Position numbers and translations under genes: made by a program
In this document: positions 1 through 64,000 of the stretch, piece after piece
Numbering within the stretch: position 1 is the stretch's first letter
Layout: each line of letters starts with the position of its first letter
NCBI GenBank assembly: GCA_001464585.1
Contig: LNFF01000040.1
Location: 195,267 to 259,266, forward strand
Source of the DNA: Gammaproteobacteria bacterium Ga0077554
GTDB lineage: Bacteria; Pseudomonadota; Gammaproteobacteria; Ga0077554; Ga007554
DNA: 64,000 nt
Direction: 5' to 3'
The notes under the pieces: generated by a model
The model's input: only the letters and a program-made list of their open reading frames with translations
What the model was told of the DNA's origin: nothing
Database searches by the model: none

Positions 1-214
1 TACCCTTTTTCTTGTTCTTTTGGACGGTAAAATACCAATACAGTATTGCCATGATGATCAACGGACTTAACACGAGCGGCACCAAAAACAGAAAAATAAA
101 CCACGGCGTATCAATCGTAACATGTAGATAACGATAACTGTCGAGCGCCAACGCAGCATCCGAAAATGCCATCATCACCGCTGCGCCACCCAATAGGCCA
201 TTTGTTTTCAACAT
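1..214 (-). CDS. Small membrane protein, partial (runs off the window)
   Basis: The ATG at 214 has a good ribosome binding site (AAGGGGG, about 6 nt upstream). About 71 codons are visible before the window ends. Residues 5-24 look like a signal peptide or first membrane helix ending in an alanine-rich stretch. A second hydrophobic segment lies at about residues 34-60, followed by a lysine-rich tail. It is the next gene of the minus-strand oxidase cluster, 36 nt after the FGE-fold gene. I do not recognise the family. Its position suggests an accessory membrane subunit or assembly factor, which is inference. Confidence 0.6.
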   Translation of the reverse strand, partial: MLKTNGLLGGAAVMMAFSDAALALDSYRYLHVTIDTPWFIFLFLVPLVLSPLIIMAILYWYFTVQKNKKKG

Positions 215-250
215 AGCAATCCCCCTTAACTATCGTGTGCTGCCGCAGCA

Positions 251-1333
251 TTACGCGCCATCAACATCTTTAGCGCAACGAAATCCAAAAAAATCCGAAG
301 CGTAATGAGGCCATGAAAAATTTCGGTGGTAAGACGAGGTAGAAAATGGATCGCCCTTCCAGGATCCACCACGCAACACCTTATAAGGCTTGTCGGTTAC
401 CACCAGATCAACCACTTTCATCGCCCTATCAGCCGCAGAATTTACCTGGGCAACTTTAGCCTTGAACACTTCGGTAGGCGCATTGGTGCCCGGATAAGGC
501 TTAAAATCATCGGCGGTCCACTGATTCACATTCCCGGCCATATCAAACACCCCATACGGGCTGGCACCCGCTGGATACGCCGTCACAGGCGTGGTTGAAC
601 CCACTGAATAATAGGTATTCAAACGCGTGGGATCCATCTGATTACCCCACGGCCAACGGCGGCCATCAGGACCACGCGCCGCCTTTTCCCACTCAGCTTC
701 TGTTGGCAAGCGCTTGCCAGCCCACTTGGCATAACTCATCGCATCGTACCACGACACCATGGTCACAGGATGCAATTCAGTACCGGCGGGAATACGCCCC
801 CCTTTCCAATGCAATGGGGGGCGGTGCCCTGCCGCCACAAAGCGTGCGTACTGAGCATTCGTTACCGGGTACTTGTCAATCAGGTAGGTTTTTAAAGAAA
901 CTTTACGTTGTGGACGATTATACGCATCGTCACGCTCACGGTCTGAACCCATCAAAAATTCCTTCTCAGGCACCGTCACCAGCGAATCCAGTTCGCGCCA
1001 TTGCTCCGGGGTAAGCATCGCCTCCACTTCTGCGGCCGTGTAATTAGCCACGGCTGCCGCATTTTTTTTCGCATTCTTGCTGCGTGTAATATCTTCACCC
1101 GCCGCGCGTATCTTGCTGTGCATCTCCTTCAAATCGTAGGACGCTTTACTACGCATTTCCTCCATGCGATTCGAACCCAGCTCGACCACGTGGATGGTCG
1201 CCGCCACCATGGTCACCACAATACAGGTTACCAGCGTTGCGGCAATATAACGCTTGCGCGACGCTATCTGCTCAGGTGCCAGCGCGCCACCGCGCCGCCC
1301 TACGCCAGGGACAGGGACAGGAAGGGGCTTCAT
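251..1333 (-). CDS. Membrane-anchored FGE/SUMF1-fold protein in oxidase cluster
   Basis: A 360-aa protein with one membrane helix (about residues 29-50), a charged probable coiled-coil linker to about residue 100, and a C-terminal formylglycine-generating-enzyme (SUMF1) domain. The domain shows family hallmarks: MGSDRE, VTNAQYARFV, RLPTEAEWEKAARG, FDMAGNVNQW, VLRGGSW and the terminal GFRCAKD. Catalytic FGEs use a pair of cysteines before the end. Here only the GFRC cysteine remains in the C-terminal region, so sulfatase-activating chemistry is unlikely. The same fold occurs in accessory proteins such as NirV next to nirK. The start codon overlaps the preceding stop by 4 nt (ATGA), so translation is probably coupled. 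A structural or maturation role for the oxidase on the periplasmic side is inference. Confidence 0.85.
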   Translation of the reverse strand: MKPLPVPVPGVGRRGGALAPEQIASRKRYIAATLVTCIVVTMVAATIHVVELGSNRMEEMRSKASYDLKEMHSKIRAAGEDITRSKNAKKNAAAVANYTAAEVEAMLTPEQWRELDSLVTVPEKEFLMGSDRERDDAYNRPQRKVSLKTYLIDKYPVTNAQYARFVAAGHRPPLHWKGGRIPAGTELHPVTMVSWYDAMSYAKWAGKRLPTEAEWEKAARGPDGRRWPWGNQMDPTRLNTYYSVGSTTPVTAYPAGASPYGVFDMAGNVNQWTADDFKPYPGTNAPTEVFKAKVAQVNSAADRAMKVVDLVVTDKPYKVLRGGSWKGDPFSTSSYHRNFSWPHYASDFFGFRCAKDVDGA

Positions 1334-1860
1334 CTTTCAACCTCCGAAGACTTATTCACCATCGGAACAACTTCATCTTCTTCACGATCACGCCTGTGCT
1401 TATGAATCAGATGCTCTTGATTTTTCGGACTGCGTCCGTAAGTGCGCTTGATGATAACTTCCCCCACCAGCCCCCCTGCCGCGCAAAACTCCATCGCCAC
1501 CACCACCACCAGCGCCCAGTAAATAAACGGCAACAAAATATAGCCGTCGGGAACTGGGATATTCCCGGAATAGACCTGCAGATAGTTATACCCTCCCAGG
1601 ATGAGAGGCGGCAACATCGCCAGCAGCTTGCCGCCAAAACCATACAACAGGGCGACCGGAATACCCGCTACAAACGGCACAAAAAACAGCGTAGTAGCCC
1701 AGGCATAATCAAACGACTGAATACCGCCGAAAAATTCGAGATGCGCACCTGTCCAGTGGTTACCGAGGGCATTAACAATAACGCCCACAGCGATTGCCAC
1801 GGATCCCATCATCACATCAAGGAGTCTGCTTTTGATTTTTGGAGTCATGGGGAAGTTCAT
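1330..1860 (-). CDS. Four-helix membrane protein of the oxidase cluster
   Basis: A 176-aa protein with four likely membrane helices (about residues 13-32, 50-74, 78-98 and 107-135) and a charged cytoplasmic-type C-terminus rich in His, Arg, Asp and Glu. It has no CxxCH motif and no obvious metal site. An AGGT ribosome binding site precedes the ATG at 1860. This start overlaps the upstream cytochrome gene by 44 nt, and ATGs at 1848 and 1812 are alternatives. It is translationally coupled to the downstream FGE-fold gene. I do not recognise the family. Its place suggests a membrane subunit or assembly factor of the oxidase. Confidence 0.65.
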   Translation of the reverse strand: MNFPMTPKIKSRLLDVMMGSVAIAVGVIVNALGNHWTGAHLEFFGGIQSFDYAWATTLFFVPFVAGIPVALLYGFGGKLLAMLPPLILGGYNYLQVYSGNIPVPDGYILLPFIYWALVVVVAMEFCAAGGLVGEVIIKRTYGRSPKNQEHLIHKHRRDREEDEVVPMVNKSSEVER

Positions 1861-2362
1861 TGGAAACCTGGGCGACGGGCACGTACGGCTTGCCAGTTAA
1901 TTTCTCGTACTCTGCTTTTTTGGTTTCTTCCAGATACCAATCTTCTACTTTCAAACTGCTCATGTACGCCGCAAGAAGCTTACGCTCCTGTTCTGGCAAA
2001 TGCGCATAAGACGGCATTTGATATTTCTTCTTCAGACGGCTGGGCAACATCGCCTGGGGTGATTCAGCAGAAAAATAAGCATAAAACCACTGCTCATCAC
2101 GCAACGAACCGATACCATCCAATTTGGGCGCGGGTACATTGGCCGTCAGATCCCGCACCGACCACAAGGAGTGGCAGCTTTTGCATCCAAGCTGACGATA
2201 AATATCCGACCCGGCAACCTTCAACTCAGTGGATGCCGTGGTATAAAACGGAACCCCGCGATCGAACTCCGTGTCACCGCTACCCCGCAAGAACTTTACC
2301 CCCACCAGAATAACAACAGACAGTACTGCAACGGCAAGGATGCCCTTCTCACCTTTGCGCAT
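1817..2362 (-). CDS. Membrane-anchored monoheme cytochrome c
   Basis: A 181-aa protein with an N-terminal membrane anchor (about residues 8-24) and one c-type heme site, C60-K-S-C-H64. A probable axial methionine is M116 in the sequence YQMPSYA. The motif order and the Q-MPSY-type loop resemble the monoheme CcoO and CcoP modules of cbb3 oxidases. It starts 1 nt after the stop of the CcoS-like gene. It probably passes electrons to the oxidase encoded just upstream, in place of the absent canonical diheme CcoP. The heme attachment is seen directly. The electron-transfer partner is inference. Confidence 0.85.
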   Translation of the reverse strand: MRKGEKGILAVAVLSVVILVGVKFLRGSGDTEFDRGVPFYTTASTELKVAGSDIYRQLGCKSCHSLWSVRDLTANVPAPKLDGIGSLRDEQWFYAYFSAESPQAMLPSRLKKKYQMPSYAHLPEQERKLLAAYMSSLKVEDWYLEETKKAEYEKLTGKPYVPVAQVSNELPHDSKNQKQTP

Positions 2363-2363
2363 G

Positions 2364-2624
2364 CTAGTCTTTCTTCTGGCTCTGCAACTCTGCGCGACGC
2401 GCTTCTTGCCGCTTGTTTACTTCAACGCTTTTTGCAAACTCTTCTGGCGACATATTTCTTTTGTCATTTTCATCAAATACCACGTATTTAATGTCTTCAT
2501 CAAATTGTTCGTTCTTGGCAGCCCACCATATAAAATAGCATGCGGCTATCAAAATAAAAGCCGCCGCAATCAGCCAAATATAAATAGTCCATCCATCGGG
2601 TAAAGATTGTAGATATTCAGTCAT
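2364..2624 (-). CDS. ccoS: CcoS/FixS-like cbb3 oxidase assembly protein
   Basis: An 86-aa protein with one membrane helix (about residues 14-34) followed by WAAKNEQFDEDIKYVVFDEN. This matches the family signature of CcoS (a Trp-Ala segment, then GQFDDLE, then I-L-F-D-D-D). CcoS is needed for maturation of the heme-copper centre of cbb3 oxidases. The C-terminal charged tail of about 30 residues is longer than in typical CcoS, which has 50-70 residues. AGGAG lies upstream of the ATG. Its presence independently supports reading this region as a C-family oxidase locus. The gene symbol is by similarity of the signature only. Confidence 0.65.
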   Translation of the reverse strand: MTEYLQSLPDGWTIYIWLIAAAFILIAACYFIWWAAKNEQFDEDIKYVVFDENDKRNMSPEEFAKSVEVNKRQEARRAELQSQKKD

Positions 2625-2633
2625 AGCACTCTC

Positions 2634-2972
2634 CTAAAACAAATAACCTTCGATCAACTGCGTCCAGCCAATAATCACGCCAATAACAATGCCCATCATA
2701 AGCGCACCGAACATTACCTTCTCTCCAGTCTTTAAAGAAGCTTTAGTTTTTTTCATATAAACATAAATCATAAAAGAGAACAGTATGACCTGCATTATTA
2801 AAAACGCAAAAATAAATACACTGTAACCCTGTTTGTTTAATCCCTCAATGGTCATGTCCAGACCAAAAGGAGTATTTACGTTCTCTTGCACCTTTATAAG
2901 TATCTTGGCGGGATATTCAACCCATACATTAAATAGATGACTTAATAATTTTGACTTTAGTCCATCCAACAT
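2634..2972 (-). CDS. Two-helix membrane protein, first gene of second oxidase unit
   Basis: A 112-aa protein with an amphipathic N-terminal half and two membrane helices (about residues 50-72 and 86-108) joined by a short lysine-rich loop. It has no heme or metal motif, and I do not recognise the family. It lies 9 nt upstream of the ccoS-like gene. It is the first gene after the terminator at 3288-3324, so it probably opens the second transcription unit of the oxidase cluster. The ribosome binding site is weak, so the start is less certain. Confidence 0.6.
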   Translation of the reverse strand: MLDGLKSKLLSHLFNVWVEYPAKILIKVQENVNTPFGLDMTIEGLNKQGYSVFIFAFLIMQVILFSFMIYVYMKKTKASLKTGEKVMFGALMMGIVIGVIIGWTQLIEGYLF

Positions 2973-3287
2973 TGTTCGCGCTACCTATGCGATACCTTTA
3001 AAATTGGCGATTTAAACCATCGCTTCCGGGAGCATGACCCACCCCTTTGAATTATCAGACCCATGCCCTTCAGGCTCTGCGCCTTACCTTATCCACTATC
3101 AATATCTTACACGATTTGGACTAGACGCCCTACTATTAGTTCAGGCTTTCAACATGCAACCAACCTCTATGCCTGCAGGTCATTCTTGATAGTTTATTGA
3201 TCTTTCTAAAATAAATAACAAGATCAAAGTCGTCCGCGTCATTTTTCTTACCGTCCCGTCATAAACTTATTTAAAAAACGGGAGTCC
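2973..3287. other. Intergenic region between the two oxidase units
   Basis: About 315 bases without a convincing gene. It holds the presumed promoter of the downstream unit, for which I cannot name -35/-10 boxes with confidence, and the inverted repeat listed at 3197-3227. Confidence 0.5.
3197..3227. promoter_or_regulatory. Inverted repeat, possible operator
   Basis: TTGATCTT at 3197-3204 and AAGATCAA at 3220-3227 form a perfect 8-bp inverted repeat with a 15-base AT-rich spacer. It lies about 225 bases upstream of the first gene of the second oxidase unit. It could be a regulator site or a weak hairpin. It is not an FNR/CRP site, because the spacer is far too long. Confidence 0.4.
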
Positions 3288-3324
3288 ATAAAAAAATGCC
3301 ACTCCCCTGAAAGAGAAGCGGCAT
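3288..3324 (-). terminator. Rho-independent terminator after first oxidase unit
   Basis: On the minus strand ATGCC and GGCAT close a hairpin whose inner arm pairs CTTCTC with GGGAG, followed directly by seven Ts. It lies 45 nt past the stop of the 50-aa gene, so it separates the CcoN/CcoO unit from the CcoS/cytochrome unit. Confidence 0.8.
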
Positions 3325-3369
3325 CATAATGCAGCTTTACTGTAACCGCTGAAAACTGAACGGTCTTTA

Positions 3370-3522
3370 TTATTTGAAGACTTCGGCCTCTTTTGCCATT
3401 TTTTTGTCTTCTTTGTGTTCACGCCAGTACTTGTCAACAATTGTGCTATACAACGCTGGCATGATAAACACAAAGGCAATAATAGCAGCGCTAACATAAG
3501 TAAGATTATCAATATCAATCAT
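3370..3522 (-). CDS. 50-aa single-helix membrane protein (CcoQ-like)
   Basis: The ATG at 3522 has AGGAG about 10 nt upstream, which favours it over the longer open frame. The 50-aa product has one membrane helix (about residues 9-26) and a charged tail rich in Lys and Glu. In size, topology and place it resembles CcoQ, the small non-heme subunit of cbb3 oxidases. However, sequence alone is too short to prove homology. It is the last gene before the terminator at 3288-3324. Confidence 0.6.
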   Translation of the reverse strand: MIDIDNLTYVSAAIIAFVFIMPALYSTIVDKYWREHKEDKKMAKEAEVFK

Positions 3523-3554
3523 ACGCTTTAATCTCCTGTATTTATCAATAAGGC

Positions 3555-4202
3555 TTAATAAGCCGGAACCTGTGGCTTCTTGCTGAAGTGCGGCAACCTC
3601 TTGATCATTATTACCATCCACAAGCAGTAATAGCCTACATAGAAGACGTCAATGGTAAAGCCCTTGTCCCACCACGGCTGCAGACGCTCTCTAACACCAT
3701 CAGGACGGATATTACCTTCAAAGTTGGCAAGCACAATCTTGTCACCGACGACGGTAAAATTATCCAATGGATACTTGGTTTGCTTCTGCAACTCAATGAT
3801 TTGGGGAGCCAGATTCAGCAGATCGTCCCAATATATAGGATGACGCTCCAACTGTCCCTTGTTCCGTGAATCTGGATGGCTTGCCGAACGTTTCATGGCT
3901 TCTGCGTCAAGATATTTCATCTTTTCTTCAGGTGTCGCCAAGCGCTCAACTTCCGGCGTATTCATCAACTCTACATGAACCTTGTACAGTTCTGCTGTAG
4001 GTCGCTGACCCCAAATCGGCATCGTAATCAAAAATGCCGTCAAGATAATCAACGCAATGAGAAACGTAAGCGGAAAGGGCAATCGATTATTTCCTGGGTG
4101 AATCAATCCACCCATTCTTTCCTCACCCCATTTTTTCAGAATGTCCTGCTGTTCTTGCTCGTCAGACAACGAGTACAGCGGGTTATCCATTTTCCATCCC
4201 AT
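3555..4202 (-). CDS. Two-helix membrane protein of the oxidase unit
   Basis: The ATG at 4202 has GAGGGG about 10 nt upstream and leaves a 26-nt gap after the cytochrome gene. It is chosen over an upstream in-frame ATG that would overlap. The 215-aa product has a helix at about residues 43-63, a soluble loop of about 110 residues, and a second helix near residues 185-200. It has no CxxCH. The loop begins with MPIWGQR and is rich in charged residues. Canonical cbb3 operons have the diheme CcoP in this place. This protein may fill that structural slot without hemes, which is inference. Confidence 0.65.
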   Translation of the reverse strand: MGWKMDNPLYSLSDEQEQQDILKKWGEERMGGLIHPGNNRLPFPLTFLIALIILTAFLITMPIWGQRPTAELYKVHVELMNTPEVERLATPEEKMKYLDAEAMKRSASHPDSRNKGQLERHPIYWDDLLNLAPQIIELQKQTKYPLDNFTVVGDKIVLANFEGNIRPDGVRERLQPWWDKGFTIDVFYVGYYCLWMVIMIKRLPHFSKKPQVPAY

Positions 4203-4228
4203 AATATATACCCCTCTGTATTGGTTAG

Positions 4229-5203
4229 TTATTTCAGGCTCAGAACCCAATCAATCAATGCACGGATTTCGCTATCAGGTGCATAATCCGGCACTTCTGG
4301 CGGATAAACACGTTTACCACTCGCGTATTCCAGGTACTCTGCACGCCATTTATCGTAATCAATGACATTACCCTGAGCGTCTTTTTCACCCCACAGGTAG
4401 TCAAAACGCGGCATGATGGAATTCACCTGTACCAGACGCGGATTGAAGAAGTGCAGCAACATCCATTCACGTGAGGAGTTTCTTGTCCCTACATGAAGAA
4501 GATCGGGCGCTTTACGATCTGAACCAAACGCAGTCGGGTTTTCACCATTGAAGTCACCCAAGTAAGGAGGCGCACCAAAGACCTGCCAGTCCTGGGTTTG
4601 TTCCGGTAACAAGGTGTGACACCACCAGCAACCCTGAACCACGAACTCGGTTTTACCCTGAGAGATTTTGAAGGTATTTTTATCGCCTGCGGCCGCCAAG
4701 GTAGCTTCTGGAACCCAACCACGGGTCGCCGTCGCGTTTTCAATATAACTTACCTCTTCGCCATCAAACTCACCGAGGCCGATGGTAAACACAACGCCCT
4801 CTTTTTGCCCAACGCTATGGTTTGAGCCACTGACGCCGCCAATCTGTCCCAAGCCTTCACTTAGATCCTGCACACCCTTACCCAAATCATTCGGATGCCG
4901 AACGTTGGGGGGCATCGGTACGCCCGATTGATAAACATAAGCAGTTACCGGTGGGTCAAATTTGGCGCCCGTTTTGGGATCCGCCTCCAGAACCACGGTA
5001 ATCGGCCGGTTGATGCCCAGTAACAGCGGATCGGCATAACCGAAACCGACGTCGAAACCGGCAGACAACTGCTTCTCCAAAGCTACCTTGGTAGATACAG
5101 CAGACCGCAGGTCAAAACTGGGCAGGAAAATTGTGATGATCATCGAGAGGCCTAACGAGCCTCCCACCATTGCTGAGCCTAATCGATACTCTTTAAAAGC
5201 CAC
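4229..5203 (-). CDS. CcoO-like monoheme cytochrome c oxidase subunit
   Basis: A 324-aa protein with an N-terminal membrane helix (about residues 10-29), an extra extracytoplasmic domain of about 150 residues, and a C-terminal cytochrome c domain. The heme site is C192-W-W-C-H196 and the likely axial ligand is M264 in SIMPRF. The segments GSDRKAPDLLHVGTR and HFFNPRLVQVNSIMPRF follow the CcoO pattern (GSxRxGPDLAR, then the NPR..V..S.MP motif). The extra domain between the anchor and the heme is longer than in normal CcoO. The start is GTG with GGGAGGG upstream. It would carry electrons to the CcoN-like subunit encoded 111 nt upstream. Confidence 0.85.
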   Translation of the reverse strand: MAFKEYRLGSAMVGGSLGLSMIITIFLPSFDLRSAVSTKVALEKQLSAGFDVGFGYADPLLLGINRPITVVLEADPKTGAKFDPPVTAYVYQSGVPMPPNVRHPNDLGKGVQDLSEGLGQIGGVSGSNHSVGQKEGVVFTIGLGEFDGEEVSYIENATATRGWVPEATLAAAGDKNTFKISQGKTEFVVQGCWWCHTLLPEQTQDWQVFGAPPYLGDFNGENPTAFGSDRKAPDLLHVGTRNSSREWMLLHFFNPRLVQVNSIMPRFDYLWGEKDAQGNVIDYDKWRAEYLEYASGKRVYPPEVPDYAPDSEIRALIDWVLSLK

Positions 5204-5314
5204 TGTGTGGACCCTCCCAATTTTTTGGTTCGTATTACCCCCCAGCTACCCTGAAAATATACTGGGCGCCGAGGGGTTTTCTTGAATTTTTAAACCAACA
5301 CCGTAAACACAATC

Positions 5315-6724
5315 TTAACGTTCGTATGCCAACTCGTGAGCGTAACGACCCTCAGGTAATACGGTACCGGCACGGGCTGTCATCCACATATTGAAGAGCC
5401 ATACCAGATTACCGGTGAACACCATGGTGCCCCCTACCCAGCGTGCAATCATGTAAGGATGTTCTGCGATTACGACATCAATATATGGAACTTCGTAGAT
5501 CTTGCCAGCACCTTGAATCAGGCCAGCAATAGTCATGGAAATCCAGTAGATACAGAAGCCGATGAGAACGAACCAGTAATGGATATTAGCCAGCGCCAGG
5601 GAGTAGACCTTTCTCTTCAACATCTGCTGTAAACCGAAGTACACAGCGGCAATTTCAAGGAAGGTAGACATACCCAACAAAGCCAGGTGAGCATGAGCGA
5701 CAATCCAGCCCGTGCCATGGATATACCAGTTAATGGAACGTGTTTGCTGGAAACCGCCCTGCATGTTCAGCGGAATAGCTAACAGTACGCCGGTCATGGA
5801 GAACTTGGTTTCAATATTCTCCACAAACAGGGTCCACTTGCCTTTCATGGTCAACAGGATGTTGGCAACAAAAGCTACCGCAGGAATCAGAATCAACACA
5901 CCTTCTACTGAAGCAAAAGACTTCAGCCACTCCGGAATCGGAGAAGACATGATGTGATGTGATGCGGGGGTAGAGTAAAACACGATGATAGACCAGAAGT
6001 GCATATGACCAATACGGTGAGAATACAACGGATTACCGGTCAGCTTTGGAATCGTATAATACGCGATAGCCGCAGCAACTGGGGTGATCCATAAACCCAG
6101 CAGGTTATGCGCATTCCACCAGGTCAAATAAGCTTCGGACAAACCGGTTAAGTGGAAGTACTCAGGGGAATTACCCACCAGCAATACGATACCGACCATG
6201 AAGGTACAGGAACCGAAGAACCAGTTGGTAATATAAATTCCCTGGGTACGGCGATGCGCGATGGTCATGATGACGTTTACGCACAACGGGGTGATAACAC
6301 CCAACAAGATAACCAGATCCAGCGGCCAGGCAAAGTCTGAGTACTCACGACCCGAGGTAATGCCGATCCAGAGCGAGAGCAATGCAGTGGAAAGACCAAT
6401 ATTCCACATCATACCTGTCCAAAGACCCAACTTTTCTGACCACAGCTTGGTATTACCCAATGCTGGCGTCATGTACATCATGGTCATGGCGAATGCCATG
6501 GAGATCCAGCCGACGATTACCGCAAGCACATGCACTTGACGCATGTGCCCAAAGGCAAACAATTCAGTTCCTGTGACAAAATCCGGGAAGGCCAGCTTCG
6601 CCGCATTGAATGACCCAAGCCCTGTTCCTACAACAAACCAGAAAATTGAGGAAAAGCCGAAGAAAATAGCCGATGAACCGGCCGGGATATCTTCATTTTT
6701 CCCTGTTAAGTACTTTAATAACAT
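5315..6724 (-). CDS. ccoN: C-family (cbb3-like) heme-copper oxidase catalytic subunit I
   Basis: A 469-aa polytopic protein of the cbb3/CcoN family. Heme b ligand candidates are H65 (in MRQVHV) and H346. The CuB histidines are H206 (in WNAHN), H256 and H257 (in STPASHH), and heme b3 is bound by H344 (in VAHAHLALLG). Y250, six residues before the His pair, matches the cross-linked tyrosine of oxygen-reducing CcoN. The glutamates typical of nitric oxide reductase NorB are not seen, so O2 reduction is favoured. It is close to the usual CcoN length. GAGGGG precedes the ATG. The gene is followed by a CcoO-like cytochrome but by no diheme CcoP. The symbol denotes family, not strict orthology. Confidence 0.85.
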   Translation of the reverse strand: MLLKYLTGKNEDIPAGSSAIFFGFSSIFWFVVGTGLGSFNAAKLAFPDFVTGTELFAFGHMRQVHVLAVIVGWISMAFAMTMMYMTPALGNTKLWSEKLGLWTGMMWNIGLSTALLSLWIGITSGREYSDFAWPLDLVILLGVITPLCVNVIMTIAHRRTQGIYITNWFFGSCTFMVGIVLLVGNSPEYFHLTGLSEAYLTWWNAHNLLGLWITPVAAAIAYYTIPKLTGNPLYSHRIGHMHFWSIIVFYSTPASHHIMSSPIPEWLKSFASVEGVLILIPAVAFVANILLTMKGKWTLFVENIETKFSMTGVLLAIPLNMQGGFQQTRSINWYIHGTGWIVAHAHLALLGMSTFLEIAAVYFGLQQMLKRKVYSLALANIHYWFVLIGFCIYWISMTIAGLIQGAGKIYEVPYIDVVIAEHPYMIARWVGGTMVFTGNLVWLFNMWMTARAGTVLPEGRYAHELAYER

Positions 6725-6781
6725 AACCCCTCACCTCCCAGGTAATATACTAACCTTTGATTTAGATGAAACTTGCAAAGC

Positions 6782-6874
6782 TTATTCGTTTATTTTATTT
6801 AACAAATACCAAGACATCCACATGCTTGAAAATGCGAGCACAATACCACATGTAGCCGCAATCGTTGCTATCAT
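6782..6874 (-). CDS. 30-aa single-helix micro-protein upstream of oxidase subunit I
   Basis: The ATG at 6872-6874 has a strong ribosome binding site (AAGGGGG, 6 nt upstream), followed by 30 codons and a TAA. The product is a single hydrophobic helix (about residues 3-25) ending in Lys, Asn and Glu. It lies between the 97-aa membrane protein and the CcoN-like gene in the same direction, so it is probably part of the oxidase unit. Small one-helix subunits (CcoH/CcoM type) are known in cbb3 oxidases. This one is too short to assign to a family. Confidence 0.55.
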   Translation of the reverse strand: MIATIAATCGIVLAFSSMWMSWYLLNKINE

Positions 6875-6975
6875 GATGAACCCCCTTACTTTATTTACTG
6901 AACCATTAATATTAAAAATAACAATCCCTAAAGGAACTTGTTACTATTTCGCCGGTCTGACAAATAGCGATGGAC

Positions 6976-7269
6976 TTATTTCGCGCTATTGGCTGCCGCA
7001 GCTTCCAGCGTACCATGCTTGATCCAGGCGGCTACCACAATAATGGCGAATGCTATCCCGAACAAAAACATCATGGCATCAACGAAGCCCGAGAAGGTTC
7101 CCGGATCATATGCTTCCATACCCCATCCGCCCCAGCTTTCATAAGGGCCACGACCCACTGCACACATTACCGCAGCGCCAAACACACTGCCATTACCCAT
7201 GCCCGTGGTTATGCCCGCGATGATGGCAATGGGCAAGGTCTTAGCCACTGTCAGTTTATTCGTTTTCAT
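6976..7269 (-). CDS. 97-aa membrane protein, first gene of the oxidase unit
   Basis: The ATG at 7269 has GGGAGGGAG just upstream and is preferred over an earlier in-frame start. The 97-aa product has an N-terminal hydrophobic segment (about residues 8-35), a Gly/Trp-rich loop (GRGPYESWGGWG) and a second helix (about residues 60-80). I do not recognise the family. It heads the minus-strand oxidase unit and presumably encodes a small subunit or assembly factor. Confidence 0.6.
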   Translation of the reverse strand: MKTNKLTVAKTLPIAIIAGITTGMGNGSVFGAAVMCAVGRGPYESWGGWGMEAYDPGTFSGFVDAMMFLFGIAFAIIVVAAWIKHGTLEAAAANSAK

Positions 7270-7769
7270 AATTCTCCCTCCCGTACACAATTACAATTTT
7301 TTTGTATGGCACCTGTACCAATATGACAATACTGAAATGTCATTTGCAAGTATTAACATCAATTAAATAAAAAAGCAATACGTCCCAGACAATCCTTTGC
7401 GTTAAAAATCCACCCCACAGCCGATCCTGCCATAGCTGCACAACTGGCGTCAATACACATATTGAACTTTTTTGCGATCTCGCCGAGAAAGATCTGGGTG
7501 CGCCAGGGAAAGAATTGACAGGGCGCGCGCCTATGAGGGGGCTACTGCCCCTGCTTTTTTATAGGCTTGTCAACATGTTAACGATAGATCAAAACACCAG
7601 CGTAAACACTAGTCGTAGCGGGCTCTAGATAGCCGAGGACTTCTTCAAAATGCCGCGCCTTTAATCCAGTCAGTAATATAATCAGTTAATGTGTATTGCG
7701 TAGCCGGGGCACTCTGATTAGACTTGCGCGATCTTTAACTTTATACCACGCAAGGAATAGCCCATCGCC
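7270..7769. other. Divergent intergenic region, oxidase cluster / metX
   Basis: About 500 bases with no supported gene. It must hold the promoters of both units. A TATAAT at 7677-7682 is a possible -10 for metX, but no good -35 is seen at the right distance. The region also holds the hairpin at 7536-7560. No SAM riboswitch signature was recognised upstream of metX. Confidence 0.5.
7536..7560 (+). terminator. Terminator-like hairpin without an obvious upstream gene
   Basis: AGGGG (7536-7540) pairs with CCCCT (7548-7552) around a 7-base loop, followed by GCTTTTTT. It points along the plus strand, where no gene precedes it within the divergent region. It could end a short leader transcript or a small RNA. 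The stem is only 5 bp. Confidence 0.4.
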
Positions 7770-8927
7770 ATGATTGAGCTGACTGAACTGCTATCGGCCG
7801 ATTCTGTTGGTCTGGTGATCCCCCAAACGCTACACTTTGATGACGCGCTCCCGCTGGACTGTGGCAGGACGCTGGCGTCTTATGATCTTGTTTATGAAAC
7901 CTACGGCGAACTGAATGCGGCGGGCAGCAATGCGGTGCTGATTTGTCACGCATTGTCGGGCGACCATCATGCGGCGGGCTATCACAACGCGGAAGATCGC
8001 AAGCCAGGCTGGTGGGATAGCTGCATAGGCCCGGGCAAGCCGTTTGATACCCGCCATTTTTTTGTGGTGAGCGTGAATAATCTGGGCGGCTGTAAAGGCT
8101 CGACGGGGCCTACTACCATTAACCCGACGACAGGTCAGCCGTATGGGCCGGACTTTCCGATCGTGACGGTCAAGGATTGGGTGCGCAGCCAGGTACGGCT
8201 TGCTGACCGGCTCGGCGTTGCTCAGTGGGCGGCGGTAATCGGGGGCAGTCTGGGGGGTATGCAGGTATTGCAGTGGTCTATTGACTACCCAGCCAGGATC
8301 CGCCATGCGCTGGTGATTGCGGCGGCGCCCAAATTGTCTGCGCAAAATATCGCCTTTAATGAGGTGGCGCGCCAGGCGATCATGTCTGATCCGGATTTCC
8401 ACGAAGGCCATTATTATGCTCATGACATGATTCCACGCCGGGGGTTGATGCTGGCGCGGATGCTGGGGCATATCACTTATTTGTCGGACGATCTGATGCG
8501 CGCCAAGTTTGGCCGTGAATTGCGCGAGGGCAAGCTCAATTTCGGTTTTGATGTGGAGTTTCAGGTGGAGAGTTATTTGCGGTATCAGGGGCGGGCCTTT
8601 GTGGAACGCTTTGATGCGAATACTTATCTGTTGATGACCAAGGCGCTGGATTATTTTGATCCAGCGAGCGATTACAATCATGACTTGTCTGCGGCATTAC
8701 AACGGGTTACAGCAAGCTTTCTGGTGGTGGCGTTCACTGGCGACTGGCGCTTTGCGCCGGCGCGCTCACGCGAGATTGTGCGGGCGCTGCTTGATGGTGA
8801 TAAGGATGTGAGTTATGCGGAGATTGAGGCGAATGAAGGCCATGACGCTTTTCTGATGCCGATCCCCCGCTATATGGAAGTGCTGGATGCGTATATGCGG
8901 CGTGTAGCGGCCGAGGTGGGATTATGA
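7770..8927 (+). CDS. metX: Homoserine O-acyltransferase MetX
   Basis: A 385-aa alpha/beta-hydrolase-fold acyltransferase that activates homoserine at the first committed step of methionine synthesis. The catalytic triad is visible: S160 in the nucleophile elbow GGSLGGMQ, D325 in TGDWRF and H358 in NEGHDAF. The length is normal for the family. Members paired with MetW in proteobacteria often use succinyl-CoA rather than acetyl-CoA, and sequence alone does not settle this. The stop overlaps the metW start by 4 nt (ATGA), so the two are co-translated. Confidence 0.95.
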
Positions 8928-9559
8928 CGGCGCTTACTACACACCCATCAACACAGGTTGCCCTGCGTCCTGACCTGGACATTATCAGCGAGTGGATTAC
9001 TCCGGGCAGCCGCGTGCTGGATCTGGGCTGTGGTGACGGTACGCTGCTGGCGCATCTGTGGGATACGCGGCAGGTGAGCGGCTATGGGCTGGAAATTGAT
9101 AGTGTGAATATCGCCAAGTGCATTCGCGCAGGCGTGAACGTGATTCAAACTGACCTGGACGCGGGGCTGTCGGATTTTGACGAGGCATCGTTTGATTATG
9201 TGGTGATGACCCAAACCTTGCAGGCAGTGTATTATCCGGCGCGCCTGCTGGATGAAATGCTGCGTGTCGGCCGCGAGGGCATTGTTACCTTTCCCAACTT
9301 TGGTCATTGGCGTTGTCGCATGCATGTGGCGTTGCGCGGCAGAATGCCGGTGTCACGCACCCTGCCTGAAGAATGGTATAACACGCCGAACATCCATTTA
9401 TGCACGCTACGGGATTTTGAGGCGTTGTGCGCAAAAAAAGGCATTCGTATTTTGCAACGCACGGTGGTGGACTATGCGCATCACAGCAATTTCGCCATGA
9501 GCCTGCTGCCTAATCTGCTCGGCGAAATCGCGCTGTACCGTTTTCAACGCATCAAATAA
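8924..9559 (+). CDS. metW: Methionine biosynthesis protein MetW
   Basis: A 211-aa Rossmann-fold methyltransferase-like protein with the SAM-binding motif [10 protein letters not shown] near residue 35. It is always found with MetX in many proteobacteria and is thought to be needed for full MetX activity. It overlaps metX by 4 nt. Its 3' end overlaps the convergent exonuclease gene by 8 nt. Confidence 0.93.
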
Positions 9560-10340
9560 TCCACTCACCTATATCCCCCGCGTATTCAATGATGAGCGGG
9601 GCGTGATCGGAAAAGCGCTGTTCTTTATAGATGGCAGCGCTTTTTACTTTGTCTTTCAAGCCCGGCGTGATGATTTGGTAATCAATGCGCCATCCGACGT
9701 TCTTCACCCACGCTTGACCACGATTAGACCACCAGGTGTATTGTTCGGCGTCTTGATTGACGATGCGAAAGGTGTCGACAAAACCCGACACGCCGAATAA
9801 TTCGTCCATCCAGGCGCGTTCCTCGGGCAGAAAACCGGAATTCTTTTGATTGCCGCGCCAATTTTTTAAATCAATGGCGCGGTGGGCAATGTTCCAGTCT
9901 CCGCAGACAATATATTCACGGCCATCGGCACGCAGACGCTGTAGCAACGGATGAATGCGCGCCATGAGATCAAACTTCACGGCCTGGCGCACTTCACCAC
10001 TGCTGCCGGACGGCATGTACAATGAAATCACGCTCAGCCTGCCAAAGTCGGCCTGAATGTAACGGCCTTCGGCATCAATATCCGGCCATCCTAGACCCAT
10101 GGTCACTTTATCCGGTTTGGTTTTGCAATACAGGGCGACACCGCTGTAGCCTTTCTTTTGCGCGTCATGGAAATAAACATGGTACCCGGCGGGGCGATAA
10201 ATTTCGGGCGACAATTGGTGTTCCTGGGCTTTGGTTTCCTGCAAACAGACGACATCAGCATTTTGTTGCAGCATCCACTCAAAAAATCCTTTGGAGGCGG
10301 CGGAACGAATGCCGTTGGCGTTAAACGAGATTATTTTCAT
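9552..10340 (-). CDS. xth: Exodeoxyribonuclease III at the crc locus
   Basis: A 262-aa protein of the exonuclease III / AP-endonuclease family. The catalytic residues are intact: N7, E35 (in CLQETKAQ), D148 and N150 (in CGDWNIAH), D220 and the D245-H246 pair (in FSDHAPL). In Pseudomonas the homologue beside pyrE is Crc, a catabolite-repression regulator that has lost these residues. Here the same neighbourhood holds an apparently active nuclease for base-excision repair. It is convergent with metW (8-nt overlap) and divergent from pyrE. Confidence 0.92.
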   Translation of the reverse strand: MKIISFNANGIRSAASKGFFEWMLQQNADVVCLQETKAQEHQLSPEIYRPAGYHVYFHDAQKKGYSGVALYCKTKPDKVTMGLGWPDIDAEGRYIQADFGRLSVISLYMPSGSSGEVRQAVKFDLMARIHPLLQRLRADGREYIVCGDWNIAHRAIDLKNWRGNQKNSGFLPEERAWMDELFGVSGFVDTFRIVNQDAEQYTWWSNRGQAWVKNVGWRIDYQIITPGLKDKVKSAAIYKEQRFSDHAPLIIEYAGDIGEWII

Positions 10341-10465
10341 TGGTGACCAGTGATCGGTAGTGAGGACAGGATTATACCGCGCAGAAACCGGGCTGTGATA
10401 ACATTCATGTCTTGTAATCTGAAATAATCTGCACTGACCTGATTGATATTGGCGGCACTACCCAC

Positions 10466-11113
10466 ATGCAAAATTACCAACGTGAATTTCTCGACTTTGC
10501 CATTGCTACTGGCGTGTTGCGCTTTGGCGAATTCACCCTGAAATCCGGGCGTATCAGCCCGTATTTTTTTAACAGCGGCCTGTTTGACAGTGGCGGCAGC
10601 ATTGCGCGGCTGGGGCGCTTTTATGCGGCGGCGTTGCAAGATTCCAACATCAGCTACGACATGCTGTTTGGGCCGGCGTATAAAGGCATACCGCTGGCGG
10701 TCGCCACCAGCATTGCGCTGGCGGATCATCATCAGCGCGACATTCCCTACGCGTTCAACCGCAAAGAAGCAAAAAAACACGGCGAGGGCGGCACCACGGT
10801 AGGCGCGCCATTAACCGGGCGCGTGATGATCATCGATGATGTTATTTCTGCTGGAACCTCGGTGCGCGAATCCGTGGATATTATCAAAGCCGCTGGCGCA
10901 CTGCCCGCTGGCGTGATCATTGCGCTGGATCGGCAGGAGCGGGGCACAGGGATGTCGTCGGCGATTCAGGAAGTGGAAAAAACCTATGGCATTCGGGTTG
11001 CCAGTATTGTGAACCTGCAAAGCCTGATCATGTATCTGTCATTGCAGCCGGAGATGGTCGAACCACTGCAAAAAATCAAAAACTATCAGCAGCGGTACGG
11101 CGCGCAAACATAA
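10466..11113 (+). CDS. pyrE: Orotate phosphoribosyltransferase
   Basis: A 215-aa type I phosphoribosyltransferase that converts orotate and PRPP to orotidine 5'-monophosphate in pyrimidine synthesis. The PRPP loop is seen as [17 protein letters not shown], and the orotate-binding [17 protein letters not shown] segment lies near residue 25. The length equals that of E. coli PyrE. It is divergent from xth across a 125-bp promoter region. It is convergent with argB, the stops being 7 bp apart. Confidence 0.96.
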
Positions 11114-11120
11114 ACGCCAT

Positions 11121-12032
<912 letters not shown>

Positions 12033-12055
12033 TCAATCCATCTTTATAGATGCTG

Positions 12056-14533
12056 TTAAAACGGCAATTTTAATTTAGGGTTCAGTTCCAGCAAGATAAC
12101 GCGGAACTGGTCTTGTATGCGCTGCAATGCTGCGGTCGTGTCAGCTTCAAAACGCAACACTAACGATGGCGTAGTATTGGACGCGCGCACCAGCCCCCAA
12201 CCGTCTTTAAAGTCGGCGCGCAATCCATCGATGGTGGTGATCTGCGCATCGGGAAATTTAGCATGCTCCAGCAGGCGCGCCACAAACGGCAACTGCTCAC
12301 CTTCCTGTAATTCAATTTTTAGTTCGGGCGTGCTGATGGCGTTCGGCAACTCCGCAAACACTTCGCTGGAACTGCGCGTATCGCGCGCCAGAATTTCCAG
12401 CAAACGTGCGGCGGTATATAAGGCATCATCAAAACCATACCAGCGTTCCTTAAAGAAGATATGGCCGCTCATTTCACCGGCCAGTGGCGCGCCGGTTTCT
12501 TTCATTTTGGCTTTCACCAGCGAATGGCCGGTCTTCCACATCAAAGGCTGGCCGCCCGCCTCGCGGATAACCCGCGCCAGATGCGTGGAACACTTGATGT
12601 CAAAAATAATTTCCGCGCCCGGATTGCGCGACAATACGTCTTTCGCATACAGCATCATCTGCCGATCGGCCCAGATGATTTCACCCTGGGAAGAGATGAC
12701 TCCGAGGCGATCGCCATCACCGTCAAACGCCAGACCGACATCGGCCTTGAGTTTTTTCACAGTCTTGATGAGATCCGCGACATTTTCCGGCTGGCTGGGA
12801 TCAGGGTGGTGATTGGGGAAGGTGCCATCAATATCACAATACAATTCCGTGACATCGCACCCCAGCAAGCGCAACAGATGGGGCGCGATCTCGCCTGCCA
12901 CGCCGTTGCCACAATCCACCACCACTTTGAGCGGGCGCGCCAGACGGATGTCGCTGGTGATACGCTCGATATAATCAGGCACAACATTCGCCGCACGGTA
13001 AGTGCCGCTGCCACTCAGCAGATCGCCGGTTTCGATGCGCGAACGCAGGCGCTGAATTGCAGTTTCCGCCAATGTTTCACCGCGCAGCACCATCTTGAAA
13101 CCATTGTAGTCCGGTGGATTATGGCTTCCGGTAACCATCACGCCTGAACTGCTGCTCAGGTAGTGTGTGGCAAAATACAGTACCGGTGTTGGCACGCGGC
13201 CGACATCAATCACATCACGCCCGGAAGCGCGCAAACCATTACTCAACGCCTGCACAAACTCGGGGCCGGACAGCCGCCCATCACGCGCGACAATCACCGT
13301 TTGCTGGCCCCGTGCATAAGCTTCGCTGCCAATCGCACGACCCAGTTCATACACAATCTCAGGAGTGAGTGTATCGCCTACTACACCACGAATATCATAT
13401 GCCCGGAATATTGAAGCAGGAATCATCGTATCGCCCTTTTGTTGCCCGGCTTTTCGTTGCCGCGCCTTATCATTGCCAAGTGCCGCTAACGGCTTTTCTT
13501 TCTGAAAAATTTGCATGACATCGTCGAGATCCCACGGGGCAATCCCTGACTCCGCCGACTTTACTGCCAGAGACCGCTCAGGAGGAATGGACGATGCTGG
13601 CGCATGCGCCATAATCTTCGCCAGCGCATTCATCGCACTTTTGAAATTATACAGGACCACGTACTGTTCAGCATTTTTTTTCCCCTGACGGGCGACTGCC
13701 ATCAAGGTAGTGAGGTCATTGCTTACCAGGCGGGTTACCATTTTACTGAAGATGAAGGCGAACAATGCCATTAACAAAAGTGCACTGGCAAATATCGACC
13801 AGAACAAACGGGTTGTCGGGGTTACGCTGCCATCATTATCCTGCGTTACACCTTCTAGCGCGGGCCAGAATACCATTTGCCATTGCGTGCCTGGCACCAC
13901 CGCGCTCAATGGCGTGTTGAGTTTCTGCAAAGTGGCATCACCCCGCGTGGCCAGCACCACACTGTGCCCTTTATCCGCGCCCTGATGTATCTGCGCATAC
14001 CCCTGTCCTTCGACCACTTGATCCAGCACCTGCTGCAAGAATGTGCTGCCGAAAGTCACCCGTATATAACCCACCGCGTCTTGCCCTACACGGACCGCCC
14101 GCACAACATCCATCGCCTGCGCATCACGTACCGCCAATGGCGTTGGATCAGGATTCATCAGACCGGGCTCTTCGTTCGGACGCAGCAGCCTGACACTCTG
14201 CGCTGCCGGAAAAAGCGCAACCAATTCCACTTGACGCTCATCAAGGCGCTGCGCATTCTCCGTCAGCAATATACGCGCGATAGCGGGGTCGCGCGCCAGC
14301 GATTCCACCAGAGTGACTTGCGCCTGCAACAGCTTGTCGAATTGTGCGGTAATCTGCGCCAGATCTGCTTCACTGCGCAGTTGGTTATAACGCGCGGGAT
14401 GTGTCGCCAATAAATGAAATGCCAGCCACGCGGCAACAAACAGCACTATGCCATAGGCGACAAAATGAAACAGCGTAAGCTCTGCAAGACTGACGCGGGC
14501 ACCGGTCGAACCGTTTTTTTGTGTGGCGCTCAT
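12056..14533 (-). CDS. algC: Phosphomannomutase/phosphoglucomutase with membrane N-domain
   Basis: About 825 aa. The C-terminal 455 residues are a complete alpha-D-phosphohexomutase with the phosphoserine loop VMVTGSHNPPDYNGF and the metal loop FDGDGDRLG. It interconverts mannose-6-P/mannose-1-P and the glucose pair for surface polysaccharides. The N-terminal 370 residues have membrane helices near residues 20-40 and 240-262 with a periplasmic domain between them, as in the long AlgC forms of Pseudomonas. An ATG at 14533 is used. A TTG four codons upstream (14545) has AAGGG closer to it and may be the true start. Confidence 0.92.
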   Translation of the reverse strand: MSATQKNGSTGARVSLAELTLFHFVAYGIVLFVAAWLAFHLLATHPARYNQLRSEADLAQITAQFDKLLQAQVTLVESLARDPAIARILLTENAQRLDERQVELVALFPAAQSVRLLRPNEEPGLMNPDPTPLAVRDAQAMDVVRAVRVGQDAVGYIRVTFGSTFLQQVLDQVVEGQGYAQIHQGADKGHSVVLATRGDATLQKLNTPLSAVVPGTQWQMVFWPALEGVTQDNDGSVTPTTRLFWSIFASALLLMALFAFIFSKMVTRLVSNDLTTLMAVARQGKKNAEQYVVLYNFKSAMNALAKIMAHAPASSIPPERSLAVKSAESGIAPWDLDDVMQIFQKEKPLAALGNDKARQRKAGQQKGDTMIPASIFRAYDIRGVVGDTLTPEIVYELGRAIGSEAYARGQQTVIVARDGRLSGPEFVQALSNGLRASGRDVIDVGRVPTPVLYFATHYLSSSSGVMVTGSHNPPDYNGFKMVLRGETLAETAIQRLRSRIETGDLLSGSGTYRAANVVPDYIERITSDIRLARPLKVVVDCGNGVAGEIAPHLLRLLGCDVTELYCDIDGTFPNHHPDPSQPENVADLIKTVKKLKADVGLAFDGDGDRLGVISSQGEIIWADRQMMLYAKDVLSRNPGAEIIFDIKCSTHLARVIREAGGQPLMWKTGHSLVKAKMKETGAPLAGEMSGHIFFKERWYGFDDALYTAARLLEILARDTRSSSEVFAELPNAISTPELKIELQEGEQLPFVARLLEHAKFPDAQITTIDGLRADFKDGWGLVRASNTTPSLVLRFEADTTAALQRIQDQFRVILLELNPKLKLPF

Positions 14534-14553
14534 GATGCGCTGCAAATACCCTT

Positions 14554-14716
14554 AGTACCGTGAACCATAAATATCGGAACAGGATAAAACGGATGGATTT
14601 TTTCGCCAGGCCAGGCACAGACCAGCCGCCGCACTCATTGTGCGGCAAGGGGTTGCAACGACGCATGGCGGAAAAAGACGCCGTTTTATGTTTCGATATT
14701 TATGGTTCACGGTACT
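14554..14716. repeat. 163-bp long inverted-repeat (MITE-like) hairpin element
   Basis: The two ends are a perfect 23-bp inverted repeat, beginning AGTACCGTGAACCATAAATA on the left at 14554 and ending with the complement at 14716. Complementarity continues inward as AACA and TAAAACGG on the left against the matching right arm (to 14681). Further in, TTTTTCGCCA pairs with TGGCGGAAAAA, and at the centre CCGCAC pairs with GTGCGG around TCATT. The whole segment can fold into one giant hairpin. It has no coding potential and fills most of the space between algC and dut. It resembles a miniature inverted-repeat element or a strongly structured intercistronic RNA. No second copy was seen in this window. 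Confidence 0.8.
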
Positions 14717-14743
14717 ATAATTATTCCCAAAAGCGATGCTGGC

Positions 14744-15214
14744 CTATACGCGCCCCGAATGCCCAAAACCACCTTCGCCACGATGGCTGGTATCAAATGT
14801 ATCAACCACTTCAAAACTCACCTGCACCACTGGCACAAATACCATCTGCGCAATGCGCTCCCCCACTTCGACACGAAAACTCTGCTGACCGCGATTCCAG
14901 CACGACACAAATACCTGCCCCTGATAATCCGAATCAATCAAGCCCACCAGATTGCCCAGCACAATGCCATGCTTATGCCCCAAACCAGAACGTGGCAGCA
15001 GCACCGCCGCCAACGCCGGATCCTCCACATGAATCGCCAGGCCGGTGGGAATCAGATGCGTTTCGCCAGGACGAATATCCAGCGGCGCGTCCAGACAGGC
15101 GCGCAGATCCATGCCGGCCGCGCCTGCTGTCGCGTAGTGCGGCAGCGGAAATTCCGCGCCGATGCGCGGGTCAATAATTTTAAGTTTTACGTTTTTATGG
15201 TTAAGGGTAGGCAT
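14744..15214 (-). CDS. dut: dUTP diphosphatase
   Basis: A 156-aa trimeric dUTPase that hydrolyses dUTP to dUMP, keeping uracil out of DNA and feeding dTMP synthesis. The conserved motifs are visible: AGMDLRA near residue 30, [32 protein letters not shown] and the C-terminal GGFGHSGR. The ATG at 15214 with GAGAG upstream is used, rather than a slightly longer frame. It overlaps the end of coaBC by 14 nt. Confidence 0.95.
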
Positions 15215-16427
15215 GGATTCTCTCTGCAATAATTGCGATCAACTGTCGCGCCAATGTCTCTTTGCTGGACTGCGGCAGTTGCGTGCCGCCGCCGTCCCAA
15301 AATAATGTCAGTGCATTTTCGTCGCTGTCAAACCCCGTGCCCCTGGATGAGGCTTTGGCGCCCACCCAGTTGGCGGCAATCATGTCCAGCGATTTTGCGA
15401 CGCGCTTGGCCTGTGCGTGGGCCTCCAGATCATCGGTCTCGGCGGCAAATCCCACCGTAAAAGGCGCGCCCAGTTCTGTAGAGCTCAAGGCCGTCACGCT
15501 GGCCAGAATATCGGCGGTACGCTCCAGCGCCAAATTAATATCCGCGTGGGTCTTTTTTATTTTGCTGGCCGCCACGTGCTGCGGCCGATAGTCGGCCACC
15601 GCCGCCGCGCCAATAAAAATATCACACCGCAGCGCCCGGGACATGACGGCTTCATACATCTGCGCCGCGCTCTCAACATCAATACGGGTGACGTGCGCGG
15701 GCGTGGGTAACGCCACGGGCCCGCTGACCAGGGTGACAGTCGCCCCCGCTTCTATGGCCGCCGCCGCAATCGCATAGCCCATCTTGCCGGAACTGCGATT
15801 ACTGATATAGCGCACCGCATCCAGCGCCTCGCGGGTCGGCCCGGCGGTGATCAGCACATCCCATCCGACCAAACTGCCCGTTCCAAACAGCCCGGCCGTC
15901 ATCTCCACCAAATGCTGTGGCTCCATCATGCGCCCCAAACCCACCTCACCACACGCCTGCTCACCGGCGCCCGGCCCAAACAGGCGCACGCCGCGCCCTT
16001 CCAGCGTCTGGCGATTCGCCTGCGTGGCCGGATTAGCCCACATCTGACGGTTCATCGCTGGCGCCAGGCCGATGGGCGCATCGCTGGCCAGACACACCGT
16101 ACTGAGCAGATCATCCGCCAGCCCGTGCGCCAGTTTCGCCATGAAATTCGCGCTGGCGGGCGCCACCAGCACCGCATCGGCCCAGCGCGCCAATTCAATA
16201 TGACCCATACCAGCCTCTGCCTGTGGATCCAGCAAATGCAGATGCACCGGGTTACCCGACACCGCCTGCATCGTCAACGGCGTAATAAACTCGGTGGCGC
16301 CACGCGTCATCACTACACGCACCTGCGCACCTGCATCACGCAGGCGCCGCACCAGATCCGCGCTTTTATAGGCCGCGATGCCACCGGTAACACCGAGCAA
16401 AATATGTTTATTTACGAGCGAGTTCAT
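15201..16427 (-). CDS. coaBC: Bifunctional phosphopantothenoylcysteine decarboxylase/synthetase
   Basis: A 408-aa fusion for coenzyme A synthesis. The N-terminal CoaC half is an FMN flavoprotein with [14 protein letters not shown], the active-site [18 protein letters not shown] and the cysteine in [12 protein letters not shown]. The C-terminal CoaB half has the [20 protein letters not shown] motif, which binds nucleotide and substrate. The length is normal. The ATG at 16427 is chosen. A GTG lies two codons upstream. It is divergent from radC and is followed by dut, a common gammaproteobacterial arrangement. Confidence 0.96.
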
Positions 16428-16521
16428 GTACACTATTCAACCATAGGTGCTGATTATTTAGGATTTTACTCCAGAATCGCCCCTTATCGTTATATATTTG
16501 CTTATTTTCTCAGGATAAAAG

Positions 16522-17199
16522 ATGTCCATCACCCAATGGCCCGCCGCCGAACGCCCCCGCGAAAAGCTCCTGCTGCGCGGCCCAACTGCCCTGTCGGACG
16601 CTGAATTACTGGCGATTTTCCTACGCACTGGCGTGCCCGGCAAAACCGCCGTGGATCTGGCGCGCGACCTGTTAAGCGAATATGGCAACCTGCGCACCCT
16701 GCTGGAAGCCGATCAAAAGCAATTTTGTCGCGGCCATGGACTGGGGCTGGCGAAATATGTGCAGCTTCAGGCGGTACTGGAAATGAGCCGCCGTCACCTG
16801 CGTGAAACCCTGCAACGCGGCGACGCGCTGAGCAACCCGGCAGATACCCGCCGCTACCTCACCGCCCGGCTGCGCGGCTATGCCCATGAGGTCTTCGCCT
16901 GCCTGTTTCTCGACAATCGCCACCGCGTCATCGCCTTTGACGAGCTGTTCACCGGCACTCTCGACGGCGCCAGCGTCCATCCCCGCGAAGTGGTGAAACG
17001 CGCCTTGACGCACAACGCCGCCGCCGTGATTTTCGCCCACAACCACCCCTCCGGCGTGGCCGAACCCAGCCCGGCGGACACCTCCCTCACCCAACACCTC
17101 AAAAACGCCCTGGCCCTGGTGGACATCCGCGTGCTCGACCACATTATTATTGGTGACGGGGAACATGTGGTGTCACTCGCGGAACGGGGATTGCTGTAA
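16522..17199 (+). CDS. radC: RadC family JAMM-domain protein
   Basis: A 225-aa protein with an N-terminal helix-hairpin-helix-like region and a C-terminal JAMM/MPN domain. The metal motif is [16 protein letters not shown], and the conserved acidic residue lies in [12 protein letters not shown]. Its role in DNA repair is disputed in the literature. It is divergent from coaBC, as in E. coli and Pseudomonas. The insertion sequence begins 185 bp downstream. Confidence 0.95.
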
Positions 17200-17384
17200 A
17201 AGCCACGGCTCCCTCATTGAAAATTTAGCTGTTAGTGCGGCATTCATGAAGTCAAACCGCCAGCGTAGGCGCCATGGGCAAGGCCGGGCAGCCATCCACG
17301 TCAGAATCAACGGGGACGGGTCATGGGGCAGTTTTAGCGCAAAGGCAACCGGGTAAGATTAGCGCCCGTATGTGACAGGTTGGC

Positions 17385-18493
17385 TGTCATGCGCCCATGT
17401 CAGGCTTCTTTTTTATTTGGGGGCGGAGCGGACGTGATGTTGATGATGCTGGAATGGCTCTGGATTCAGATCAAGGCGTGGTTTGCGCACAGACTTCACA
17501 GTCAACCGGTCGGTCGCGGTCGGCGTCGTTTGGCCTTGTCCGCCGCTTGCCGGACGCAGGCAAAACCGGCCTGGGTGGCGCAGGAGATTATTCGCCTCAA
17601 GGCGTTGATGCCCGATGCCGGGTGTCGCACCCTTTCCCTCGTGTTCAACCGGCGTTATGCCGCCAGCCGCAAGATGACGGTGGGCAAAACATTTGTGGCG
17701 GACACGATAAGCCGGCATCGATACGCGATCGAGGTCATGCGGCGCACGCTGAAACATCGCGTGCCCCGCCCGACTCCGCACAATCTCGTGTGGGGTCTGG
17801 ACTTGACGGGCAAGGGAGATGCGGCGGGGAACATCCACATGATCTTCGGCCTCCTCGATCACGGCACGCGCGCGCTGCCCACGCTGGCGGTGTTGCCGAA
17901 CAAGGCGTCGTGGACATTGCTCGGATACTTGTTTCTATCCATTGGGAAATACGGTAAGCCGCGTACAGTACGAACCGACAATGAGGCCTGCTTCACCAGC
18001 CGATTGTTTCGTGCCGTTCTGACGCTATCCGGTATTCGTCATCAACGTAGCGATCCCCATTGCCCGTGGCAGAACGGGCGCATCGAGCGGCTGTTCGGGA
18101 CGCTGAAACAGAAGCTCGATCAGTGGGAAGTCACGGGCTTTGCGGCGTTGGATGGCTCGCTGGCTGAGTTTCGTTTCTTCTACAATTTTGTGCGGCCACA
18201 TCAGAACCTGGATGGCGGGACACCCGCTGAAGCCTGGGCGGGCGCGAATCCTTTCGCCGCGAAGATCAAAAGCGAACATTGGTTCGAGGCGTGGGACGGC
18301 CTGTTGCAAGGTTATTATTTGCGGCGCTGGGGCGGCGCGCAGAAGGAAATATGGCGCGCGTGGGCGGACAAAATGGGCTGTCCGGGGCAGTGCCCGGCTC
18401 AGCGCGGGGCACGCGGCGAAAACGGTTTGGAACGCATGCGTCAATAACCGGGAGGCGAAGCAATGAAGTCAATGTGATGACGGGGCGTTGACA
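17385..18493 (+). mobile_element. Insertion sequence, about 1.1 kb, IS481/IS3-like DDE type
   Basis: Imperfect terminal inverted repeats can be aligned: the left end TGTCATGCGCCCATGTCA at 17385 and the right end, read inward on the minus strand, TGTCAACGCCCCGTCATCA from 18493. About 15 of 18 positions match with one-base gaps. The element holds a single transposase gene. No clear target-site duplication is seen. It lies between radC and a convergent M67 peptidase gene and disrupts no recognisable gene. Confidence 0.65.
17437..18447 (+). CDS. DDE integrase-core transposase
   Basis: A 336-aa protein with an N-terminal DNA-binding region rich in Arg and an rve integrase core. The catalytic triad appears as D in VWGLDLTG, D in VRTDNEACF and E in NGRIERLFGTLK, followed by the usual YNFVRPHQNLDGGTPAEAW ending. 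This arrangement is typical of IS481/IS3-family transposases. GGAG lies about 11 nt upstream of the ATG at 17437. The longer open frame would begin inside the terminal repeat. The gene is intact, so the element may be active. Confidence 0.85.
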   Translation: MLMMLEWLWIQIKAWFAHRLHSQPVGRGRRRLALSAACRTQAKPAWVAQEIIRLKALMPDAGCRTLSLVFNRRYAASRKMTVGKTFVADTISRHRYAIEVMRRTLKHRVPRPTPHNLVWGLDLTGKGDAAGNIHMIFGLLDHGTRALPTLAVLPNKASWTLLGYLFLSIGKYGKPRTVRTDNEACFTSRLFRAVLTLSGIRHQRSDPHCPWQNGRIERLFGTLKQKLDQWEVTGFAALDGSLAEFRFFYNFVRPHQNLDGGTPAEAWAGANPFAAKIKSEHWFEAWDGLLQGYYLRRWGGAQKEIWRAWADKMGCPGQCPAQRGARGENGLERMRQ

Positions 18494-18680
18494 GGAAAAT
18501 TGCAGGGAGATTACAAACGGGGAAAATGCGGCAGGCGGAAATTCACATTTGCGCGGCGGACGGGCGGACGGGACATCGCCCAAAAACTCAACAGTCCTCC
18601 TGTTGCGCAGCCAATCTTATTCTATGCGGGAGTCCATCTGGGCTGGAATAAATTTTCCAGGCGGGTCGGCAGGATCGCCT

Positions 18681-19088
18681 TTATTCCAGCTCCAGCGCAA
18701 CTTCCAGCACTCTCGACGCCTGAATATAAAACCCACGCATTTCCAGCACGCCTTTGGTGTTAAGGGAAATAATCAGGTACAGCGCATCAGGATAACCCGC
18801 TTCATCGAGATCCATCATCGACGGCGCGGCGGGTGCCGTGGGGTGGGAATGATAAATGGCGAACAGTGCTTCACCGCGCTCGCGCATCTGGCGTAGCGCA
18901 TCAATCTGCTCCTTAGGATCCATGATAAAACGCTGCTGTGGCTCAGGCGCAATATTAGGCACGGGATAACAATGCTGCGGCACGTCCTCACGTGCGCCGA
19001 TCAAGCCGCAGACTTCGCAATCAGCACCCAACTGCGCCTGATGCAGCAATTCATTGACCAGCGGCCGTGGCAGTTTGACGGTAGACAT
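18681..19088 (-). CDS. M67 family (JAMM/MPN+) metallopeptidase
   Basis: A 135-aa stand-alone JAMM protein. The zinc site is complete: E in DCEVCGLIGA, and H-x-H with downstream S and D in IYHSHPTAPAAPSMMDLD. Free-standing JAMM proteins of this kind remove C-terminal residues or extensions from small sulfur-carrier proteins (ThiS/MoaD-like) or process other peptides. No sulfur carrier is adjacent. The rhodanese-MoeB fusion at 46.4 kb is a possible pathway partner by function only. Confidence 0.9.
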   Translation of the reverse strand: MSTVKLPRPLVNELLHQAQLGADCEVCGLIGAREDVPQHCYPVPNIAPEPQQRFIMDPKEQIDALRQMRERGEALFAIYHSHPTAPAAPSMMDLDEAGYPDALYLIISLNTKGVLEMRGFYIQASRVLEVALELE

Positions 19089-19238
19089 GGTTATCCTTTC
19101 TTTTGTAATTCAATATGATACATTATTATCGTGGGTGGTGAACCTCGGTCAGATTAGCCAGCCTCTTCCACTATCTAAAATAATGGTATGCTATTATAGT
19201 ATTTAACATCACTCTCAACCTAAGGAAAGGAAATATCT

Positions 19239-19646
19239 ATGGAAAACCTACGACGCATTGCCAAACCCATCAGTCATTTTGTAATTTTTGCTTTTCTCTG
19301 GCTAGGCCTGCAATTGCCTGCCGCACAAGCCGGGATTGTCGGCACTGAAATTATTGTCAGTAACGCACAAGCCCAGCAAGACCGTACCCAGATTATGAAC
19401 TTGCTCGATCGCAAAGACATTCAAGAGCAACTCGTCAGCCATGGCGTTACTGCAGAGCAAGCCAAGGCACGCGTAGACAGCCTGAGCGATGCCGAAACAC
19501 ATACGCTGGCCAACCAGTTGAACACTCTGCCTGCGGGCGGTGATGCCGGCATCCTGGGGGTGATCGTGCTGATCTTTCTGGTGCTGCTGGTTACCGATAT
19601 CCTCGGCTTGACTAGCGTCTTTCCCTTTACCAAAAAGCATCGCTAA
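19239..19646 (+). CDS. PA2779 family membrane protein
   Basis: A 135-aa protein with a signal or membrane segment at about residues 12-32 ending in AQA, a central helical region with LLDRKDIQEQLVSHGV, and a C-terminal membrane helix (about residues 103-125). This matches the PA2779 family of unknown function, which nearly always precedes a PA2778-type cysteine peptidase, as it does here. AAGGAAAGG lies upstream of the ATG, and a TATAGT box sits at 19195-19200. The stop is 9 nt from the next gene. Confidence 0.85.
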   Translation: MENLRRIAKPISHFVIFAFLWLGLQLPAAQAGIVGTEIIVSNAQAQQDRTQIMNLLDRKDIQEQLVSHGVTAEQAKARVDSLSDAETHTLANQLNTLPAGGDAGILGVIVLIFLVLLVTDILGLTSVFPFTKKHR

Positions 19647-19655
19647 ACTTACTTC

Positions 19656-20618
19656 ATGACACCTATACAATTACCCAGCCTCGGCTGGGTAATTTTTCTA
19701 TGCGCTTTTCTTGTTACGGGCTGTGCAACGCATCCGTTGCAGACTGACCAGTTACTCAAATCTCCTGCTGCGCAACAACCCCCGGTAGAACTCACCGCCG
19801 TACCTTTTTTCCCTCAGGAAGAATTTCAATGCGGCCCCGCGGCGCTGGCCACAGTACTGAATTGGTCTGGCACGCAACTTACCCCCGAAAGCCTTGCACC
19901 CCAGGTGTATCTGCCAGGACGCCAAGGCAGCTTGCAATTAGAGTTGCTGGCGGCGACGCGCCGACACGGGCGCATTCCCTATGTGCTACGGCCTGAGATG
20001 GAAACACTGATCAACGAAGTGCGCGCCGGACATCCGGTGCTGGTGCTGCAAAATCTCGCGTTTAACTGGTATCCAAAATGGCATTACGCCGTGGTCGTGG
20101 GCTTTGATTTACAGGATGATCAAATTATTCTGCGCTCTGGACGGGAGCAGCGGCAGGTGCTGCCCATCAAACTGTTTGAGCGCACCTGGCGGCGCAGCGA
20201 CTATTGGGCGATTACTGTGACGACACCCGACGATGTGCCGCTTAGCGCCGAGGAGATTTCCTATCTGCAGGCCGTGGCGCCGCTGGAACGCCTGCAGCGT
20301 TGGCAAGATGCAAAAACTGCTTACACTGCCGCACTGACGCGCTGGCCAAACAGCATCACCGCGCACATGGGGCTAGGCAATAGCCTGTATGCGTTACACG
20401 ATGTGCGCGGCGCGGAAACCGCGTATCGCCATGTCACACAACAAGACCCGAATTTCGCGCCCGCCTACAACAATCTCGCGCAAACGCTCGCCGATCAAAA
20501 CCATCTGGACGCCGCTGAACAAGCCGCGCGCCACGCGGTGAGCTTAGGTGGCCCACTGCTAACAACGTATCAAGATACTTTGCGGCAGATTATCGCACGG
20601 AAAAAAGAAACGCCATGA
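19656..20618 (+). CDS. PA2778 family cysteine peptidase lipoprotein with TPR repeats
   Basis: A 320-aa lipoprotein: the signal peptide ends in the lipobox VTGC23. Next comes a C39-like papain-fold domain with C59 in FQCGPAALATVL and a histidine in WHYAVVVGF. The C-terminal TPR region (about residues 205-305) has segments such as AYNNLAQTLADQNHLDAAE. The family function is unknown. Processing or anchoring of an envelope peptide is possible. It is co-transcribed with the PA2779-type gene upstream and overlaps the SelW-like gene by 4 nt. Confidence 0.88.
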   Translation: MTPIQLPSLGWVIFLCAFLVTGCATHPLQTDQLLKSPAAQQPPVELTAVPFFPQEEFQCGPAALATVLNWSGTQLTPESLAPQVYLPGRQGSLQLELLAATRRHGRIPYVLRPEMETLINEVRAGHPVLVLQNLAFNWYPKWHYAVVVGFDLQDDQIILRSGREQRQVLPIKLFERTWRRSDYWAITVTTPDDVPLSAEEISYLQAVAPLERLQRWQDAKTAYTAALTRWPNSITAHMGLGNSLYALHDVRGAETAYRHVTQQDPNFAPAYNNLAQTLADQNHLDAAEQAARHAVSLGGPLLTTYQDTLRQIIARKKETP

Positions 20619-20902
20619 ATAGACCGCGCCTGGAAATTGAATATTGCACTCAATGCCGCTGGCTGCTGCGCGCCGCGTGGATGGCGCAGGAACTGCTCAC
20701 TACCTTCGAAGCTGAACTGGGTGGCGTCACACTCGTGCCCGGCACGGGGGGTATTTTTGAAGTGCGGCTGGATAATGAAATTATTTTCTCGCGCAAAGAA
20801 CAGAACCGCTTCCCGGAATCCAAAGAACTTAAACAACAGGTTCGGGATCGCATTGCACCGGATAAACCGTTAGGGCATAGCGACCGTTATCAAGATGATT
20901 GA
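20615..20902 (+). CDS. SelT/SelW/SelH family redox protein
   Basis: A 95-aa thioredoxin-like Rdx protein with the redox motif C11-T-Q-C14 near the N-terminus and the conserved GGIFEVRLDNEIIFSRKE segment. Bacterial members use Cys in place of selenocysteine. The exact role is unknown, but is likely thiol redox. The start overlaps the stop of the peptidase gene (ATGA), indicating one operon. Confidence 0.92.
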   Translation: MNRPRLEIEYCTQCRWLLRAAWMAQELLTTFEAELGGVTLVPGTGGIFEVRLDNEIIFSRKEQNRFPESKELKQQVRDRIAPDKPLGHSDRYQDD

Positions 20903-20928
20903 ACAACAAGTTCGCACATCCATGCTAT

Positions 20929-21939
20929 CTATACGTTGCGCGCCTTTTCAATCAAAGCCTGACCTGCAAGCGCGATGCGTCGCACAAGTACCTGTGCGCC
21001 ATCGTCAAGATAGCGGGCGGCAAGATCTGCGAATAGCGCCTCTGCGTGCGTTTTCGCAAGCCGGGCGAGCAGCACCAGTCCGGCATGTTCATTGCGCCGC
21101 TGTTCTGCATGTAACCTGGTCAAGTCGGGTTCGTCTTGAAGCGCTATAGCCATCAGGCGACATGCCCGCGCGGCAGCGGCGGTTTCCACGGCGACAACGA
21201 TTTCCTGTGAACACAGATGGATATCGTGCAGGTGGCCGAGCAGATCCTGAAGATCCTTGAGTTGCTTGATGATGGCCTTGCCATCTTCGATCTGTTCTTG
21301 TAGAGGCTCCAGCAAGTACCGCAAACGTTTCACCCGGATCCGGTTAGCGTGTATAGCTTCATCATCACTGGAAGAATCAATACGCCACCGACCTTTCCCC
21401 ATTTCCTTGCAGAGTTGTTTGATCTGTATCCCGCTCGCTTCGGCAAATGATATATCGCGTGCCTGGCCATTCAGATCATAGACAATGGAGTATGTTTGAA
21501 GCTGCTTGCGGAGCCTTTGCTCAAGGCGCCTAAAGTCCGCATCCACCCTTGCGCGGATTTCCTCATAGGCCTTGCTTTTGCGCGCCTCCAGCCTTTCCAG
21601 CAGCCCTAGCCAGCCGATCCGCTGGCGTGGCTGCAGGTTTTGTTCCTGGGATCGCAGCCACTCAATCCACACCTCGGTGTCGCGCGCCTCATTGGTGGTG
21701 CGCGCCAGACGCCGTAGCTGTTTCTGGCTCTTTCCTGAAACGGTGTCCGACAGGGAAGACTGGTAGGCTTGCATACAGCTACGCAAGCGGCGCAATGCCA
21801 CACGGAAGTCATGCAGCGCTTCCAGATCGTCTGGCTTATCAACCCGCTGATACGCCGCAACAGCGGCATCCAATTGCGACAAGGCCATAATGCGCGCTGC
21901 ACGCGCCACAGGAAATATCAGCATCTCCGCAGGATTCAT
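20929..21939 (-). CDS. CHAD domain-containing protein
   Basis: A 336-aa mainly helical protein. The CHAD signature is the conserved histidine and arginines in LEALHDFRVALRRLRSCMQ near residue 42, with a second basic cluster in IHANRIRVKRLRYLLEPL. CHAD domains bind polyphosphate and often pair with CYTH triphosphatases. No CYTH partner is in the window. The ATG at 21939 directly follows a possible GTG start at 21942. It is convergent with the SelW-like gene. Confidence 0.9.
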   Translation of the reverse strand: MNPAEMLIFPVARAARIMALSQLDAAVAAYQRVDKPDDLEALHDFRVALRRLRSCMQAYQSSLSDTVSGKSQKQLRRLARTTNEARDTEVWIEWLRSQEQNLQPRQRIGWLGLLERLEARKSKAYEEIRARVDADFRRLEQRLRKQLQTYSIVYDLNGQARDISFAEASGIQIKQLCKEMGKGRWRIDSSSDDEAIHANRIRVKRLRYLLEPLQEQIEDGKAIIKQLKDLQDLLGHLHDIHLCSQEIVVAVETAAAARACRLMAIALQDEPDLTRLHAEQRRNEHAGLVLLARLAKTHAEALFADLAARYLDDGAQVLVRRIALAGQALIEKARNV

Positions 21940-21984
21940 CACTATTATTCCACTCCACGCCGTTGAAACGGGCCATGATACACA

Positions 21985-22548
21985 TTAATGTACGTGATGA
22001 TGCGCGCCACCTTCTGCCTTCGCGTTCACGGATTTGTTATAGCCACGCAACGCATCATAACGCCGCACCTGATCCGGCGTAAGAATAGCCTTTTGGTCAA
22101 GGTGCGCTTCGAGGTGAACCTGGCGTATTTGCGCTTGCAAGGTTGCGAGATTTTCCAATGTGGATTGCAGCGTATCTTTGCTGATGCTGCCGCTTGCAAA
22201 TAATGTATCGAGCAACTGCTCCTGTTCCACCAGTGCTTTACCTAAACGCATGGCTTCGGCTTGCATGGACTTGAATTGTCGCTGGGTGCGGGCGTGTTGT
22301 TCGGGGGAAAGCTGGAGTTGTTGCGATAACTCAAGAACGTGCGCGGGGCCGGGGTAATGGTTCATCTCCGCTGCTTTTGCAAAGCCCGCGCCTTTGCCGG
22401 CCAGATAACTTTTTATTTCGTCCGGCGACAGCGCTTTTATATCACGCTGTTCTTGTCCTGTGTAAGGTGACGGCGTGGGTTGATTTGCAAAAGCAGCGCT
22501 GGTGGATAGCAGGCACAGGGATAAAATGGTGTAACGCGACTTAAGCAT
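21985..22548 (-). CDS. Spy/CpxP-like periplasmic protein
   Basis: A 187-aa protein with a Sec signal peptide (residues 1-21, ending in SAAFA) and a helical body. The repeated LSPEQ and LTPDQ segments are the LTxxQ-type signature of the Spy/CpxP/heavy-metal-resistance family. A His-rich C-terminus (GGAHHHVH) suggests metal binding. Members act as periplasmic chaperones or metal-stress sensors. No CpxAR-type two-component system is adjacent. Confidence 0.78.
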   Translation of the reverse strand: MLKSRYTILSLCLLSTSAAFANQPTPSPYTGQEQRDIKALSPDEIKSYLAGKGAGFAKAAEMNHYPGPAHVLELSQQLQLSPEQHARTQRQFKSMQAEAMRLGKALVEQEQLLDTLFASGSISKDTLQSTLENLATLQAQIRQVHLEAHLDQKAILTPDQVRRYDALRGYNKSVNAKAEGGAHHHVH

Positions 22549-22576
22549 ATCATCCCCTTTATTAAGTTTTGCTGCA

Positions 22577-22658
22577 TGTCATTTCGAGCATAGCGAGAAA
22601 TCTTGTCCATTATTATAATGGCAAACATTAAAGATTTCTCGCTACGCTCGAAATGACA
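22577..22658. repeat. Palindromic intergenic repeat, copy 1
   Basis: TGTCATTTCGAGCATAGCGA on the left (22577) is matched by its near-perfect complement ending at 22658, with arms of about 28 bp and a 26-base centre. The same arm sequence recurs at 63652-63736. It lies between the Spy-like and DUF3135 genes and may act as a transcript-stabilising or terminating hairpin. Confidence 0.85.
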
Positions 22659-22674
22659 CGCATCAGAGTTTCCT

Positions 22675-23067
22675 TTACATCACAGCTTTTGACCGAGTGA
22701 AGGGCAAGATAGTGGCGGAGGCGGTGGGGCGTACGGGCAGGGCGGGTTGTTTTGATTTTGATAAAGTGTCTTCCACCGCAACGTTGCGGGCCTGGGCGGT
22801 CTGCATCATCAGCAGCGCATTCAACAGGCCGCGCTCGCTATACACGGAATCCCACATTTTATTGAACAGGTGAATGCAGGCGTGCATGGGATTGCTGCAA
22901 CGCTGGCGCTCCATATCAATGCGCCACTGCAAACGGCGCAATTGCGGCTGCCGCTCAAGGGGCGCGCTGGCGATAACAGCTTCGATGAGATCCGCACGTC
23001 GCTGGGCGAAGGCCGCGGGATCGGTCTTTGCCAGCGTTGCCCATTCATCGAAGTTAAAAGGGTTCAT
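22675..23067 (-). CDS. DUF3135 family protein
   Basis: A 130-aa protein beginning MNPFNFDEWATLAKTDP, with the family-typical FDEW and RLQWRIDMERQRCSNPM segments. It has no signal peptide or membrane helix. The function is unknown. It lies 11 nt downstream of slyD on the same strand, so the two are probably co-transcribed. Confidence 0.8.
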   Translation of the reverse strand: MNPFNFDEWATLAKTDPAAFAQRRADLIEAVIASAPLERQPQLRRLQWRIDMERQRCSNPMHACIHLFNKMWDSVYSERGLLNALLMMQTAQARNVAVEDTLSKSKQPALPVRPTASATILPFTRSKAVM

Positions 23068-23078
23068 AGGCGTTAGTG

Positions 23079-23564
23079 TTAGTGATGGTGGTGATCGTCG
23101 CCGCTATGCGCATGGCCATGCTCCAGCTCTTCTTCGGTTGCGGGACGCACGTCGGCCACTTCAATGTCAAAATGTAAAATCATGCCAGACAAAGGATGAT
23201 TGCCATCGAGCATGACGCTGACGTCACTCAACTGGGTAATGGTAAAGATTTTTTCGCCTTCAGGGCTGTCGATGGAAACACGATCACCGGGCGCCAGATC
23301 GGCATCGTCGGGAAACTGCGCGCGCGGCACTTCGATTTGCGCTTCAGGGTCACGTTCGCCATAGCCCTGCGCGGGATGAACAATAACATGAGGTTTGTCA
23401 CCTACTGATAAACCTTCCAGACTTTTTTCCAGGCCGGGAATGATGTTGCCATAGCCGTGCAAATAGGTAAACAACTCGCCATCTTCTGTGGCGTCAAGCG
23501 TGTCGTTGTTTTCGTCAGTAAGCTCGTAGTGCATGGACACTACCATGCCGCGGGTGATTTTCAT
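23079..23564 (-). CDS. slyD: FKBP-type peptidyl-prolyl isomerase SlyD
   Basis: A 161-aa FKBP-type isomerase and chaperone with the family core GYGNIIPGLEKSLEGLSVGD and PAQGYGERDP. The insert-in-flap chaperone domain lies between residues 75 and 130. The short C-terminal tail (HGHAHSGDDHHHH) is a metal-binding stretch, shorter than the long His/Cys tail of E. coli SlyD. It may act in protein folding and nickel handling. The next gene on the same strand encodes a DUF3135 protein. Confidence 0.93.
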   Translation of the reverse strand: MKITRGMVVSMHYELTDENNDTLDATEDGELFTYLHGYGNIIPGLEKSLEGLSVGDKPHVIVHPAQGYGERDPEAQIEVPRAQFPDDADLAPGDRVSIDSPEGEKIFTITQLSDVSVMLDGNHPLSGMILHFDIEVADVRPATEEELEHGHAHSGDDHHHH

Positions 23565-23689
23565 GAAAAAGCCTCTTTAAATGTGAGCTTGAATACGCTG
23601 GGGTAGAATAAGATTTGTTTTAACTATATCACATATTTGCCCATTAAATAATATCGTAATCGACAAAAAATGCCGCTAAAACCCTCTAT

Positions 23690-23761
23690 TTTTCAATAGC
23701 CTGCGCGCGCCGCCGGACGACCATGATCGGCGGCCATAAGGCGCGGATAACTTATTGAAAA
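23690..23761. repeat. 72-bp nested hairpin between slt and slyD
   Basis: Three nested stems: TTTTCAATA (23690) with TATTGAAAA (to 23761), CGCGC with GCGCG, and GCCGCCG with CGGCGGC around a 12-base loop. On the plus strand an AT-rich tail follows. On the minus strand it comes directly after the slt stop. It probably ends or attenuates slt transcription, although the minus-strand side lacks a clean T-run. Confidence 0.6.
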
Positions 23762-23771
23762 TAAATTATTT

Positions 23772-25793
23772 TTAGGGGACGGGTGGGGCTTGGACGGGCT
23801 CTGAACGCGGCTTGGGATCAACAACGGGGGCGGGCTCTTCGCCGATAGGCAGCATCAGCCTGGAGAGCGACACGGGTTCGCCGCCTAGACGATATTGATA
23901 GATGATGGTAAAGGCCATGACGCGGCGCACGTAGTCGCGGGTTTCTTTGAAGGGGATATTTTCCACCCATAATTCTGCGGATATCGCATCACCTGTGGTC
24001 GGCATCCACTGCCGCACACGCCCGACACCGGCATTATAGGCGGCGGTGGCCAGCACCGAATTAGCGGCGAAACGGTCTAGCCCAGTACGCAAATAGGCGG
24101 AGCCTAAGCGCACGTTCACTTCTGGCAAGAGTAAGTTGTCGATATTCTTCAGTTTCATTTTTAACCCTTTGGCGACCATGCGCGCGGTGGCGGGCATGAG
24201 CTGCATCAAGCCCAGCGCGCCCACCGGGGAACGCGCGTCGGTCATGAAGGCGCTTTCCTGACGCATAATCGCAAAAGCCCAGGCAGGATCAATGGCGCTG
24301 TCTTTGGCGCGCAACTCCACATGCTCACGGTGATCGAGCGGGAACAATAATTCCAGGTCATCCTGTCGTGGCGCCTGGGCGATGGTGAAGATGGCGCCGT
24401 CGCGCCAACCCCAGTCATGCGCCAGTTTGGCGGCGCGCAGCTTGAGGTTTTCGTCGAAATCCTGGATGGCGTAATTCCATTCCCGTCGGGTGTCCGTCAA
24501 ACGCCCCAGTATATAAAATTCACGGGCGCGCGCAATGCCGGGCAGTTGCTCTATCACCGCCATTTCTTCGGCGGTAACCAGCAACGGACGATGCGTAAGG
24601 GTATAGGGTTGGCCGAGCCGATCGGCGGCAAGAAAGCCGTAATAATCACGCCCTATCAGGCGGGTGTAGAGGGCGGCGGCCTCCTCAGGAAAATCCAGTT
24701 GCTCAAGCGCGCGCGCCTGCCAGTAACGCCAGCGTGATGAGGCCTGTTCTTCGATGCTGAGTTGCGAAATCCAGGTGAGCACCGCACTCCAGTCGCCGCT
24801 GTTCATGGCCAGCAACACGCGCCGTTCGCGCACGCGCTGATCTTCTTCGCTACGATCTAAAGCCCCCAGCCAGACGCTGGCCTGCGGCTCATTCTGGGTC
24901 GCAAGCGCCAGGGCGAGGTTGCGATTCACAGCGGTGATGTGCGCTGCCGTGAACGGTTGTGTGGCGCGCAGGGTTTGCCATACATTAACGGCACCCGCCG
25001 CATCATTTAAGGCCAGACGCTTGATCCCATACGCAAGAATGTTCGGGAGCTGGGGGTGTTGCAGGTTAAATGCAGGAAGCGTTTTAACGCGTTCCGGGCG
25101 TTGCCGCAACTCCAGCCACCAACCCGCCCACAACTGATCCGCAGGCGGCAAAAGGTGGCTCAGCTCCCGCGCCAGATCGAGTTGTCCCGCCTCTATAGCC
25201 AACCCCAGGCGCCGCCACACCAATTCATCACTCAAGCCGCCGTCTTTGCGCCACGCCTCAAATACGCTATCGCACACCGCCGATAAAGATTGCCCGGTGA
25301 GCCACACGGCATCCAGATCGGTAAAAGCGTCAGTGGTATTATCGGTATTTATGAGGGCGCGGCGATACAGGCATTGCATTTCAGCGCTGTTATCACCCCC
25401 GCCACCCATGCCATTCACGGGTTGGTAAGCATCAACAAAATCCTGCCAACGATCTTGCTCCACCAGCGTGCGCAACCACGCATCGTGCAAGCGCCACGCC
25501 AGCGGCGAATCCGCGTAGGCCCATAAAAACCCATACACCTCATCTGTGGGTGCTGTATCAAGACGGGGATGCAACTCCTGATACAACAGATAAGGATACA
25601 GCGGATAGTCTGCCAGTTTTTTTAGCAGGCGCTGAAATTCGGGGGGGTTGTTTTGCTTCAAAGCCTGCTCGGCCGCTACAAAGTCCAGACGCTGTTGTGC
25701 CAGATCAGCCCCGTCTTCGGCAAGGGCGGCGACTGAGGCCGTGCTGACCCATAGAGCCCACCATAAAATAATAATTCTCGCCCCGAAGAGCAT
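23772..25793 (-). CDS. slt: Soluble lytic murein transglycosylase
   Basis: About 673 aa. The ATG at 25793 with AAGG upstream gives a normal signal peptide (ending near ASVAALA), so it is preferred over a longer frame. A large superhelical domain fills the N-terminal 430 residues. A SLT lysozyme-like domain follows with catalytic E in FAIMRQESAFMTDARSPVGA, the LMQLMPATA motif and the AYNAGVGRVRQW segment. It cleaves peptidoglycan glycan strands in the periplasm. The C-terminus ends in a Pro-rich tail not found in E. coli Slt70. Confidence 0.94.
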   Translation of the reverse strand: MLFGARIIILWWALWVSTASVAALAEDGADLAQQRLDFVAAEQALKQNNPPEFQRLLKKLADYPLYPYLLYQELHPRLDTAPTDEVYGFLWAYADSPLAWRLHDAWLRTLVEQDRWQDFVDAYQPVNGMGGGGDNSAEMQCLYRRALINTDNTTDAFTDLDAVWLTGQSLSAVCDSVFEAWRKDGGLSDELVWRRLGLAIEAGQLDLARELSHLLPPADQLWAGWWLELRQRPERVKTLPAFNLQHPQLPNILAYGIKRLALNDAAGAVNVWQTLRATQPFTAAHITAVNRNLALALATQNEPQASVWLGALDRSEEDQRVRERRVLLAMNSGDWSAVLTWISQLSIEEQASSRWRYWQARALEQLDFPEEAAALYTRLIGRDYYGFLAADRLGQPYTLTHRPLLVTAEEMAVIEQLPGIARAREFYILGRLTDTRREWNYAIQDFDENLKLRAAKLAHDWGWRDGAIFTIAQAPRQDDLELLFPLDHREHVELRAKDSAIDPAWAFAIMRQESAFMTDARSPVGALGLMQLMPATARMVAKGLKMKLKNIDNLLLPEVNVRLGSAYLRTGLDRFAANSVLATAAYNAGVGRVRQWMPTTGDAISAELWVENIPFKETRDYVRRVMAFTIIYQYRLGGEPVSLSRLMLPIGEEPAPVVDPKPRSEPVQAPPVP

Positions 25794-25906
25794 ACTGCTT
25801 ACCTTTTTGCGGAATTGTTGCGGATACTGGTTATCGGCACGCAGGTGCGTCACTCATGATAGGATTAACAAACATCCTATTATAAACCATTATTTAGGTG
25901 CCTCTT

Positions 25907-26023
25907 ATGCCCACCTGCCCACTCTGCACCCCTGAACACGAAACGCTCTTGTGGCAAGACAACAACTGCCGCATTATCCGGGTGATCTACCAGACGCATG
26001 CAAAAGAAATATCGGACTTGAGT
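25907..26023 (+). pseudogene. Decayed duplicate of the HIT gene 5' end
   Basis: The first 117 bases copy the start of the intact HIT gene at 27331. MPTCPLCTPEHET and WQDNNCRII are shared almost exactly, but a 33-base in-frame segment (encoding LVPDVHYGGFC in the intact gene) is missing. Homology stops after the SDL codons. Read through, the frame ends in unrelated residues without the HxHxH motif. It is therefore a fragment and not a working gene. It marks the left edge of a 1.3-kb insert holding two membrane-protein genes. Confidence 0.85.
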
Positions 26024-26218
26024 CAATACAATAGCAGCATCCTTGAAAAAGGGTGGCGCCACCTTTTCCCGCGCTTAACTTTGGCCATTCACTACGCACT
26101 CCCTGCTTTAATGTCGTCCAATAAACAATTTTGTTGCATCAGTAAGCGTTTAGTCGGTATGATAAATTCATTTCACACTCAATATCCGTGAACAATATGT
26201 CGATATAAGAAGTTAATA

Positions 26219-26665
26219 ATGGCACACCGTAGTGAAAGAAAAAAACCGAAATCTCTCGAGGAGAACGAATATCGACTCAAGCGGTGGTACGTTGTGGTTC
26301 CTGCGGTTGCGAAAATCATCTCGGAGGGATGTAAGTGGTTTGCTATTCTTGGGATCGTTTACTTCGTTGCTGACGCTGTTAAGCCCTTTGCGGGTAAAGT
26401 AACATTAACGGATATCAACGCTAGTGTGGACGCATTCGGTCTCAAAAATCTGGGGGAAGCCCTTAAGAACTGCATAACGGTGGGCGTGCTCGGACTGATG
26501 GTTGGCACCGGAGGAATCCTCTATGGGCGGCGCGAATCCCGCTTACGGCGGGACGCTGTCGAGCGTCTACATTATTACCAGCTCAAATGGGAGCAGCACA
26601 TCGACCCGAAGCGCACATCTAGTACTCTCACACCCACGGGTGATACCCGGCCGGAGGATCAGTAA
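26219..26665 (+). CDS. Two-helix membrane protein of unknown function (pair, first gene)
   Basis: A 148-aa protein with a very basic N-terminus (HRSERKKPKSLEEN), two membrane helices (about residues 37-60 and 85-104) and a charged C-terminal tail. I do not recognise the family. Its stop TAA overlaps the next start ATG by one base (TAATG), so the two proteins are made together. Base composition is more AT-rich than in neighbours, which with the flanking HIT duplication suggests acquisition by transfer. Confidence 0.6.
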   Translation: MAHRSERKKPKSLEENEYRLKRWYVVVPAVAKIISEGCKWFAILGIVYFVADAVKPFAGKVTLTDINASVDAFGLKNLGEALKNCITVGVLGLMVGTGGILYGRRESRLRRDAVERLHYYQLKWEQHIDPKRTSSTLTPTGDTRPEDQ

Positions 26666-27228
26666 TGGAAATATTAGCAAACATTTTTGTTAATGGGCTG
26701 TTGCTATTCGTATTGTGGTGGCTTTTTTTTGTGGAATATAAGCGCTATCGCTGTGATCGGACTCGTCAAGAGTTATTTAAAATTCGCGACCAACTCTTCC
26801 AAAAAGCAGCTGATGGGGTTCTGCCATTTGATTCGAAAGCATATTGCCTGACACGTACGACGTTGAATGGCATGATACGCTTTGCACATGAAGTTTCCTT
26901 CATCCGTCTGTTGCTTGGTTTCTGGCTTCATACGTCAATCCACGACAGGGATGCAAAACGTTACCTTGAGGACATGAGCCAAGCATTAAATGATTTACCG
27001 GAGCCTGGCCGTACAGCCGTCAAGGAGGCGCGCTCTAAGATGCACCTCATCATTATTTCACACGTCATTCACACTTCCCTAGCGCTGCTGATTCTCTTAA
27101 AACCCTTCCTATACTATTTGCGATTGGTTCATAAATTAAGCTTCTATCAAAATAAGGCAGAAACGAGATTGGCTCCTTTGGACGCCGAAGCACGTCATGT
27201 CGGCAATAGCATTTGCCCCGCACACTAA
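26665..27228 (+). CDS. Membrane protein of unknown function (pair, second gene)
   Basis: A 187-aa protein with an N-terminal helix (about residues 4-24), a basic segment KRYRCDRTRQE, a hydrophobic stretch near residues 78-92 and a strong C-terminal helix (about residues 128-152). No catalytic motif was seen. Start-stop overlap couples it to the gene before. Such tightly coupled small membrane pairs on a transferred segment can be envelope, immunity or phage-defence modules, but nothing in the sequence decides this. Confidence 0.6.
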   Translation: MEILANIFVNGLLLFVLWWLFFVEYKRYRCDRTRQELFKIRDQLFQKAADGVLPFDSKAYCLTRTTLNGMIRFAHEVSFIRLLLGFWLHTSIHDRDAKRYLEDMSQALNDLPEPGRTAVKEARSKMHLIIISHVIHTSLALLILLKPFLYYLRLVHKLSFYQNKAETRLAPLDAEARHVGNSICPAH

Positions 27229-27330
27229 TTCCTCCATGGGGATTTATAAACAGAGCACAGCCTATTGCTGAGATGCGGCAAAATTGTAAACTATTTGCCA
27301 TCCTTAAGTTTAGGTAAAATCCAGCCTATT

Positions 27331-27750
27331 ATGCCCACCTGCCCCCTCTGCACCCCTGAACACGAAACCATCCTGTGGCAAGACACCAACTGCCGCATTA
27401 TACTGGTGCCTGATGTGCATTACGGTGGATTTTGCCGGGTGATCTGGAAGGTGCATGTAAAAGAAATGTCGGACCTGGGCGCGAAACAACGGCAGCACTT
27501 CATGGCGGTGGTGTTTGGCGTGGAGGAGGTGTTGCGTGAAACCCTGCGGCCGGACAAGATCAACCTCGCGTCACTGGGCAATCAGGTGCCGCATCTGCAC
27601 TGGCATGTGATTCCACGTTTTGCCGACGATGCCCACTTTCCTGATCCCATATGGGCGACAGCGCAGCGTACCGGGCAGACGCACGCTGTAGACCCGGTAG
27701 TACTTATGCAACGACTCAGCATGCGGTTAGGGGAACCTTTGCAAGGATGA
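27331..27750 (+). CDS. HIT family hydrolase
   Basis: A 139-aa HIT protein with the histidine triad HLHWHVIPRF and an N-terminal CPLC pair that may bind zinc. HIT enzymes hydrolyse or transfer nucleotides from AMP-type conjugates. The ATG at 27331 is set by the family start MPTCPLC and by the homologous start of the duplicate at 25907. The gene is complete and appears functional. Its 5' part exists twice in this window. Confidence 0.92.
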   Translation: MPTCPLCTPEHETILWQDTNCRIILVPDVHYGGFCRVIWKVHVKEMSDLGAKQRQHFMAVVFGVEEVLRETLRPDKINLASLGNQVPHLHWHVIPRFADDAHFPDPIWATAQRTGQTHAVDPVVLMQRLSMRLGEPLQG

Positions 27751-27787
27751 GACGATCTAACTTCGTGGAAACCTGGAGGTGTTCAAC

Positions 27788-27895
27788 ATGATCCCAGAAC
27801 GCATTTTGATTATACTGTCATCACTGATGGTAATTATGGCGATCAGCTTGAAAAGCTGTGGCTCGATGGCAACCACAACCATATTATCTGAATAA
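27788..27895 (+). CDS. 35-aa small membrane protein
   Basis: The ATG at 27788 has a very strong ribosome binding site (GGAGGTGTTC, about 6-8 nt upstream) and is followed by 35 codons and TAA. The product has one hydrophobic segment (about residues 5-20) followed by LKSCGSMATTT. It lies 37 nt after the HIT gene and may be co-transcribed with it. The strong signal makes a real gene plausible, but there is no family assignment. Confidence 0.5.
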   Translation: MIPERILIILSSLMVIMAISLKSCGSMATTTILSE

Positions 27896-27913
27896 GCAGA
27901 CTTCTTAACTGCA

Positions 27914-28297
27914 TTAATGCAGGGTGCGCGGTATGGTCAAAGTAAACGCCGGTATTTCAGCGTCAAAGTGGGTGCCGTTATCGGCGATCATTTGATACGA
28001 GCCTTGCATGGTGCCCACCGGGGTTTCGAGAATCGCGCCGCTGGTGTATTGAAACTCCTCGCCGGGACGCAAATAGGGCTGCTCGCCTACCACGCCTTCG
28101 CCGCGCACTTCCTGAATTTTGCCGTTAGCGTCGGTAATCACCCAGTGGCGGGTGATCAGTTTGGCGGGTAGTTTGCCGTCGTTGCGAATTGTAATCCGGT
28201 AAGCGAAGACATACTGTCCACGCTCAGGTAGCGATTGTTCTTCAACGAAAAAAGCTTCCGCCTGCACCTTTACATCATGATCTGGACTGTTATTCAT
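27914..28297 (-). CDS. apaG: ApaG (DUF525) protein
   Basis: A 127-aa immunoglobulin-like-fold protein with the family signature segments YVFAYRITIRNDG, ITRHWVITDANG, VVGEQPYLRPGEEFQYTSG and MQGSYQMIADNG. ApaG is linked to cobalt/magnesium resistance in enterics, but its biochemical role is unclear. The ATG at 28297 is used. A GTG directly precedes it. No ksgA/apaH neighbours are present here, unlike in E. coli. Confidence 0.94.
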   Translation of the reverse strand: MNNSPDHDVKVQAEAFFVEEQSLPERGQYVFAYRITIRNDGKLPAKLITRHWVITDANGKIQEVRGEGVVGEQPYLRPGEEFQYTSGAILETPVGTMQGSYQMIADNGTHFDAEIPAFTLTIPRTLH

Positions 28298-28360
28298 CAC
28301 TACTCATCCCACTTGGTATGGCACACAACGTTCGGAGCCTGCTAAGATAGCGGCTATAAG

Positions 28361-28515
28361 ACCCAAAATTTTAGGGAGCCTCTTACGGTCTCATTGTAGC
28401 AAATCCCGGCAGACCCTTCAGCTTTTACATGAAAGGAGCCACCCGTTGGGTGTTGCGGATATTTAAGGTTACCTCCTTAACGGGCGATACCCTATGAGAC
28501 GCGGCGGCTGTGCTT
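28361..28515 (+). ncRNA. Candidate structured RNA / leader upstream of pseudoazurin
   Basis: The region can fold into a closed multi-branch structure. GTCTCAT (28388-28394) pairs with ATGAGAC (28494-28500). Inside, CCCGTT (28442-28447) pairs with AACGGG, TTAAGG with CCTTAA around TTACCT, and GGG with CCC around CGATA near 28481-28491. It does not match any riboswitch core I know. It ends about 85 nt before the pseudoazurin start and could be a regulatory leader or an independent small RNA. Confidence 0.45.
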
Positions 28516-28588
28516 ATTCCACCCACGCCTCATTTATGAAAGTAGAATATTCCTGTTTCATTACCCCTTAACCGAGGACTAAAACACC

Positions 28589-29032
28589 ATGCACATGAAC
28601 ACGGCACGACTGGTATTAATCATGGGGTTGCTGGCAACCTCCAGCGTATTTGCCGCAGACCATCAAGTTAAAATGGTGGACGAAGGCGCCGAAGGCAATA
28701 TGATTTTCGAGCCGGGTTTTCTCAATGCCAAGGTCGGCGATACCGTGACCTTTGTGGTCAAAGATCCTGGTCATAACGTGATCTCGCGTCACGTACCACC
28801 CGGCGCGGATAGCTGGAAGGGCACCGTGAGCCAGGGTTTCACCGTCACCCTGACCAAAGAAGGGGTTTACTTATATGAATGTGATCTGCATAAAATGCTC
28901 GGCATGGTGGCGGTAATCCAGGTCGGCAAGCCCGTCAACCTTGAGGCCGCCAAAGTGGCTGCAGCCGCGCTTTCAAAAAAAATGGCAATGGGCGCCGAGC
29001 GTCTGGATGAATATATGGGCAAAATCCAGTAA
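28589..29032 (+). CDS. Pseudoazurin-type blue copper protein
   Basis: A 147-aa periplasmic cupredoxin. A signal peptide (residues 1-22, ending SVFA) precedes a plastocyanin-like domain. The type 1 copper ligands are seen as H in DPGHNV, then C, H and M in YLYECDLHKMLGMVAV. A C-terminal helical extension of about 30 residues follows, as in pseudoazurins. It carries single electrons, typically to nitrite reductase, N2O reductase or cbb3-type oxidases. No nitrite reductase is in the window, so the oxidase at 1-7 kb is one possible acceptor (inference). Confidence 0.9.
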   Translation: MHMNTARLVLIMGLLATSSVFAADHQVKMVDEGAEGNMIFEPGFLNAKVGDTVTFVVKDPGHNVISRHVPPGADSWKGTVSQGFTVTLTKEGVYLYECDLHKMLGMVAVIQVGKPVNLEAAKVAAAALSKKMAMGAERLDEYMGKIQ

Positions 29033-29047
29033 GCCCTCGTTTCCAGC

Positions 29048-29067
29048 GCCCGGGGAGACATCCGGGC
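29048..29067 (+). terminator. Hairpin after pseudoazurin gene
   Basis: GCCCGG pairs with CCGGGC around an 8-base loop, 15 nt past the stop. The T-rich tail is poor, so termination may be weak. Confidence 0.45.
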
Positions 29068-29185
29068 TATACGTTTATGCCGTACTCCTGAAAACGATAA
29101 TTGAACCCTCCTGCCAACATGCAAGATGTGGAACCTGGATAATAATTAATAATATCAATGGGGTTTCGGGTTGATGTTGTTAATT

Positions 29186-29221
29186 ACAGCATTAAGGGGG
29201 TTGGCAATCCCTTGATGCTGT
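29186..29221 (+). promoter_or_regulatory. 13-bp stem-loop in the egtB leader
   Basis: ACAGCATTAAGGG (29186-29198) pairs with CCCTTGATGCTGT (29209-29221), including one G-T pair, around a 10-base loop. It ends 39 nt before the chosen egtB start and could influence egtB translation or transcript stability. Confidence 0.5.
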
Positions 29222-29260
29222 GGTTCAATGGACTTCGGAAAGGAGCAAGGGAGAAGTGCC

Positions 29261-30571
29261 ATGACCTCGACGCTGGGAGCGCCGCATGGGGTTACAGAAA
29301 AGGAAGACGCCGGGCAACGGAATGTGCTGCGGATGCGATATAAGCAGGTTCGCTACGTTAGCGAGGCAATTTGCCGCCCGCTAATGATCGAAGACTATGG
29401 CGTGCAGGGCATGGCGAATACCAGCCCGCCGCGCTGGCATCTCGCACACACCACCTGGTTCTTCGAAACCTTTTTATTAAAGCCTTACCTTCCCGGCTAC
29501 GCCGCGCTTCATCCGCAGTTCGAATCACTCTTTAATTCTTATTACGAAACACTGGGCGCGCCGTTTCCGCGACCCTTGCGCGGCGCGCTGTCGCGCCCGA
29601 CTACCGAAGAAATTTATTCCTATCGCGCCCATGTCGATGCCGCCCTGGTGGAACTGCTCGACAACGTACGCGGCAATGACTGGGCGGAAGTGGCCGCGCG
29701 CATCGCGCTGGGTTGTCATCACGAGGAACAGCATCAGGAGCTGATGCTCACCGACATTAAATATAATTTCTCACTCAATCCCTTGCGCCCCACTTACCGT
29801 GCCGATCTGCGCAAAGCTCCGCCTGAAGAAGCATCGCCGCTGTATTGGACTCCCCGTCCTGGCGGTATTTACGAAATAGGCGCCAAAGAAACGGGCTTTG
29901 CCTTTGACAATGAAAGGCCGCGGCATCGCATTTATCTTGACTCCCATTTGCTCGCCTCGCGCCTGGTCACCAATGGTGAATACCTGGAGTTCATCGCGGC
30001 CGGGGGCTATCAAAATGCCGCACTGTGGCTTGCAGATGGTTGGCACACCGTGCGTGAACAGAATTGGCAAGCGCCCCTCTACTGGCAACGCATCGAAGGT
30101 GCCTGGTGGCAGTTTACACTCGGTGGCATGCAACCGATCATCGAAACTGCGCCAGTCTGTCACGTAAGTTATTACGAAGCCGATGCGTATGCGCGTTTTC
30201 GTAACGCCCGTCTGCCGACTGAACAGGAATGGGAAGCAGCGGCGGCGCTACAATCAGTCCAATCGGCCATGGGGAATTTTCGCGAATCGGATTTTCTGCA
30301 TCCGCAGCCCACCACACAGCAGACAGAGATGACGCAGATGTTCGGCGATGTCTGGGAATGGACCAGCAGCGCTTATACGCCTTACCCCGGCTATCGTGCG
30401 CCTGCGGGAGCACTGGGCGAATACAATGGCAAGTTCATGGCGAATCAGATGGTGTTACGTGGTGGTTCGTGCGTGACTCCCGCCGGGCATGCCGGGGCAA
30501 CCTACCGCAACTTTTTTTATCCGCATGACCGCTGGCAATTCAGCGGCATTCGCCTGGCAAATAATCCATGA
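29261..30571 (+). CDS. egtB: Ergothioneine biosynthesis sulfoxide synthase EgtB
   Basis: About 436 aa: an N-terminal DinB-like domain and a C-terminal FGE-sulfatase domain, the EgtB architecture. The non-heme iron ligands are H in HLAHTTWFFETF and the two His of HHEEQHQEL. The FGE part shows VTNGEYLEF, RLPTEQEWEAA, DVWEWTSSAY and VLRGGSCVTP. It joins trimethylhistidine to a thiol donor with O2. The ATG at 29261 with GGGAGAAG upstream is favoured over one 11 codons earlier. It overlaps egtD by 4 nt. Confidence 0.95.
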   Translation: MTSTLGAPHGVTEKEDAGQRNVLRMRYKQVRYVSEAICRPLMIEDYGVQGMANTSPPRWHLAHTTWFFETFLLKPYLPGYAALHPQFESLFNSYYETLGAPFPRPLRGALSRPTTEEIYSYRAHVDAALVELLDNVRGNDWAEVAARIALGCHHEEQHQELMLTDIKYNFSLNPLRPTYRADLRKAPPEEASPLYWTPRPGGIYEIGAKETGFAFDNERPRHRIYLDSHLLASRLVTNGEYLEFIAAGGYQNAALWLADGWHTVREQNWQAPLYWQRIEGAWWQFTLGGMQPIIETAPVCHVSYYEADAYARFRNARLPTEQEWEAAAALQSVQSAMGNFRESDFLHPQPTTQQTEMTQMFGDVWEWTSSAYTPYPGYRAPAGALGEYNGKFMANQMVLRGGSCVTPAGHAGATYRNFFYPHDRWQFSGIRLANNP

Positions 30572-31536
30572 AAGAAGCGACTGTACAATTCTATGATGAA
30601 CTGCCGGACAACGCAGACCTGCGCGCAGAAGTCCTGCAAGGCTTGGGTACGCATCCCCGACGCCTATCGCCAAAATTTTTCTACGACCGCCGTGGCTCGG
30701 AATTATTTGACGCCATTTGCCGCGTTCCTGAGTACTATATTACACGCACCGAAACCGCCATTCTCCAGAACAATGCTGCCGCACTCGCACGCCTTGCCGG
30801 CACACGCACGGTGCTGATTGAACTGGGCAGTGGCGCGAGCCAAAAAGTACGCCTGATGCTCGACGTGCTGCGCCCCTATGCCTACGTGGGCGTAGATATT
30901 TCCAAAGATTTTTTACTGCAATCAACACGCCGGCTCGCCGCCGCCTACCCGTGGCTTAAGGTTCATGCCGTATGCGCAGACTTCTGCCAACCGCTGTCTT
31001 TAACCTGCTGCCCTCCTCAGTTCAAGCGTGTGGCTTTTTTTCCCGGCTCGAGTATCGGTAATTTCGAACCGCAACACGCCGTGCTTTTTATGCGGCAATT
31101 ACAATCGGTGCTGGGACCAACGGGAGCGCTGGTGATTGGCGTGGACCTGAAAAAAGATCCACATCATTTGAACGCTGCCTACAATGACGCGCAAGGTGTA
31201 ACCGCCGAATTTAATCTCAACATTTTGCGGCGCATGCAGCGCGAACTGGGCGCACAGGTCGATATTCGCGGCTTCCGTCATGAAGCGTTTTATAACGAAG
31301 CTCACGGACGCATTGAAATGCATCTTGTCAGTCAGCGCACACAACAGATCCGCATTGACAATGAAGCCTTTCATTTTGAAAAAAATGAGCGCATGCATAC
31401 CGAAAATTCCTACAAATACACCATCGAAGAATTTCAGGCGCTCGCGCGCGACGCCGGTTACCAACCGCATACGGTGTGGACCGATGAAAAACGTCTATTC
31501 AGCGTGCATTATTTGCAGGTGGAAAATCGGGATTAG
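30568..31536 (+). CDS. egtD: Histidine N-alpha-methyltransferase EgtD
   Basis: A 322-aa SAM-dependent enzyme that makes trimethylhistidine (hercynine), the first step of ergothioneine synthesis. Family motifs are visible: SPKFFYDRRGSELFDAIC, ELGSGASQKVRLML, FFPGSSIGNFEP and the C-terminal HTENSYKYTIEEF. It is translationally coupled to egtB. EgtA, EgtC and EgtE genes are absent nearby, as in many two-gene proteobacterial pathways. Confidence 0.95.
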   Translation: MKEATVQFYDELPDNADLRAEVLQGLGTHPRRLSPKFFYDRRGSELFDAICRVPEYYITRTETAILQNNAAALARLAGTRTVLIELGSGASQKVRLMLDVLRPYAYVGVDISKDFLLQSTRRLAAAYPWLKVHAVCADFCQPLSLTCCPPQFKRVAFFPGSSIGNFEPQHAVLFMRQLQSVLGPTGALVIGVDLKKDPHHLNAAYNDAQGVTAEFNLNILRRMQRELGAQVDIRGFRHEAFYNEAHGRIEMHLVSQRTQQIRIDNEAFHFEKNERMHTENSYKYTIEEFQALARDAGYQPHTVWTDEKRLFSVHYLQVENRD

Positions 31537-31543
31537 CCGCCAG

Positions 31544-31680
31544 TTCGTGAACAAGAGCAAGAAACCCTTGCAAGCTGTTTGCGCTGTGATGCGCAAACAG
31601 CTTCATGCCATCCACGGCATGTTGACGCATGATAAGCTGTTCGATAATTTGCAGAAGATCGGTTATCGGAATTTTTTTTG
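31544..31680 (+). pseudogene. IS110-family transposase C-terminal remnant
   Basis: Read from 31544 the plus strand encodes about 45 codons including AVMRKQLHAIHGMLTHDKLF, which closely follows the C-terminal motif of IS110-family transposases (AVMRKLLHAIYGM..HDQPFD). Nothing upstream belongs to a transposase, because egtD ends at 31536. Only the last 40 or so residues survive. It lies between convergent egtD and the RND permease gene. Confidence 0.7.
31572..31603. terminator. Perfect 13-bp hairpin between convergent egtD and RND genes
   Basis: AAGCTGTTTGCGC pairs perfectly with GCGCAAACAGCTT around TGTGAT. It is inside the IS110 remnant and sits between two convergent genes. It may serve both as a bidirectional stop or 3'-end stabiliser, although no adjacent T-run is seen. 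Confidence 0.5.
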
Positions 31681-31691
31681 GGATCTTAGCG

Positions 31692-34600
31692 TTAGCTCGG
31701 CAGCTCTTTCGCGGCTGCTTCACGCGGGATCTTACGATGCTGGAAACGTTCGCTCAAATGTTCCATCGCCACATAAAACGCCGGGGTGATGTAAAGCGTC
31801 AGCATCTGCGAGAAAAATAGGCCACCTACCACGGCGATACCCAAGGGCTGCCGTGATTCGGCGCCCATGCCAGTGCCGAGGGCGATGGGTAAGGTGCCGA
31901 GGATGGCGGCGAGAGTGGTCATCATGATGGGCCGGAAACGTACCAGGCAGGCCTCGATGATGGCGTCACGCGCCGAGATCTCGCGCTCGCGGCGAAGCTG
32001 CAACGCAAAGTCCACCATGATGATACCGTTCTTCTTCACCAGACCCACCAGCAAAATCAGGCCGACGAAGCTGAAGACATTGAGTTCTGCGCCGAACAGG
32101 ATCAGTGTCAGCAACGCGCCTACCATGGCCAGCGGCAACGCGGTGAGAATGGTGAGGGGATGGATAAAATGTTCGTAGAGCACCGCCAGCACCATGTAGA
32201 TTATCAGGACGGTGAGCAGCAGTAACAGGGGCAGATTCACCAGCGACTCTTGAAAAGTCTGGGCGCTGCCAGTGAATTCGCCAGTGATACCGGGCGGTAA
32301 CTCAGCGCCTGCCAGGTCGTCGATACGGCTGGTGATATCGCCCAGCGCCGTGCCGGGTGCGAGATTGAAGGAGAAGCTCACCGAGGGCAATTGGCCAAAA
32401 TGGCTGACCGACAACGGACCGACGCCCGGTTGAATCTCGGTGACGGCGCTCAGGGGAACCAAGCGGTCGCCGCTGCCTTGCACATAGAGCGCCTTCAGCG
32501 CATCGAGATTTTCCTGGTAGCGCGGCGCCAGTTCCATGATCACCTGGTATTGATCGGTGGCGCCATAAATACTGCTGACCTGACCGCCACCATAGGCGCT
32601 GTACAGGGTCGCTTGTATTTGTTCGGCGCTGACACCGAGGGCGGCGGCGGTGTCGCGCAGGATGCGCACGTTGACCTGGGGATTACGGAGTTCGAGACTG
32701 CTACTCACGTCCTGCACGCCCGACACGGCGGCGAGTTTGGGTTCGAAAGCGGTGGCCGCAAGTCCCAACGCACCCACATCGGGACCTTGCAGCACGTATT
32801 GATAGCCGCCGCTGCCGCCCAGACTGCCGATGCGGATCGCTGGTGGATTTTGAAAAAATACCTGCATTTCAGGCACCGCCGCCACGGCTTTGCGCAATTG
32901 CTGCAAGACCTCGTCGGCAGTGGCTTTACGTTCGTTGAGCGGTTTGAGGCGGATCACCAGGCGGCCGATGTTGCCGCCAGTGGCACCGCCGAATCCTTGT
33001 CCGGCACTCGACATCGCGGCGGCAACATTGGGATTTTTTTTGACGATGCGCGCGACGCGTTCCTGGAGAATCTTGAGTTGATCGAAGGTGATGCCTTCGG
33101 GTGCTTTGGTATCAGCGAAAATCTGGCCGGCGTCCACATTAGGTATGAAACCTTTATTTACGGCACCGAACAGATAAAAGGTCAGGCCGAGCACTACGGC
33201 TGATACTACCAGCATGCTGCGCCAGTGATCTACCGCCCACACCAGCGTGGTGGCGTAGGCGTCGCGGCTGCGGTCAAAACCGCGTTCGAAGGCGTGATAT
33301 AGCCGGCCATGCTGTTCATCATGGTTGAGAAACCGGCTGCACAACATGGGCGTGAGGGTAAGCGAGACCATGCCGGAAATGAGAATGGCGATGGCCACGG
33401 TGAGCGCGAATTCATTGAACAGTCGGCCGACGATGCCACCCATGAACATGATGGGAATAAACACCGCTACCAGCGACAAGGTCATCGACAGCACCGTGAA
33501 ACCAATTTCCTTGCTGCCGAGCAAGGCCGCCTGCATACGATTCGCGCCCTTCTCGCGGTGGCGCACGATGTTTTCCAGTACCACGATGGCGTCATCCACC
33601 ACAAAACCCACTGCGAGGGTCAAGGCCATCAGCGAGAGATTGTTGAGGCTGAAGTCCAGAGCCTTCATCACCAGGAAGGTGCCGATCAGCGACGTGGGCA
33701 AGGCCAAAGCGCTGATGAGGGTGGCGCGCGCGTTACGCAGGAACAGGAAGATTACGCCCACCACCAGCACGATGGAGAGCGCGAGGGTGAACTTCACTTC
33801 GTGTATGGAACCCTTGATGAAATCAGCGCGGTCGTATTGCAATCGCAAGGTGGCATCGCCCGGCGCCTGGCGGGTGAGGGCGTCGAGTTGCGCGCGCACC
33901 GCCTCTGACACTTGCACGGAGTTGGCGCCCGGTTGACGCCGCACCGCCAGCACAATCGCGGGGCGCAGATCCTGCGCATCGCCAGTATTGTCGAAGAAGG
34001 TGGTGAGTTGTTTGTCCTGCTCTACGCTGTCGAACGCCTCGCCTACATCGGCAAGATGCACCGGGGCGCCGTTGCGATAGGCGACTACCAGGCGATTATA
34101 GGCCGCCGCATCCAGCAATTGGCCCTCGGCCTGCACGGTGTAGCTGCGCACGCTGCCGCTGAGCGTTCCGGTAGGCAGGTTGGTGTTGCCGCCGCGTATC
34201 GCCTGCTCCACCTGCGCCAGGGACAGATTGCGTGCCGCCAGCGCATACGGATTCATATGCAGGCGTACCGCGTATTTTTTCGAGCCGAACACGACTACCT
34301 GTGCTACGCCGGGGATGGTGGAGATCTGTTGCGCAACCCGCGTCTCGGCGTATTCGTTGAGTTCAGTCAGCGGCAACTGGTTGGCGGACAGCGCAATGAA
34401 AATGATGGGCGCATCCGCGGGATTGACCTTGCGCAGGGTCGGTGGCGTGGGCATGTTCTGCGGCAAACGGCGCACGCTCTGCGCGATGGCGGTCTGCACG
34501 TCCTGCGCGGCGGCGTCGATGTCGCGCGCCAGATCAAATTGCAGGGTGATGTTGGTGCTGCCGGTGGTGCTCGTGGAATTCATCGAGGTAATGCCGGCGA

Positions 34601-34820
34601 TAGCGCTGAACTGGCGTTCGAGTGGCGTGGCCACCGCCGCCGCCATGGTTTCGGGATCGGCGCCCGGCAGGTTTGCCGAGACATTAATCGTGGGAAAGTC
34701 GACGTTGGGCAGTTCACTCACGGGCAGCGTGAAATAAGCGGCGATGCCGAAGATGACCAGCGCCAGCATGAATATCGTGGTCATCACTGGCCGGTCGATG
34801 AAGGGCTGCGAGATGTTCAC
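31692..34820 (-). CDS. RND efflux permease (inner-membrane pump)
   Basis: A 1042-aa RND transporter of the hydrophobe/amphiphile (AcrB/MdtBC/MuxBC-like) family. It has two internal repeats of a periplasmic loop and six helices. The proton-relay aspartates are in VGFVVDDAIVVLENI. Substrate specificity cannot be read. The start is GTG (34820) overlapping the adaptor stop as GTGA. It is the third gene of an outer-membrane channel / adaptor / pump operon. No regulator gene is adjacent. Confidence 0.94.
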   Translation of the reverse strand: MNISQPFIDRPVMTTIFMLALVIFGIAAYFTLPVSELPNVDFPTINVSANLPGADPETMAAAVATPLERQFSAIAGITSMNSTSTTGSTNITLQFDLARDIDAAAQDVQTAIAQSVRRLPQNMPTPPTLRKVNPADAPIIFIALSANQLPLTELNEYAETRVAQQISTIPGVAQVVVFGSKKYAVRLHMNPYALAARNLSLAQVEQAIRGGNTNLPTGTLSGSVRSYTVQAEGQLLDAAAYNRLVVAYRNGAPVHLADVGEAFDSVEQDKQLTTFFDNTGDAQDLRPAIVLAVRRQPGANSVQVSEAVRAQLDALTRQAPGDATLRLQYDRADFIKGSIHEVKFTLALSIVLVVGVIFLFLRNARATLISALALPTSLIGTFLVMKALDFSLNNLSLMALTLAVGFVVDDAIVVLENIVRHREKGANRMQAALLGSKEIGFTVLSMTLSLVAVFIPIMFMGGIVGRLFNEFALTVAIAILISGMVSLTLTPMLCSRFLNHDEQHGRLYHAFERGFDRSRDAYATTLVWAVDHWRSMLVVSAVVLGLTFYLFGAVNKGFIPNVDAGQIFADTKAPEGITFDQLKILQERVARIVKKNPNVAAAMSSAGQGFGGATGGNIGRLVIRLKPLNERKATADEVLQQLRKAVAAVPEMQVFFQNPPAIRIGSLGGSGGYQYVLQGPDVGALGLAATAFEPKLAAVSGVQDVSSSLELRNPQVNVRILRDTAAALGVSAEQIQATLYSAYGGGQVSSIYGATDQYQVIMELAPRYQENLDALKALYVQGSGDRLVPLSAVTEIQPGVGPLSVSHFGQLPSVSFSFNLAPGTALGDITSRIDDLAGAELPPGITGEFTGSAQTFQESLVNLPLLLLLTVLIIYMVLAVLYEHFIHPLTILTALPLAMVGALLTLILFGAELNVFSFVGLILLVGLVKKNGIIMVDFALQLRREREISARDAIIEACLVRFRPIMMTTLAAILGTLPIALGTGMGAESRQPLGIAVVGGLFFSQMLTLYITPAFYVAMEHLSERFQHRKIPREAAAKELPS

Positions 34821-35938
34821 GGCGCGTCCCGTTTTTGCGCCGCCATCGCGGCCTCCGGCAGCATTACTTTCGAGCCCGGCCGCAGATTGCGCGGGGCGCG
34901 AACCACCACTCTATCATCGGCTTTAAGGCCGCTGGCGATGACTGCAAGATCCTGAACCTGACGTGCCACGGTGACGGGACGAATAACAGCCTTGCCCTGC
35001 TCGACCACGTACACAAAGTTGCCTTGCTGGCCGATCTGTATCGCGGTTTGCGGTACCACCAGCGCATCTTTTTGTATTGCGAGCTGCGTGCGAACGCCCA
35101 CATACTGGCCGGGCCAGAGTTGTTCCCCGACATTACGCAGGCGCGCTTTCAGCGTCACGGTGCCAGTGTCGGGATTCACGGCGTTGTCGATGAATATCAA
35201 CTCACCTTCGCCGCGTTCACCCGTGCCGTCTTCCTCGGTGACGAAGACGCGGATGCTGCGTTGCTTTTGATAACGTTGCAACTCAGCGAGTTGTTGTTGC
35301 GGCAGGCTGTATTGCACCAGAATCGGCTGCATCTGGTTGATCACCACCAGCGGTGTGGCGTCATTGGTCGTCACCAGATTGCCGGCCTTGACGCTGAGCG
35401 TGCCCGTGCGCCCGGCGATGGGCGCGCGGATTTCGCTATAGGCCAGATTGATCTCAGCCTGATTGAGCAGCGCCCGCAGTTGACCGGCCGTGGCGCGGGC
35501 ATTGTCGTATTCCTGCGTAGTGACATATTCCTTGTCAGCCAGCGGCTCAAGACGCTTCACTTGCGCCTGCGCGGCTTGCCAGGCGCTGCGCGCGCCAGCC
35601 AGGGCTGTTTCATAGGGCGCACGATCGAGACGGAACAGGCGTTGGCCCCGGCTGACAGCCTGGCCTTCGGTGAAATACACCTGTTCCAGCATGCCGTTCA
35701 CCTGCGGCCGAATTTGTACGCTGTGTTCGGATTGCACTTGTCCGAGGGCTTGCAGCGACAGGGGCATAGGCTGCATGCGCACCGTAGCCATCTCTACGAC
35801 CAGCGGCTTGTCAGGGCGTGGGCCTTTGGCGGCACCGGGGTTTTCGCCATGATTCGCCATGATACGCCAGGCGACCAAGGCGATTAATAGCGCGATGATG
35901 AGGACGAATAGGGAGATCAGTAATTTTTTGCGTGTCAC
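34817..35938 (-). CDS. RND efflux periplasmic adaptor (membrane fusion protein)
   Basis: About 373 aa. A GTG at 35938 overlaps the TolC-like stop (GTGA) and gives a short cytoplasmic start, VTRKKLL, then a membrane anchor (about residues 5-25). The barrel-sandwich/lipoyl (VRPQVNGMLEQVYFTEGQAV), alpha-hairpin and beta-barrel domains follow in the usual order. It bridges the RND pump and the outer-membrane channel. The longer open frame into the tolC-like gene is not supported. Confidence 0.92.
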   Translation of the reverse strand: MTRKKLLISLFVLIIALLIALVAWRIMANHGENPGAAKGPRPDKPLVVEMATVRMQPMPLSLQALGQVQSEHSVQIRPQVNGMLEQVYFTEGQAVSRGQRLFRLDRAPYETALAGARSAWQAAQAQVKRLEPLADKEYVTTQEYDNARATAGQLRALLNQAEINLAYSEIRAPIAGRTGTLSVKAGNLVTTNDATPLVVINQMQPILVQYSLPQQQLAELQRYQKQRSIRVFVTEEDGTGERGEGELIFIDNAVNPDTGTVTLKARLRNVGEQLWPGQYVGVRTQLAIQKDALVVPQTAIQIGQQGNFVYVVEQGKAVIRPVTVARQVQDLAVIASGLKADDRVVVRAPRNLRPGSKVMLPEAAMAAQKRDAP

Positions 35939-37290
35939 GGCGATTCCATAGTAGTTACCGGCGCAAGGCCGCCCACTGCATGTCCCAACGCGGCGCGTCC
36001 CGCCACCCAATCGAGGCGTGCCTGCACCTGTTGTACGCGCGCGTTGGCCAGTGTGGTTTGCGCATTCAATAAATCGAGTATCGTATTGAGGCCACTTTTA
36101 TAACGTGCGCTGGAGACCTCCATCGCCTGTTGTGCGCTTTTCAATTGCGCGGCGCTGGTGTCCACGGTCACGCTCGCGGTGCGCAGGTTTTGCCAGGCCT
36201 GCCACACTTGCAATTCAACTCCCGCGCGCAGGTCGTCGTGGGTGGCGTGGGCGGTGTCGAGTTGCGCCTGGGCCTGCTTGAGGGCCGCCCGATCACCGAA
36301 ACCGGTGAACAGCGGAATATTGAGGCTGAGCAGCGCGTTGTATTGCGTACTGTTGCCAATATCTACCACCTGAGTGCGCCCGGTAGTGGCAGCGAGACTC
36401 AGGCTGGGCAAACCACGGCCGCGGATGACCGTGATGTTGGCGGCAGCGGCCTGTTCCCGGGCCTTGGCGGCAAGCAGTTCTGGACGGGCGTCGCGGGCGC
36501 TGGCCAGCAGGCTTGCCACACTTTGCGATGGCATGAGCGGCGTAACCTCTTCCTCCCACGCGGCCAGCGGCAACAGGGTATCGGGCGAGTCACCCACCGC
36601 CGTTGCCAACTGGCCGCGCACCACGGCCAATTGTCCCTCGCTCTGCTGCAAGGCAAGTTTGACGCCGGCGCGGGCAGCCTCAATATTGTAGATGTCCCCC
36701 ACGGTCGCAAGCCCCGACGCTTTACGGTCTTGCACCGCCGTGAAATGAGTCTCTGCATCCCGCAGGCTCTGCTGGTTTGCCTCCACCACGGCCTGTAAAC
36801 CCAGCACCCCATAATAGGCCTGCTCTACCTGCAGGATCACGTTTTGTATGGTTTGATTTTGACTGAGCTGCGCGGAAGCCATCTCGAACCTGGCCTGATC
36901 CACTTGTCCGCTGCGGATGCCGAAATCCCACAGCAGATAACTCAAGCTGATGCTGGCGCCATAACGGGTTAGGCTGTTGGAGGGAAGGCCCGAGAAATTC
37001 AAAGCCCGATTGCGCTGCGCACTCAGCGTCGCGTCAATCTTTGGCCAATAACCGGCGCGTGCCAACTCAATCCCGGCCTCGGAGAAACGCAAGGCGGCCC
37101 ACGCCAGACGGGTTTGGGGATTACGTTGCAGGGCAAGATCGGTGAGTTCCACCAGCGTCAGTGCGGGGGAATGGGTCGGTGTGGTTGTGGCGCGGTCATT
37201 AAGCGCGGATACGGCGTCCGCACGCACCAACGGCGCTGCGAGCACGGTGACCACAATAATCAGCCAGGGGAGGAAATGAGTTTCATACAT
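35935..37290 (-). CDS. TolC-family outer membrane efflux channel
   Basis: A 451-aa outer-membrane factor with a signal peptide (ending near VRADA) and the two repeated TolC halves, with motifs such as LALQRNPQTRLAWAALRFSE and SSARYKSGLNTILDLLNAQTTLANAR. It forms the trimeric exit channel of the efflux pump. It is the first gene of the three-gene operon. The promoter should lie in the 37291-37440 gap, but I cannot name its boxes. Confidence 0.93.
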   Translation of the reverse strand: MYETHFLPWLIIVVTVLAAPLVRADAVSALNDRATTTPTHSPALTLVELTDLALQRNPQTRLAWAALRFSEAGIELARAGYWPKIDATLSAQRNRALNFSGLPSNSLTRYGASISLSYLLWDFGIRSGQVDQARFEMASAQLSQNQTIQNVILQVEQAYYGVLGLQAVVEANQQSLRDAETHFTAVQDRKASGLATVGDIYNIEAARAGVKLALQQSEGQLAVVRGQLATAVGDSPDTLLPLAAWEEEVTPLMPSQSVASLLASARDARPELLAAKAREQAAAANITVIRGRGLPSLSLAATTGRTQVVDIGNSTQYNALLSLNIPLFTGFGDRAALKQAQAQLDTAHATHDDLRAGVELQVWQAWQNLRTASVTVDTSAAQLKSAQQAMEVSSARYKSGLNTILDLLNAQTTLANARVQQVQARLDWVAGRAALGHAVGGLAPVTTMESP

Positions 37291-37439
37291 TCTTCAGCGT
37301 TCCTTGCTGCGCTCGGATTGAGCGAACAGTAGTGGGTTGCGTCCTCTGCAGCGGGTCGCCGTTTTCAGGATAAAGTATTGGTCAGCAAAAACTGAAAATG
37401 GTTCAGCGGCCGGAATTTAATCCAAACAGGTTTGATGCA

Positions 37440-38033
37440 TCAGCGAATTCCCAACTGCTCCACAATACCGCCCAGACGCGCCAGGCGGTCGCGTGCATCA
37501 TCAAGTTGCAATAGAAGCTGTTTTTGCGCGAGGCTGATGGGCAACAGTTCGGCGAGGCGGCAGCTTACCCAGCTTGCGTCGCCGTATTTTTTGATGATGC
37601 CGTCATAGTGATGGCCGATTTGTTCGATCATCTGGCGTAATAAATCGGCCAGCGGCAAATATTCGGCGGGGATGTCGCATTCGGGTTCGTTGGGTAGCAG
37701 CGCCACGGTGGCGACGGTGAGCTGGTTGGCTTGCACCTGTTCCGAGATAATGCGAAAGCGCTGCTGGCCGCGCACGGTGATGCCGAGCAGGCCATCGTGG
37801 CCCATGTGCCAATAGGTGATGGTGCTCAGCGTGCCAATATCATAGGTGGTTGCGGCGGGGCCGGTTTCATTGCCGCTGCGAATCAGACAGATGCCCAAGC
37901 CGGTGCCGTGCCGCAGACACGTGCTCACCATGTCCAGATAGCGCGGCTCGAAGACGCGCAACGGCAACGGGCCACCGGGATAGAGTACGGTATGCAGTGG
38001 AAACAGCGGAATGCGCAACTCTTCTTCATCCAT
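37440..38033 (-). CDS. LON peptidase substrate-binding-domain protein
   Basis: A 197-aa protein made of the N-terminal (substrate-binding) domain of Lon: IPLFPLHTVLYPGGPLPLRVFEPRY near residue 10, then GICLIRSG. It lacks the ATPase and protease domains, and such short forms are common in proteobacteria with unknown role. It overlaps ubiX by 8 nt and follows mpl-ubiX in one operon. Confidence 0.92.
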   Translation of the reverse strand: MDEEELRIPLFPLHTVLYPGGPLPLRVFEPRYLDMVSTCLRHGTGLGICLIRSGNETGPAATTYDIGTLSTITYWHMGHDGLLGITVRGQQRFRIISEQVQANQLTVATVALLPNEPECDIPAEYLPLADLLRQMIEQIGHHYDGIIKKYGDASWVSCRLAELLPISLAQKQLLLQLDDARDRLARLGGIVEQLGIR

Positions 38034-38664
38034 CGCTTTTTTCCTCGCCGTCGTCGTCGCCCCAGCGCGGCATCAACTCATGCGCGATGTCGAGATGATC
38101 GAGAATGCGCGCCACGACAAAATCCACCAGATCTTCAACGCGCTGTGGCCGATAATAAAAGCCCGGATTAGCCGGCAGCATGACCACGCCCTGGCGCGCC
38201 AGTGACAGCATGTTTTCCAGGTGGATCACCGATAAGGGCATTTCGCGCGGCACTAAAATCAGTTTGCGGTGTTCTTTAATCATCACGTCGGCGGCGCGTT
38301 CCAGCAGATTATTGCTGGCGCCGTGGGCGATGGCGGACAGCGTACCGCTGGTGCACGGGCACACCACCATGGCGCGCGGCGCGTTGGAGCCGCTGGCGAC
38401 GGGCGCGGTCCACTGGTCTTTGCCAAACACCCGCAACTGGCCGGGCTTGGCATGATAATGCGCGCTGAGCATCGCCTGCATTTCATCAGGCCGCCCCGGC
38501 AGCTTCAGGTCGGTTTCCATGGCGATCACTACCTGGCCGGGCGCAGACACCATGAGATACACCTGTTCACCGGCCTGTAGCAGGCATTCCAGCAGGCGCA
38601 GGCCATACGCCGCGCCAGAGGCGCCGGTCATGGCAAGGGCTATTGCGTTGCGGCTCGCGCTCAT
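38026..38664 (-). CDS. ubiX: Flavin prenyltransferase UbiX
   Basis: A 212-aa flavoprotein with MTGASGAAYGLRLLE at the N-terminus, the CPCTSGTLSAIAHGASNNLLERAADVMIKE segment (in two parts here) and LVPREMPLS. It makes prenylated FMN for UbiD in ubiquinone synthesis. It overlaps mpl and the LON-domain gene by a few bases, indicating translational coupling. Confidence 0.95.
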   Translation of the reverse strand: MSASRNAIALAMTGASGAAYGLRLLECLLQAGEQVYLMVSAPGQVVIAMETDLKLPGRPDEMQAMLSAHYHAKPGQLRVFGKDQWTAPVASGSNAPRAMVVCPCTSGTLSAIAHGASNNLLERAADVMIKEHRKLILVPREMPLSVIHLENMLSLARQGVVMLPANPGFYYRPQRVEDLVDFVVARILDHLDIAHELMPRWGDDDGEEKSDG

Positions 38665-40058
38665 CTTGCGGGCGTCCCGCCCGATGTCTGTAGCGCCTCA
38701 ATCAAACGTTGATGAATCCCGTCAAAACCACCGTTGCTCATAATAATAATATGATCCCCGCGCTGCGCGATCTGCGCAAGATGCGCAACGATGGCGGGCA
38801 CGGTATCAAAAGCCCACGCCTGCGGCCCGATTTCAGCCGCCACCGCTGCCACGTCCCAGCCAATGTCAGCGGGTTGATACAGCACGACATGATCGGCCAG
38901 CGCCAGCGATGGCGCGAGCGTGTGCTGATGCACGCCCATGCGCATGGTGCTGGAGCGCGGTTCCAGCACGGCGATGATGCGCTGCGCGCCTGTGCGCCCG
39001 TTGCCCTTGATATTCTGGCGCAGGCCTTGCAAAGTGCTGGTAATGGCGGTGGGATGATGCGCGAAATCGTCGTAAACGGTGATGCCGTCGATCTGCGCGC
39101 GTTGCTCCATGCGCCGCTTCACGCCGCGAAATTCAGCGAGCGCGGCAATGGCGTGTTTGGGTGGTACGCCCGCGTGGCGCGCCGCTGCAATGGCCGCCAA
39201 CGCGTTGAGCACATTATGTCGTCCCAGCAGCGGCCAGGTGACGCGTCCCATCAAATCATCGCGCCAATACACATCAAAAGCGCCGCCATCGGCCTGCGCG
39301 TTGCGGGTATTCCAGCCCTGACTGGCGGTTTCATCAAAGTGCTCCACCGTGCTCCAGCAGCCCTGCTTAAGCACCTCGGCCAGCGCTACGTCGTGGGCAG
39401 GCGCGATGATCAGGCCATTGCCCGGCACGGTGCGCACCAGATGGTGAAATTGGCGCTGGATAGCCGCAAGATCGGCGAAGATGTCTGCATGATCGAACTC
39501 AAGATTGTTCATGATCAAGGTGCGTGGGCGATAATGGACGAACTTGGAACGCTTGTCGAAAAAAGCCGAGTCGTATTCGTCGGCCTCCACCACAAAAAAT
39601 GGCGCGTTGCCTAAACGCGCCGAAATATCAAAATTCTGCGGCACGCCGCCCACCAGAAAGCCGGGGTTGAGTCCCGCATATTCCATGATCCACGCCAGCA
39701 TGCTGGTGGTGGTGGTTTTGCCGTGAGTGCCCGACACCGCCAGCACCCAACGATCGCGCAATAGATATTCAGATAAAAACGCCGGGCCGGAAGTATACGG
39801 CAACCCCCGGTTCAGCACGTATTCCACCGCCGGATTGCCGCGCGACAAAGCGTTGCCGATCACCACGCAGTCGGGCGCGGGGTCGAGATGCGCGGGGTCG
39901 TAGCCTTCCATCAACTCAATGCCCTGCTCGCGAAGCTGGGTACTCATGGGAGGATAGACGTGCGCGTCTGAACCGCTCACCTGATGGCCCAGTTGGCGCG
40001 CCAGCACCGCAATGCCGCCCATAAAGGTGCCGCAAATACCTAAAATGTGAATGTGCAT
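38661..40058 (-). CDS. mpl: UDP-MurNAc:tripeptide ligase Mpl
   Basis: A 465-aa Mur-ligase-family enzyme that reattaches recycled L-Ala-gamma-D-Glu-meso-Dap to UDP-MurNAc in peptidoglycan recycling. The dinucleotide-binding start HILGICGTFMGGIAVLARQLGH, the P-loop SGTHGKTTTTS and DDFAHHPTAI are seen in the usual order. The length is normal. It overlaps ubiX by 4 nt. Confidence 0.95.
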   Translation of the reverse strand: MHIHILGICGTFMGGIAVLARQLGHQVSGSDAHVYPPMSTQLREQGIELMEGYDPAHLDPAPDCVVIGNALSRGNPAVEYVLNRGLPYTSGPAFLSEYLLRDRWVLAVSGTHGKTTTTSMLAWIMEYAGLNPGFLVGGVPQNFDISARLGNAPFFVVEADEYDSAFFDKRSKFVHYRPRTLIMNNLEFDHADIFADLAAIQRQFHHLVRTVPGNGLIIAPAHDVALAEVLKQGCWSTVEHFDETASQGWNTRNAQADGGAFDVYWRDDLMGRVTWPLLGRHNVLNALAAIAAARHAGVPPKHAIAALAEFRGVKRRMEQRAQIDGITVYDDFAHHPTAITSTLQGLRQNIKGNGRTGAQRIIAVLEPRSSTMRMGVHQHTLAPSLALADHVVLYQPADIGWDVAAVAAEIGPQAWAFDTVPAIVAHLAQIAQRGDHIIIMSNGGFDGIHQRLIEALQTSGGTPAR

Positions 40059-40077
40059 TTTATTAAAAAACCTTATC

Positions 40078-40629
40078 CTAAGCCGCAGAGAAAAACAGCA
40101 CTTTCATGACGCCCAGCGACACATACATATACACCGTCGCCAGCACCGCGCCCATGCCCAGATTGGTCGACAACGCATGGCGCAAAATATGCCCCACCAC
40201 CACCAGATTCCAGAACAATAGCACTAATATCAATAGCGAGGGGACGAGCACCATGCTGTCTTCAGGGCCGAACTGTTTGTGCCAGAGGGTGATGGGCAAC
40301 GCCAGCACCTGCAATATTATGCCACTGCCCGCCAGCGCCGTGCAGGTTTGCGGCCAGCGCTGCGGCATCAACCGCGCCCACAGCAGCACATACGACAACA
40401 GCCCCATCAGCAACGTGTCAAATACCGCCGCGATCACTGCTTTGCCCGGCGTCATTTGTATCCATGCCAGCACCAGCGCCAGCACCGCGTATATTGCCAG
40501 TGAATAAATCAGCAACGGCCGCGACGTCGGCAAATCCTGCGGCGCCACGCGCAAACGGCATATATCAAAAAACATCATGAACAATTTATTCACGGGGGAG
40601 CCTGTGTTGTACAGAAGATGGAGCGGCAA
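40078..40629 (-). CDS. Multi-helix membrane protein of unknown function
   Basis: Up to 183 aa with five likely membrane helices and no charged catalytic motif. The overall pattern recalls Yip1-like membrane proteins, but I would not assign it. An AAGGCG lies about 12 nt upstream of the ATG at 40629. GTG 40593 or ATG 40578 are alternative starts. It lies 20 nt upstream of mpl on the same strand, so it may be part of that operon. Confidence 0.65.
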   Translation of the reverse strand: MPLHLLYNTGSPVNKLFMMFFDICRLRVAPQDLPTSRPLLIYSLAIYAVLALVLAWIQMTPGKAVIAAVFDTLLMGLLSYVLLWARLMPQRWPQTCTALAGSGIILQVLALPITLWHKQFGPEDSMVLVPSLLILVLLFWNLVVVGHILRHALSTNLGMGAVLATVYMYVSLGVMKVLFFSAA

Positions 40630-40818
40630 TGCTAATGATAACGCCTTGTTGGTAAAACAAGATAGCCTAATTTGTAGCTGGACTTGATTGGCGCCGGGCC
40701 TGTCAAGCCCAACATCTCACCGTTCACCATAACCCTTTGGCCAGGACAGCGAAAAAAATGTGGTAAACTTTTGCCCTGCACTCAACCTGTCGACGCCCAT
40801 TTCAGCCTGGAGTTATAA

Positions 40819-41301
40819 ATGATCAACAATGATGTGCTCCGCAGCATTCGCTATGCCTTGGATATTAGCGATCCAAAAACCGTAGAAATAATCAAACTGG
40901 GCGGACAGGACATTGACCGACCTGTGCTCGCGGGGCTTTTAAAAAAAGAAGATGAGGAAGGTTACACTGAGTGCGGCGATATCATCATGCGCGCCTTTCT
41001 CAATGGGTTAATTACCTACAAACGGGGCAAGAGCGGCGCCAAACCCGACCAAGGTAAAAACCCGGATGCGCCGCTGCACAATAACGATATATTAAAAAAA
41101 CTCAGGATTGCCTTCGAGCTGAAAGAAGATGATCTTCATGAAATCATGGAGCTGGCCGAGTTCAGTATCTCAAGGCCGGAACTAAGCGCCCTGTTCAGAA
41201 AAGAAGGCCATAAAAACTATCGCAAATGCGGCGATCAGGTGCTCAGAAATTTTTTAAAGGGGTTGACGCTTCGTCTTAGGGGTGCGTTCCCCCAACATTG
41301 A
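40819..41301 (+). CDS. yehS: DUF1456 (YehS-like) protein
   Basis: A 160-aa protein built from two similar halves, each with the pattern N-N-D-x-L-R-x-R (NNDVLRSIRYALDISD and NNDILKKLRIAFELKE) and a later YTECGD or YRKCGD. This duplication defines DUF1456/YehS. The function is unknown. GGAG lies upstream of the ATG. It is divergent from the membrane protein gene before it. Confidence 0.9.
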   Translation: MINNDVLRSIRYALDISDPKTVEIIKLGGQDIDRPVLAGLLKKEDEEGYTECGDIIMRAFLNGLITYKRGKSGAKPDQGKNPDAPLHNNDILKKLRIAFELKEDDLHEIMELAEFSISRPELSALFRKEGHKNYRKCGDQVLRNFLKGLTLRLRGAFPQH

Positions 41302-41351
41302 ACCAACGCGAATTTACACACCATTCCACTTAACCACAGAGAGCATCCTCC

Positions 41352-41600
41352 ATGAAAAAAATTACACTTCATATCCACGCCGAGATGGAAATTCCTGATC
41401 ACTGGGAAATCATCGAACACGGCCATGGTCTCCAGAGGCTGAAGATTGGCGACAAGTTTGTCGACTTCGACATCGCCCCGCTTACCGCGAGCACAAACGA
41501 AGAAGACACGGTGTGGACAGACGAAGATGAAGAGTTGACAGCACAGGTGCTTGATACGGTGACAGGCCTGGATGCAACGCTGGAACTGGAGATAGATTAA
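41352..41600 (+). CDS. Small acidic protein of unknown function
   Basis: An 82-aa soluble, strongly acidic protein (about a quarter Asp and Glu) with a His-containing N-terminus. It lies 50 nt after yehS, and a GAGAG-type site lies upstream of the ATG. I do not recognise the family. Confidence 0.6.
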   Translation: MKKITLHIHAEMEIPDHWEIIEHGHGLQRLKIGDKFVDFDIAPLTASTNEEDTVWTDEDEELTAQVLDTVTGLDATLELEID

Positions 41601-41786
41601 GCAAATGCGCCTTGTACACGCACCCGCCACCGGACGGGATGGAATCAAGTTCCTGCCCGGCCGGGTGCCTGAGCAAGACCTGGCACCAGGCGTTGCATCT
41701 TGCGTGACGGCATAACAGTATCTGCACTTTCCTTTTGGCGTCGGGTTAGCCAGATTGCGTGGCAGGGTTCGTCCCCCCCGCCGTGT

Positions 41787-42035
41787 TTATTTGTCCGGTT
41801 CGCCAAATAACGCGGTGAGCAGGCGCCGCGACTCGTGAAGGCCTTGCTCCGTGAACATCACGGACTTGGCCTTGTTTACAGGATCTGTGATATAGCCTTT
41901 TTCATATAGTCGTGACATCGCGTCCCAATCGAAGGACTTCCACGCCCGCCCTCCTGTGCCAGGATGATTGTCGTGAAGCCCCAGATAAAGAAGCGCCAGA
42001 ACTGCTTCATCAATTCGATCTGTATTGAGTTTCAT
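41787..42035 (-). CDS. DUF6429-like small protein
   Basis: An 82-aa protein with the pattern DEAVLALLYLGLHD, then AWKSFDWDAMSRLYEKGYI and SVMFTEQGL. This fits the DUF6429 family and looks like a small winged-helix fold. The function is unknown. GGAGGC precedes the ATG. It lies 22 nt downstream of the divergent start region of the PfkB gene's 3' end and is transcribed on the same strand as that gene. Confidence 0.75.
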   Translation of the reverse strand: MKLNTDRIDEAVLALLYLGLHDNHPGTGGRAWKSFDWDAMSRLYEKGYITDPVNKAKSVMFTEQGLHESRRLLTALFGEPDK

Positions 42036-42057
42036 GGTGTGCCTCCTGACGCCAAAT

Positions 42058-42966
42058 TTAACTTTGATGTAACCCTGGATTATCGGGTAAAAGATGTGGT
42101 AATTCCAGCCCCATCACCCCACATTTCTTCCCCGCAATTTCACAGCCAAAACGCAATGCCCCAGTCAATCCAGTCCCATTCAGGCCGCTCACGCGGGCAT
42201 GGATAATGCCGGCGTTAAAGGTGTCACCAGCGCCGAGAGTGTCTATCAGGGTGGGAGGTGGATACGCCGGACTATGCAGGACATCGCCCGCGCGGGTCAG
42301 GCCATAGGCGCCTGCATCGCCCCATGCGCAGATCAGATCCGCTTGGGGTGCGTGGCGGCGCACATGCTGTAAAAATTCGTGGGGCTGGGTAAATCCCATG
42401 GATTGCGCATAATGGCGCGACAGCAACAGCAGGTCAGCGTGCTGGAATAATTTCTCAATGCCAGGGCGCGATTTTTCTATTTCTATTGAGCGCGGGATGC
42501 CGGGGACGTGGTTGTGTGCGTGGTGCAGCATGCGGCAGGTGTCGCCTACGTTGCGGCCTTCAAAGTGCAGCCAGTCGAAGCCAGACAGGTCTATGTTGCA
42601 GAAGTCGGCAAAGCGGTATTCGGGCAAGTCGCGGTAATGCACAATGCTGCGCGAACCCGTGCGCTGATTCAGCAGGATATACGAGGTGGGAACCTTACCG
42701 TGCGGTACATGGCGGCAGGCCTGGGTATCTATTCCATAACGGGCCAGATCGTCGAGAATCGGGCGGGCATCGGGTTCGTCGGCCAGCACGCCAGCCCAGG
42801 CGCAATGATGCCCAAGCTGACTGAGCACGACCAGGGTGTTGGTGACGTTGCCGCCACGACAGATGCGCTGGTGAGTGGCGCGCACTTCGCTATCTTCAGC
42901 CGGGTAGCCGTCCACGGTGTTAATGATGTCCAGCGTGGCGATGCCCACGCCAAGAATGCGTGCCAC
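42058..42966 (-). CDS. PfkB family sugar kinase
   Basis: A 302-aa ribokinase-type kinase, closest in layout to ketohexokinase-like members. The N-terminal VGIATLDIINTVDGYP and GGNVTNTLVVLSQLG and the C-terminal catalytic motif IDTLGAGDTFNAGI (catalytic Asp) are present. The sugar substrate cannot be told. It lies 5 nt downstream of the zinc-ribbon membrane protein gene. Confidence 0.9.
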   Translation of the reverse strand: MARILGVGIATLDIINTVDGYPAEDSEVRATHQRICRGGNVTNTLVVLSQLGHHCAWAGVLADEPDARPILDDLARYGIDTQACRHVPHGKVPTSYILLNQRTGSRSIVHYRDLPEYRFADFCNIDLSGFDWLHFEGRNVGDTCRMLHHAHNHVPGIPRSIEIEKSRPGIEKLFQHADLLLLSRHYAQSMGFTQPHEFLQHVRRHAPQADLICAWGDAGAYGLTRAGDVLHSPAYPPPTLIDTLGAGDTFNAGIIHARVSGLNGTGLTGALRFGCEIAGKKCGVMGLELPHLLPDNPGLHQS

Positions 42967-42971
42967 GGCAG

Positions 42972-43274
42972 CTAAGGCGCGGGCGCGGCGCGTTGCGCAG
43001 CCAGCGGCATGTACCAGATGTTCATGGCTTCAATCGCCGCCCATTCGAGCATGATGCCCAGGTAGTAAAACCATTCCATATCAAAATAATACGCTGATAT
43101 TAACCACACCACATTCCACACATACATGAAATGTACCAGCGCCAGCAAAATCGGCAGGGCGATCAATTTGGCGCCGCAATTCTTGCAGGAAATAGATTGC
43201 CATAACCCCGATTTGAATTTATCGCTTAAAGGGATACTTTGCGCTTCGCAGCGGGGGCAGGGAAACATGTGCAT
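42972..43274 (-). CDS. Zinc-ribbon membrane protein
   Basis: A 100-aa protein with two CxxC pairs, CPRC (residues 6-9) and CKNC (residues 30-33), forming a probable zinc ribbon, followed by two or three membrane helices. Many short proteobacterial proteins have this layout without known function. It is upstream of, and probably co-transcribed with, the PfkB kinase. Confidence 0.7.
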   Translation of the reverse strand: MHMFPCPRCEAQSIPLSDKFKSGLWQSISCKNCGAKLIALPILLALVHFMYVWNVVWLISAYYFDMEWFYYLGIMLEWAAIEAMNIWYMPLAAQRAAPAP

Positions 43275-43582
43275 GGAGCGGCCTTTTGGTTTTTCAGGAT
43301 GTAGACGGTTTGTTTCTACCGTAATTTGGGGTTAAATGCAAACCATCCACCTGTTCGGATGTGATAGATCGAGTCGATCAATCACCATTTTTAATAAAAT
43401 AATCAATTATATAAGTCTTTTAGTGGCCTTTCGCGCCGCTGGCAAGGGAGCATAGCCCAGAGTTTGGTATCATAGAAAGAGATATTGGCACCTGATGTTA
43501 CGCACGGCTAATGACAAGATGCGATCCACGCAAAACACCAAACGGTGCACCACGTCACACGTAAACGTGCATAAGGATTGAA
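43275..43582. other. Divergent intergenic region with a 23-bp palindrome
   Basis: About 308 bases with no gene. The main feature is the palindrome at 43362-43384. A TATCAT-like box at about 43468 may be a -10 for the ankyrin cassette. Confidence 0.45.
43362..43384. promoter_or_regulatory. Near-perfect 23-bp palindrome, probable operator
   Basis: GATCGA-G-TCGATC (43367-43379) is perfect and is extended by TGAT on the left and ATCA on the right, with one mismatched pair. Length and symmetry are typical of a dimeric repressor site. It lies 88 bases from the zinc-ribbon gene and 199 from the ankyrin gene, so either could be controlled. Confidence 0.55.
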
Positions 43583-44143
43583 ATGAAAGCGGCACATCGA
43601 AGACTGTTATCCATAGGCGCACTGATGGCGGCAGTGGTTGCGGCTATTATAGTGGTGGGCGGCGATAAAAACACGCCACTCATGAATGCGATCCTGGATG
43701 AAGATATCGCAGTAATAGATCACATGCTGGCGCAGGGCGCGGATGTTAATGCGCGCAACAAATATGATTGGACAGCGTTGCCCCATGCCGCGAGAATGGG
43801 TAACCTTGAAATCGTGAATTTATTGCTGGCGCACGGCGCGCAGGTGAATGTCAAAGATAACACCGGCACCACCCCGCTGATGCGCGCCGCGTTAAAGGAT
43901 CAAGCACCGATTATCAAAGCGCTACTGGCGCGCGGCGCGCAAATTAATATGCAGGATAATGCCGGGTATAGCGCGTTACATTGGGCATCCATGAAAAATA
44001 AAGTTAATGCGGTAAAGGAATTGCTGGCCGCAGGCGCGGATCCCACGCTGAAAAATCAGGAAGGCAGCACCGCGCTGATGCTGGCCTTGGGTGAACATAA
44101 TGCAGAAATCGCAAACCTGCTACTTGCTGCGGAGCGTAAATAA
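43583..44143 (+). CDS. Ankyrin-repeat protein with N-terminal membrane anchor
   Basis: A 186-aa protein with a hydrophobic N-terminal segment (about residues 8-28) and about four ankyrin repeats. Each shows the ALxxAxxxGxxxxVxxLLAxGA pattern, for example ALPHAARMGNLEIVNLLLAHGA. It is probably periplasmic or membrane-attached and makes protein contacts. It is followed without a gap by the lipoprotein gene and then by an FGE-fold gene, all in one direction. Confidence 0.88.
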   Translation: MKAAHRRLLSIGALMAAVVAAIIVVGGDKNTPLMNAILDEDIAVIDHMLAQGADVNARNKYDWTALPHAARMGNLEIVNLLLAHGAQVNVKDNTGTTPLMRAALKDQAPIIKALLARGAQINMQDNAGYSALHWASMKNKVNAVKELLAAGADPTLKNQEGSTALMLALGEHNAEIANLLLAAERK

Positions 44144-44563
44144 ATGACGGCGTATCGATTTTTTAAAATGGCAGGCATTGCCAGCCTGCTGTTGGGCATC
44201 GCCGCATGTGATAATTATGGCCCCAAGGTGGCCGCGCCGTTAGGTGATAAAGCCACATTGGAAAAGCTCGCCAAGGCCTATCGGACCATTGAAGAAAACC
44301 AGCAGTTAGACGGCTCGCTGCTGAACCTTGCGCCAGAAAAGCGCAAAAAATTCATTGAAATGGTATTTGTGGAAAGTGGATACAGTTATTCGGCCACGCT
44401 GCACAGCCTGGCCGAAAACAAGCTGAATGTGATTGATCAAAATATCAAGGATATGGCCGAACTGCTGCTGATCCCGCATCGTGCCACTACAACGGCGATA
44501 GAAGATATTTACAGCGCGCAAGAGTTGAAAGATGTTCGCATCATTGAAAGCAAGTTGAAATAA
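44144..44563 (+). CDS. Putative lipoprotein of unknown function
   Basis: A 139-aa protein with a basic N-terminus, a hydrophobic segment and a lipobox ending GIAAC, followed by a mainly helical, charged domain. It starts directly after the ankyrin gene stop. The family is unrecognised. The context suggests it works with the ankyrin and FGE-fold proteins. Confidence 0.7.
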   Translation: MTAYRFFKMAGIASLLLGIAACDNYGPKVAAPLGDKATLEKLAKAYRTIEENQQLDGSLLNLAPEKRKKFIEMVFVESGYSYSATLHSLAENKLNVIDQNIKDMAELLLIPHRATTTAIEDIYSAQELKDVRIIESKLK

Positions 44564-44574
44564 GGCGCAGCACC

Positions 44575-45537
44575 TTGATCACCCTGAAGATACGTTTTTT
44601 CCTGACATTCGCTTTTATTTATTTGGGTGTTTTCTCAGGGGTTGCGGCGGCCGCTGAAAACAGCAGCCCTCCTCCGGGCATGGTGCTGGTTCCCGCCGGC
44701 GAATTTATCATGGGCAGCAATAAAACCGACAAGGCGGACAAAGCCAAAGAGTTTGGCCTGTCCAAGCCCTGGTATCTTGATGAGCATCCGCAACGTACAA
44801 TACGTTTGCCGGATTTTTTCATGGATGCATACGAAGTTACTAACGCCCAGTACCGTGACTTTGTCGCCAAAACCAATTACTGGCTGCCCACGCAATGGGA
44901 GAAAAATGGTTATCTATTAACGCGCGAAATTCTTGGGTTGGCGGACATCGCCAAATTACGGAATTTCGTTGCAGAAACAGAGATTGCGCCCGGTCTCGAC
45001 GTTCGCACTTTAAACAAAGACGCGTTGCTTGCCGCCATCGAAAAGCGCCAGAAAACCCTTGGTAATTACCCCGTCACTGGCGTCACCTGGCCGAACGCGC
45101 GTGACTATTGCGCATGGGTGAAAAAACGCCTGCCCAGCGAAGCCGAGTGGGAAAAAGCCGCGCGTGGCGCGCGTGGACAGGAGTTTCCGTGGGGCAATGA
45201 ATGGGATCCCGTCAAGCTCAACGCCGCAAGTGCCGATAGTTGGGAAGATGGGGTTTCTCCGGTAGGCGCGTATCCGCAAGGTAAATCACCCTATGGGCTT
45301 TTTGATATGGCAGGCAATGTCATGGAATGGGTGCAGGATGACTACCAGCCTTATCCGGGAGCCACTTATAAAAGCACCGCATTTGCCAAGCCGAATAAAG
45401 TGGTCAGGGGCGGTGGCTGGGGAGGTATCGGGCATTATGTCATTGGTCATTTTTACCGGGGTGCCTACCGTTTTTATCTCGCGCCGCATTCAGCGTTCAG
45501 TGATCTTGGCTTTCGTTGCGCAAAAGACCGGCGCTAA
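44575..45537 (+). CDS. Secreted FGE/SUMF1-fold protein
   Basis: A 320-aa protein with a signal peptide (residues 1-25, ending AAAA) and an FGE-sulfatase domain: LVPAGEFIMGSN, VTNAQYRDFV, RLPSEAEWEKAARGARGQ, DMAGNVMEWV, VVRGGGW and the terminal GFRCAKD. As in the protein at 251-1333, the pair of catalytic cysteines of true FGE is missing, so sulfatase activation is doubtful. The start is a TTG with AAGGCG upstream. It is the third gene of the ankyrin/lipoprotein cassette. An insert of about 80 residues lies in the first third of the domain. Confidence 0.85.
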   Translation: MITLKIRFFLTFAFIYLGVFSGVAAAAENSSPPPGMVLVPAGEFIMGSNKTDKADKAKEFGLSKPWYLDEHPQRTIRLPDFFMDAYEVTNAQYRDFVAKTNYWLPTQWEKNGYLLTREILGLADIAKLRNFVAETEIAPGLDVRTLNKDALLAAIEKRQKTLGNYPVTGVTWPNARDYCAWVKKRLPSEAEWEKAARGARGQEFPWGNEWDPVKLNAASADSWEDGVSPVGAYPQGKSPYGLFDMAGNVMEWVQDDYQPYPGATYKSTAFAKPNKVVRGGGWGGIGHYVIGHFYRGAYRFYLAPHSAFSDLGFRCAKDRR

Positions 45538-45559
45538 TACCATTGCTGTTTTCTAACAT

Positions 45560-46366
45560 ATGATGCAGCCAGAATTATTTGTCGATACCAGCACGTTGCG
45601 GGCACGCGCCTTATTTATCGGCGAGCGTATTGACTTGCGCGCCATGGAAACCACCCAGCGGCTGGCGGTGGCGCCCTTGGTTGTCACCGCCGGAATGCGC
45701 GGCTGCGCGGTATTATTTCGTTACGGCGCCGTGGTATTGTTTGACCTCAGCCCGGTGGAAGAAGCCGCATTTTTGGCCCACTTGAATCATCTGGTCAGCG
45801 AGCCTTTTCCCCGGCCAGAAATAGAAGAAGTGGTGATCAATGTTGATCTGCAACGCGACGAACGGGTAGAAAGCAGCGGAATTTCATTACGCGAGTTGAA
45901 TGTCGAGCGCCTGCAGATCGTCGCCGACATTCTGGCAAAAAGTGTGGTGCTTGCTTACTACGAGGCAAAAGTTGCACAAGTATTTGATTATATCGAGCCT
46001 TTAGCCGAGAACCTGAAGCGTGAAGGGCGGCGGGGTTATCAGGACAAAGCCTTATTACGCCAGATTGGCGGCACTTTATTGGTGCAGCATAAAATGGTTG
46101 CACGCGTCGAAGTGAGTGAAAAGCCCGAAATTCTCTGGGAGCACCCCGAATTAGAGCGCATCTACCTGCGGCTTCAGGACGAATATGAACTGCGCGAGCG
46201 CCATTTGGCGCTGGAACGCAAGCTGGATTTGATTGCCCGCACCGTAGAAACCCTGCTCGACCTGCTCCAGCACGACCGCAGCCTGCGCGTAGAGTGGTAT
46301 ATTGTCATACTGATCGTGATAGAGATATTTCTCACCCTGTATGCCATGTTTACGGGCGGAAAGTGA
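45560..46366 (+). CDS. RMD1/DUF155 family protein
   Basis: A 268-aa protein with a DUF155 domain (YGAVVLFDLSPVEEAAFLAHL in two parts; then a long helical region with LNVERLQIVADILAKSVVLAYYE) and a C-terminal membrane helix (about residues 243-262). Eukaryotic relatives act in mitochondria and sporulation. The bacterial role is unknown. It lies 22 nt after the FGE-fold gene. Confidence 0.85.
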   Translation: MMQPELFVDTSTLRARALFIGERIDLRAMETTQRLAVAPLVVTAGMRGCAVLFRYGAVVLFDLSPVEEAAFLAHLNHLVSEPFPRPEIEEVVINVDLQRDERVESSGISLRELNVERLQIVADILAKSVVLAYYEAKVAQVFDYIEPLAENLKREGRRGYQDKALLRQIGGTLLVQHKMVARVEVSEKPEILWEHPELERIYLRLQDEYELRERHLALERKLDLIARTVETLLDLLQHDRSLRVEWYIVILIVIEIFLTLYAMFTGGK

Positions 46367-46444
46367 TCCCCGTCACCCCCGCCGGTGGTCAAATTTGATA
46401 AGATAATCAAATTACTGTTTTGAGTGTTTGTCAGGAGACTGATT

Positions 46445-47635
46445 ATGAAAGCAAAAGACCGCCGCCTCGATGAAATCAAGGCGCTGATCCCCGAAGTTAT
46501 GCCCACCCAGGCCCTGGCGCTGCAAAGTGCTGGCGCGCTATTAATAGACGTGCGCGAAGCCGATGAAATTGCCGCCGGTAGCCCCCGGCAGGCGCTACGC
46601 ATGGGGCGTGGTTTTTTGGAGCTACGCATAGAAGATGCGGTAGCGGACAAATCGCGCACCTTGCTGACGATCTGCGCGGGCGGCGTGCGCTCCCTGTTTG
46701 CGGCCGATGCGTTGCGCAATCTGGGTTACACCGATGTGCGCTCGGTGGCGGGTGGGTTTAACCGCTGGAAAAATCAGGGCCTGCCCTTTGAAACACCGTT
46801 GACCCTTGATGCCGATGCGCGCGAACGCTACTCGCGCCACCTGTTATTGCCGGAAGTCGGCGAAGCAGGTCAAATCAAATTGATGGGCAGCAAAGTATTA
46901 TTGATCGGCGCGGGTGGCCTCGGCTCACCCTCTGCGTATTATCTTGCGGCGGCGGGCGTCGGCACGCTGGGCGTGGTCGATCACGACGTGGTAGACCGCA
47001 GCAATTTGCAACGGCAGATCCTGCATACCGAGGCACGCGTCGGTATGCCCAAGGTAGATTCTGCACGCGAGACACTGGAAGCCCTCAACCCTAAAATCAA
47101 GGTGGTGGGTTACAAAACCCATCTGAGCGCCGACAATGTTGAAGAGATCCTGTCAGGCTATGATGTCATTGTCGATGGCACTGACAATCTGCCCACACGT
47201 TATTTAATCAATGACGCCTGCGTCAAACTTGGTTTGCCCAATGTGCATGCGGCCGTGTACCGTTTTGAAGGCCAGATCACGGTATTCTGGCCGAGCCGTA
47301 CTCTGTCGGGTCAGCTTGACCCGGAAAAACATCGCGGCGGCTGTTATCGCTGCATGTTCCCCGAGCCACCGCCCGCCGACATGGCGCCGTCCTGTTCCGA
47401 GATTGGCGTGTTAGGCGTCATGCCCGGCGTGATTGGCGTATTGCAAGCGGTTGAAGCGCTCAAAATACTGCTCAACATTGGCGAACCGCTGGTCGGTAAA
47501 ATGCTGTATTACGATGCGCTGCGCGCCAGCTTCACCGAATTTAAACTCAAGCGTAACCCGCAGTGCCGTTATTGCAGTGCGGACGCGCACTTTCCTGGCT
47601 ATGTTGATTATGCGCAAGTATGCGCTACAGCATAA
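46445..47635 (+). CDS. moeB: Rhodanese-MoeB/ThiF fusion, sulfur-carrier adenylyltransferase
   Basis: About 396 aa. Residues 20-115 are a rhodanese domain with the sulfur-carrying C77 in ICAGGVRS. Residues about 125-390 are an E1-like adenylyltransferase with GAGGLGSPSAYYLA, DGTDNLPTRYLIND and zinc pairs CYRC and CRYC. It would activate a MoaD/ThiS-like carrier and hand over sulfur. In most fusions (MOCS3-type) the rhodanese is C-terminal, whereas here it is N-terminal. AGGAG lies upstream of the ATG at 46445. Confidence 0.9.
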   Translation: MKAKDRRLDEIKALIPEVMPTQALALQSAGALLIDVREADEIAAGSPRQALRMGRGFLELRIEDAVADKSRTLLTICAGGVRSLFAADALRNLGYTDVRSVAGGFNRWKNQGLPFETPLTLDADARERYSRHLLLPEVGEAGQIKLMGSKVLLIGAGGLGSPSAYYLAAAGVGTLGVVDHDVVDRSNLQRQILHTEARVGMPKVDSARETLEALNPKIKVVGYKTHLSADNVEEILSGYDVIVDGTDNLPTRYLINDACVKLGLPNVHAAVYRFEGQITVFWPSRTLSGQLDPEKHRGGCYRCMFPEPPPADMAPSCSEIGVLGVMPGVIGVLQAVEALKILLNIGEPLVGKMLYYDALRASFTEFKLKRNPQCRYCSADAHFPGYVDYAQVCATA

Positions 47636-47664
47636 TATGCCACAATTAATATAATGGGGTCGTG

Positions 47665-49047
47665 ATGGCGATTGCATACACGCTAAAGCAATACCTCGGC
47701 AGCAACCGCATCGCGCATACCGTGATAGAGTTGCCGTCGCCCCCATCATCCTCCATGGCGCCCATCACGTCGCTGCAGCAGGCCGCAGAAATAGTCGGCA
47801 TTGCGCCGCAGTCGGTAGTCCAGGCCATTGCATTGAAAGATAACATTGGCCTGGTGATGGCCATCATTCCCATCACCCACACCCTCGACCTCAATGCTGT
47901 CTGCAAATTATTGCATCGCGAGTTAGTGTTGGCTCCGCAAGCCCAGGTGATGGCGGTTTTTCATGATTGCAAGCCCGAATTTATTCCGGCGGCAGGCGAA
48001 GCCTACGGCGTAAGAAGCATGCTTGACGATAGCCTTCTGCAACCCGTGGGTGACATTTATTTCGCAGCAGGAGATGACGCACACCTGATTCAGGTCCACA
48101 GCAAAATCTTTCATGTAATGCAGCGCAATGCCTGGCTCGGCGGTAATTTTACGCAGCATAAAAACGCCGCCGTTGCCACGCAAAGTAGCGACGGCGACTT
48201 AAAGCAGCGCATTGAGCGCATGGGTGTATTGCCCCCGTTGCCTGAAATGGCGCGCAAAATCATTCAGCTCAGCAGCAACGCAAAAGCTGGCGCCAACGAT
48301 CTCGCCCGCCTCGTTGAGCTTGATCCCAGCCTCGCCGCACAAGTCATGCGTTACGCCAGCTCACCGTTCTTTGGTTATAAGGGCACGGTTGATTCAGTCG
48401 ACACCGCCATCGCGCGCGTGCTGGGATACGACATGGTAATGAATCTGGCGCTTGGTGTTGCCACCACCAAGCCCTTTAGAATCCCACAGCATGGCCCGTT
48501 AGGCCTGGCAGCATTCTGGCGCCATGCGGCTTACAGCGCCGCCTTGATGCAGGCTTTGGGCCGAGCCATGCCCGAGCCGATCCGTCCACGTCCCGGGCTC
48601 ACGTTCCTCGCCGGATTACTGCATAACTTTGGCCACTTGCTGCAAGGGCACTTATTCAAACAGGAATTTTCACAGATCAATGCAGCGGTAGAAAAAAATC
48701 CGGAAAGATCGGTGGTGTCCATCGAACAGGAAATTTTAGGCGCGGATCATTGCCAGGTCGGTTCATGGTTGATGAAAGCGTGGCGCTTGCCCGAAGAAAT
48801 CGTAGTGACGGCGTTTGAACATCATAACGAAAACTATGTCGGCCCCCATGCCGTCTATGTGCATCTGGCGCTGGTCGCAGACCGCATGCTTAAAACCCAC
48901 GGCATTGGTGATTCCGAAAGCCATGATGTGCCCCCGCCAATTCTGGCCGCATTAAAACTTGATGAAGTGCAAGTCATCATGGTCATGAACCGCTTGCTGG
49001 AAGGAAGTGATGGGTTGAACGCCATGGCGCAGCAGTTAGCCGCCTGA
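47665..49047 (+). CDS. YbaK-like/HDOD domain fusion protein
   Basis: About 460 aa. The N-terminal 160 residues resemble the YbaK/ProRS-editing deacylase fold. The C-terminal part (about residues 180-420) is an HDOD domain: LPPLPEMARKIIQLSSN, LVELDPSLAAQVMRYASSPFF and AGLLHNFGHLLQGHLF. HDOD proteins act in signalling and stress control, and YbaK domains remove amino acids from mischarged tRNA. Whether the deacylase part is active is unclear. A GTG lies one codon before the ATG used. Confidence 0.88.
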   Translation: MAIAYTLKQYLGSNRIAHTVIELPSPPSSSMAPITSLQQAAEIVGIAPQSVVQAIALKDNIGLVMAIIPITHTLDLNAVCKLLHRELVLAPQAQVMAVFHDCKPEFIPAAGEAYGVRSMLDDSLLQPVGDIYFAAGDDAHLIQVHSKIFHVMQRNAWLGGNFTQHKNAAVATQSSDGDLKQRIERMGVLPPLPEMARKIIQLSSNAKAGANDLARLVELDPSLAAQVMRYASSPFFGYKGTVDSVDTAIARVLGYDMVMNLALGVATTKPFRIPQHGPLGLAAFWRHAAYSAALMQALGRAMPEPIRPRPGLTFLAGLLHNFGHLLQGHLFKQEFSQINAAVEKNPERSVVSIEQEILGADHCQVGSWLMKAWRLPEEIVVTAFEHHNENYVGPHAVYVHLALVADRMLKTHGIGDSESHDVPPPILAALKLDEVQVIMVMNRLLEGSDGLNAMAQQLAA

Positions 49048-49052
49048 CCCCA

Positions 49053-49730
49053 TCACTCTGTAGCCAGTGCTTGCCGCAACACCTCGCGCAGATCATTCAA
49101 ATGGCCATGAAAAAAATGATCAACGTCCTTCATGCACACCATCTGCGGCGCTGACGCCAGTTGCGTCGCCCATGCCAGCACGTCATGGCACGGCACAATC
49201 TCATCCTGATCACCCTGAATTAACAGCCACGGACAATCGGGCGCCGTAACGCCACTCACATCAAACATATTGACAGGTGGCGCGATGGTCACCAGCCGCG
49301 CCACCGGCCGGCGTTGTGCGCCCAGCAGCGCGATGTAGGCGCCAAATGAAAACCCCGCCAGCCACAGCGCATGATCAGGGTACGCCTCGTTCACCCAGTC
49401 GATCACCGCAAGCAAATCCTCGAGTTCTCCCGCACCCTCCGCATACTGCCCCGCACTGGCGCCCACGCCGCGAAAATTAAAACGTACCGTGCCCACGCCC
49501 AGGTCATTCAGGGTACGCGAAATTGAATGCACCACCTTATTGGTTAAAGTGCCACCGTAAAGAGGATGCGGATGGCAGATCACGCCAATGGCATGCATCA
49601 CACCGCTGTCCAGCGGAAAGGCCGTAATCGCCTCAAGCGGCCCCACCGGCCCGGCCAATGTAAGCGCGGTGCTGACGCACGGCAGGCTGGTCTCCCCTTC
49701 GTAGAGATGTCTGTCCAGGGTGTGTGGCAT
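49053..49730 (-). CDS. Alpha/beta hydrolase
   Basis: A 225-aa serine hydrolase of the dienelactone-hydrolase/KANL3-like type. The nucleophile elbow is GFSFGAYIA, the likely acid is D in QGDQDEIVP and the histidine is in DVDHFFHG. ICHPHPLYGGTLTNKVV near residue 55 is typical of the family. The substrate is unknown. It is convergent with the HDOD gene, the stops being 5 bp apart. Confidence 0.9.
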   Translation of the reverse strand: MPHTLDRHLYEGETSLPCVSTALTLAGPVGPLEAITAFPLDSGVMHAIGVICHPHPLYGGTLTNKVVHSISRTLNDLGVGTVRFNFRGVGASAGQYAEGAGELEDLLAVIDWVNEAYPDHALWLAGFSFGAYIALLGAQRRPVARLVTIAPPVNMFDVSGVTAPDCPWLLIQGDQDEIVPCHDVLAWATQLASAPQMVCMKDVDHFFHGHLNDLREVLRQALATE

Positions 49731-49868
49731 AAATAAGGTGGGCTCAGTGGAAGATTGCAGGGGTAGACGGTAGCTATTGGCAAGTATATCATCTCACCTG
49801 ATTGACCACTGGGCCGGTTCACTTGGCTGGGCGTGTGTTTGGCTGGGATGCAAATTTTTTTATTTTTA

Positions 49869-49897
49869 TTGGCATTTTCCCAAAAAGGCACTAGAAT
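49869..49897 (+). promoter_or_regulatory. Sigma70-type promoter for the proline-rich lipoprotein
   Basis: TTGGCA (49869-49874) and TAGAAT (49892-49897) are separated by exactly 17 bases, close to the consensus. It precedes the lipoprotein gene by about 80 bases, leaving a leader that can form a small hairpin. Confidence 0.65.
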
Positions 49898-49978
49898 ATG
49901 CGCCTTGATCGGCGTCTTCTGGTTTAGGCGTCGTGAAGCCGTGGATCTTTAGAGTTTACTTTTTAAATAGGAACTGAC

Positions 49979-50191
49979 ATGAAATACCCAATTATCCTTG
50001 CTTCTTTATTGGCACTGTCCTTAACCGCTTGCGGCAAGAAGGAAGAACAGGTAGAGGCGCCTGCGCCTGCGCCTGAAGCGATGCCTGCGCCTGCTCCGGA
50101 GCCGATGCCTGCACCTGAAATGATGCCTGCACCTGCTCCTGAAGCAACGCCTGCTCCTGCTCCAGAAGCGACGCCTGCTCCTGCTCCGTAG
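49979..50191 (+). CDS. Small lipoprotein with Pro-Ala-Glu repeats
   Basis: A 70-aa lipoprotein: the signal peptide ends in the lipobox LTAC (Cys near residue 18). Then comes KKEEQVE and a low-complexity tail of PAPAPE-, MPAPAPE- and TPAPAPE-type repeats. The repeats probably form a flexible spacer in the periplasm. A good ribosome site and the promoter above support it as a real, well-expressed gene. Confidence 0.75.
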   Translation: MKYPIILASLLALSLTACGKKEEQVEAPAPAPEAMPAPAPEPMPAPEMMPAPAPEATPAPAPEATPAPAP

Positions 50192-50580
50192 CACTTGCTG
50201 CTGACCAGCAATCACGGTTTAGCAATGCGGTGATCAGATAAGGAGGTTCCTGATTGAATCCGGAACCTCCTTGCTGTATTTGTTAACCGGGTTCCTGGTG
50301 TGTAAGGTAGATCCTGGGATCTGTTAAAGAAATAAGTATGATGCTTATTTCTGGCCTGAATATTTCATAGATTCGCGCAATCATTGTGCGGCCCTGCATT
50401 GTCAGGGAATTGACAGGGAAGTTTGTAAAGGGTCGTAGTTATTTTGCGGCTCACAGAAAAACTCTTTCATATCAATTCATCCGCCACACAAAGATTTACG
50501 TGTGTCATAAGGTTTGCCCCTGATTTGCAGGGGTTCCCCCTGAAATATTTGGTCTAAAACAGAGCCCCGGTTCCCCTTTT
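50192..50580. other. Hairpin-rich intergenic region
   Basis: About 389 bases with no gene. It holds a perfect 11-bp hairpin (50240-50272), a perfect 9-bp hairpin AGAAATAAG/CTTATTTCT (50328-50352) and a 6-bp hairpin CCCCTG/CAGGGG (50517-50533). Confidence 0.6.
50240..50272 (+). terminator. Strong hairpin after the lipoprotein gene
   Basis: AAGGAGGTTCC pairs perfectly with GGAACCTCCTT around an 11-base loop. The tail is only partly T-rich (GCTGTATTTG). It lies 49 nt past the stop and is the likely terminator or 3' stabiliser of the lipoprotein mRNA. Confidence 0.65.
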
Positions 50581-51093
50581 TTATTTTTTACGCCCCTCAT
50601 ATTCTGTTATTTGCCGTTCTATGTGTTGCGTTACATTCAAAACGCGCCGTATGTTTGCCCCCAAATCTCCTTTTCCTACCCGCGATTCAGAACGTACATA
50701 CAAAATGCTTCCACCGTCAGGCGAAGTGTAAACCTGTAATGTTACATTATCTTTAAATTGCCAGAGCAATGTCGTTGCCACTGCGGTGAGTTGATACGCA
50801 GTGGGTTGAGCGTTGGAAACCAGCCACCCCGCGTCGGCTACCGCCTGCCGGCTAAAACGAAACAGTACCTCGGGCGGCACAGCAAAACGGCGTGGCCGCA
50901 ATTCCGGAAAAGGGTGATTTTCCCGCGTTTCTGCAACATGGGTTGTGAGATAAGTTTTAAGTCGAGTGCCGATCCCCGGCGTGTCCAGCAAGGGTGGGTG
51001 ATTCCAGGCCAGCGATGCGCCCACGAACACCACCGGCAACAAAACCAGAACCAGTGCTACACGCAAGACGAGAGAAAGAGTAGGCATATCCAT
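50581..51093 (-). CDS. DUF1499 family protein
   Basis: About 170 aa from the ATG at 51093, with an N-terminal membrane helix and a DUF1499 domain. The family signature appears as VRSESRVGKGDLGANIRRV near the C-terminus, and TTLLWQFKDNVTLQV precedes it. The function is unknown. A longer frame starting at 51144 is possible but adds a sequence without family support. Confidence 0.78.
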   Translation of the reverse strand: MDMPTLSLVLRVALVLVLLPVVFVGASLAWNHPPLLDTPGIGTRLKTYLTTHVAETRENHPFPELRPRRFAVPPEVLFRFSRQAVADAGWLVSNAQPTAYQLTAVATTLLWQFKDNVTLQVYTSPDGGSILYVRSESRVGKGDLGANIRRVLNVTQHIERQITEYEGRKK

Positions 51094-51288
51094 GGGATTT
51101 CCGAATTGGTGTGGCGCGCCGTCCACGAAAAGCACGAAAGACACGAAAAAGTTTTAGCAAGAAAACCTCGCCAGTTACAATACGGCTCATTTAACCTTAT
51201 GCCACAACACGTTTTTCTGTCCCCGCGTTGTGGTAAAATTGAGCTGTTCCCGCGTGTGCGGCCAATCTTAAAGTGAATCTACCAGATC

Positions 51289-53178
51289 ATGCGATACCAG
51301 GATAGTTTTGATGTGATTGTCATCGGCGGCGGTCACGCTGGCACCGAGGCGGCGCTGGCGGCGGCGCGCATGGGTGCGCGTACGCTGCTGCTGACGCACA
51401 GCATCGAAACCTTGGGGCAAATGAGCTGTAATCCCGCCATTGGCGGTATCGGCAAAGGTCATCTGGTAAAAGAAATTGATGCGCTGGGCGGCTTGATGGC
51501 GCATGCCGCAGATCGCGCCGGTATCCAGTTTCGTATCTTGAATGCCAGCAAAGGCCCGGCGGTGCGCGCCACCCGCGCTCAGGCCGACCGCGTACTCTAC
51601 CGGCAGGCGGTGCGCGCCGCGCTGGAAAACCAGCCCAATCTGGTGTTGTTCCAGCAGGCGGTGGTGGACCTGGATGTGGACAACGGCCGCGTCACAGGCG
51701 TGGTGACGCAAATGGGCCTGCGTTTTGCGGCGCGTAGCGTGGTGTTGACGGCGGGCACCTTTCTCGGTGGCTTAATCCATATTGGCCTGGCGAATTACGA
51801 AGGCGGACGCGCCGGTGACGCACCGGCCAATGCGCTGGCGCGGCGCTTGCGCGAGCTGCCGTTCCGTGTTGATCGCCTCAAGACTGGCACACCGCCGCGC
51901 ATTGATGGGCGCAGCATTGATTATTCGCAGCTTGGCGCGCAACCCGGTGATGATCCGCTGCCGGTGTTTTCTTATCTGGGCTCGGCCAGCGAACATCCGC
52001 GCCAGGTGCCTTGCCATATCACCGCCACCAACGAACGTACCCATGACATCATTCGTGGTGGGCTATCGCGTTCGCCGATGTACACCGGCGTGATCGAAGG
52101 CGTGGGGCCGCGTTATTGCCCGTCGGTGGAAGACAAGGTGGTGCGCTTTAGCGACAAAACTTCACACCAGATTTTTGTTGAGCCAGAAGGCTTGACGACC
52201 CACGAAGTGTATCCTAATGGCATTTCCACCAGCCTGCCGTTTGATGTGCAATTTGAGCTGGTGCGCTCGATTCGCGGTTTTGAAAATGCGCATATCACCC
52301 GCCCCGGCTATGCCATTGAATACGATTTTTTTGATCCGCGCGATCTCAAGCCGTCGCTTGAAACCAGGCACATGGCGGGGCTGTTTTTCGCTGGGCAGAT
52401 TAATGGCACCACTGGCTATGAAGAAGCGGCTGCGCAAGGTTTGATTGCGGGCATGAACGCCGCGCTGCTGGCGCAAGACAAACCCGCGTGGTGTCCGCGC
52501 CGCAATGAAGCGTACATCGGCGTATTGATTGACGACCTGATTACGCGTGGCACCAGCGAGCCGTACCGCATGTTCACCAGCCGCGCCGAATACCGCTTAT
52601 TGCTGCGTGAAGACAATGCTGATCTGCGCCTCACCGCCAAAGGCCGTGAACTGGGTTTGGTGGATGACGTGCGCTGGCGCGCCTTTGAAGAAAAGCGTGA
52701 TGCCATTGAAGCTGAAACGGCGCGCCTCAATTCCACCTGGGTGCGTCCAGAAACCTTGCCCGACGCCGACGCCCAGCGCGTGCTCGGCACCGGCATTACC
52801 CACGAATACTGCCTGATGGATTTGCTGCGCCGCCCGGATGTCACCTATGCGTCGTTGATGACGCTGCCCAATGCCGATGCGGGCGTGATTAATTCTAAAG
52901 TGGCTGAGCAGGTAGAAATCCAGGCTAAATATTCCGGTTACATAGACCGCCAGCACGACGAAATCGAGCGCAGCCGCCGCAACGAAGAAACCTGTTTGCC
53001 CGTTGATCTGGATTATGACAGTGTGTCGGGTTTGTCCTCCGAGGTACGGCAGAAATTCACCGCCCAACGCCCCGACACCCTCGGCCAGGCCGCGCGCATT
53101 CCCGGCGTTACGCCCGCGGCGATTTCATTGCTGCTGGTGCACCTGAAAAAACGCTCGGGGCAGCGGCGGTTGGGGTGA
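51289..53178 (+). CDS. mnmG: tRNA uridine-5-carboxymethylaminomethyl synthesis enzyme MnmG
   Basis: A 629-aa FAD protein that with MnmE modifies U34 of certain tRNAs. The N-terminal FAD motif [19 protein letters not shown], then [22 protein letters not shown] and the C-terminal helical domain (ending [11 protein letters not shown]) are all complete. In most gammaproteobacteria rsmG and parAB follow. Here an unrelated lipoprotein gene follows. Confidence 0.97.
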
Positions 53179-53270
53179 TGGCGTGTGCTGCTGAAATATC
53201 ATGCACACATGGCATTTTTTGTGATAAATTTGGACATATCTAATTATAAAGTTGTTATTGGGGACATGTC

Positions 53271-54854
53271 ATGCCGCTGCCGATCCATTCTGTAGTATTG
53301 TCATTTACCGCCGCTGCGCTGTTGATTCTTTCCGGTTGTGGGGGTGGTTCACCGCAAAGCAGTAATACTGATCCCGCACCCACAACCAATCCTGTCGCTT
53401 CTCTGGCGGCACCGGCAGCCGTAGCGGCCACGACAGATGCCGGGCAAGTGACGCTGCGATGGGATCCTGTTGAAGGCGCTGCATCTTATGCTATTTTCAT
53501 GGACGCTCCTGCGGCTGGTGCCGCGCTGGCTAGCAAAGTCGCCGATGCCGTGACCAGCCCATACACAGTGAACGGCTTGGCTCGTGGCCAGACTTATCTC
53601 TTTACGATCGTGGCGATCACAGCCGATGGCAACGAAGGCGAAGGATCTGCCGCGATTCCAGTGCGCTTACCCATGACGGCCACAGCGCTGGTGACTGGCG
53701 CGGAACATAGTTGTGCGCTGTTATCAGACGGAGCAGTAAAATGCTGGGGACGCAATAATGCCAGTCAGTTAGGCAGTGCTATTGTTGACTACTCCGCCAG
53801 TCCAGTAGCGGTGCCGGGCGTTGCCAATGCGAAAGCTATCTCGGCCGCCGGGCAACATAGCTGTGCTGTTTTGAGCGATGGCAGCATGCAATGCTGGGGA
53901 ACCTATGGTGAGGGCGCTGCTGCGGTTATGTTTGCCTCACCCATAGTGATTGGCGGTGTTGCTACTGCAGTGTCGGTGGCCTCTGCCAGAGATACCGATT
54001 GTGCGTTGTTGAGTGATGGGACGGTGATGTGTTTTAATCCGGTTCCGGTTCCGATCGGGACTTCTCTGACGGCAACAATCCCGTCCGAGCTGGTAGGGTG
54101 GGACCCTTCATTATTTGGTCCGGTGCCCGCATTTGCGCCCTCGCTATCAAAAGCGCCTGCCCTGATGCTAGTGGGTACGATGGTTAGTGGTGTTGCCGAT
54201 GTGAAGCAGGTCGTGGCAGGTACAGACTTTACCTGTGCGCTATTGAATGATGGTACGGTGACGTGCTGGAGTGGTGTAACGGGTCGCTTGGGGTCTATTG
54301 CCCCGCGGCCATTGCCAAACATTGCTGGAGCAACTGCCATTACGGCAAGGGGTGGCCAAGCGTGTGTACTCATGCCAGCAGGTGTGCAGTGCTGGAATAT
54401 GAGCCGTTACGGGTGTATGTACCCACCAGATGGTGGTGTGCGGTGCTGGATGAGAGGGGATTACCGTGCGCCCTTAATTTTTACATTCTTGCAAATACAG
54501 AGCGCGTTAAGTGAGGTTAAGGCAATTGCCGTAGGTACCGACGTATCACCAAGTGCTTACTTTGCTATTGTGAATGGAGGGGCAGTGTACGAATGGAATG
54601 TTTTGCCGCTGAACGCTCCCGGATTCTCATCTCAGCAGAGTTCGCTAACCACGCCCACACCTGTTTCATCGCCCGTGTTGGTAACGGATCTTGTCAATGT
54701 TGCAACCATCGCTAATGGTAATGCGCATGGCTGCGCGTTGCTGTTAAGTGGTGATGTGGCGTGTTGGGGCAGCAATCAATACGGGCAGGTGGGCAATGGT
54801 GAGATCAGTGATGGGGTTGCCTTGCCCACGTTTGTTACTACTATTTCTCAGTGA
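53271..54854 (+). CDS. RCC1-repeat lipoprotein with fibronectin III domain
   Basis: A 527-aa lipoprotein (lipobox ILSGC, then GGGSPQSSN). A fibronectin type III-like domain (about residues 45-125) is followed by RCC1-type beta-propeller repeats with the recurring pattern HSCALLSDGAVKCWGRN, HSCAVLSDGSMQCWG and HGCALLLSGDVACWGSNQYG. Cysteine pairs in each blade may form disulfides. Probably surface or periplasmic, with unknown function. Several central blades are degenerate. Confidence 0.85.
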   Translation: MPLPIHSVVLSFTAAALLILSGCGGGSPQSSNTDPAPTTNPVASLAAPAAVAATTDAGQVTLRWDPVEGAASYAIFMDAPAAGAALASKVADAVTSPYTVNGLARGQTYLFTIVAITADGNEGEGSAAIPVRLPMTATALVTGAEHSCALLSDGAVKCWGRNNASQLGSAIVDYSASPVAVPGVANAKAISAAGQHSCAVLSDGSMQCWGTYGEGAAAVMFASPIVIGGVATAVSVASARDTDCALLSDGTVMCFNPVPVPIGTSLTATIPSELVGWDPSLFGPVPAFAPSLSKAPALMLVGTMVSGVADVKQVVAGTDFTCALLNDGTVTCWSGVTGRLGSIAPRPLPNIAGATAITARGGQACVLMPAGVQCWNMSRYGCMYPPDGGVRCWMRGDYRAPLIFTFLQIQSALSEVKAIAVGTDVSPSAYFAIVNGGAVYEWNVLPLNAPGFSSQQSSLTTPTPVSSPVLVTDLVNVATIANGNAHGCALLLSGDVACWGSNQYGQVGNGEISDGVALPTFVTTISQ

Positions 54855-56520
54855 ATGATATTTTTTTGCCAGCCTTAGCAGCATTGTTAATTGTCTCTAC
54901 GACATCATGGATGACTGAAAAAATTTCTTTGTACGGTGCCTTAAAGAATTCCCTTCTGTCAGTTACACGAAAAGATGCCAATCTCTTGTGAATTTCTTTT
55001 TCAGCAGTAGTGCAGTCAGTAACTTCCCAATCCTGCATTACCGCGAAGTAATCAATTACGCCAGATGTTCTAGATAGGTCATTTGCCCTAACATCAGGCG
55101 TTCTCTTCGTTAAACCTATTTTGTAAATATCTCGCTCATACTGCGGATTACGCATCACATAAATGAACCCATAATTGGGGCCGGCAGGTACGGCTTCATG
55201 ATTAGCGAATGAACCACGAATATATGATTCCGATACGGCGGATCCATTTGGTGATGTGTTGGTCGGGGGCGTTTCATTCGAAATTTCGATCCATGTACGT
55301 CCTTTTGTGGACTGCTTGTTTTTGCCTATTCCGATTTCCCATGGAAGCAGGCTTTTCCAGTAGCCGTCCGTTTTGTTAGTATACGCGGGTGTCGAAATTG
55401 TCACCGAGGAGCCGAATGAGAATTCTTGTGGGCTGGAAATTTCTCGAACTTCCCGTAAAAATACTTTCGAATATGGTTCGGCGCGTTCAATCAATTTCCG
55501 ATGTTTCAGGCTCTTTTGCTTTGACTTAAGCTCTGTCTGGAAAGATTGAAGTTTGGTCATTTCGGAATGGGTGGCCGCGAACTGAGGAAGTATCATTAAC
55601 GTCTTGCACAATTCAAACGCTGCTTGACGTTCATCGAGAGTATTCTTCGAGTTTTCGTAGACCCTTGTAAGTTGTTCGCTTATCGTTCCGTCTGGCAGTT
55701 TCAACGTTTCGATATCGTCAGTATATGAAAGGAATCCGTTGCCGAGGTCTTCCGCATAGTATCTAAAGCAGCTTGTTTTATCAGCCAGATCAAATCTTGT
55801 TATTGCCAGTATGCGCTGACGATCTGAAACTCCATTGAGCATTACACGCCCAAATTGCAAAGTGGCATCTGGCTTGATCTGCTCTTTTCCAAAATGGCTT
55901 GTGATACTTCGATATTTTTCTATGTCCTCTTGCTTACCGGACTCTCCTCCAAGAAGAAACACAACAATCTCTGAGCCTGAACGTATCAATGAGGCACCCG
56001 CAACGCACAGGGTATTACCGCATTTCATAGAAAACTCGAATACCTTGGGATGTTCGGAGACATTGAAAGAGTAAATAACACCTTCATCCATGTGGAGCGA
56101 CATGTGCTCTAGGGTATTTTCCTCACTAACCGATGTCAGCCAATCAATAAAATGGGTAAACGAAAAAATGTAGTCACGTTCAGGTTTTAGTTTGAAATAA
56201 TTGAGTTCTGGTCGATATTCGAAGAAGCACTCCGCGAAAGCGAAGGACGTAGGCATTACCCAAAGGCCATGTGAGAAAGCTCTGCTGTTATATTCCCCAA
56301 AGTAATATCTGAGTGCCTCGCTCATAGGCAATTTAGAGCTATTCCAATTGGTCACGGCCACCGTGGCGCTAGCAATTTCGCACGCTTGCTTTACATATTC
56401 GCTCGTTTGGGGAGTTTTGACACTACTCAAAAAATCAATAACTCGCTGGTAATCCGGCGACCATTTTGGGGGAATTGCCCAATAACCTATTGAGCGCAGC
56501 CTTTGTTCCCGATCTTTCAT
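54841..56520 (-). CDS. Large protein with C-terminal GIY-YIG (T5orf172) nuclease domain
   Basis: A 559-aa protein. The C-terminal 100 residues form a T5orf172/GIY-YIG-type domain: GFIYVMRNPQYERDIYKIGL with a following KRTPDVRANDLSRTSG and a later EKEIHKRLASFR. The N-terminal 450 residues are not recognised. The gene is clearly more AT-rich than its neighbours and ends overlapping the convergent lipoprotein gene by 14 bp, so recent acquisition is likely. Domains of this kind occur in phage and mobile-element proteins and in some defence nucleases. The role here is unknown. Confidence 0.8.
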   Translation of the reverse strand: MKDREQRLRSIGYWAIPPKWSPDYQRVIDFLSSVKTPQTSEYVKQACEIASATVAVTNWNSSKLPMSEALRYYFGEYNSRAFSHGLWVMPTSFAFAECFFEYRPELNYFKLKPERDYIFSFTHFIDWLTSVSEENTLEHMSLHMDEGVIYSFNVSEHPKVFEFSMKCGNTLCVAGASLIRSGSEIVVFLLGGESGKQEDIEKYRSITSHFGKEQIKPDATLQFGRVMLNGVSDRQRILAITRFDLADKTSCFRYYAEDLGNGFLSYTDDIETLKLPDGTISEQLTRVYENSKNTLDERQAAFELCKTLMILPQFAATHSEMTKLQSFQTELKSKQKSLKHRKLIERAEPYSKVFLREVREISSPQEFSFGSSVTISTPAYTNKTDGYWKSLLPWEIGIGKNKQSTKGRTWIEISNETPPTNTSPNGSAVSESYIRGSFANHEAVPAGPNYGFIYVMRNPQYERDIYKIGLTKRTPDVRANDLSRTSGVIDYFAVMQDWEVTDCTTAEKEIHKRLASFRVTDRREFFKAPYKEIFSVIHDVVETINNAAKAGKKISFTEK

Positions 56521-56610
56521 CTAAATAATGAGATGATATGAACTGCTGGAGCGGCAAGTGGATGAAACGGCGAAGCTGGCGACCATGCGTTACCCCTTTT
56601 GAACAAGTTT

Positions 56611-56634
56611 GGTGGGCACGGTTTTGTACCCACC
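56611..56634. repeat. Short hairpin repeat
   Basis: GGTGGG (56611-56616) pairs with CCCACC (56629-56634), extended by partial pairing inside. It lies in the gap after rpiA and may act as its terminator. Confidence 0.4.
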
Positions 56635-56659
56635 CTTGCTACTTTCCATTCAGCGTATC

Positions 56660-57337
56660 TCACCGCCCCGTCAAAGTCCGTACCCCACCCTCATGCCCCA
56701 ACAACAGCACATCTGCCGGACGCAGGGCGAACAGGCCGTTGGTGACGATGCCGGGGATGTTGTTGAGCTGGGCTTCGAGTTTGGCGGGTTCCATGATGGT
56801 GAGGTTGTGCGCGTCGATAATCAGGTTGCCGTTATCGGTGGTGTAGCCGTCGCGTAACACCGGTTTGCCACCCAGTTTTACCAGCTCGCGCGCGACGTAG
56901 CTGCGTGCCATGGGGATGACTTCGATGGGCAGGGGAAACTTGCCCAGCACGTCCACCAGTTTTGATTCATCGGCGATACAGACGAATTTGCGGCTGGCGG
57001 CGGCGGCGATTTTTTCACGTGTCAGCGCCCCGCCGCCGCCTTTGATGAGGTGCAGGTAGCGATTGGATTCGTCGGCGCCGTCGACATACACGGCGATGTC
57101 GTTGACCGCGTTCAGGTCAAATACCGGGATGCCGTGCCCCTTGAGGCGCTCGGCGGTGGCGATGGAGCTGGCCACGGTGCCTTCGATCTTGTGCTTGATG
57201 CCTGCCAGGGCATCGATAAAGAAATTGGCGGTAGAGCCTGTGCCTACCCCCACGATGGCGCCTACGGTGACGTAATCCAGTGCCGCCAGGGCGACCGCTT
57301 TTTTCATTTCATCTTTAGTCATGGTGTGCTCCAACAA
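56660..57337 (-). CDS. rpiA: Ribose-5-phosphate isomerase A
   Basis: A 225-aa enzyme interconverting ribose-5-P and ribulose-5-P in the pentose phosphate or Calvin pathways. The motifs [23 protein letters not shown] and [12 protein letters not shown], with the active-site residues of RpiA, are visible. It is divergent from ilvA across 54 bp. Confidence 0.96.
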
Positions 57338-57391
57338 TATATATACCGGAAAATATACCCGGATATGGCCGATTATGCTAGTTTATAGCCT

Positions 57392-58903
57392 ATGAAACAA
57401 TACATCGAAAAAATTCTCAAGGCGCGCGTTTACGACGTGGCGCAGCAAACGCCGTTGGATCTGATGCGTAATTTGTCGCAGCGCTTGAATAACCATGTGA
57501 TGCTCAAGCGCGAAGATCTGCAGCCGGTATTTTCCTTCAAGCTGCGTGGCGCGTATAACAAGATCGTCAATCTGCCGCCGGAGGTCGCCAGAAACGGCGT
57601 GATCACCGCGTCGGCGGGCAATCACGCTCAAGGCGTTGCGCTGGCGGCCAGCAAGCTGGGGATTCGTTCGCTGATTGTGATGCCGCGCACTACGCCGGAC
57701 ATCAAGGTGGCCTCGGTGCGCAACCTGGGCGGCACCATTACGCTGCATGGCGATACCTATGACGAGGCGTATCAGCATGCCGTGACGCTCGCCGAACAAA
57801 ATGGCATGGCGTTTGTGCATCCGTATGATGACCCGGACGTGATCGCCGGACAGGGTACGGTGGCGATGGAGATTCTGCGCCAGCATACCGATCCGTTGCA
57901 CGCGATTTTTGTGCCGGTGGGTGGCGGTGGCTTGATTGCGGGCGTGGCGGTGTATGTTAAATACCTGTGGCCAGAGATCAAGGTGATCGGCGTCGAACCT
58001 GAAGATGCCGCCAGCATGTATGAGGCGCTGCGCGATGGCGAACGTACGGTGCTGAGCCATGTCGGTATTTTTGCCGATGGCGTGGCGGTGAAGCAGGCGG
58101 GCAAAGAACCTTTTCGCATTGCGCAGCAGTATGTCGACGAGATCATCCTGGTGAACACCGATGAGATCTGCGCGGCCATCAAGGATATTTTTGACGATAC
58201 CCGTTCGATTGCCGAACCGGCCGGTGCGCTGGCGGTGGCGGGACTTAAAAAATATGTTGGGCGCGAAGGCGTCACGGCGCAGCGCATGGTGGCGATTGAT
58301 AGCGGCGCCAATATGAACTTTGGGCGGTTGCGCCATGTTGCCGAGCGCGCCGAAGTCGGCGAACGGCATGAGGCAATATTGGCGGTGACCATTCCTGAAC
58401 GTCCAGGTAGCTTTGGCGAATTTTGCCATATGATCGGTGATCGCAGCATTACCGAGTTTAATTACCGCTATGCCGACGCGGCTACCGCCCATGTGTTCGT
58501 CGGCATCAAGCTGGCGCAGGGTGATGCGGAGCGGCATGAGATTGTGCAGTGCTTGAAGAATGCTTCGTACCCCGTCATCGACATGACCGACAACGAAATG
58601 GCCAAACTGCATGTGCGCTATATGGTCGGCGGGCACCCGCCGGTTATTGGGCATGAGCGGATTTACCGCTTCGAGTTTCCGGAGCGGCCGGGCGCGTTGC
58701 TGCGCTTTCTCGATAAAATGGGACGGCGCTGGAACATCAGCCTGTTCCATTACCGCAACCATGGCGATGCCTATGGCCGGGTGCTGGTGGGGGTGCAGGT
58801 GCCTCCGGCAGAGGCGGTGGCGTTTCAGGATTATCTGGCGGACTTGAACTATGCGTATGAAGATGAAACGGAGAATCCGGCGTACCGGCTGTTTCTGAGT
58901 TAG
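57392..58903 (+). CDS. ilvA: Biosynthetic threonine ammonia-lyase
   Basis: A 503-aa PLP enzyme that deaminates threonine to 2-oxobutanoate, the first step of isoleucine synthesis. The PLP lysine lies in FSFKLRGAYNKI, and the SAGNHAQGVA and glycine-rich VPVGGGGLIAGVA loops follow. The C-terminal half has two ACT-like regulatory regions (about residues 325-500), as in the isoleucine-inhibited enzyme. The length is normal. Confidence 0.96.
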   Translation: MKQYIEKILKARVYDVAQQTPLDLMRNLSQRLNNHVMLKREDLQPVFSFKLRGAYNKIVNLPPEVARNGVITASAGNHAQGVALAASKLGIRSLIVMPRTTPDIKVASVRNLGGTITLHGDTYDEAYQHAVTLAEQNGMAFVHPYDDPDVIAGQGTVAMEILRQHTDPLHAIFVPVGGGGLIAGVAVYVKYLWPEIKVIGVEPEDAASMYEALRDGERTVLSHVGIFADGVAVKQAGKEPFRIAQQYVDEIILVNTDEICAAIKDIFDDTRSIAEPAGALAVAGLKKYVGREGVTAQRMVAIDSGANMNFGRLRHVAERAEVGERHEAILAVTIPERPGSFGEFCHMIGDRSITEFNYRYADAATAHVFVGIKLAQGDAERHEIVQCLKNASYPVIDMTDNEMAKLHVRYMVGGHPPVIGHERIYRFEFPERPGALLRFLDKMGRRWNISLFHYRNHGDAYGRVLVGVQVPPAEAVAFQDYLADLNYAYEDETENPAYRLFLS

Positions 58904-58931
58904 GCCAACATCCGGCAGTTAGCATGACCCA

Positions 58932-59032
58932 ACCCTTCGACACGCCCACTACGCGGGCTGCTCAGGGCGAACGGGGTGCTCGCTTATTTGGTGGATCCCA
59001 CAAAAAACCGTTCGTGCTGAGCCTGTCGAAGT
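58932..59032. repeat. Inverted intergenic repeat (TTCGACA...GAACGG type)
   Basis: CCCTTCGACA...GCTCAGGGCGAACGG on the left and the complement CCGTTCGTGCTGAGCCTGTC-GAAG on the right. This arm sequence is common in bacterial intergenic regions. The left arm carries an extra 15-base CGCCCACTACGCGGG-like insert. It differs from the repeats at 22.6 and 63.7 kb. Confidence 0.7.
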
Positions 59033-59160
59033 GTGGGCGGTTTTTTATTACGGCAACAGAGCCTGAGTTAAACCAGAAAACGCCGGCCGCTCCTGCGCAT
59101 CCTGCGCCCGCGGCACTTGCGCGTCCCTGCGCGGCGTATTTTCCAGCGTGAAACACAAAA
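59033..59160. other. Gap without a gene between ilvA-side repeat and terminator
   Basis: Together with the repeat, this makes about 300 bases between ilvA and the H1-like gene. I see no gene and no further structure in it. Confidence 0.5.
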
Positions 59161-59187
59161 ACAAAAGGCCCGTTAAGGGCCTTTTGT
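59161..59187. terminator. Rho-independent terminator, H1-like gene (bidirectional)
   Basis: ACAAAAGGCCC pairs perfectly with GGGCCTTTTGT around five bases, with T-rich runs on both strands. It lies just past the H1-like gene stop and could also end ilvA transcripts. Confidence 0.85.
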
Positions 59188-59207
59188 TTTTACTATAAAA
59201 CCACGCT

Positions 59208-59438
59208 TTACATTGCTACTGGCGCGGCTTTTTTCTTGGAAGCAGCCTTTTTCTTGGGGGCTGCTTTCTTCTTGGATACAGCCTTCTTCTTCGGGGCTGC
59301 GGCCTTCTTCTTTGAAGCTACCTTCTTTGAAGCTACTTTTTTCGAAGCTACCTTCTTGGTAACAGCCTTCTTCTTGCTGACGGCTACCTTTTTCTTTGAA
59401 GCTACTTTCTTCTTTGCAACTGCTTTCTTTAAAGCCAT
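59208..59438 (-). CDS. Histone H1-like lysine/alanine-rich protein
   Basis: A 76-aa protein made almost only of Lys, Ala, Ser, Val and Pro in KKKA-, VASK- and AAPK-type repeats. This composition matches eukaryotic histone H1 tails and bacterial H1-like proteins (Hc1, AlgP), which bind and compact DNA. GGAG precedes the ATG. It is alone on its transcript, with a strong terminator. Confidence 0.85.
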   Translation of the reverse strand: MALKKAVAKKKVASKKKVAVSKKKAVTKKVASKKVASKKVASKKKAAAPKKKAVSKKKAAPKKKAASKKKAAPVAM

Positions 59439-59562
59439 GGTTTACTCCTCCATATGTGAAATGCACATTTGCCCAACTGGGATGGGCGCGGTTAAGTATA
59501 ACTAACTTTCAAAATACTTCTAGTCTTAACGAAAGTTATATCGTCAAGCGATTCCGATTACT

Positions 59563-60042
59563 TTAATAGTTTTCGTGAAAAAGTGTATCTAGTTTTAAAA
59601 TATATTGCCACTCTTTTGTTGCGATGGCCATTATAGAGAGTCGATTGCCACGTTTCAAGAGCGTCATTGAATGTAGTTGATCGTGATTTTTGAGTTCATC
59701 AAGACTGATGACGCGGCTGAATGAGCGCACGTAACGCACGTCAACCATATACCAACGCGGCTGGTCTGGATCGCTGCCGGGATCATAATGCGGATCGTTG
59801 TGATCAAATGCAGTGAAGTCGGGATAGCCTTCCCTGACAATTTCGACGATGCCAACGATGCCGGGCACTTTGCAATTGGAATGATAAAAATAGGCTAAAT
59901 CGCCAATTTTCATTTGATCGCGGAGCATGTTACGCGCTTGATAATTGCGTACGCCATCCCAGTGTTCAGTTTGCTTCGGGCGGCTCTTGAGCATGTCGAT
60001 GCTGAAGGCATCGGGCTCGGATTTCATCAGCCAGTAATTCAC
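59563..60042 (-). CDS. EVE domain-containing protein
   Basis: A 159-aa protein that is one EVE domain: NYWLMKSEPDAFSIDML, HWDGVRNYQARNMLRDQMK and GDLAYFYHSNCKVPGIVG are standard. EVE domains bind modified bases in DNA or RNA. In bacteria this single-domain form often neighbours 5-FCL or zapA, as here. It overlaps the 5-FCL stop by 4 nt. Confidence 0.94.
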   Translation of the reverse strand: MNYWLMKSEPDAFSIDMLKSRPKQTEHWDGVRNYQARNMLRDQMKIGDLAYFYHSNCKVPGIVGIVEIVREGYPDFTAFDHNDPHYDPGSDPDQPRWYMVDVRYVRSFSRVISLDELKNHDQLHSMTLLKRGNRLSIMAIATKEWQYILKLDTLFHENY

Positions 60043-60692
60043 GGTGCGTCCTTTGCGGGAAGGCGGGTGGGCAGGTAGAGTCGTCTCTCAGTGGCAATCG
60101 CCTGCAACGGAACATCCCAGCAAAAGTGTTGTAATGTTGCAACACACTGGAAGTCATAAGCGAGGCCGACCAGGCGTGGCTTACGCCAATGCTGGCGCCA
60201 GTATAAATTCTGGCGAAGAAAAGAAAAGGTCTTGTCATAGAATCCGCCGCCCATGCCGAGGCGGTTACCTTGCGTGTCAAAGGCGACCAGAGGTGTTAAA
60301 ACCAGATCCAGCACCCAGGGCGGCGCGCGGTGCGCAGTCGAGAGGCACGGCTCAAGAATGCCGAAACGATTCGGCGTTAAGGGGTCGCCCTGGCGATAAG
60401 GCACAAACCATAAACGCCCGCTGGGGAGTGGACTTAATACCGGTAAATAACAGGTTTTACGCATTGCCCATGCGCGCTGCATAAGTGGTGTGGGATCAAG
60501 TTCGCCGCGTTGCGGAAGGTAGCAGGCGATGTGTCGGCTGCGCTGAAACAGTGTGGAGTGGGCGATGCACTGCGCCACTTGAAGTGCCGCGTGGGCTTGT
60601 TCTGCCGGACTGAGGCTGGAGCGCTGAGCGCGCATCTGCCGGCGCAATTCACCGCGTAATTCGGCGTGTGAAGGAGTAGGTAGGGGTAACAA
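60039..60692 (-). CDS. 5-formyltetrahydrofolate cyclo-ligase
   Basis: About 217 aa, converting 5-formyl-THF to methenyl-THF. Family motifs YLPQRGELDPTPLM, VLTPLVAFDTQGNRLGMGGGFYDKTF are visible (the second in parts). The start at 60692 is TTG, with GGAGGA about 9 nt upstream. This ribosome site lies inside the 3' arm of the 6S RNA, matching the ssrS-ygfA dicistronic layout of E. coli. A later start is possible. Confidence 0.92.
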   Translation of the reverse strand: MLPLPTPSHAELRGELRRQMRAQRSSLSPAEQAHAALQVAQCIAHSTLFQRSRHIACYLPQRGELDPTPLMQRAWAMRKTCYLPVLSPLPSGRLWFVPYRQGDPLTPNRFGILEPCLSTAHRAPPWVLDLVLTPLVAFDTQGNRLGMGGGFYDKTFSFLRQNLYWRQHWRKPRLVGLAYDFQCVATLQHFCWDVPLQAIATERRLYLPTRLPAKDAP

Positions 60693-60695
60693 AGA

Positions 60696-60898
60696 GGAAC
60701 ATCCTCCGCCTGTGACGTAACAGACCTTTGTTCTTGAACCAATGGTTCAAGTGGGTACTTGTGCGATATATCAGGCTTTCCACTCCACCAAGAAGTGGTG
60801 TGGACATGCACAACAATACCAGCAAACAAGTTCCCGGGGTTTAAGAATTAGGCTCAAGAAAAACCCAGTCCATACACGGGCACCGCAGAGGATGTTCC
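60696..60898 (-). ncRNA. ssrS: 6S RNA
   Basis: Between zapA and the 5-FCL gene, as in other gammaproteobacteria. The ends GGAACATCCTC and GAGGATGTTCC form a perfect 11-bp closing stem. Internally CTTGAACCATTGGTTCAAG matches the conserved E. coli 6S hairpin (CTTGAACCAAGGGTTCAAG). The predicted length is about 203 nt (E. coli 184). It binds sigma70 RNA polymerase and acts as a decoy promoter in stationary phase. Confidence 0.92.
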
Positions 60899-60905
60899 AA
60901 GCTTA

Positions 60906-60911
60906 ATTCTA
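60906..60911 (-). promoter_or_regulatory. -10 box of 6S RNA
   Basis: TAGAAT on the minus strand ends 7 bases before the predicted first 6S base (60898). No good -35 box was found at the normal distance. Confidence 0.5.
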
Positions 60912-60975
60912 GCTGAAAAAGCTGGCGGATACTATCTGCGGACTAAAGCTACCCGCGCTTTCTTTACAGGGTACC

Positions 60976-61296
60976 CTATAGTTCAAGCTGGCGATCCCGA
61001 TACAAGGCTCCGTCAACCTTGTGTTGCAGCACTTTGATGCGCTGGCCGAGTGATTGGGTGGTGTCGTCTTTCCGGGAATGGTGCTGGAGTAGTTCGTGGG
61101 TAATATTCAGCGCCGCCATCACGATGATGCGGTCCGCTCCCACCACTTTGCCAGTGTCGCGGATGGCCTGGATGGCCTCATTGAGGCGCTGCGCTGAGGC
61201 CAACAGGTTATCGCGCTCTTCTGCCGGACAGGCAATGCGATATTCCTTATCCAATATCTGCATGGTAACGGCGACGCTGTCTGTGATGTTGTTCAT
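60976..61296 (-). CDS. zapA: Cell division protein ZapA
   Basis: A 106-aa protein: a globular N-terminus with VTMQILDKEYRIACPAEERD and LLASAQRLNEAI, and a helical C-terminus. It bundles FtsZ filaments. It overlaps the zapB-type gene by 4 nt (ATGA) and is followed by the 6S RNA. Confidence 0.94.
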   Translation of the reverse strand: MNNITDSVAVTMQILDKEYRIACPAEERDNLLASAQRLNEAIQAIRDTGKVVGADRIIVMAALNITHELLQHHSRKDDTTQSLGQRIKVLQHKVDGALYRDRQLEL

Positions 61297-61556
61297 GCGT
61301 CATACTCCATGGACTTAAAGCGCAGGATCATCGATTCCACCCGCGAGCTGACGATCTCGGTTTTTTTGATGAGATGAGCGCGCTCAGCCAATAAGTTGGT
61401 TCGCTCAGTCAATAGACCCGTCTGTTGGCTGCGCAGCAACGCGTTTTCTTCGCGCAGCCGGTCGCAGACCTGAATAAGCTCATCAATACGAAATTCGAGA
61501 TTACGCAGATCTTGTTCGATGGCGCGGGCGGGTGTTTCTGGTTTGATAGTTTTCAT
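61293..61556 (-). CDS. zapB: ZapB-like coiled-coil protein (TIGR02449 type)
   Basis: An 87-aa, almost entirely coiled-coil protein: LEFRIDELIQVCDRLREENALLRSQ, then a C-terminal SRVESMILRFKSME. This is the small partner upstream of zapA in many gammaproteobacteria, linking ZapA to the nucleoid. It is the first gene of the zapB-zapA-6S-5-FCL-EVE unit and is divergent from ygfB. Confidence 0.9.
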   Translation of the reverse strand: MKTIKPETPARAIEQDLRNLEFRIDELIQVCDRLREENALLRSQQTGLLTERTNLLAERAHLIKKTEIVSSRVESMILRFKSMEYDA

Positions 61557-61721
61557 GGATCAAATAGTAGACCGGACGCAGCGCGTGGTCAAGGCCGGGT
61601 GTGGATGTTTAATCATGCCAACATTTTGATGAAACCCGCTACCAAGGATGATAGCATGGTACCAAAGCCCGATTTGCGCGCCAGTGTGGTGCGTAAATAT
61701 AAAAACAGGGGGAGTGATGAT

Positions 61722-62315
61722 ATGACAGACGATGCTGAACTTACCCAATACGATGAGCTGAATGAAGCGCTGCGGCGCGTTGGCTCGTCGGCTGATGTTG
61801 CGGAATGCCACGGCTTGCTGAGCGGTTTGCTGTGCGTGAAAGAAACGGTGGATAGCGCCGCCTGGATATCCCATATTCTGGGTGCCGCCCCCGATGTGAA
61901 TGGCGGTGAAGAGGTGGAGCTGAACGAAGATGGCCGCGCCTTGCTCAGCGCTTTGCTGGGTCGGGTGCTGGATCAGTTAAATGACATGGACTATGGCTTT
62001 CATCCATTGTTGCCCGATGACGACGAGCCACTGGAAAAGCGCGCGGCGGCGTTGGCGGAGTGGTGTCAGGGTTTTGTGCTGGGCCTGAGCATGGGTGGCA
62101 TCGAAGAGATCGGCCAGTTGCCGGAGGCTTCCGACGAAATCATCAAAGACATGGCGGAAATCGCCCAGATGCACGCTGACGCGGACGCAGCGACCAATGA
62201 AGACGAAACCGCCTACGCGGAGATCGTCGAGTATGTGCGCATGGGCGTGCTGCTGGTGCGTGAAGAGTTGCGCACCATCAGTAAACCGCATCCTGATGAC
62301 GTGGTGGTGCACTAA
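61722..62315 (+). CDS. ygfB: UPF0149/YgfB family protein
   Basis: A 197-aa all-helical protein with the family segment ECHGLLSGLLC near residue 28 and EWCQGFVLGLS later. The ATG at 61722 has GGGGGAG upstream and is used in place of an earlier one in the long open frame. The function is not well known. It stops directly before pepP, with the order ygfB-pepP-ubiH. Confidence 0.93.
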   Translation: MTDDAELTQYDELNEALRRVGSSADVAECHGLLSGLLCVKETVDSAAWISHILGAAPDVNGGEEVELNEDGRALLSALLGRVLDQLNDMDYGFHPLLPDDDEPLEKRAAALAEWCQGFVLGLSMGGIEEIGQLPEASDEIIKDMAEIAQMHADADAATNEDETAYAEIVEYVRMGVLLVREELRTISKPHPDDVVVH

Positions 62316-63641
62316 ATGGATAAACAAGAATTCGCCAAACGCCGCGCGCACCTGATGCGCCACATCGGCAAAGATGGCGTGGCGATTCTGCCCGCCGCGC
62401 CGCAGGCATTGCGCAACCGTGACAGTGAATACCCCTACCGTCCCGACAGTGATTTTTATTATCTCACCGGTTTTGCTGAACCAGACGCGGTGGCGGTGCT
62501 GGCGCCCGGCCGCAAGCAGGGCGCATATATATTATTTTGCCGAGCGCGCGACCCCAAAATGGAAATCTGGAATGGCCCGCGCGCGGGCCAGGAAGGCGCG
62601 CTCGCCCTGTATGGCGCAGACGAAGCTTATCCCATTAGCGAGCTTGATAGCATCCTGCCGGGCCTGCTGGAGAATCGCCGCACGGTGTTTTATGACATGG
62701 GTCGCCAACCGGCGTTTGATCAGCAGTTGTTGGGCTGGATTAACCGCGTGCGCGGCAAGTCACGCAGTGGTGTACGCGCGCCCATGGTGTTTTCATCGTT
62801 GAGCGAGCCAGTGCATGAAATGCGCTTGTTCAAAAGCACTGCTGAAGTGGCGGCGATGCGGCGCGCGGCGGTGGTGTCCTCGGCGGCGCATCGCCGTGCC
62901 ATGCAGACCTGCAAACCCGGCATGATGGAATACCAGATCGAGGCCGAGTTGCTGCATGAATTTGTGCGCGAAGGCTGCCGTTTTCCCGCCTATAATCCCA
63001 TCGTCGGCGGCGGCGCCAACGCCTGCACGCTGCATTATAACGATAACAACGCACGCCTCAATGACGGCGAGTTGCTGTTGATTGATGCCGGCGCGGAATT
63101 TAATTATTACGCCGCTGACATCACCCGCACCTTTCCCGTGAATGGCCGGTTCAGCCCGGAACAAAAGGCGCTCTATGAATTGGTGCTGGCCGCGCAATAT
63201 GCAGCCATCGACAAAGTGCGCCCCGGCAACCACTGGAACGAGCCGCACCAGGCGGCGGTGCGGGTGCTCACCATCGGTCTGGTGAAACTGGGTTTGCTCA
63301 ACGGCAAACCCGCACAGCTTATCAAAGATGAAAGTTACCGCCTATTTTACATGCACCGTACTGGCCATTGGCTAGGCATGGATGTGCATGACGTGGGCGA
63401 ATACAAAGTGGATAATGCCTGGCGCCCCCTCGAACCGGGCATGGTGCTCACGGTAGAGCCGGGTTTATACATCCCGGCAGGCAGCGCCAACGTGCCAAAA
63501 AAATGGTGGAACATCGGCATTCGTATTGAAGACGATGTGCTGGTAACCAAACACGGCAATGACGTGCTCACCCGTGATGCACCCAAAACTGTGGCGGAGA
63601 TTGAGGCGTTGATGGCCTCGGCTTATTCCAATTCTTGTTAA
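62316..63641 (+). CDS. pepP: Xaa-Pro aminopeptidase
   Basis: A 441-aa dimanganese M24B peptidase that removes N-terminal residues before proline. The metal ligands are seen in LLIDAGAEFNYYAADITRTFP (Asp pair), MHRTGHWLGMDVHD (His), TVEPGLY (Glu) and GIRIEDDVL (Glu). The length and order are normal. The start directly follows the ygfB stop. Confidence 0.96.
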   Translation: MDKQEFAKRRAHLMRHIGKDGVAILPAAPQALRNRDSEYPYRPDSDFYYLTGFAEPDAVAVLAPGRKQGAYILFCRARDPKMEIWNGPRAGQEGALALYGADEAYPISELDSILPGLLENRRTVFYDMGRQPAFDQQLLGWINRVRGKSRSGVRAPMVFSSLSEPVHEMRLFKSTAEVAAMRRAAVVSSAAHRRAMQTCKPGMMEYQIEAELLHEFVREGCRFPAYNPIVGGGANACTLHYNDNNARLNDGELLLIDAGAEFNYYAADITRTFPVNGRFSPEQKALYELVLAAQYAAIDKVRPGNHWNEPHQAAVRVLTIGLVKLGLLNGKPAQLIKDESYRLFYMHRTGHWLGMDVHDVGEYKVDNAWRPLEPGMVLTVEPGLYIPAGSANVPKKWWNIGIRIEDDVLVTKHGNDVLTRDAPKTVAEIEALMASAYSNSC

Positions 63642-63651
63642 AAACGACACT

Positions 63652-63736
63652 TGTCATTCCGAACGCACGTGAGGAATCCTTGAAGATCTCTCACATTCGT
63701 TCGAGACAAGGATTTCTCGCTACGCTCGAAATGACA
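63652..63736. repeat. Palindromic intergenic repeat, copy 2
   Basis: TGTCATTCCGAACGCACGTG on the left (63652) and its near complement ending CTCGAAATGACA at 63736 form arms of about 30 bp. The right arm is nearly identical to the right arm of the repeat at 22577-22658. It lies between pepP and ubiH. Confidence 0.85.
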
Positions 63737-63792
63737 GTAAAAATGATATCTGCGAAAGATATAGGCACTTCTAACGAGAGTTGGAATTAAAT

Positions 63793-64000
63793 ATGGCTAC
63801 AAGCGATTACGACATCCTGATTATCGGCGGCGGCATGGTCGGCGCCAGTCTGGCATGCGCGCTCGGCAATCAGCCAGGGTTGCGTATTGGTTTGATCGAA
63901 GCCACGCCGTTAGGTGCAACGGCCACGCCGGGAAGCGCAGCCACATCCATGGCGGTTCCCTCCAGTTATGACGACCGCTCCATCGCCCTGGCCTATGGCA
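63793..64000 (+). CDS. ubiH: UbiH/UbiF-type FAD monooxygenase, partial
   Basis: The visible 69 codons begin MATSDYDILIIGGGMVGASLA, a FAD-binding fold, and reach YDDRSIALAYG, typical of ubiquinone hydroxylases of the UbiH family. It runs off the window. Position after pepP agrees with ubiH (2-octaprenyl-6-methoxyphenol hydroxylase). Confidence 0.88.
   Translation, partial: MATSDYDILIIGGGMVGASLACALGNQPGLRIGLIEATPLGATATPGSAATSMAVPSSYDDRSIALAYG

What the first reader, a model, noticed from the sequence alone, without database searches (positions are those of the whole stretch)
25907..27750. HIT gene 5' end duplicated around a two-gene membrane-protein insert
The first 117 bases of the HIT gene occur twice, 1.42 kb apart. 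The left copy is decayed (33-base deletion), and the right copy is joined to the intact gene. Between them lie two AT-rich, TAATG-coupled membrane-protein genes. This looks like an insertion that replaced the 5' end of its target gene, as integrative elements do at tRNA genes, but no integrase is present.
Basis: partly seen in the sequence, partly recalled or inferred. Interest (0 to 1): 0.7.

Follow-up and report, generated by a model that had tools for sequence, protein, structure and literature searches.

The report
Phage-type gene pair inserted beside HIT
A small two-gene membrane-protein module of a kind also carried by bacterial viruses was added next to a housekeeping gene, and the duplicated start of that gene is most likely the ordinary recombination scar of its arrival; the module itself is an undescribed relative of a known anti-virus system.

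Summary
In detail: the promoter region and 5' end of HIT occur twice, 1.42 kb apart (88.6% identical over 114 aligned coding bases); the left copy lacks 33 bases, the right copy is intact. Seven relatives of the same family each have one HIT gene and no second fragment; in G001, G003 and G006 the transglycosylase lies directly beside HIT (the empty site). So the insert was gained in the window's lineage. The inserted pair (m1-m2) recurs in scattered bacteria and in phage contigs, there in moron positions (Mu-like head operon; next to a CI repressor). m2 is a remote homologue of PADLOC's '1TM-TIR' protein, taken to be the 1TM part of the 2TM-1TM-TIR defence system. No TIR gene is nearby, and no TIR_2 match exists in this genome. 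None of 13 other loci with the pair has a flanking repeat, so the HIT duplication belongs to this one event. Single-crossover integration of circularised DNA is known to give this layout, with duplications of 109-950 bp and no integrase; an integrase in trans is not excluded. Function (exclusion or abortive defence) is inferred, not shown.

The parts
23772..25853 (-). SLT-type lytic transglycosylase gene, left ancestral neighbour of HIT
   Evidence: Adjacent to HIT in G001, G003 and G006 by tblastn; name from sequence reading, not from a family search
25879..25906 (+). Remnant of the HIT upstream (promoter) region, left copy, shortened
   Evidence: Aligns with R upstream with gaps; the spacer on this side aligns with that of G001, 0 of 1000 shuffles reach the score
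25907..26040 (+). Decayed 5' end of HIT (left copy), 33-nt deletion between 25977 and 25978; frame stays open to 26191
26041..26218 (+). Insert, spacer upstream of the pair (about 39% GC)
   Evidence: No similarity to the HIT locus of relatives; composition
26219..26665 (+). m1: small membrane protein (two hydrophobic stretches), conserved C-terminal motif D-x-x-R-[ST]-[ST]-S-x-L-x-x-x-G
   Evidence: phrog_27816 E 8e-21; alignments; hydropathy
26665..27228 (+). m2: membrane protein related to PADLOC 1TM-TIR; invariant R34, F38, R41, F45, N68 in 19 relatives
   Evidence: phrog_13156 E 1e-31; PDLC02977 E 9e-7; alignment; predicted fold pLDDT 86.5
27229..27280 (+). Spacer between m2 and the right HIT upstream region; the right junction lies here
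   Evidence: Inference
27281..27330 (+). HIT upstream region, right copy, with 29 nt matching G001
   Evidence: 0 of 1000 shuffles reach the score
27331..27750 (+). Intact HIT-domain gene (139 aa)
   Evidence: PF01230 E 1e-17; 81% identical to G001
27914..28300 (-). ApaG-type gene, right ancestral neighbour of HIT
   Evidence: Kept beside HIT in G001, G002, G004; name from sequence reading

Best explanation
A horizontally acquired two-gene membrane module (m1-m2), of a type carried as a moron by temperate phages, was added between the transglycosylase gene and HIT in the window's lineage. Shown: the empty site in relatives, the derived insert, the pair's recurrence in phage contigs and in unrelated bacteria. 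Inferred: the module arrived linked to a stretch of HIT promoter plus 5' coding DNA and entered by one RecA-type crossover (circularised fragment, Campbell-type), which by geometry leaves one truncated HIT start on the transglycosylase side and one complete HIT gene on the other. The left copy then decayed. Inferred function: m1 and m2 form a membrane complex that blocks or aborts infection by other phages (superinfection exclusion or defence effector), like the membrane parts of 2TM-1TM-TIR but without a TIR partner.
For: All 8 genomes held of the family have HIT; only this one has a second fragment. G001, G003 and G006 have the transglycosylase gene next to HIT and no insert. The left copy is joined to the ancestral left flank and the right copy to the ancestral right flank, both with HIT upstream sequence. 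E. coli precedent: 56 of 60 integrants screened for illegitimate integration were instead single crossovers with a duplication of part of the target gene, 109-950 bp in 14 sequenced clones (PMC3240628). No integrase in the window; no flanking repeats at 13 other loci. Phage contigs: L059 after a Mu F-like head gene, L060 directly after a CI repressor and before a LydA-type holin (Pfam; contexts). 13 of 19 m2 relatives match PDLC02977 at 1e-3 or better. Defence-type neighbours: type I restriction R gene (L022), PDC-M05A (L019), PDC-M33A (L024), ShosTA (Leptospira, L043). Purifying selection on both genes in L031 versus L059: dN/dS about 0.13 and 0.11.
Against: No donor molecule or conspecific genome was seen, so the crossover is inferred from geometry and precedent; an integrase supplied in trans or a long staggered-break duplication gives the same layout. 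Derived changes lie on both copies (about 6 in L, 3-4 in R), which does not say which copy is foreign. The PADLOC match is weak (9e-7) and m1 matches no defence model. The contexts were chosen by homology, without a matched control for how often small genes sit near defence genes. No function was tested.
Confidence: 0.5

Rival explanations
1. Site-specific integration: the pair is the remainder (or a non-autonomous passenger) of an element whose attP carried a replacement HIT promoter and N-terminus, as SXT does at prfC and dusA-specific elements at dusA.
For: Same geometry; [quoted passage not shown] PMC2791158). The genome has 7 tyrosine recombinase-like genes elsewhere, some of them probably housekeeping.
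Against: No integrase in the window; dusA elements have 21-bp imperfect repeats, here the homology extends over about 160-216 nt at 89%; no repeat at 13 other sites; no other element at HIT in the family.
Confidence: 0.17
2. Insertion with duplication of a long staggered break (a target-site duplication made by repair, with foreign DNA captured in the gap).
For: L and R could have been identical at birth; L now shows decay (about 6 derived changes and deletions).
Against: About 160-216 nt is far beyond usual transposase duplications (general knowledge); R also carries derived changes at otherwise conserved sites; no transposase was seen beside the pair.
Confidence: 0.15
3. Plain tandem duplication of the HIT start, followed later by an independent insertion of m1-m2 between the two copies.
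For: Cannot be excluded from one genome.
Against: Needs two independent events, the second exactly between the copies; no relative with the bare duplication is held.
Confidence: 0.1
4. Assembly artefact (strains merged at the HIT repeat).
For: Draft genome of 44 contigs; no reads available.
Against: The copies differ by 11% plus indels; both insert junctions lie outside identical repeat; the longest identical run between copies is about 23 nt (read), short for an assembler join; the region is internal to a 317-kb contig.
Confidence: 0.04

Closest known systems
2TM-1TM-TIR anti-phage system (P2-like phage AC1; PADLOC PDLC02977)
   Same: m2 is homologous to the 1TM-TIR model over most of its length; the preceding gene is a small protein with two hydrophobic stretches; phage-borne
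   Different: No TIR gene beside the window pair and no TIR_2 match in this genome; the m1 family matches no PADLOC model. That PDLC02977 is the 1TM part of AC1's system rests on its name and my own knowledge of PADLOC/DefenseFinder; AC1's sequence was not compared
Single-crossover (Campbell) integrants with partial target-gene duplication, E. coli lacZ (PMC3240628)
   Same: Foreign DNA bordered by two copies of a 109-950 bp part of the target gene
   Different: Laboratory plasmid; here natural, old and partly decayed, donor unknown
SXT at prfC and dusA-specific integrative elements (PMC8409611)
   Same: The 5' end of a housekeeping gene is supplied anew beside an insert
   Different: Those encode an integrase and recur at one site; here neither was found
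Phage morons (PHROG families 13156 and 27816)
   Same: Both window proteins fall in phage protein families of unknown function
   Different: The window copy lies in the chromosome between housekeeping genes

Membership tests
2TM-1TM-TIR defence system | 1TM component | tested here: met
   PDLC02977 E 9.1e-7, residues 32-159; 13 of 19 family members at 1e-3 or better
2TM-1TM-TIR defence system | 2TM component | tested here: inconclusive
   m1 has two hydrophobic stretches and precedes m2, but 0 of 16 m1 proteins match any PADLOC model at 0.01
2TM-1TM-TIR defence system | TIR-domain protein in the operon | tested here: not met
   Neighbours are the transglycosylase gene and HIT; no TIR_2 (PF13676) match in the genome
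2TM-1TM-TIR defence system | Protects against phage | not testable with these tools
   Needs plaque assays
Integrase-driven integrative element | Integrase encoded at the element | tested here: not met
   No PF00589 match in the window; the nearest on the contig lies about 98 kb before the window starts
Integrase-driven integrative element | Same target used repeatedly, or repeats at each copy | tested here: not met
   13 other loci without flanking repeats, two of them with a flank under 500 nt; no element at HIT in relatives
Integrase-driven integrative element | Target gene restored | tested here: met
   HIT ORF intact, 139 aa
Single-crossover integrant | Insert flanked by direct copies of target DNA, each joined to its ancestral flank | tested here: met
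Single-crossover integrant | Donor molecule carrying the same target segment | not testable with these tools
   No conspecific genome or donor held
Phage moron | Same genes found inserted among phage genes | tested here: met
   L031, L057-L060; m2 not found in 50,697 GenBank phage records by tblastn

The most novel reading that the evidence does not exclude
m1-m2 is a self-sufficient, TIR-less two-gene membrane defence or exclusion system spread by phages across several phyla, with its own trigger in the conserved m1 C-terminal motif, and it passes between chromosomes as a bare cassette of about 1.2 kb.
Probability: 0.25. Interest if true: 0.6.

Novelty: new variant of a known kind. Interest (0 to 1): 0.36.

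Why it matters
The duplication is a readable scar showing how a very small cargo can enter a chromosome without an integrase while leaving the neighbouring gene working. The pair is a ready candidate for a minimal phage-borne exclusion or defence module related to 2TM-1TM-TIR, and would show whether such membrane proteins can act without a TIR signal.

Tried and rejected
Other insertion sites as further cases of target restoration: rejected, no flanking repeats; the apparent truncation of a prmC-like gene beside the pair in G150 is a frameshift with the rest of the frame still present, not an interruption. The maeB-mdh slot in G087: relatives have other content there, so no clean empty site. 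m1 as a relative of DUF2335 (partner of the m2 relative in Leptospira): no similarity by hhalign. Solved structures and fold search for m2: nothing significant. The m1 model is too weak to interpret (mean pLDDT 67). A wider scan of viral contigs with the 19-row alignment was not possible. GenBank phages by protein: no match.

Full report
Observation. The coding start and part of the upstream region of a HIT-domain gene (PF01230) occur at about 25879-26040 and again at about 27283-27498. Coding identity is 88.6% over 114 aligned bases; the left copy lacks 33 bases that correspond to right-copy 27402-27434. The alignment score (66) is far above the shuffle maximum (12), and apart from one tandem array no other direct repeat of this size within 10 kb exists in the window.

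History. Eight genomes of the family are held, the window's own included; each has HIT, and only the window genome has a second fragment. In G001 (same genus) and in G003 and G006 (same family) the transglycosylase gene lies directly beside HIT on the other strand, with no insert. In G002 and G004 the HIT-ApaG side is kept but another gene lies upstream of HIT, so this border has been broken more than once. In the window the left copy is joined to the ancestral left neighbour and the right copy to the remainder of HIT and to ApaG. The left spacer aligns with the G001 spacer, and 29 bases upstream of the right copy match G001 as well (each 0 of 1000 shuffles). Left and right resemble each other (88.6%) more than either resembles G001 or G002 (79-81%). 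At the sites where they differ I count about six derived changes on the left and three or four on the right, by parsimony on the columns listed. The insertion is therefore younger than the split from these two species, unless one copy came from a close relative.

Mechanism of insertion. Two copies of a target segment around foreign DNA, one complete with the gene and one cut, is the product of a single crossover between the chromosome and a circle that carries that segment. In E. coli, when integrants were screened for illegitimate integration of linear DNA, 56 of 60 clones instead had a duplication of part of the target gene, 109-950 bp in 14 sequenced cases, ascribed to single crossover of a circular molecule that had lost some target sequence (PMC3240628). 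The window shows about 160 to 216 bp. This is my preferred reading, by geometry and precedent only. Integrases that renew the 5' end of a gene are known for prfC and dusA, but no integrase domain lies in the window, the genome holds no third copy of the HIT start, and 13 other loci with the pair have no flanking repeat (in two of them one flank was shorter than 500 nt).

The pair. m1 (148 aa) and m2 (187 aa) match PHROG families of unknown function at 8e-21 and 1e-31 and no Pfam or NCBIfam family in a meaningful way. They recur together in gammaproteobacteria and in Nitrospira, acidobacterial and Burkholderiales assemblies, and m2 is found at low frequency: 9 of 369 genomes of the class, 4 of 398 of the phylum sample. 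In viral contigs they lie after a Mu F-like head gene (L059; L031 similar), directly after a CI repressor and ahead of a LydA-type holin (L060), between what I read as terminase and gpW/portal genes (L058), and beside what I read as a tyrosine integrase (L057) (Pfam for L059 and L060). Both genes are under purifying selection between two such phage contigs. Leptospira replicons carry an m2 relative with a DUF2335 partner in place of m1, close to ShosTA. Other copies lie beside a type I restriction gene, a PDC-M05A gene and a PDC-M33A gene. These are counts of what was seen, with no matched control.

Function. m2 matches the PADLOC model 1TM-TIR, as do 13 of 19 family members. The paper on P2-like phage AC1 describes a TIR protein with associated transmembrane proteins; the cloned three genes protect E. 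coli C. The link from that system to this PADLOC model is by name and my own knowledge. There is no TIR gene beside the window pair and no TIR_2 match in the genome. I therefore propose, without test, a TIR-less membrane exclusion or abortive module. m2 is predicted with good confidence as an all-helical protein and has no significant structural match.

Verdict. The insertion is real and derived; the duplication is most likely an ordinary recombination scar; the pair is the more interesting part.

Noticed in passing
G087 C47 (L023 3219-4487), with L064 and L065: The gap between malic enzyme and malate dehydrogenase holds m1-m2 in G087, a glutaredoxin-like ORF in G751 and an unrelated 289-aa ORF in G211: a small variable slot between housekeeping genes.
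   Followed up: partly
G002 (L026) and G004 (L027), upstream of HIT: The gene upstream of HIT is not the transglycosylase in these two relatives although HIT-ApaG is kept, so the HIT upstream border has been rearranged more than once.
   Followed up: partly
window 59227-59445: Imperfect tandem repeat that reads as a lysine/alanine-rich (histone-like) tail on the minus strand.
   Followed up: no
window 26050-26070: 12-base palindrome GGTGGCGCCACC between A and T runs, just inside the left junction of the insert; possible terminator or joint.
   Followed up: no
L043 6442-7546 and L068-L078: In Leptospira replicons the m2 relative is preceded by a DUF2335 protein instead of m1 and followed closely by ShosTA (annotation read for L043 only).
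   Followed up: partly
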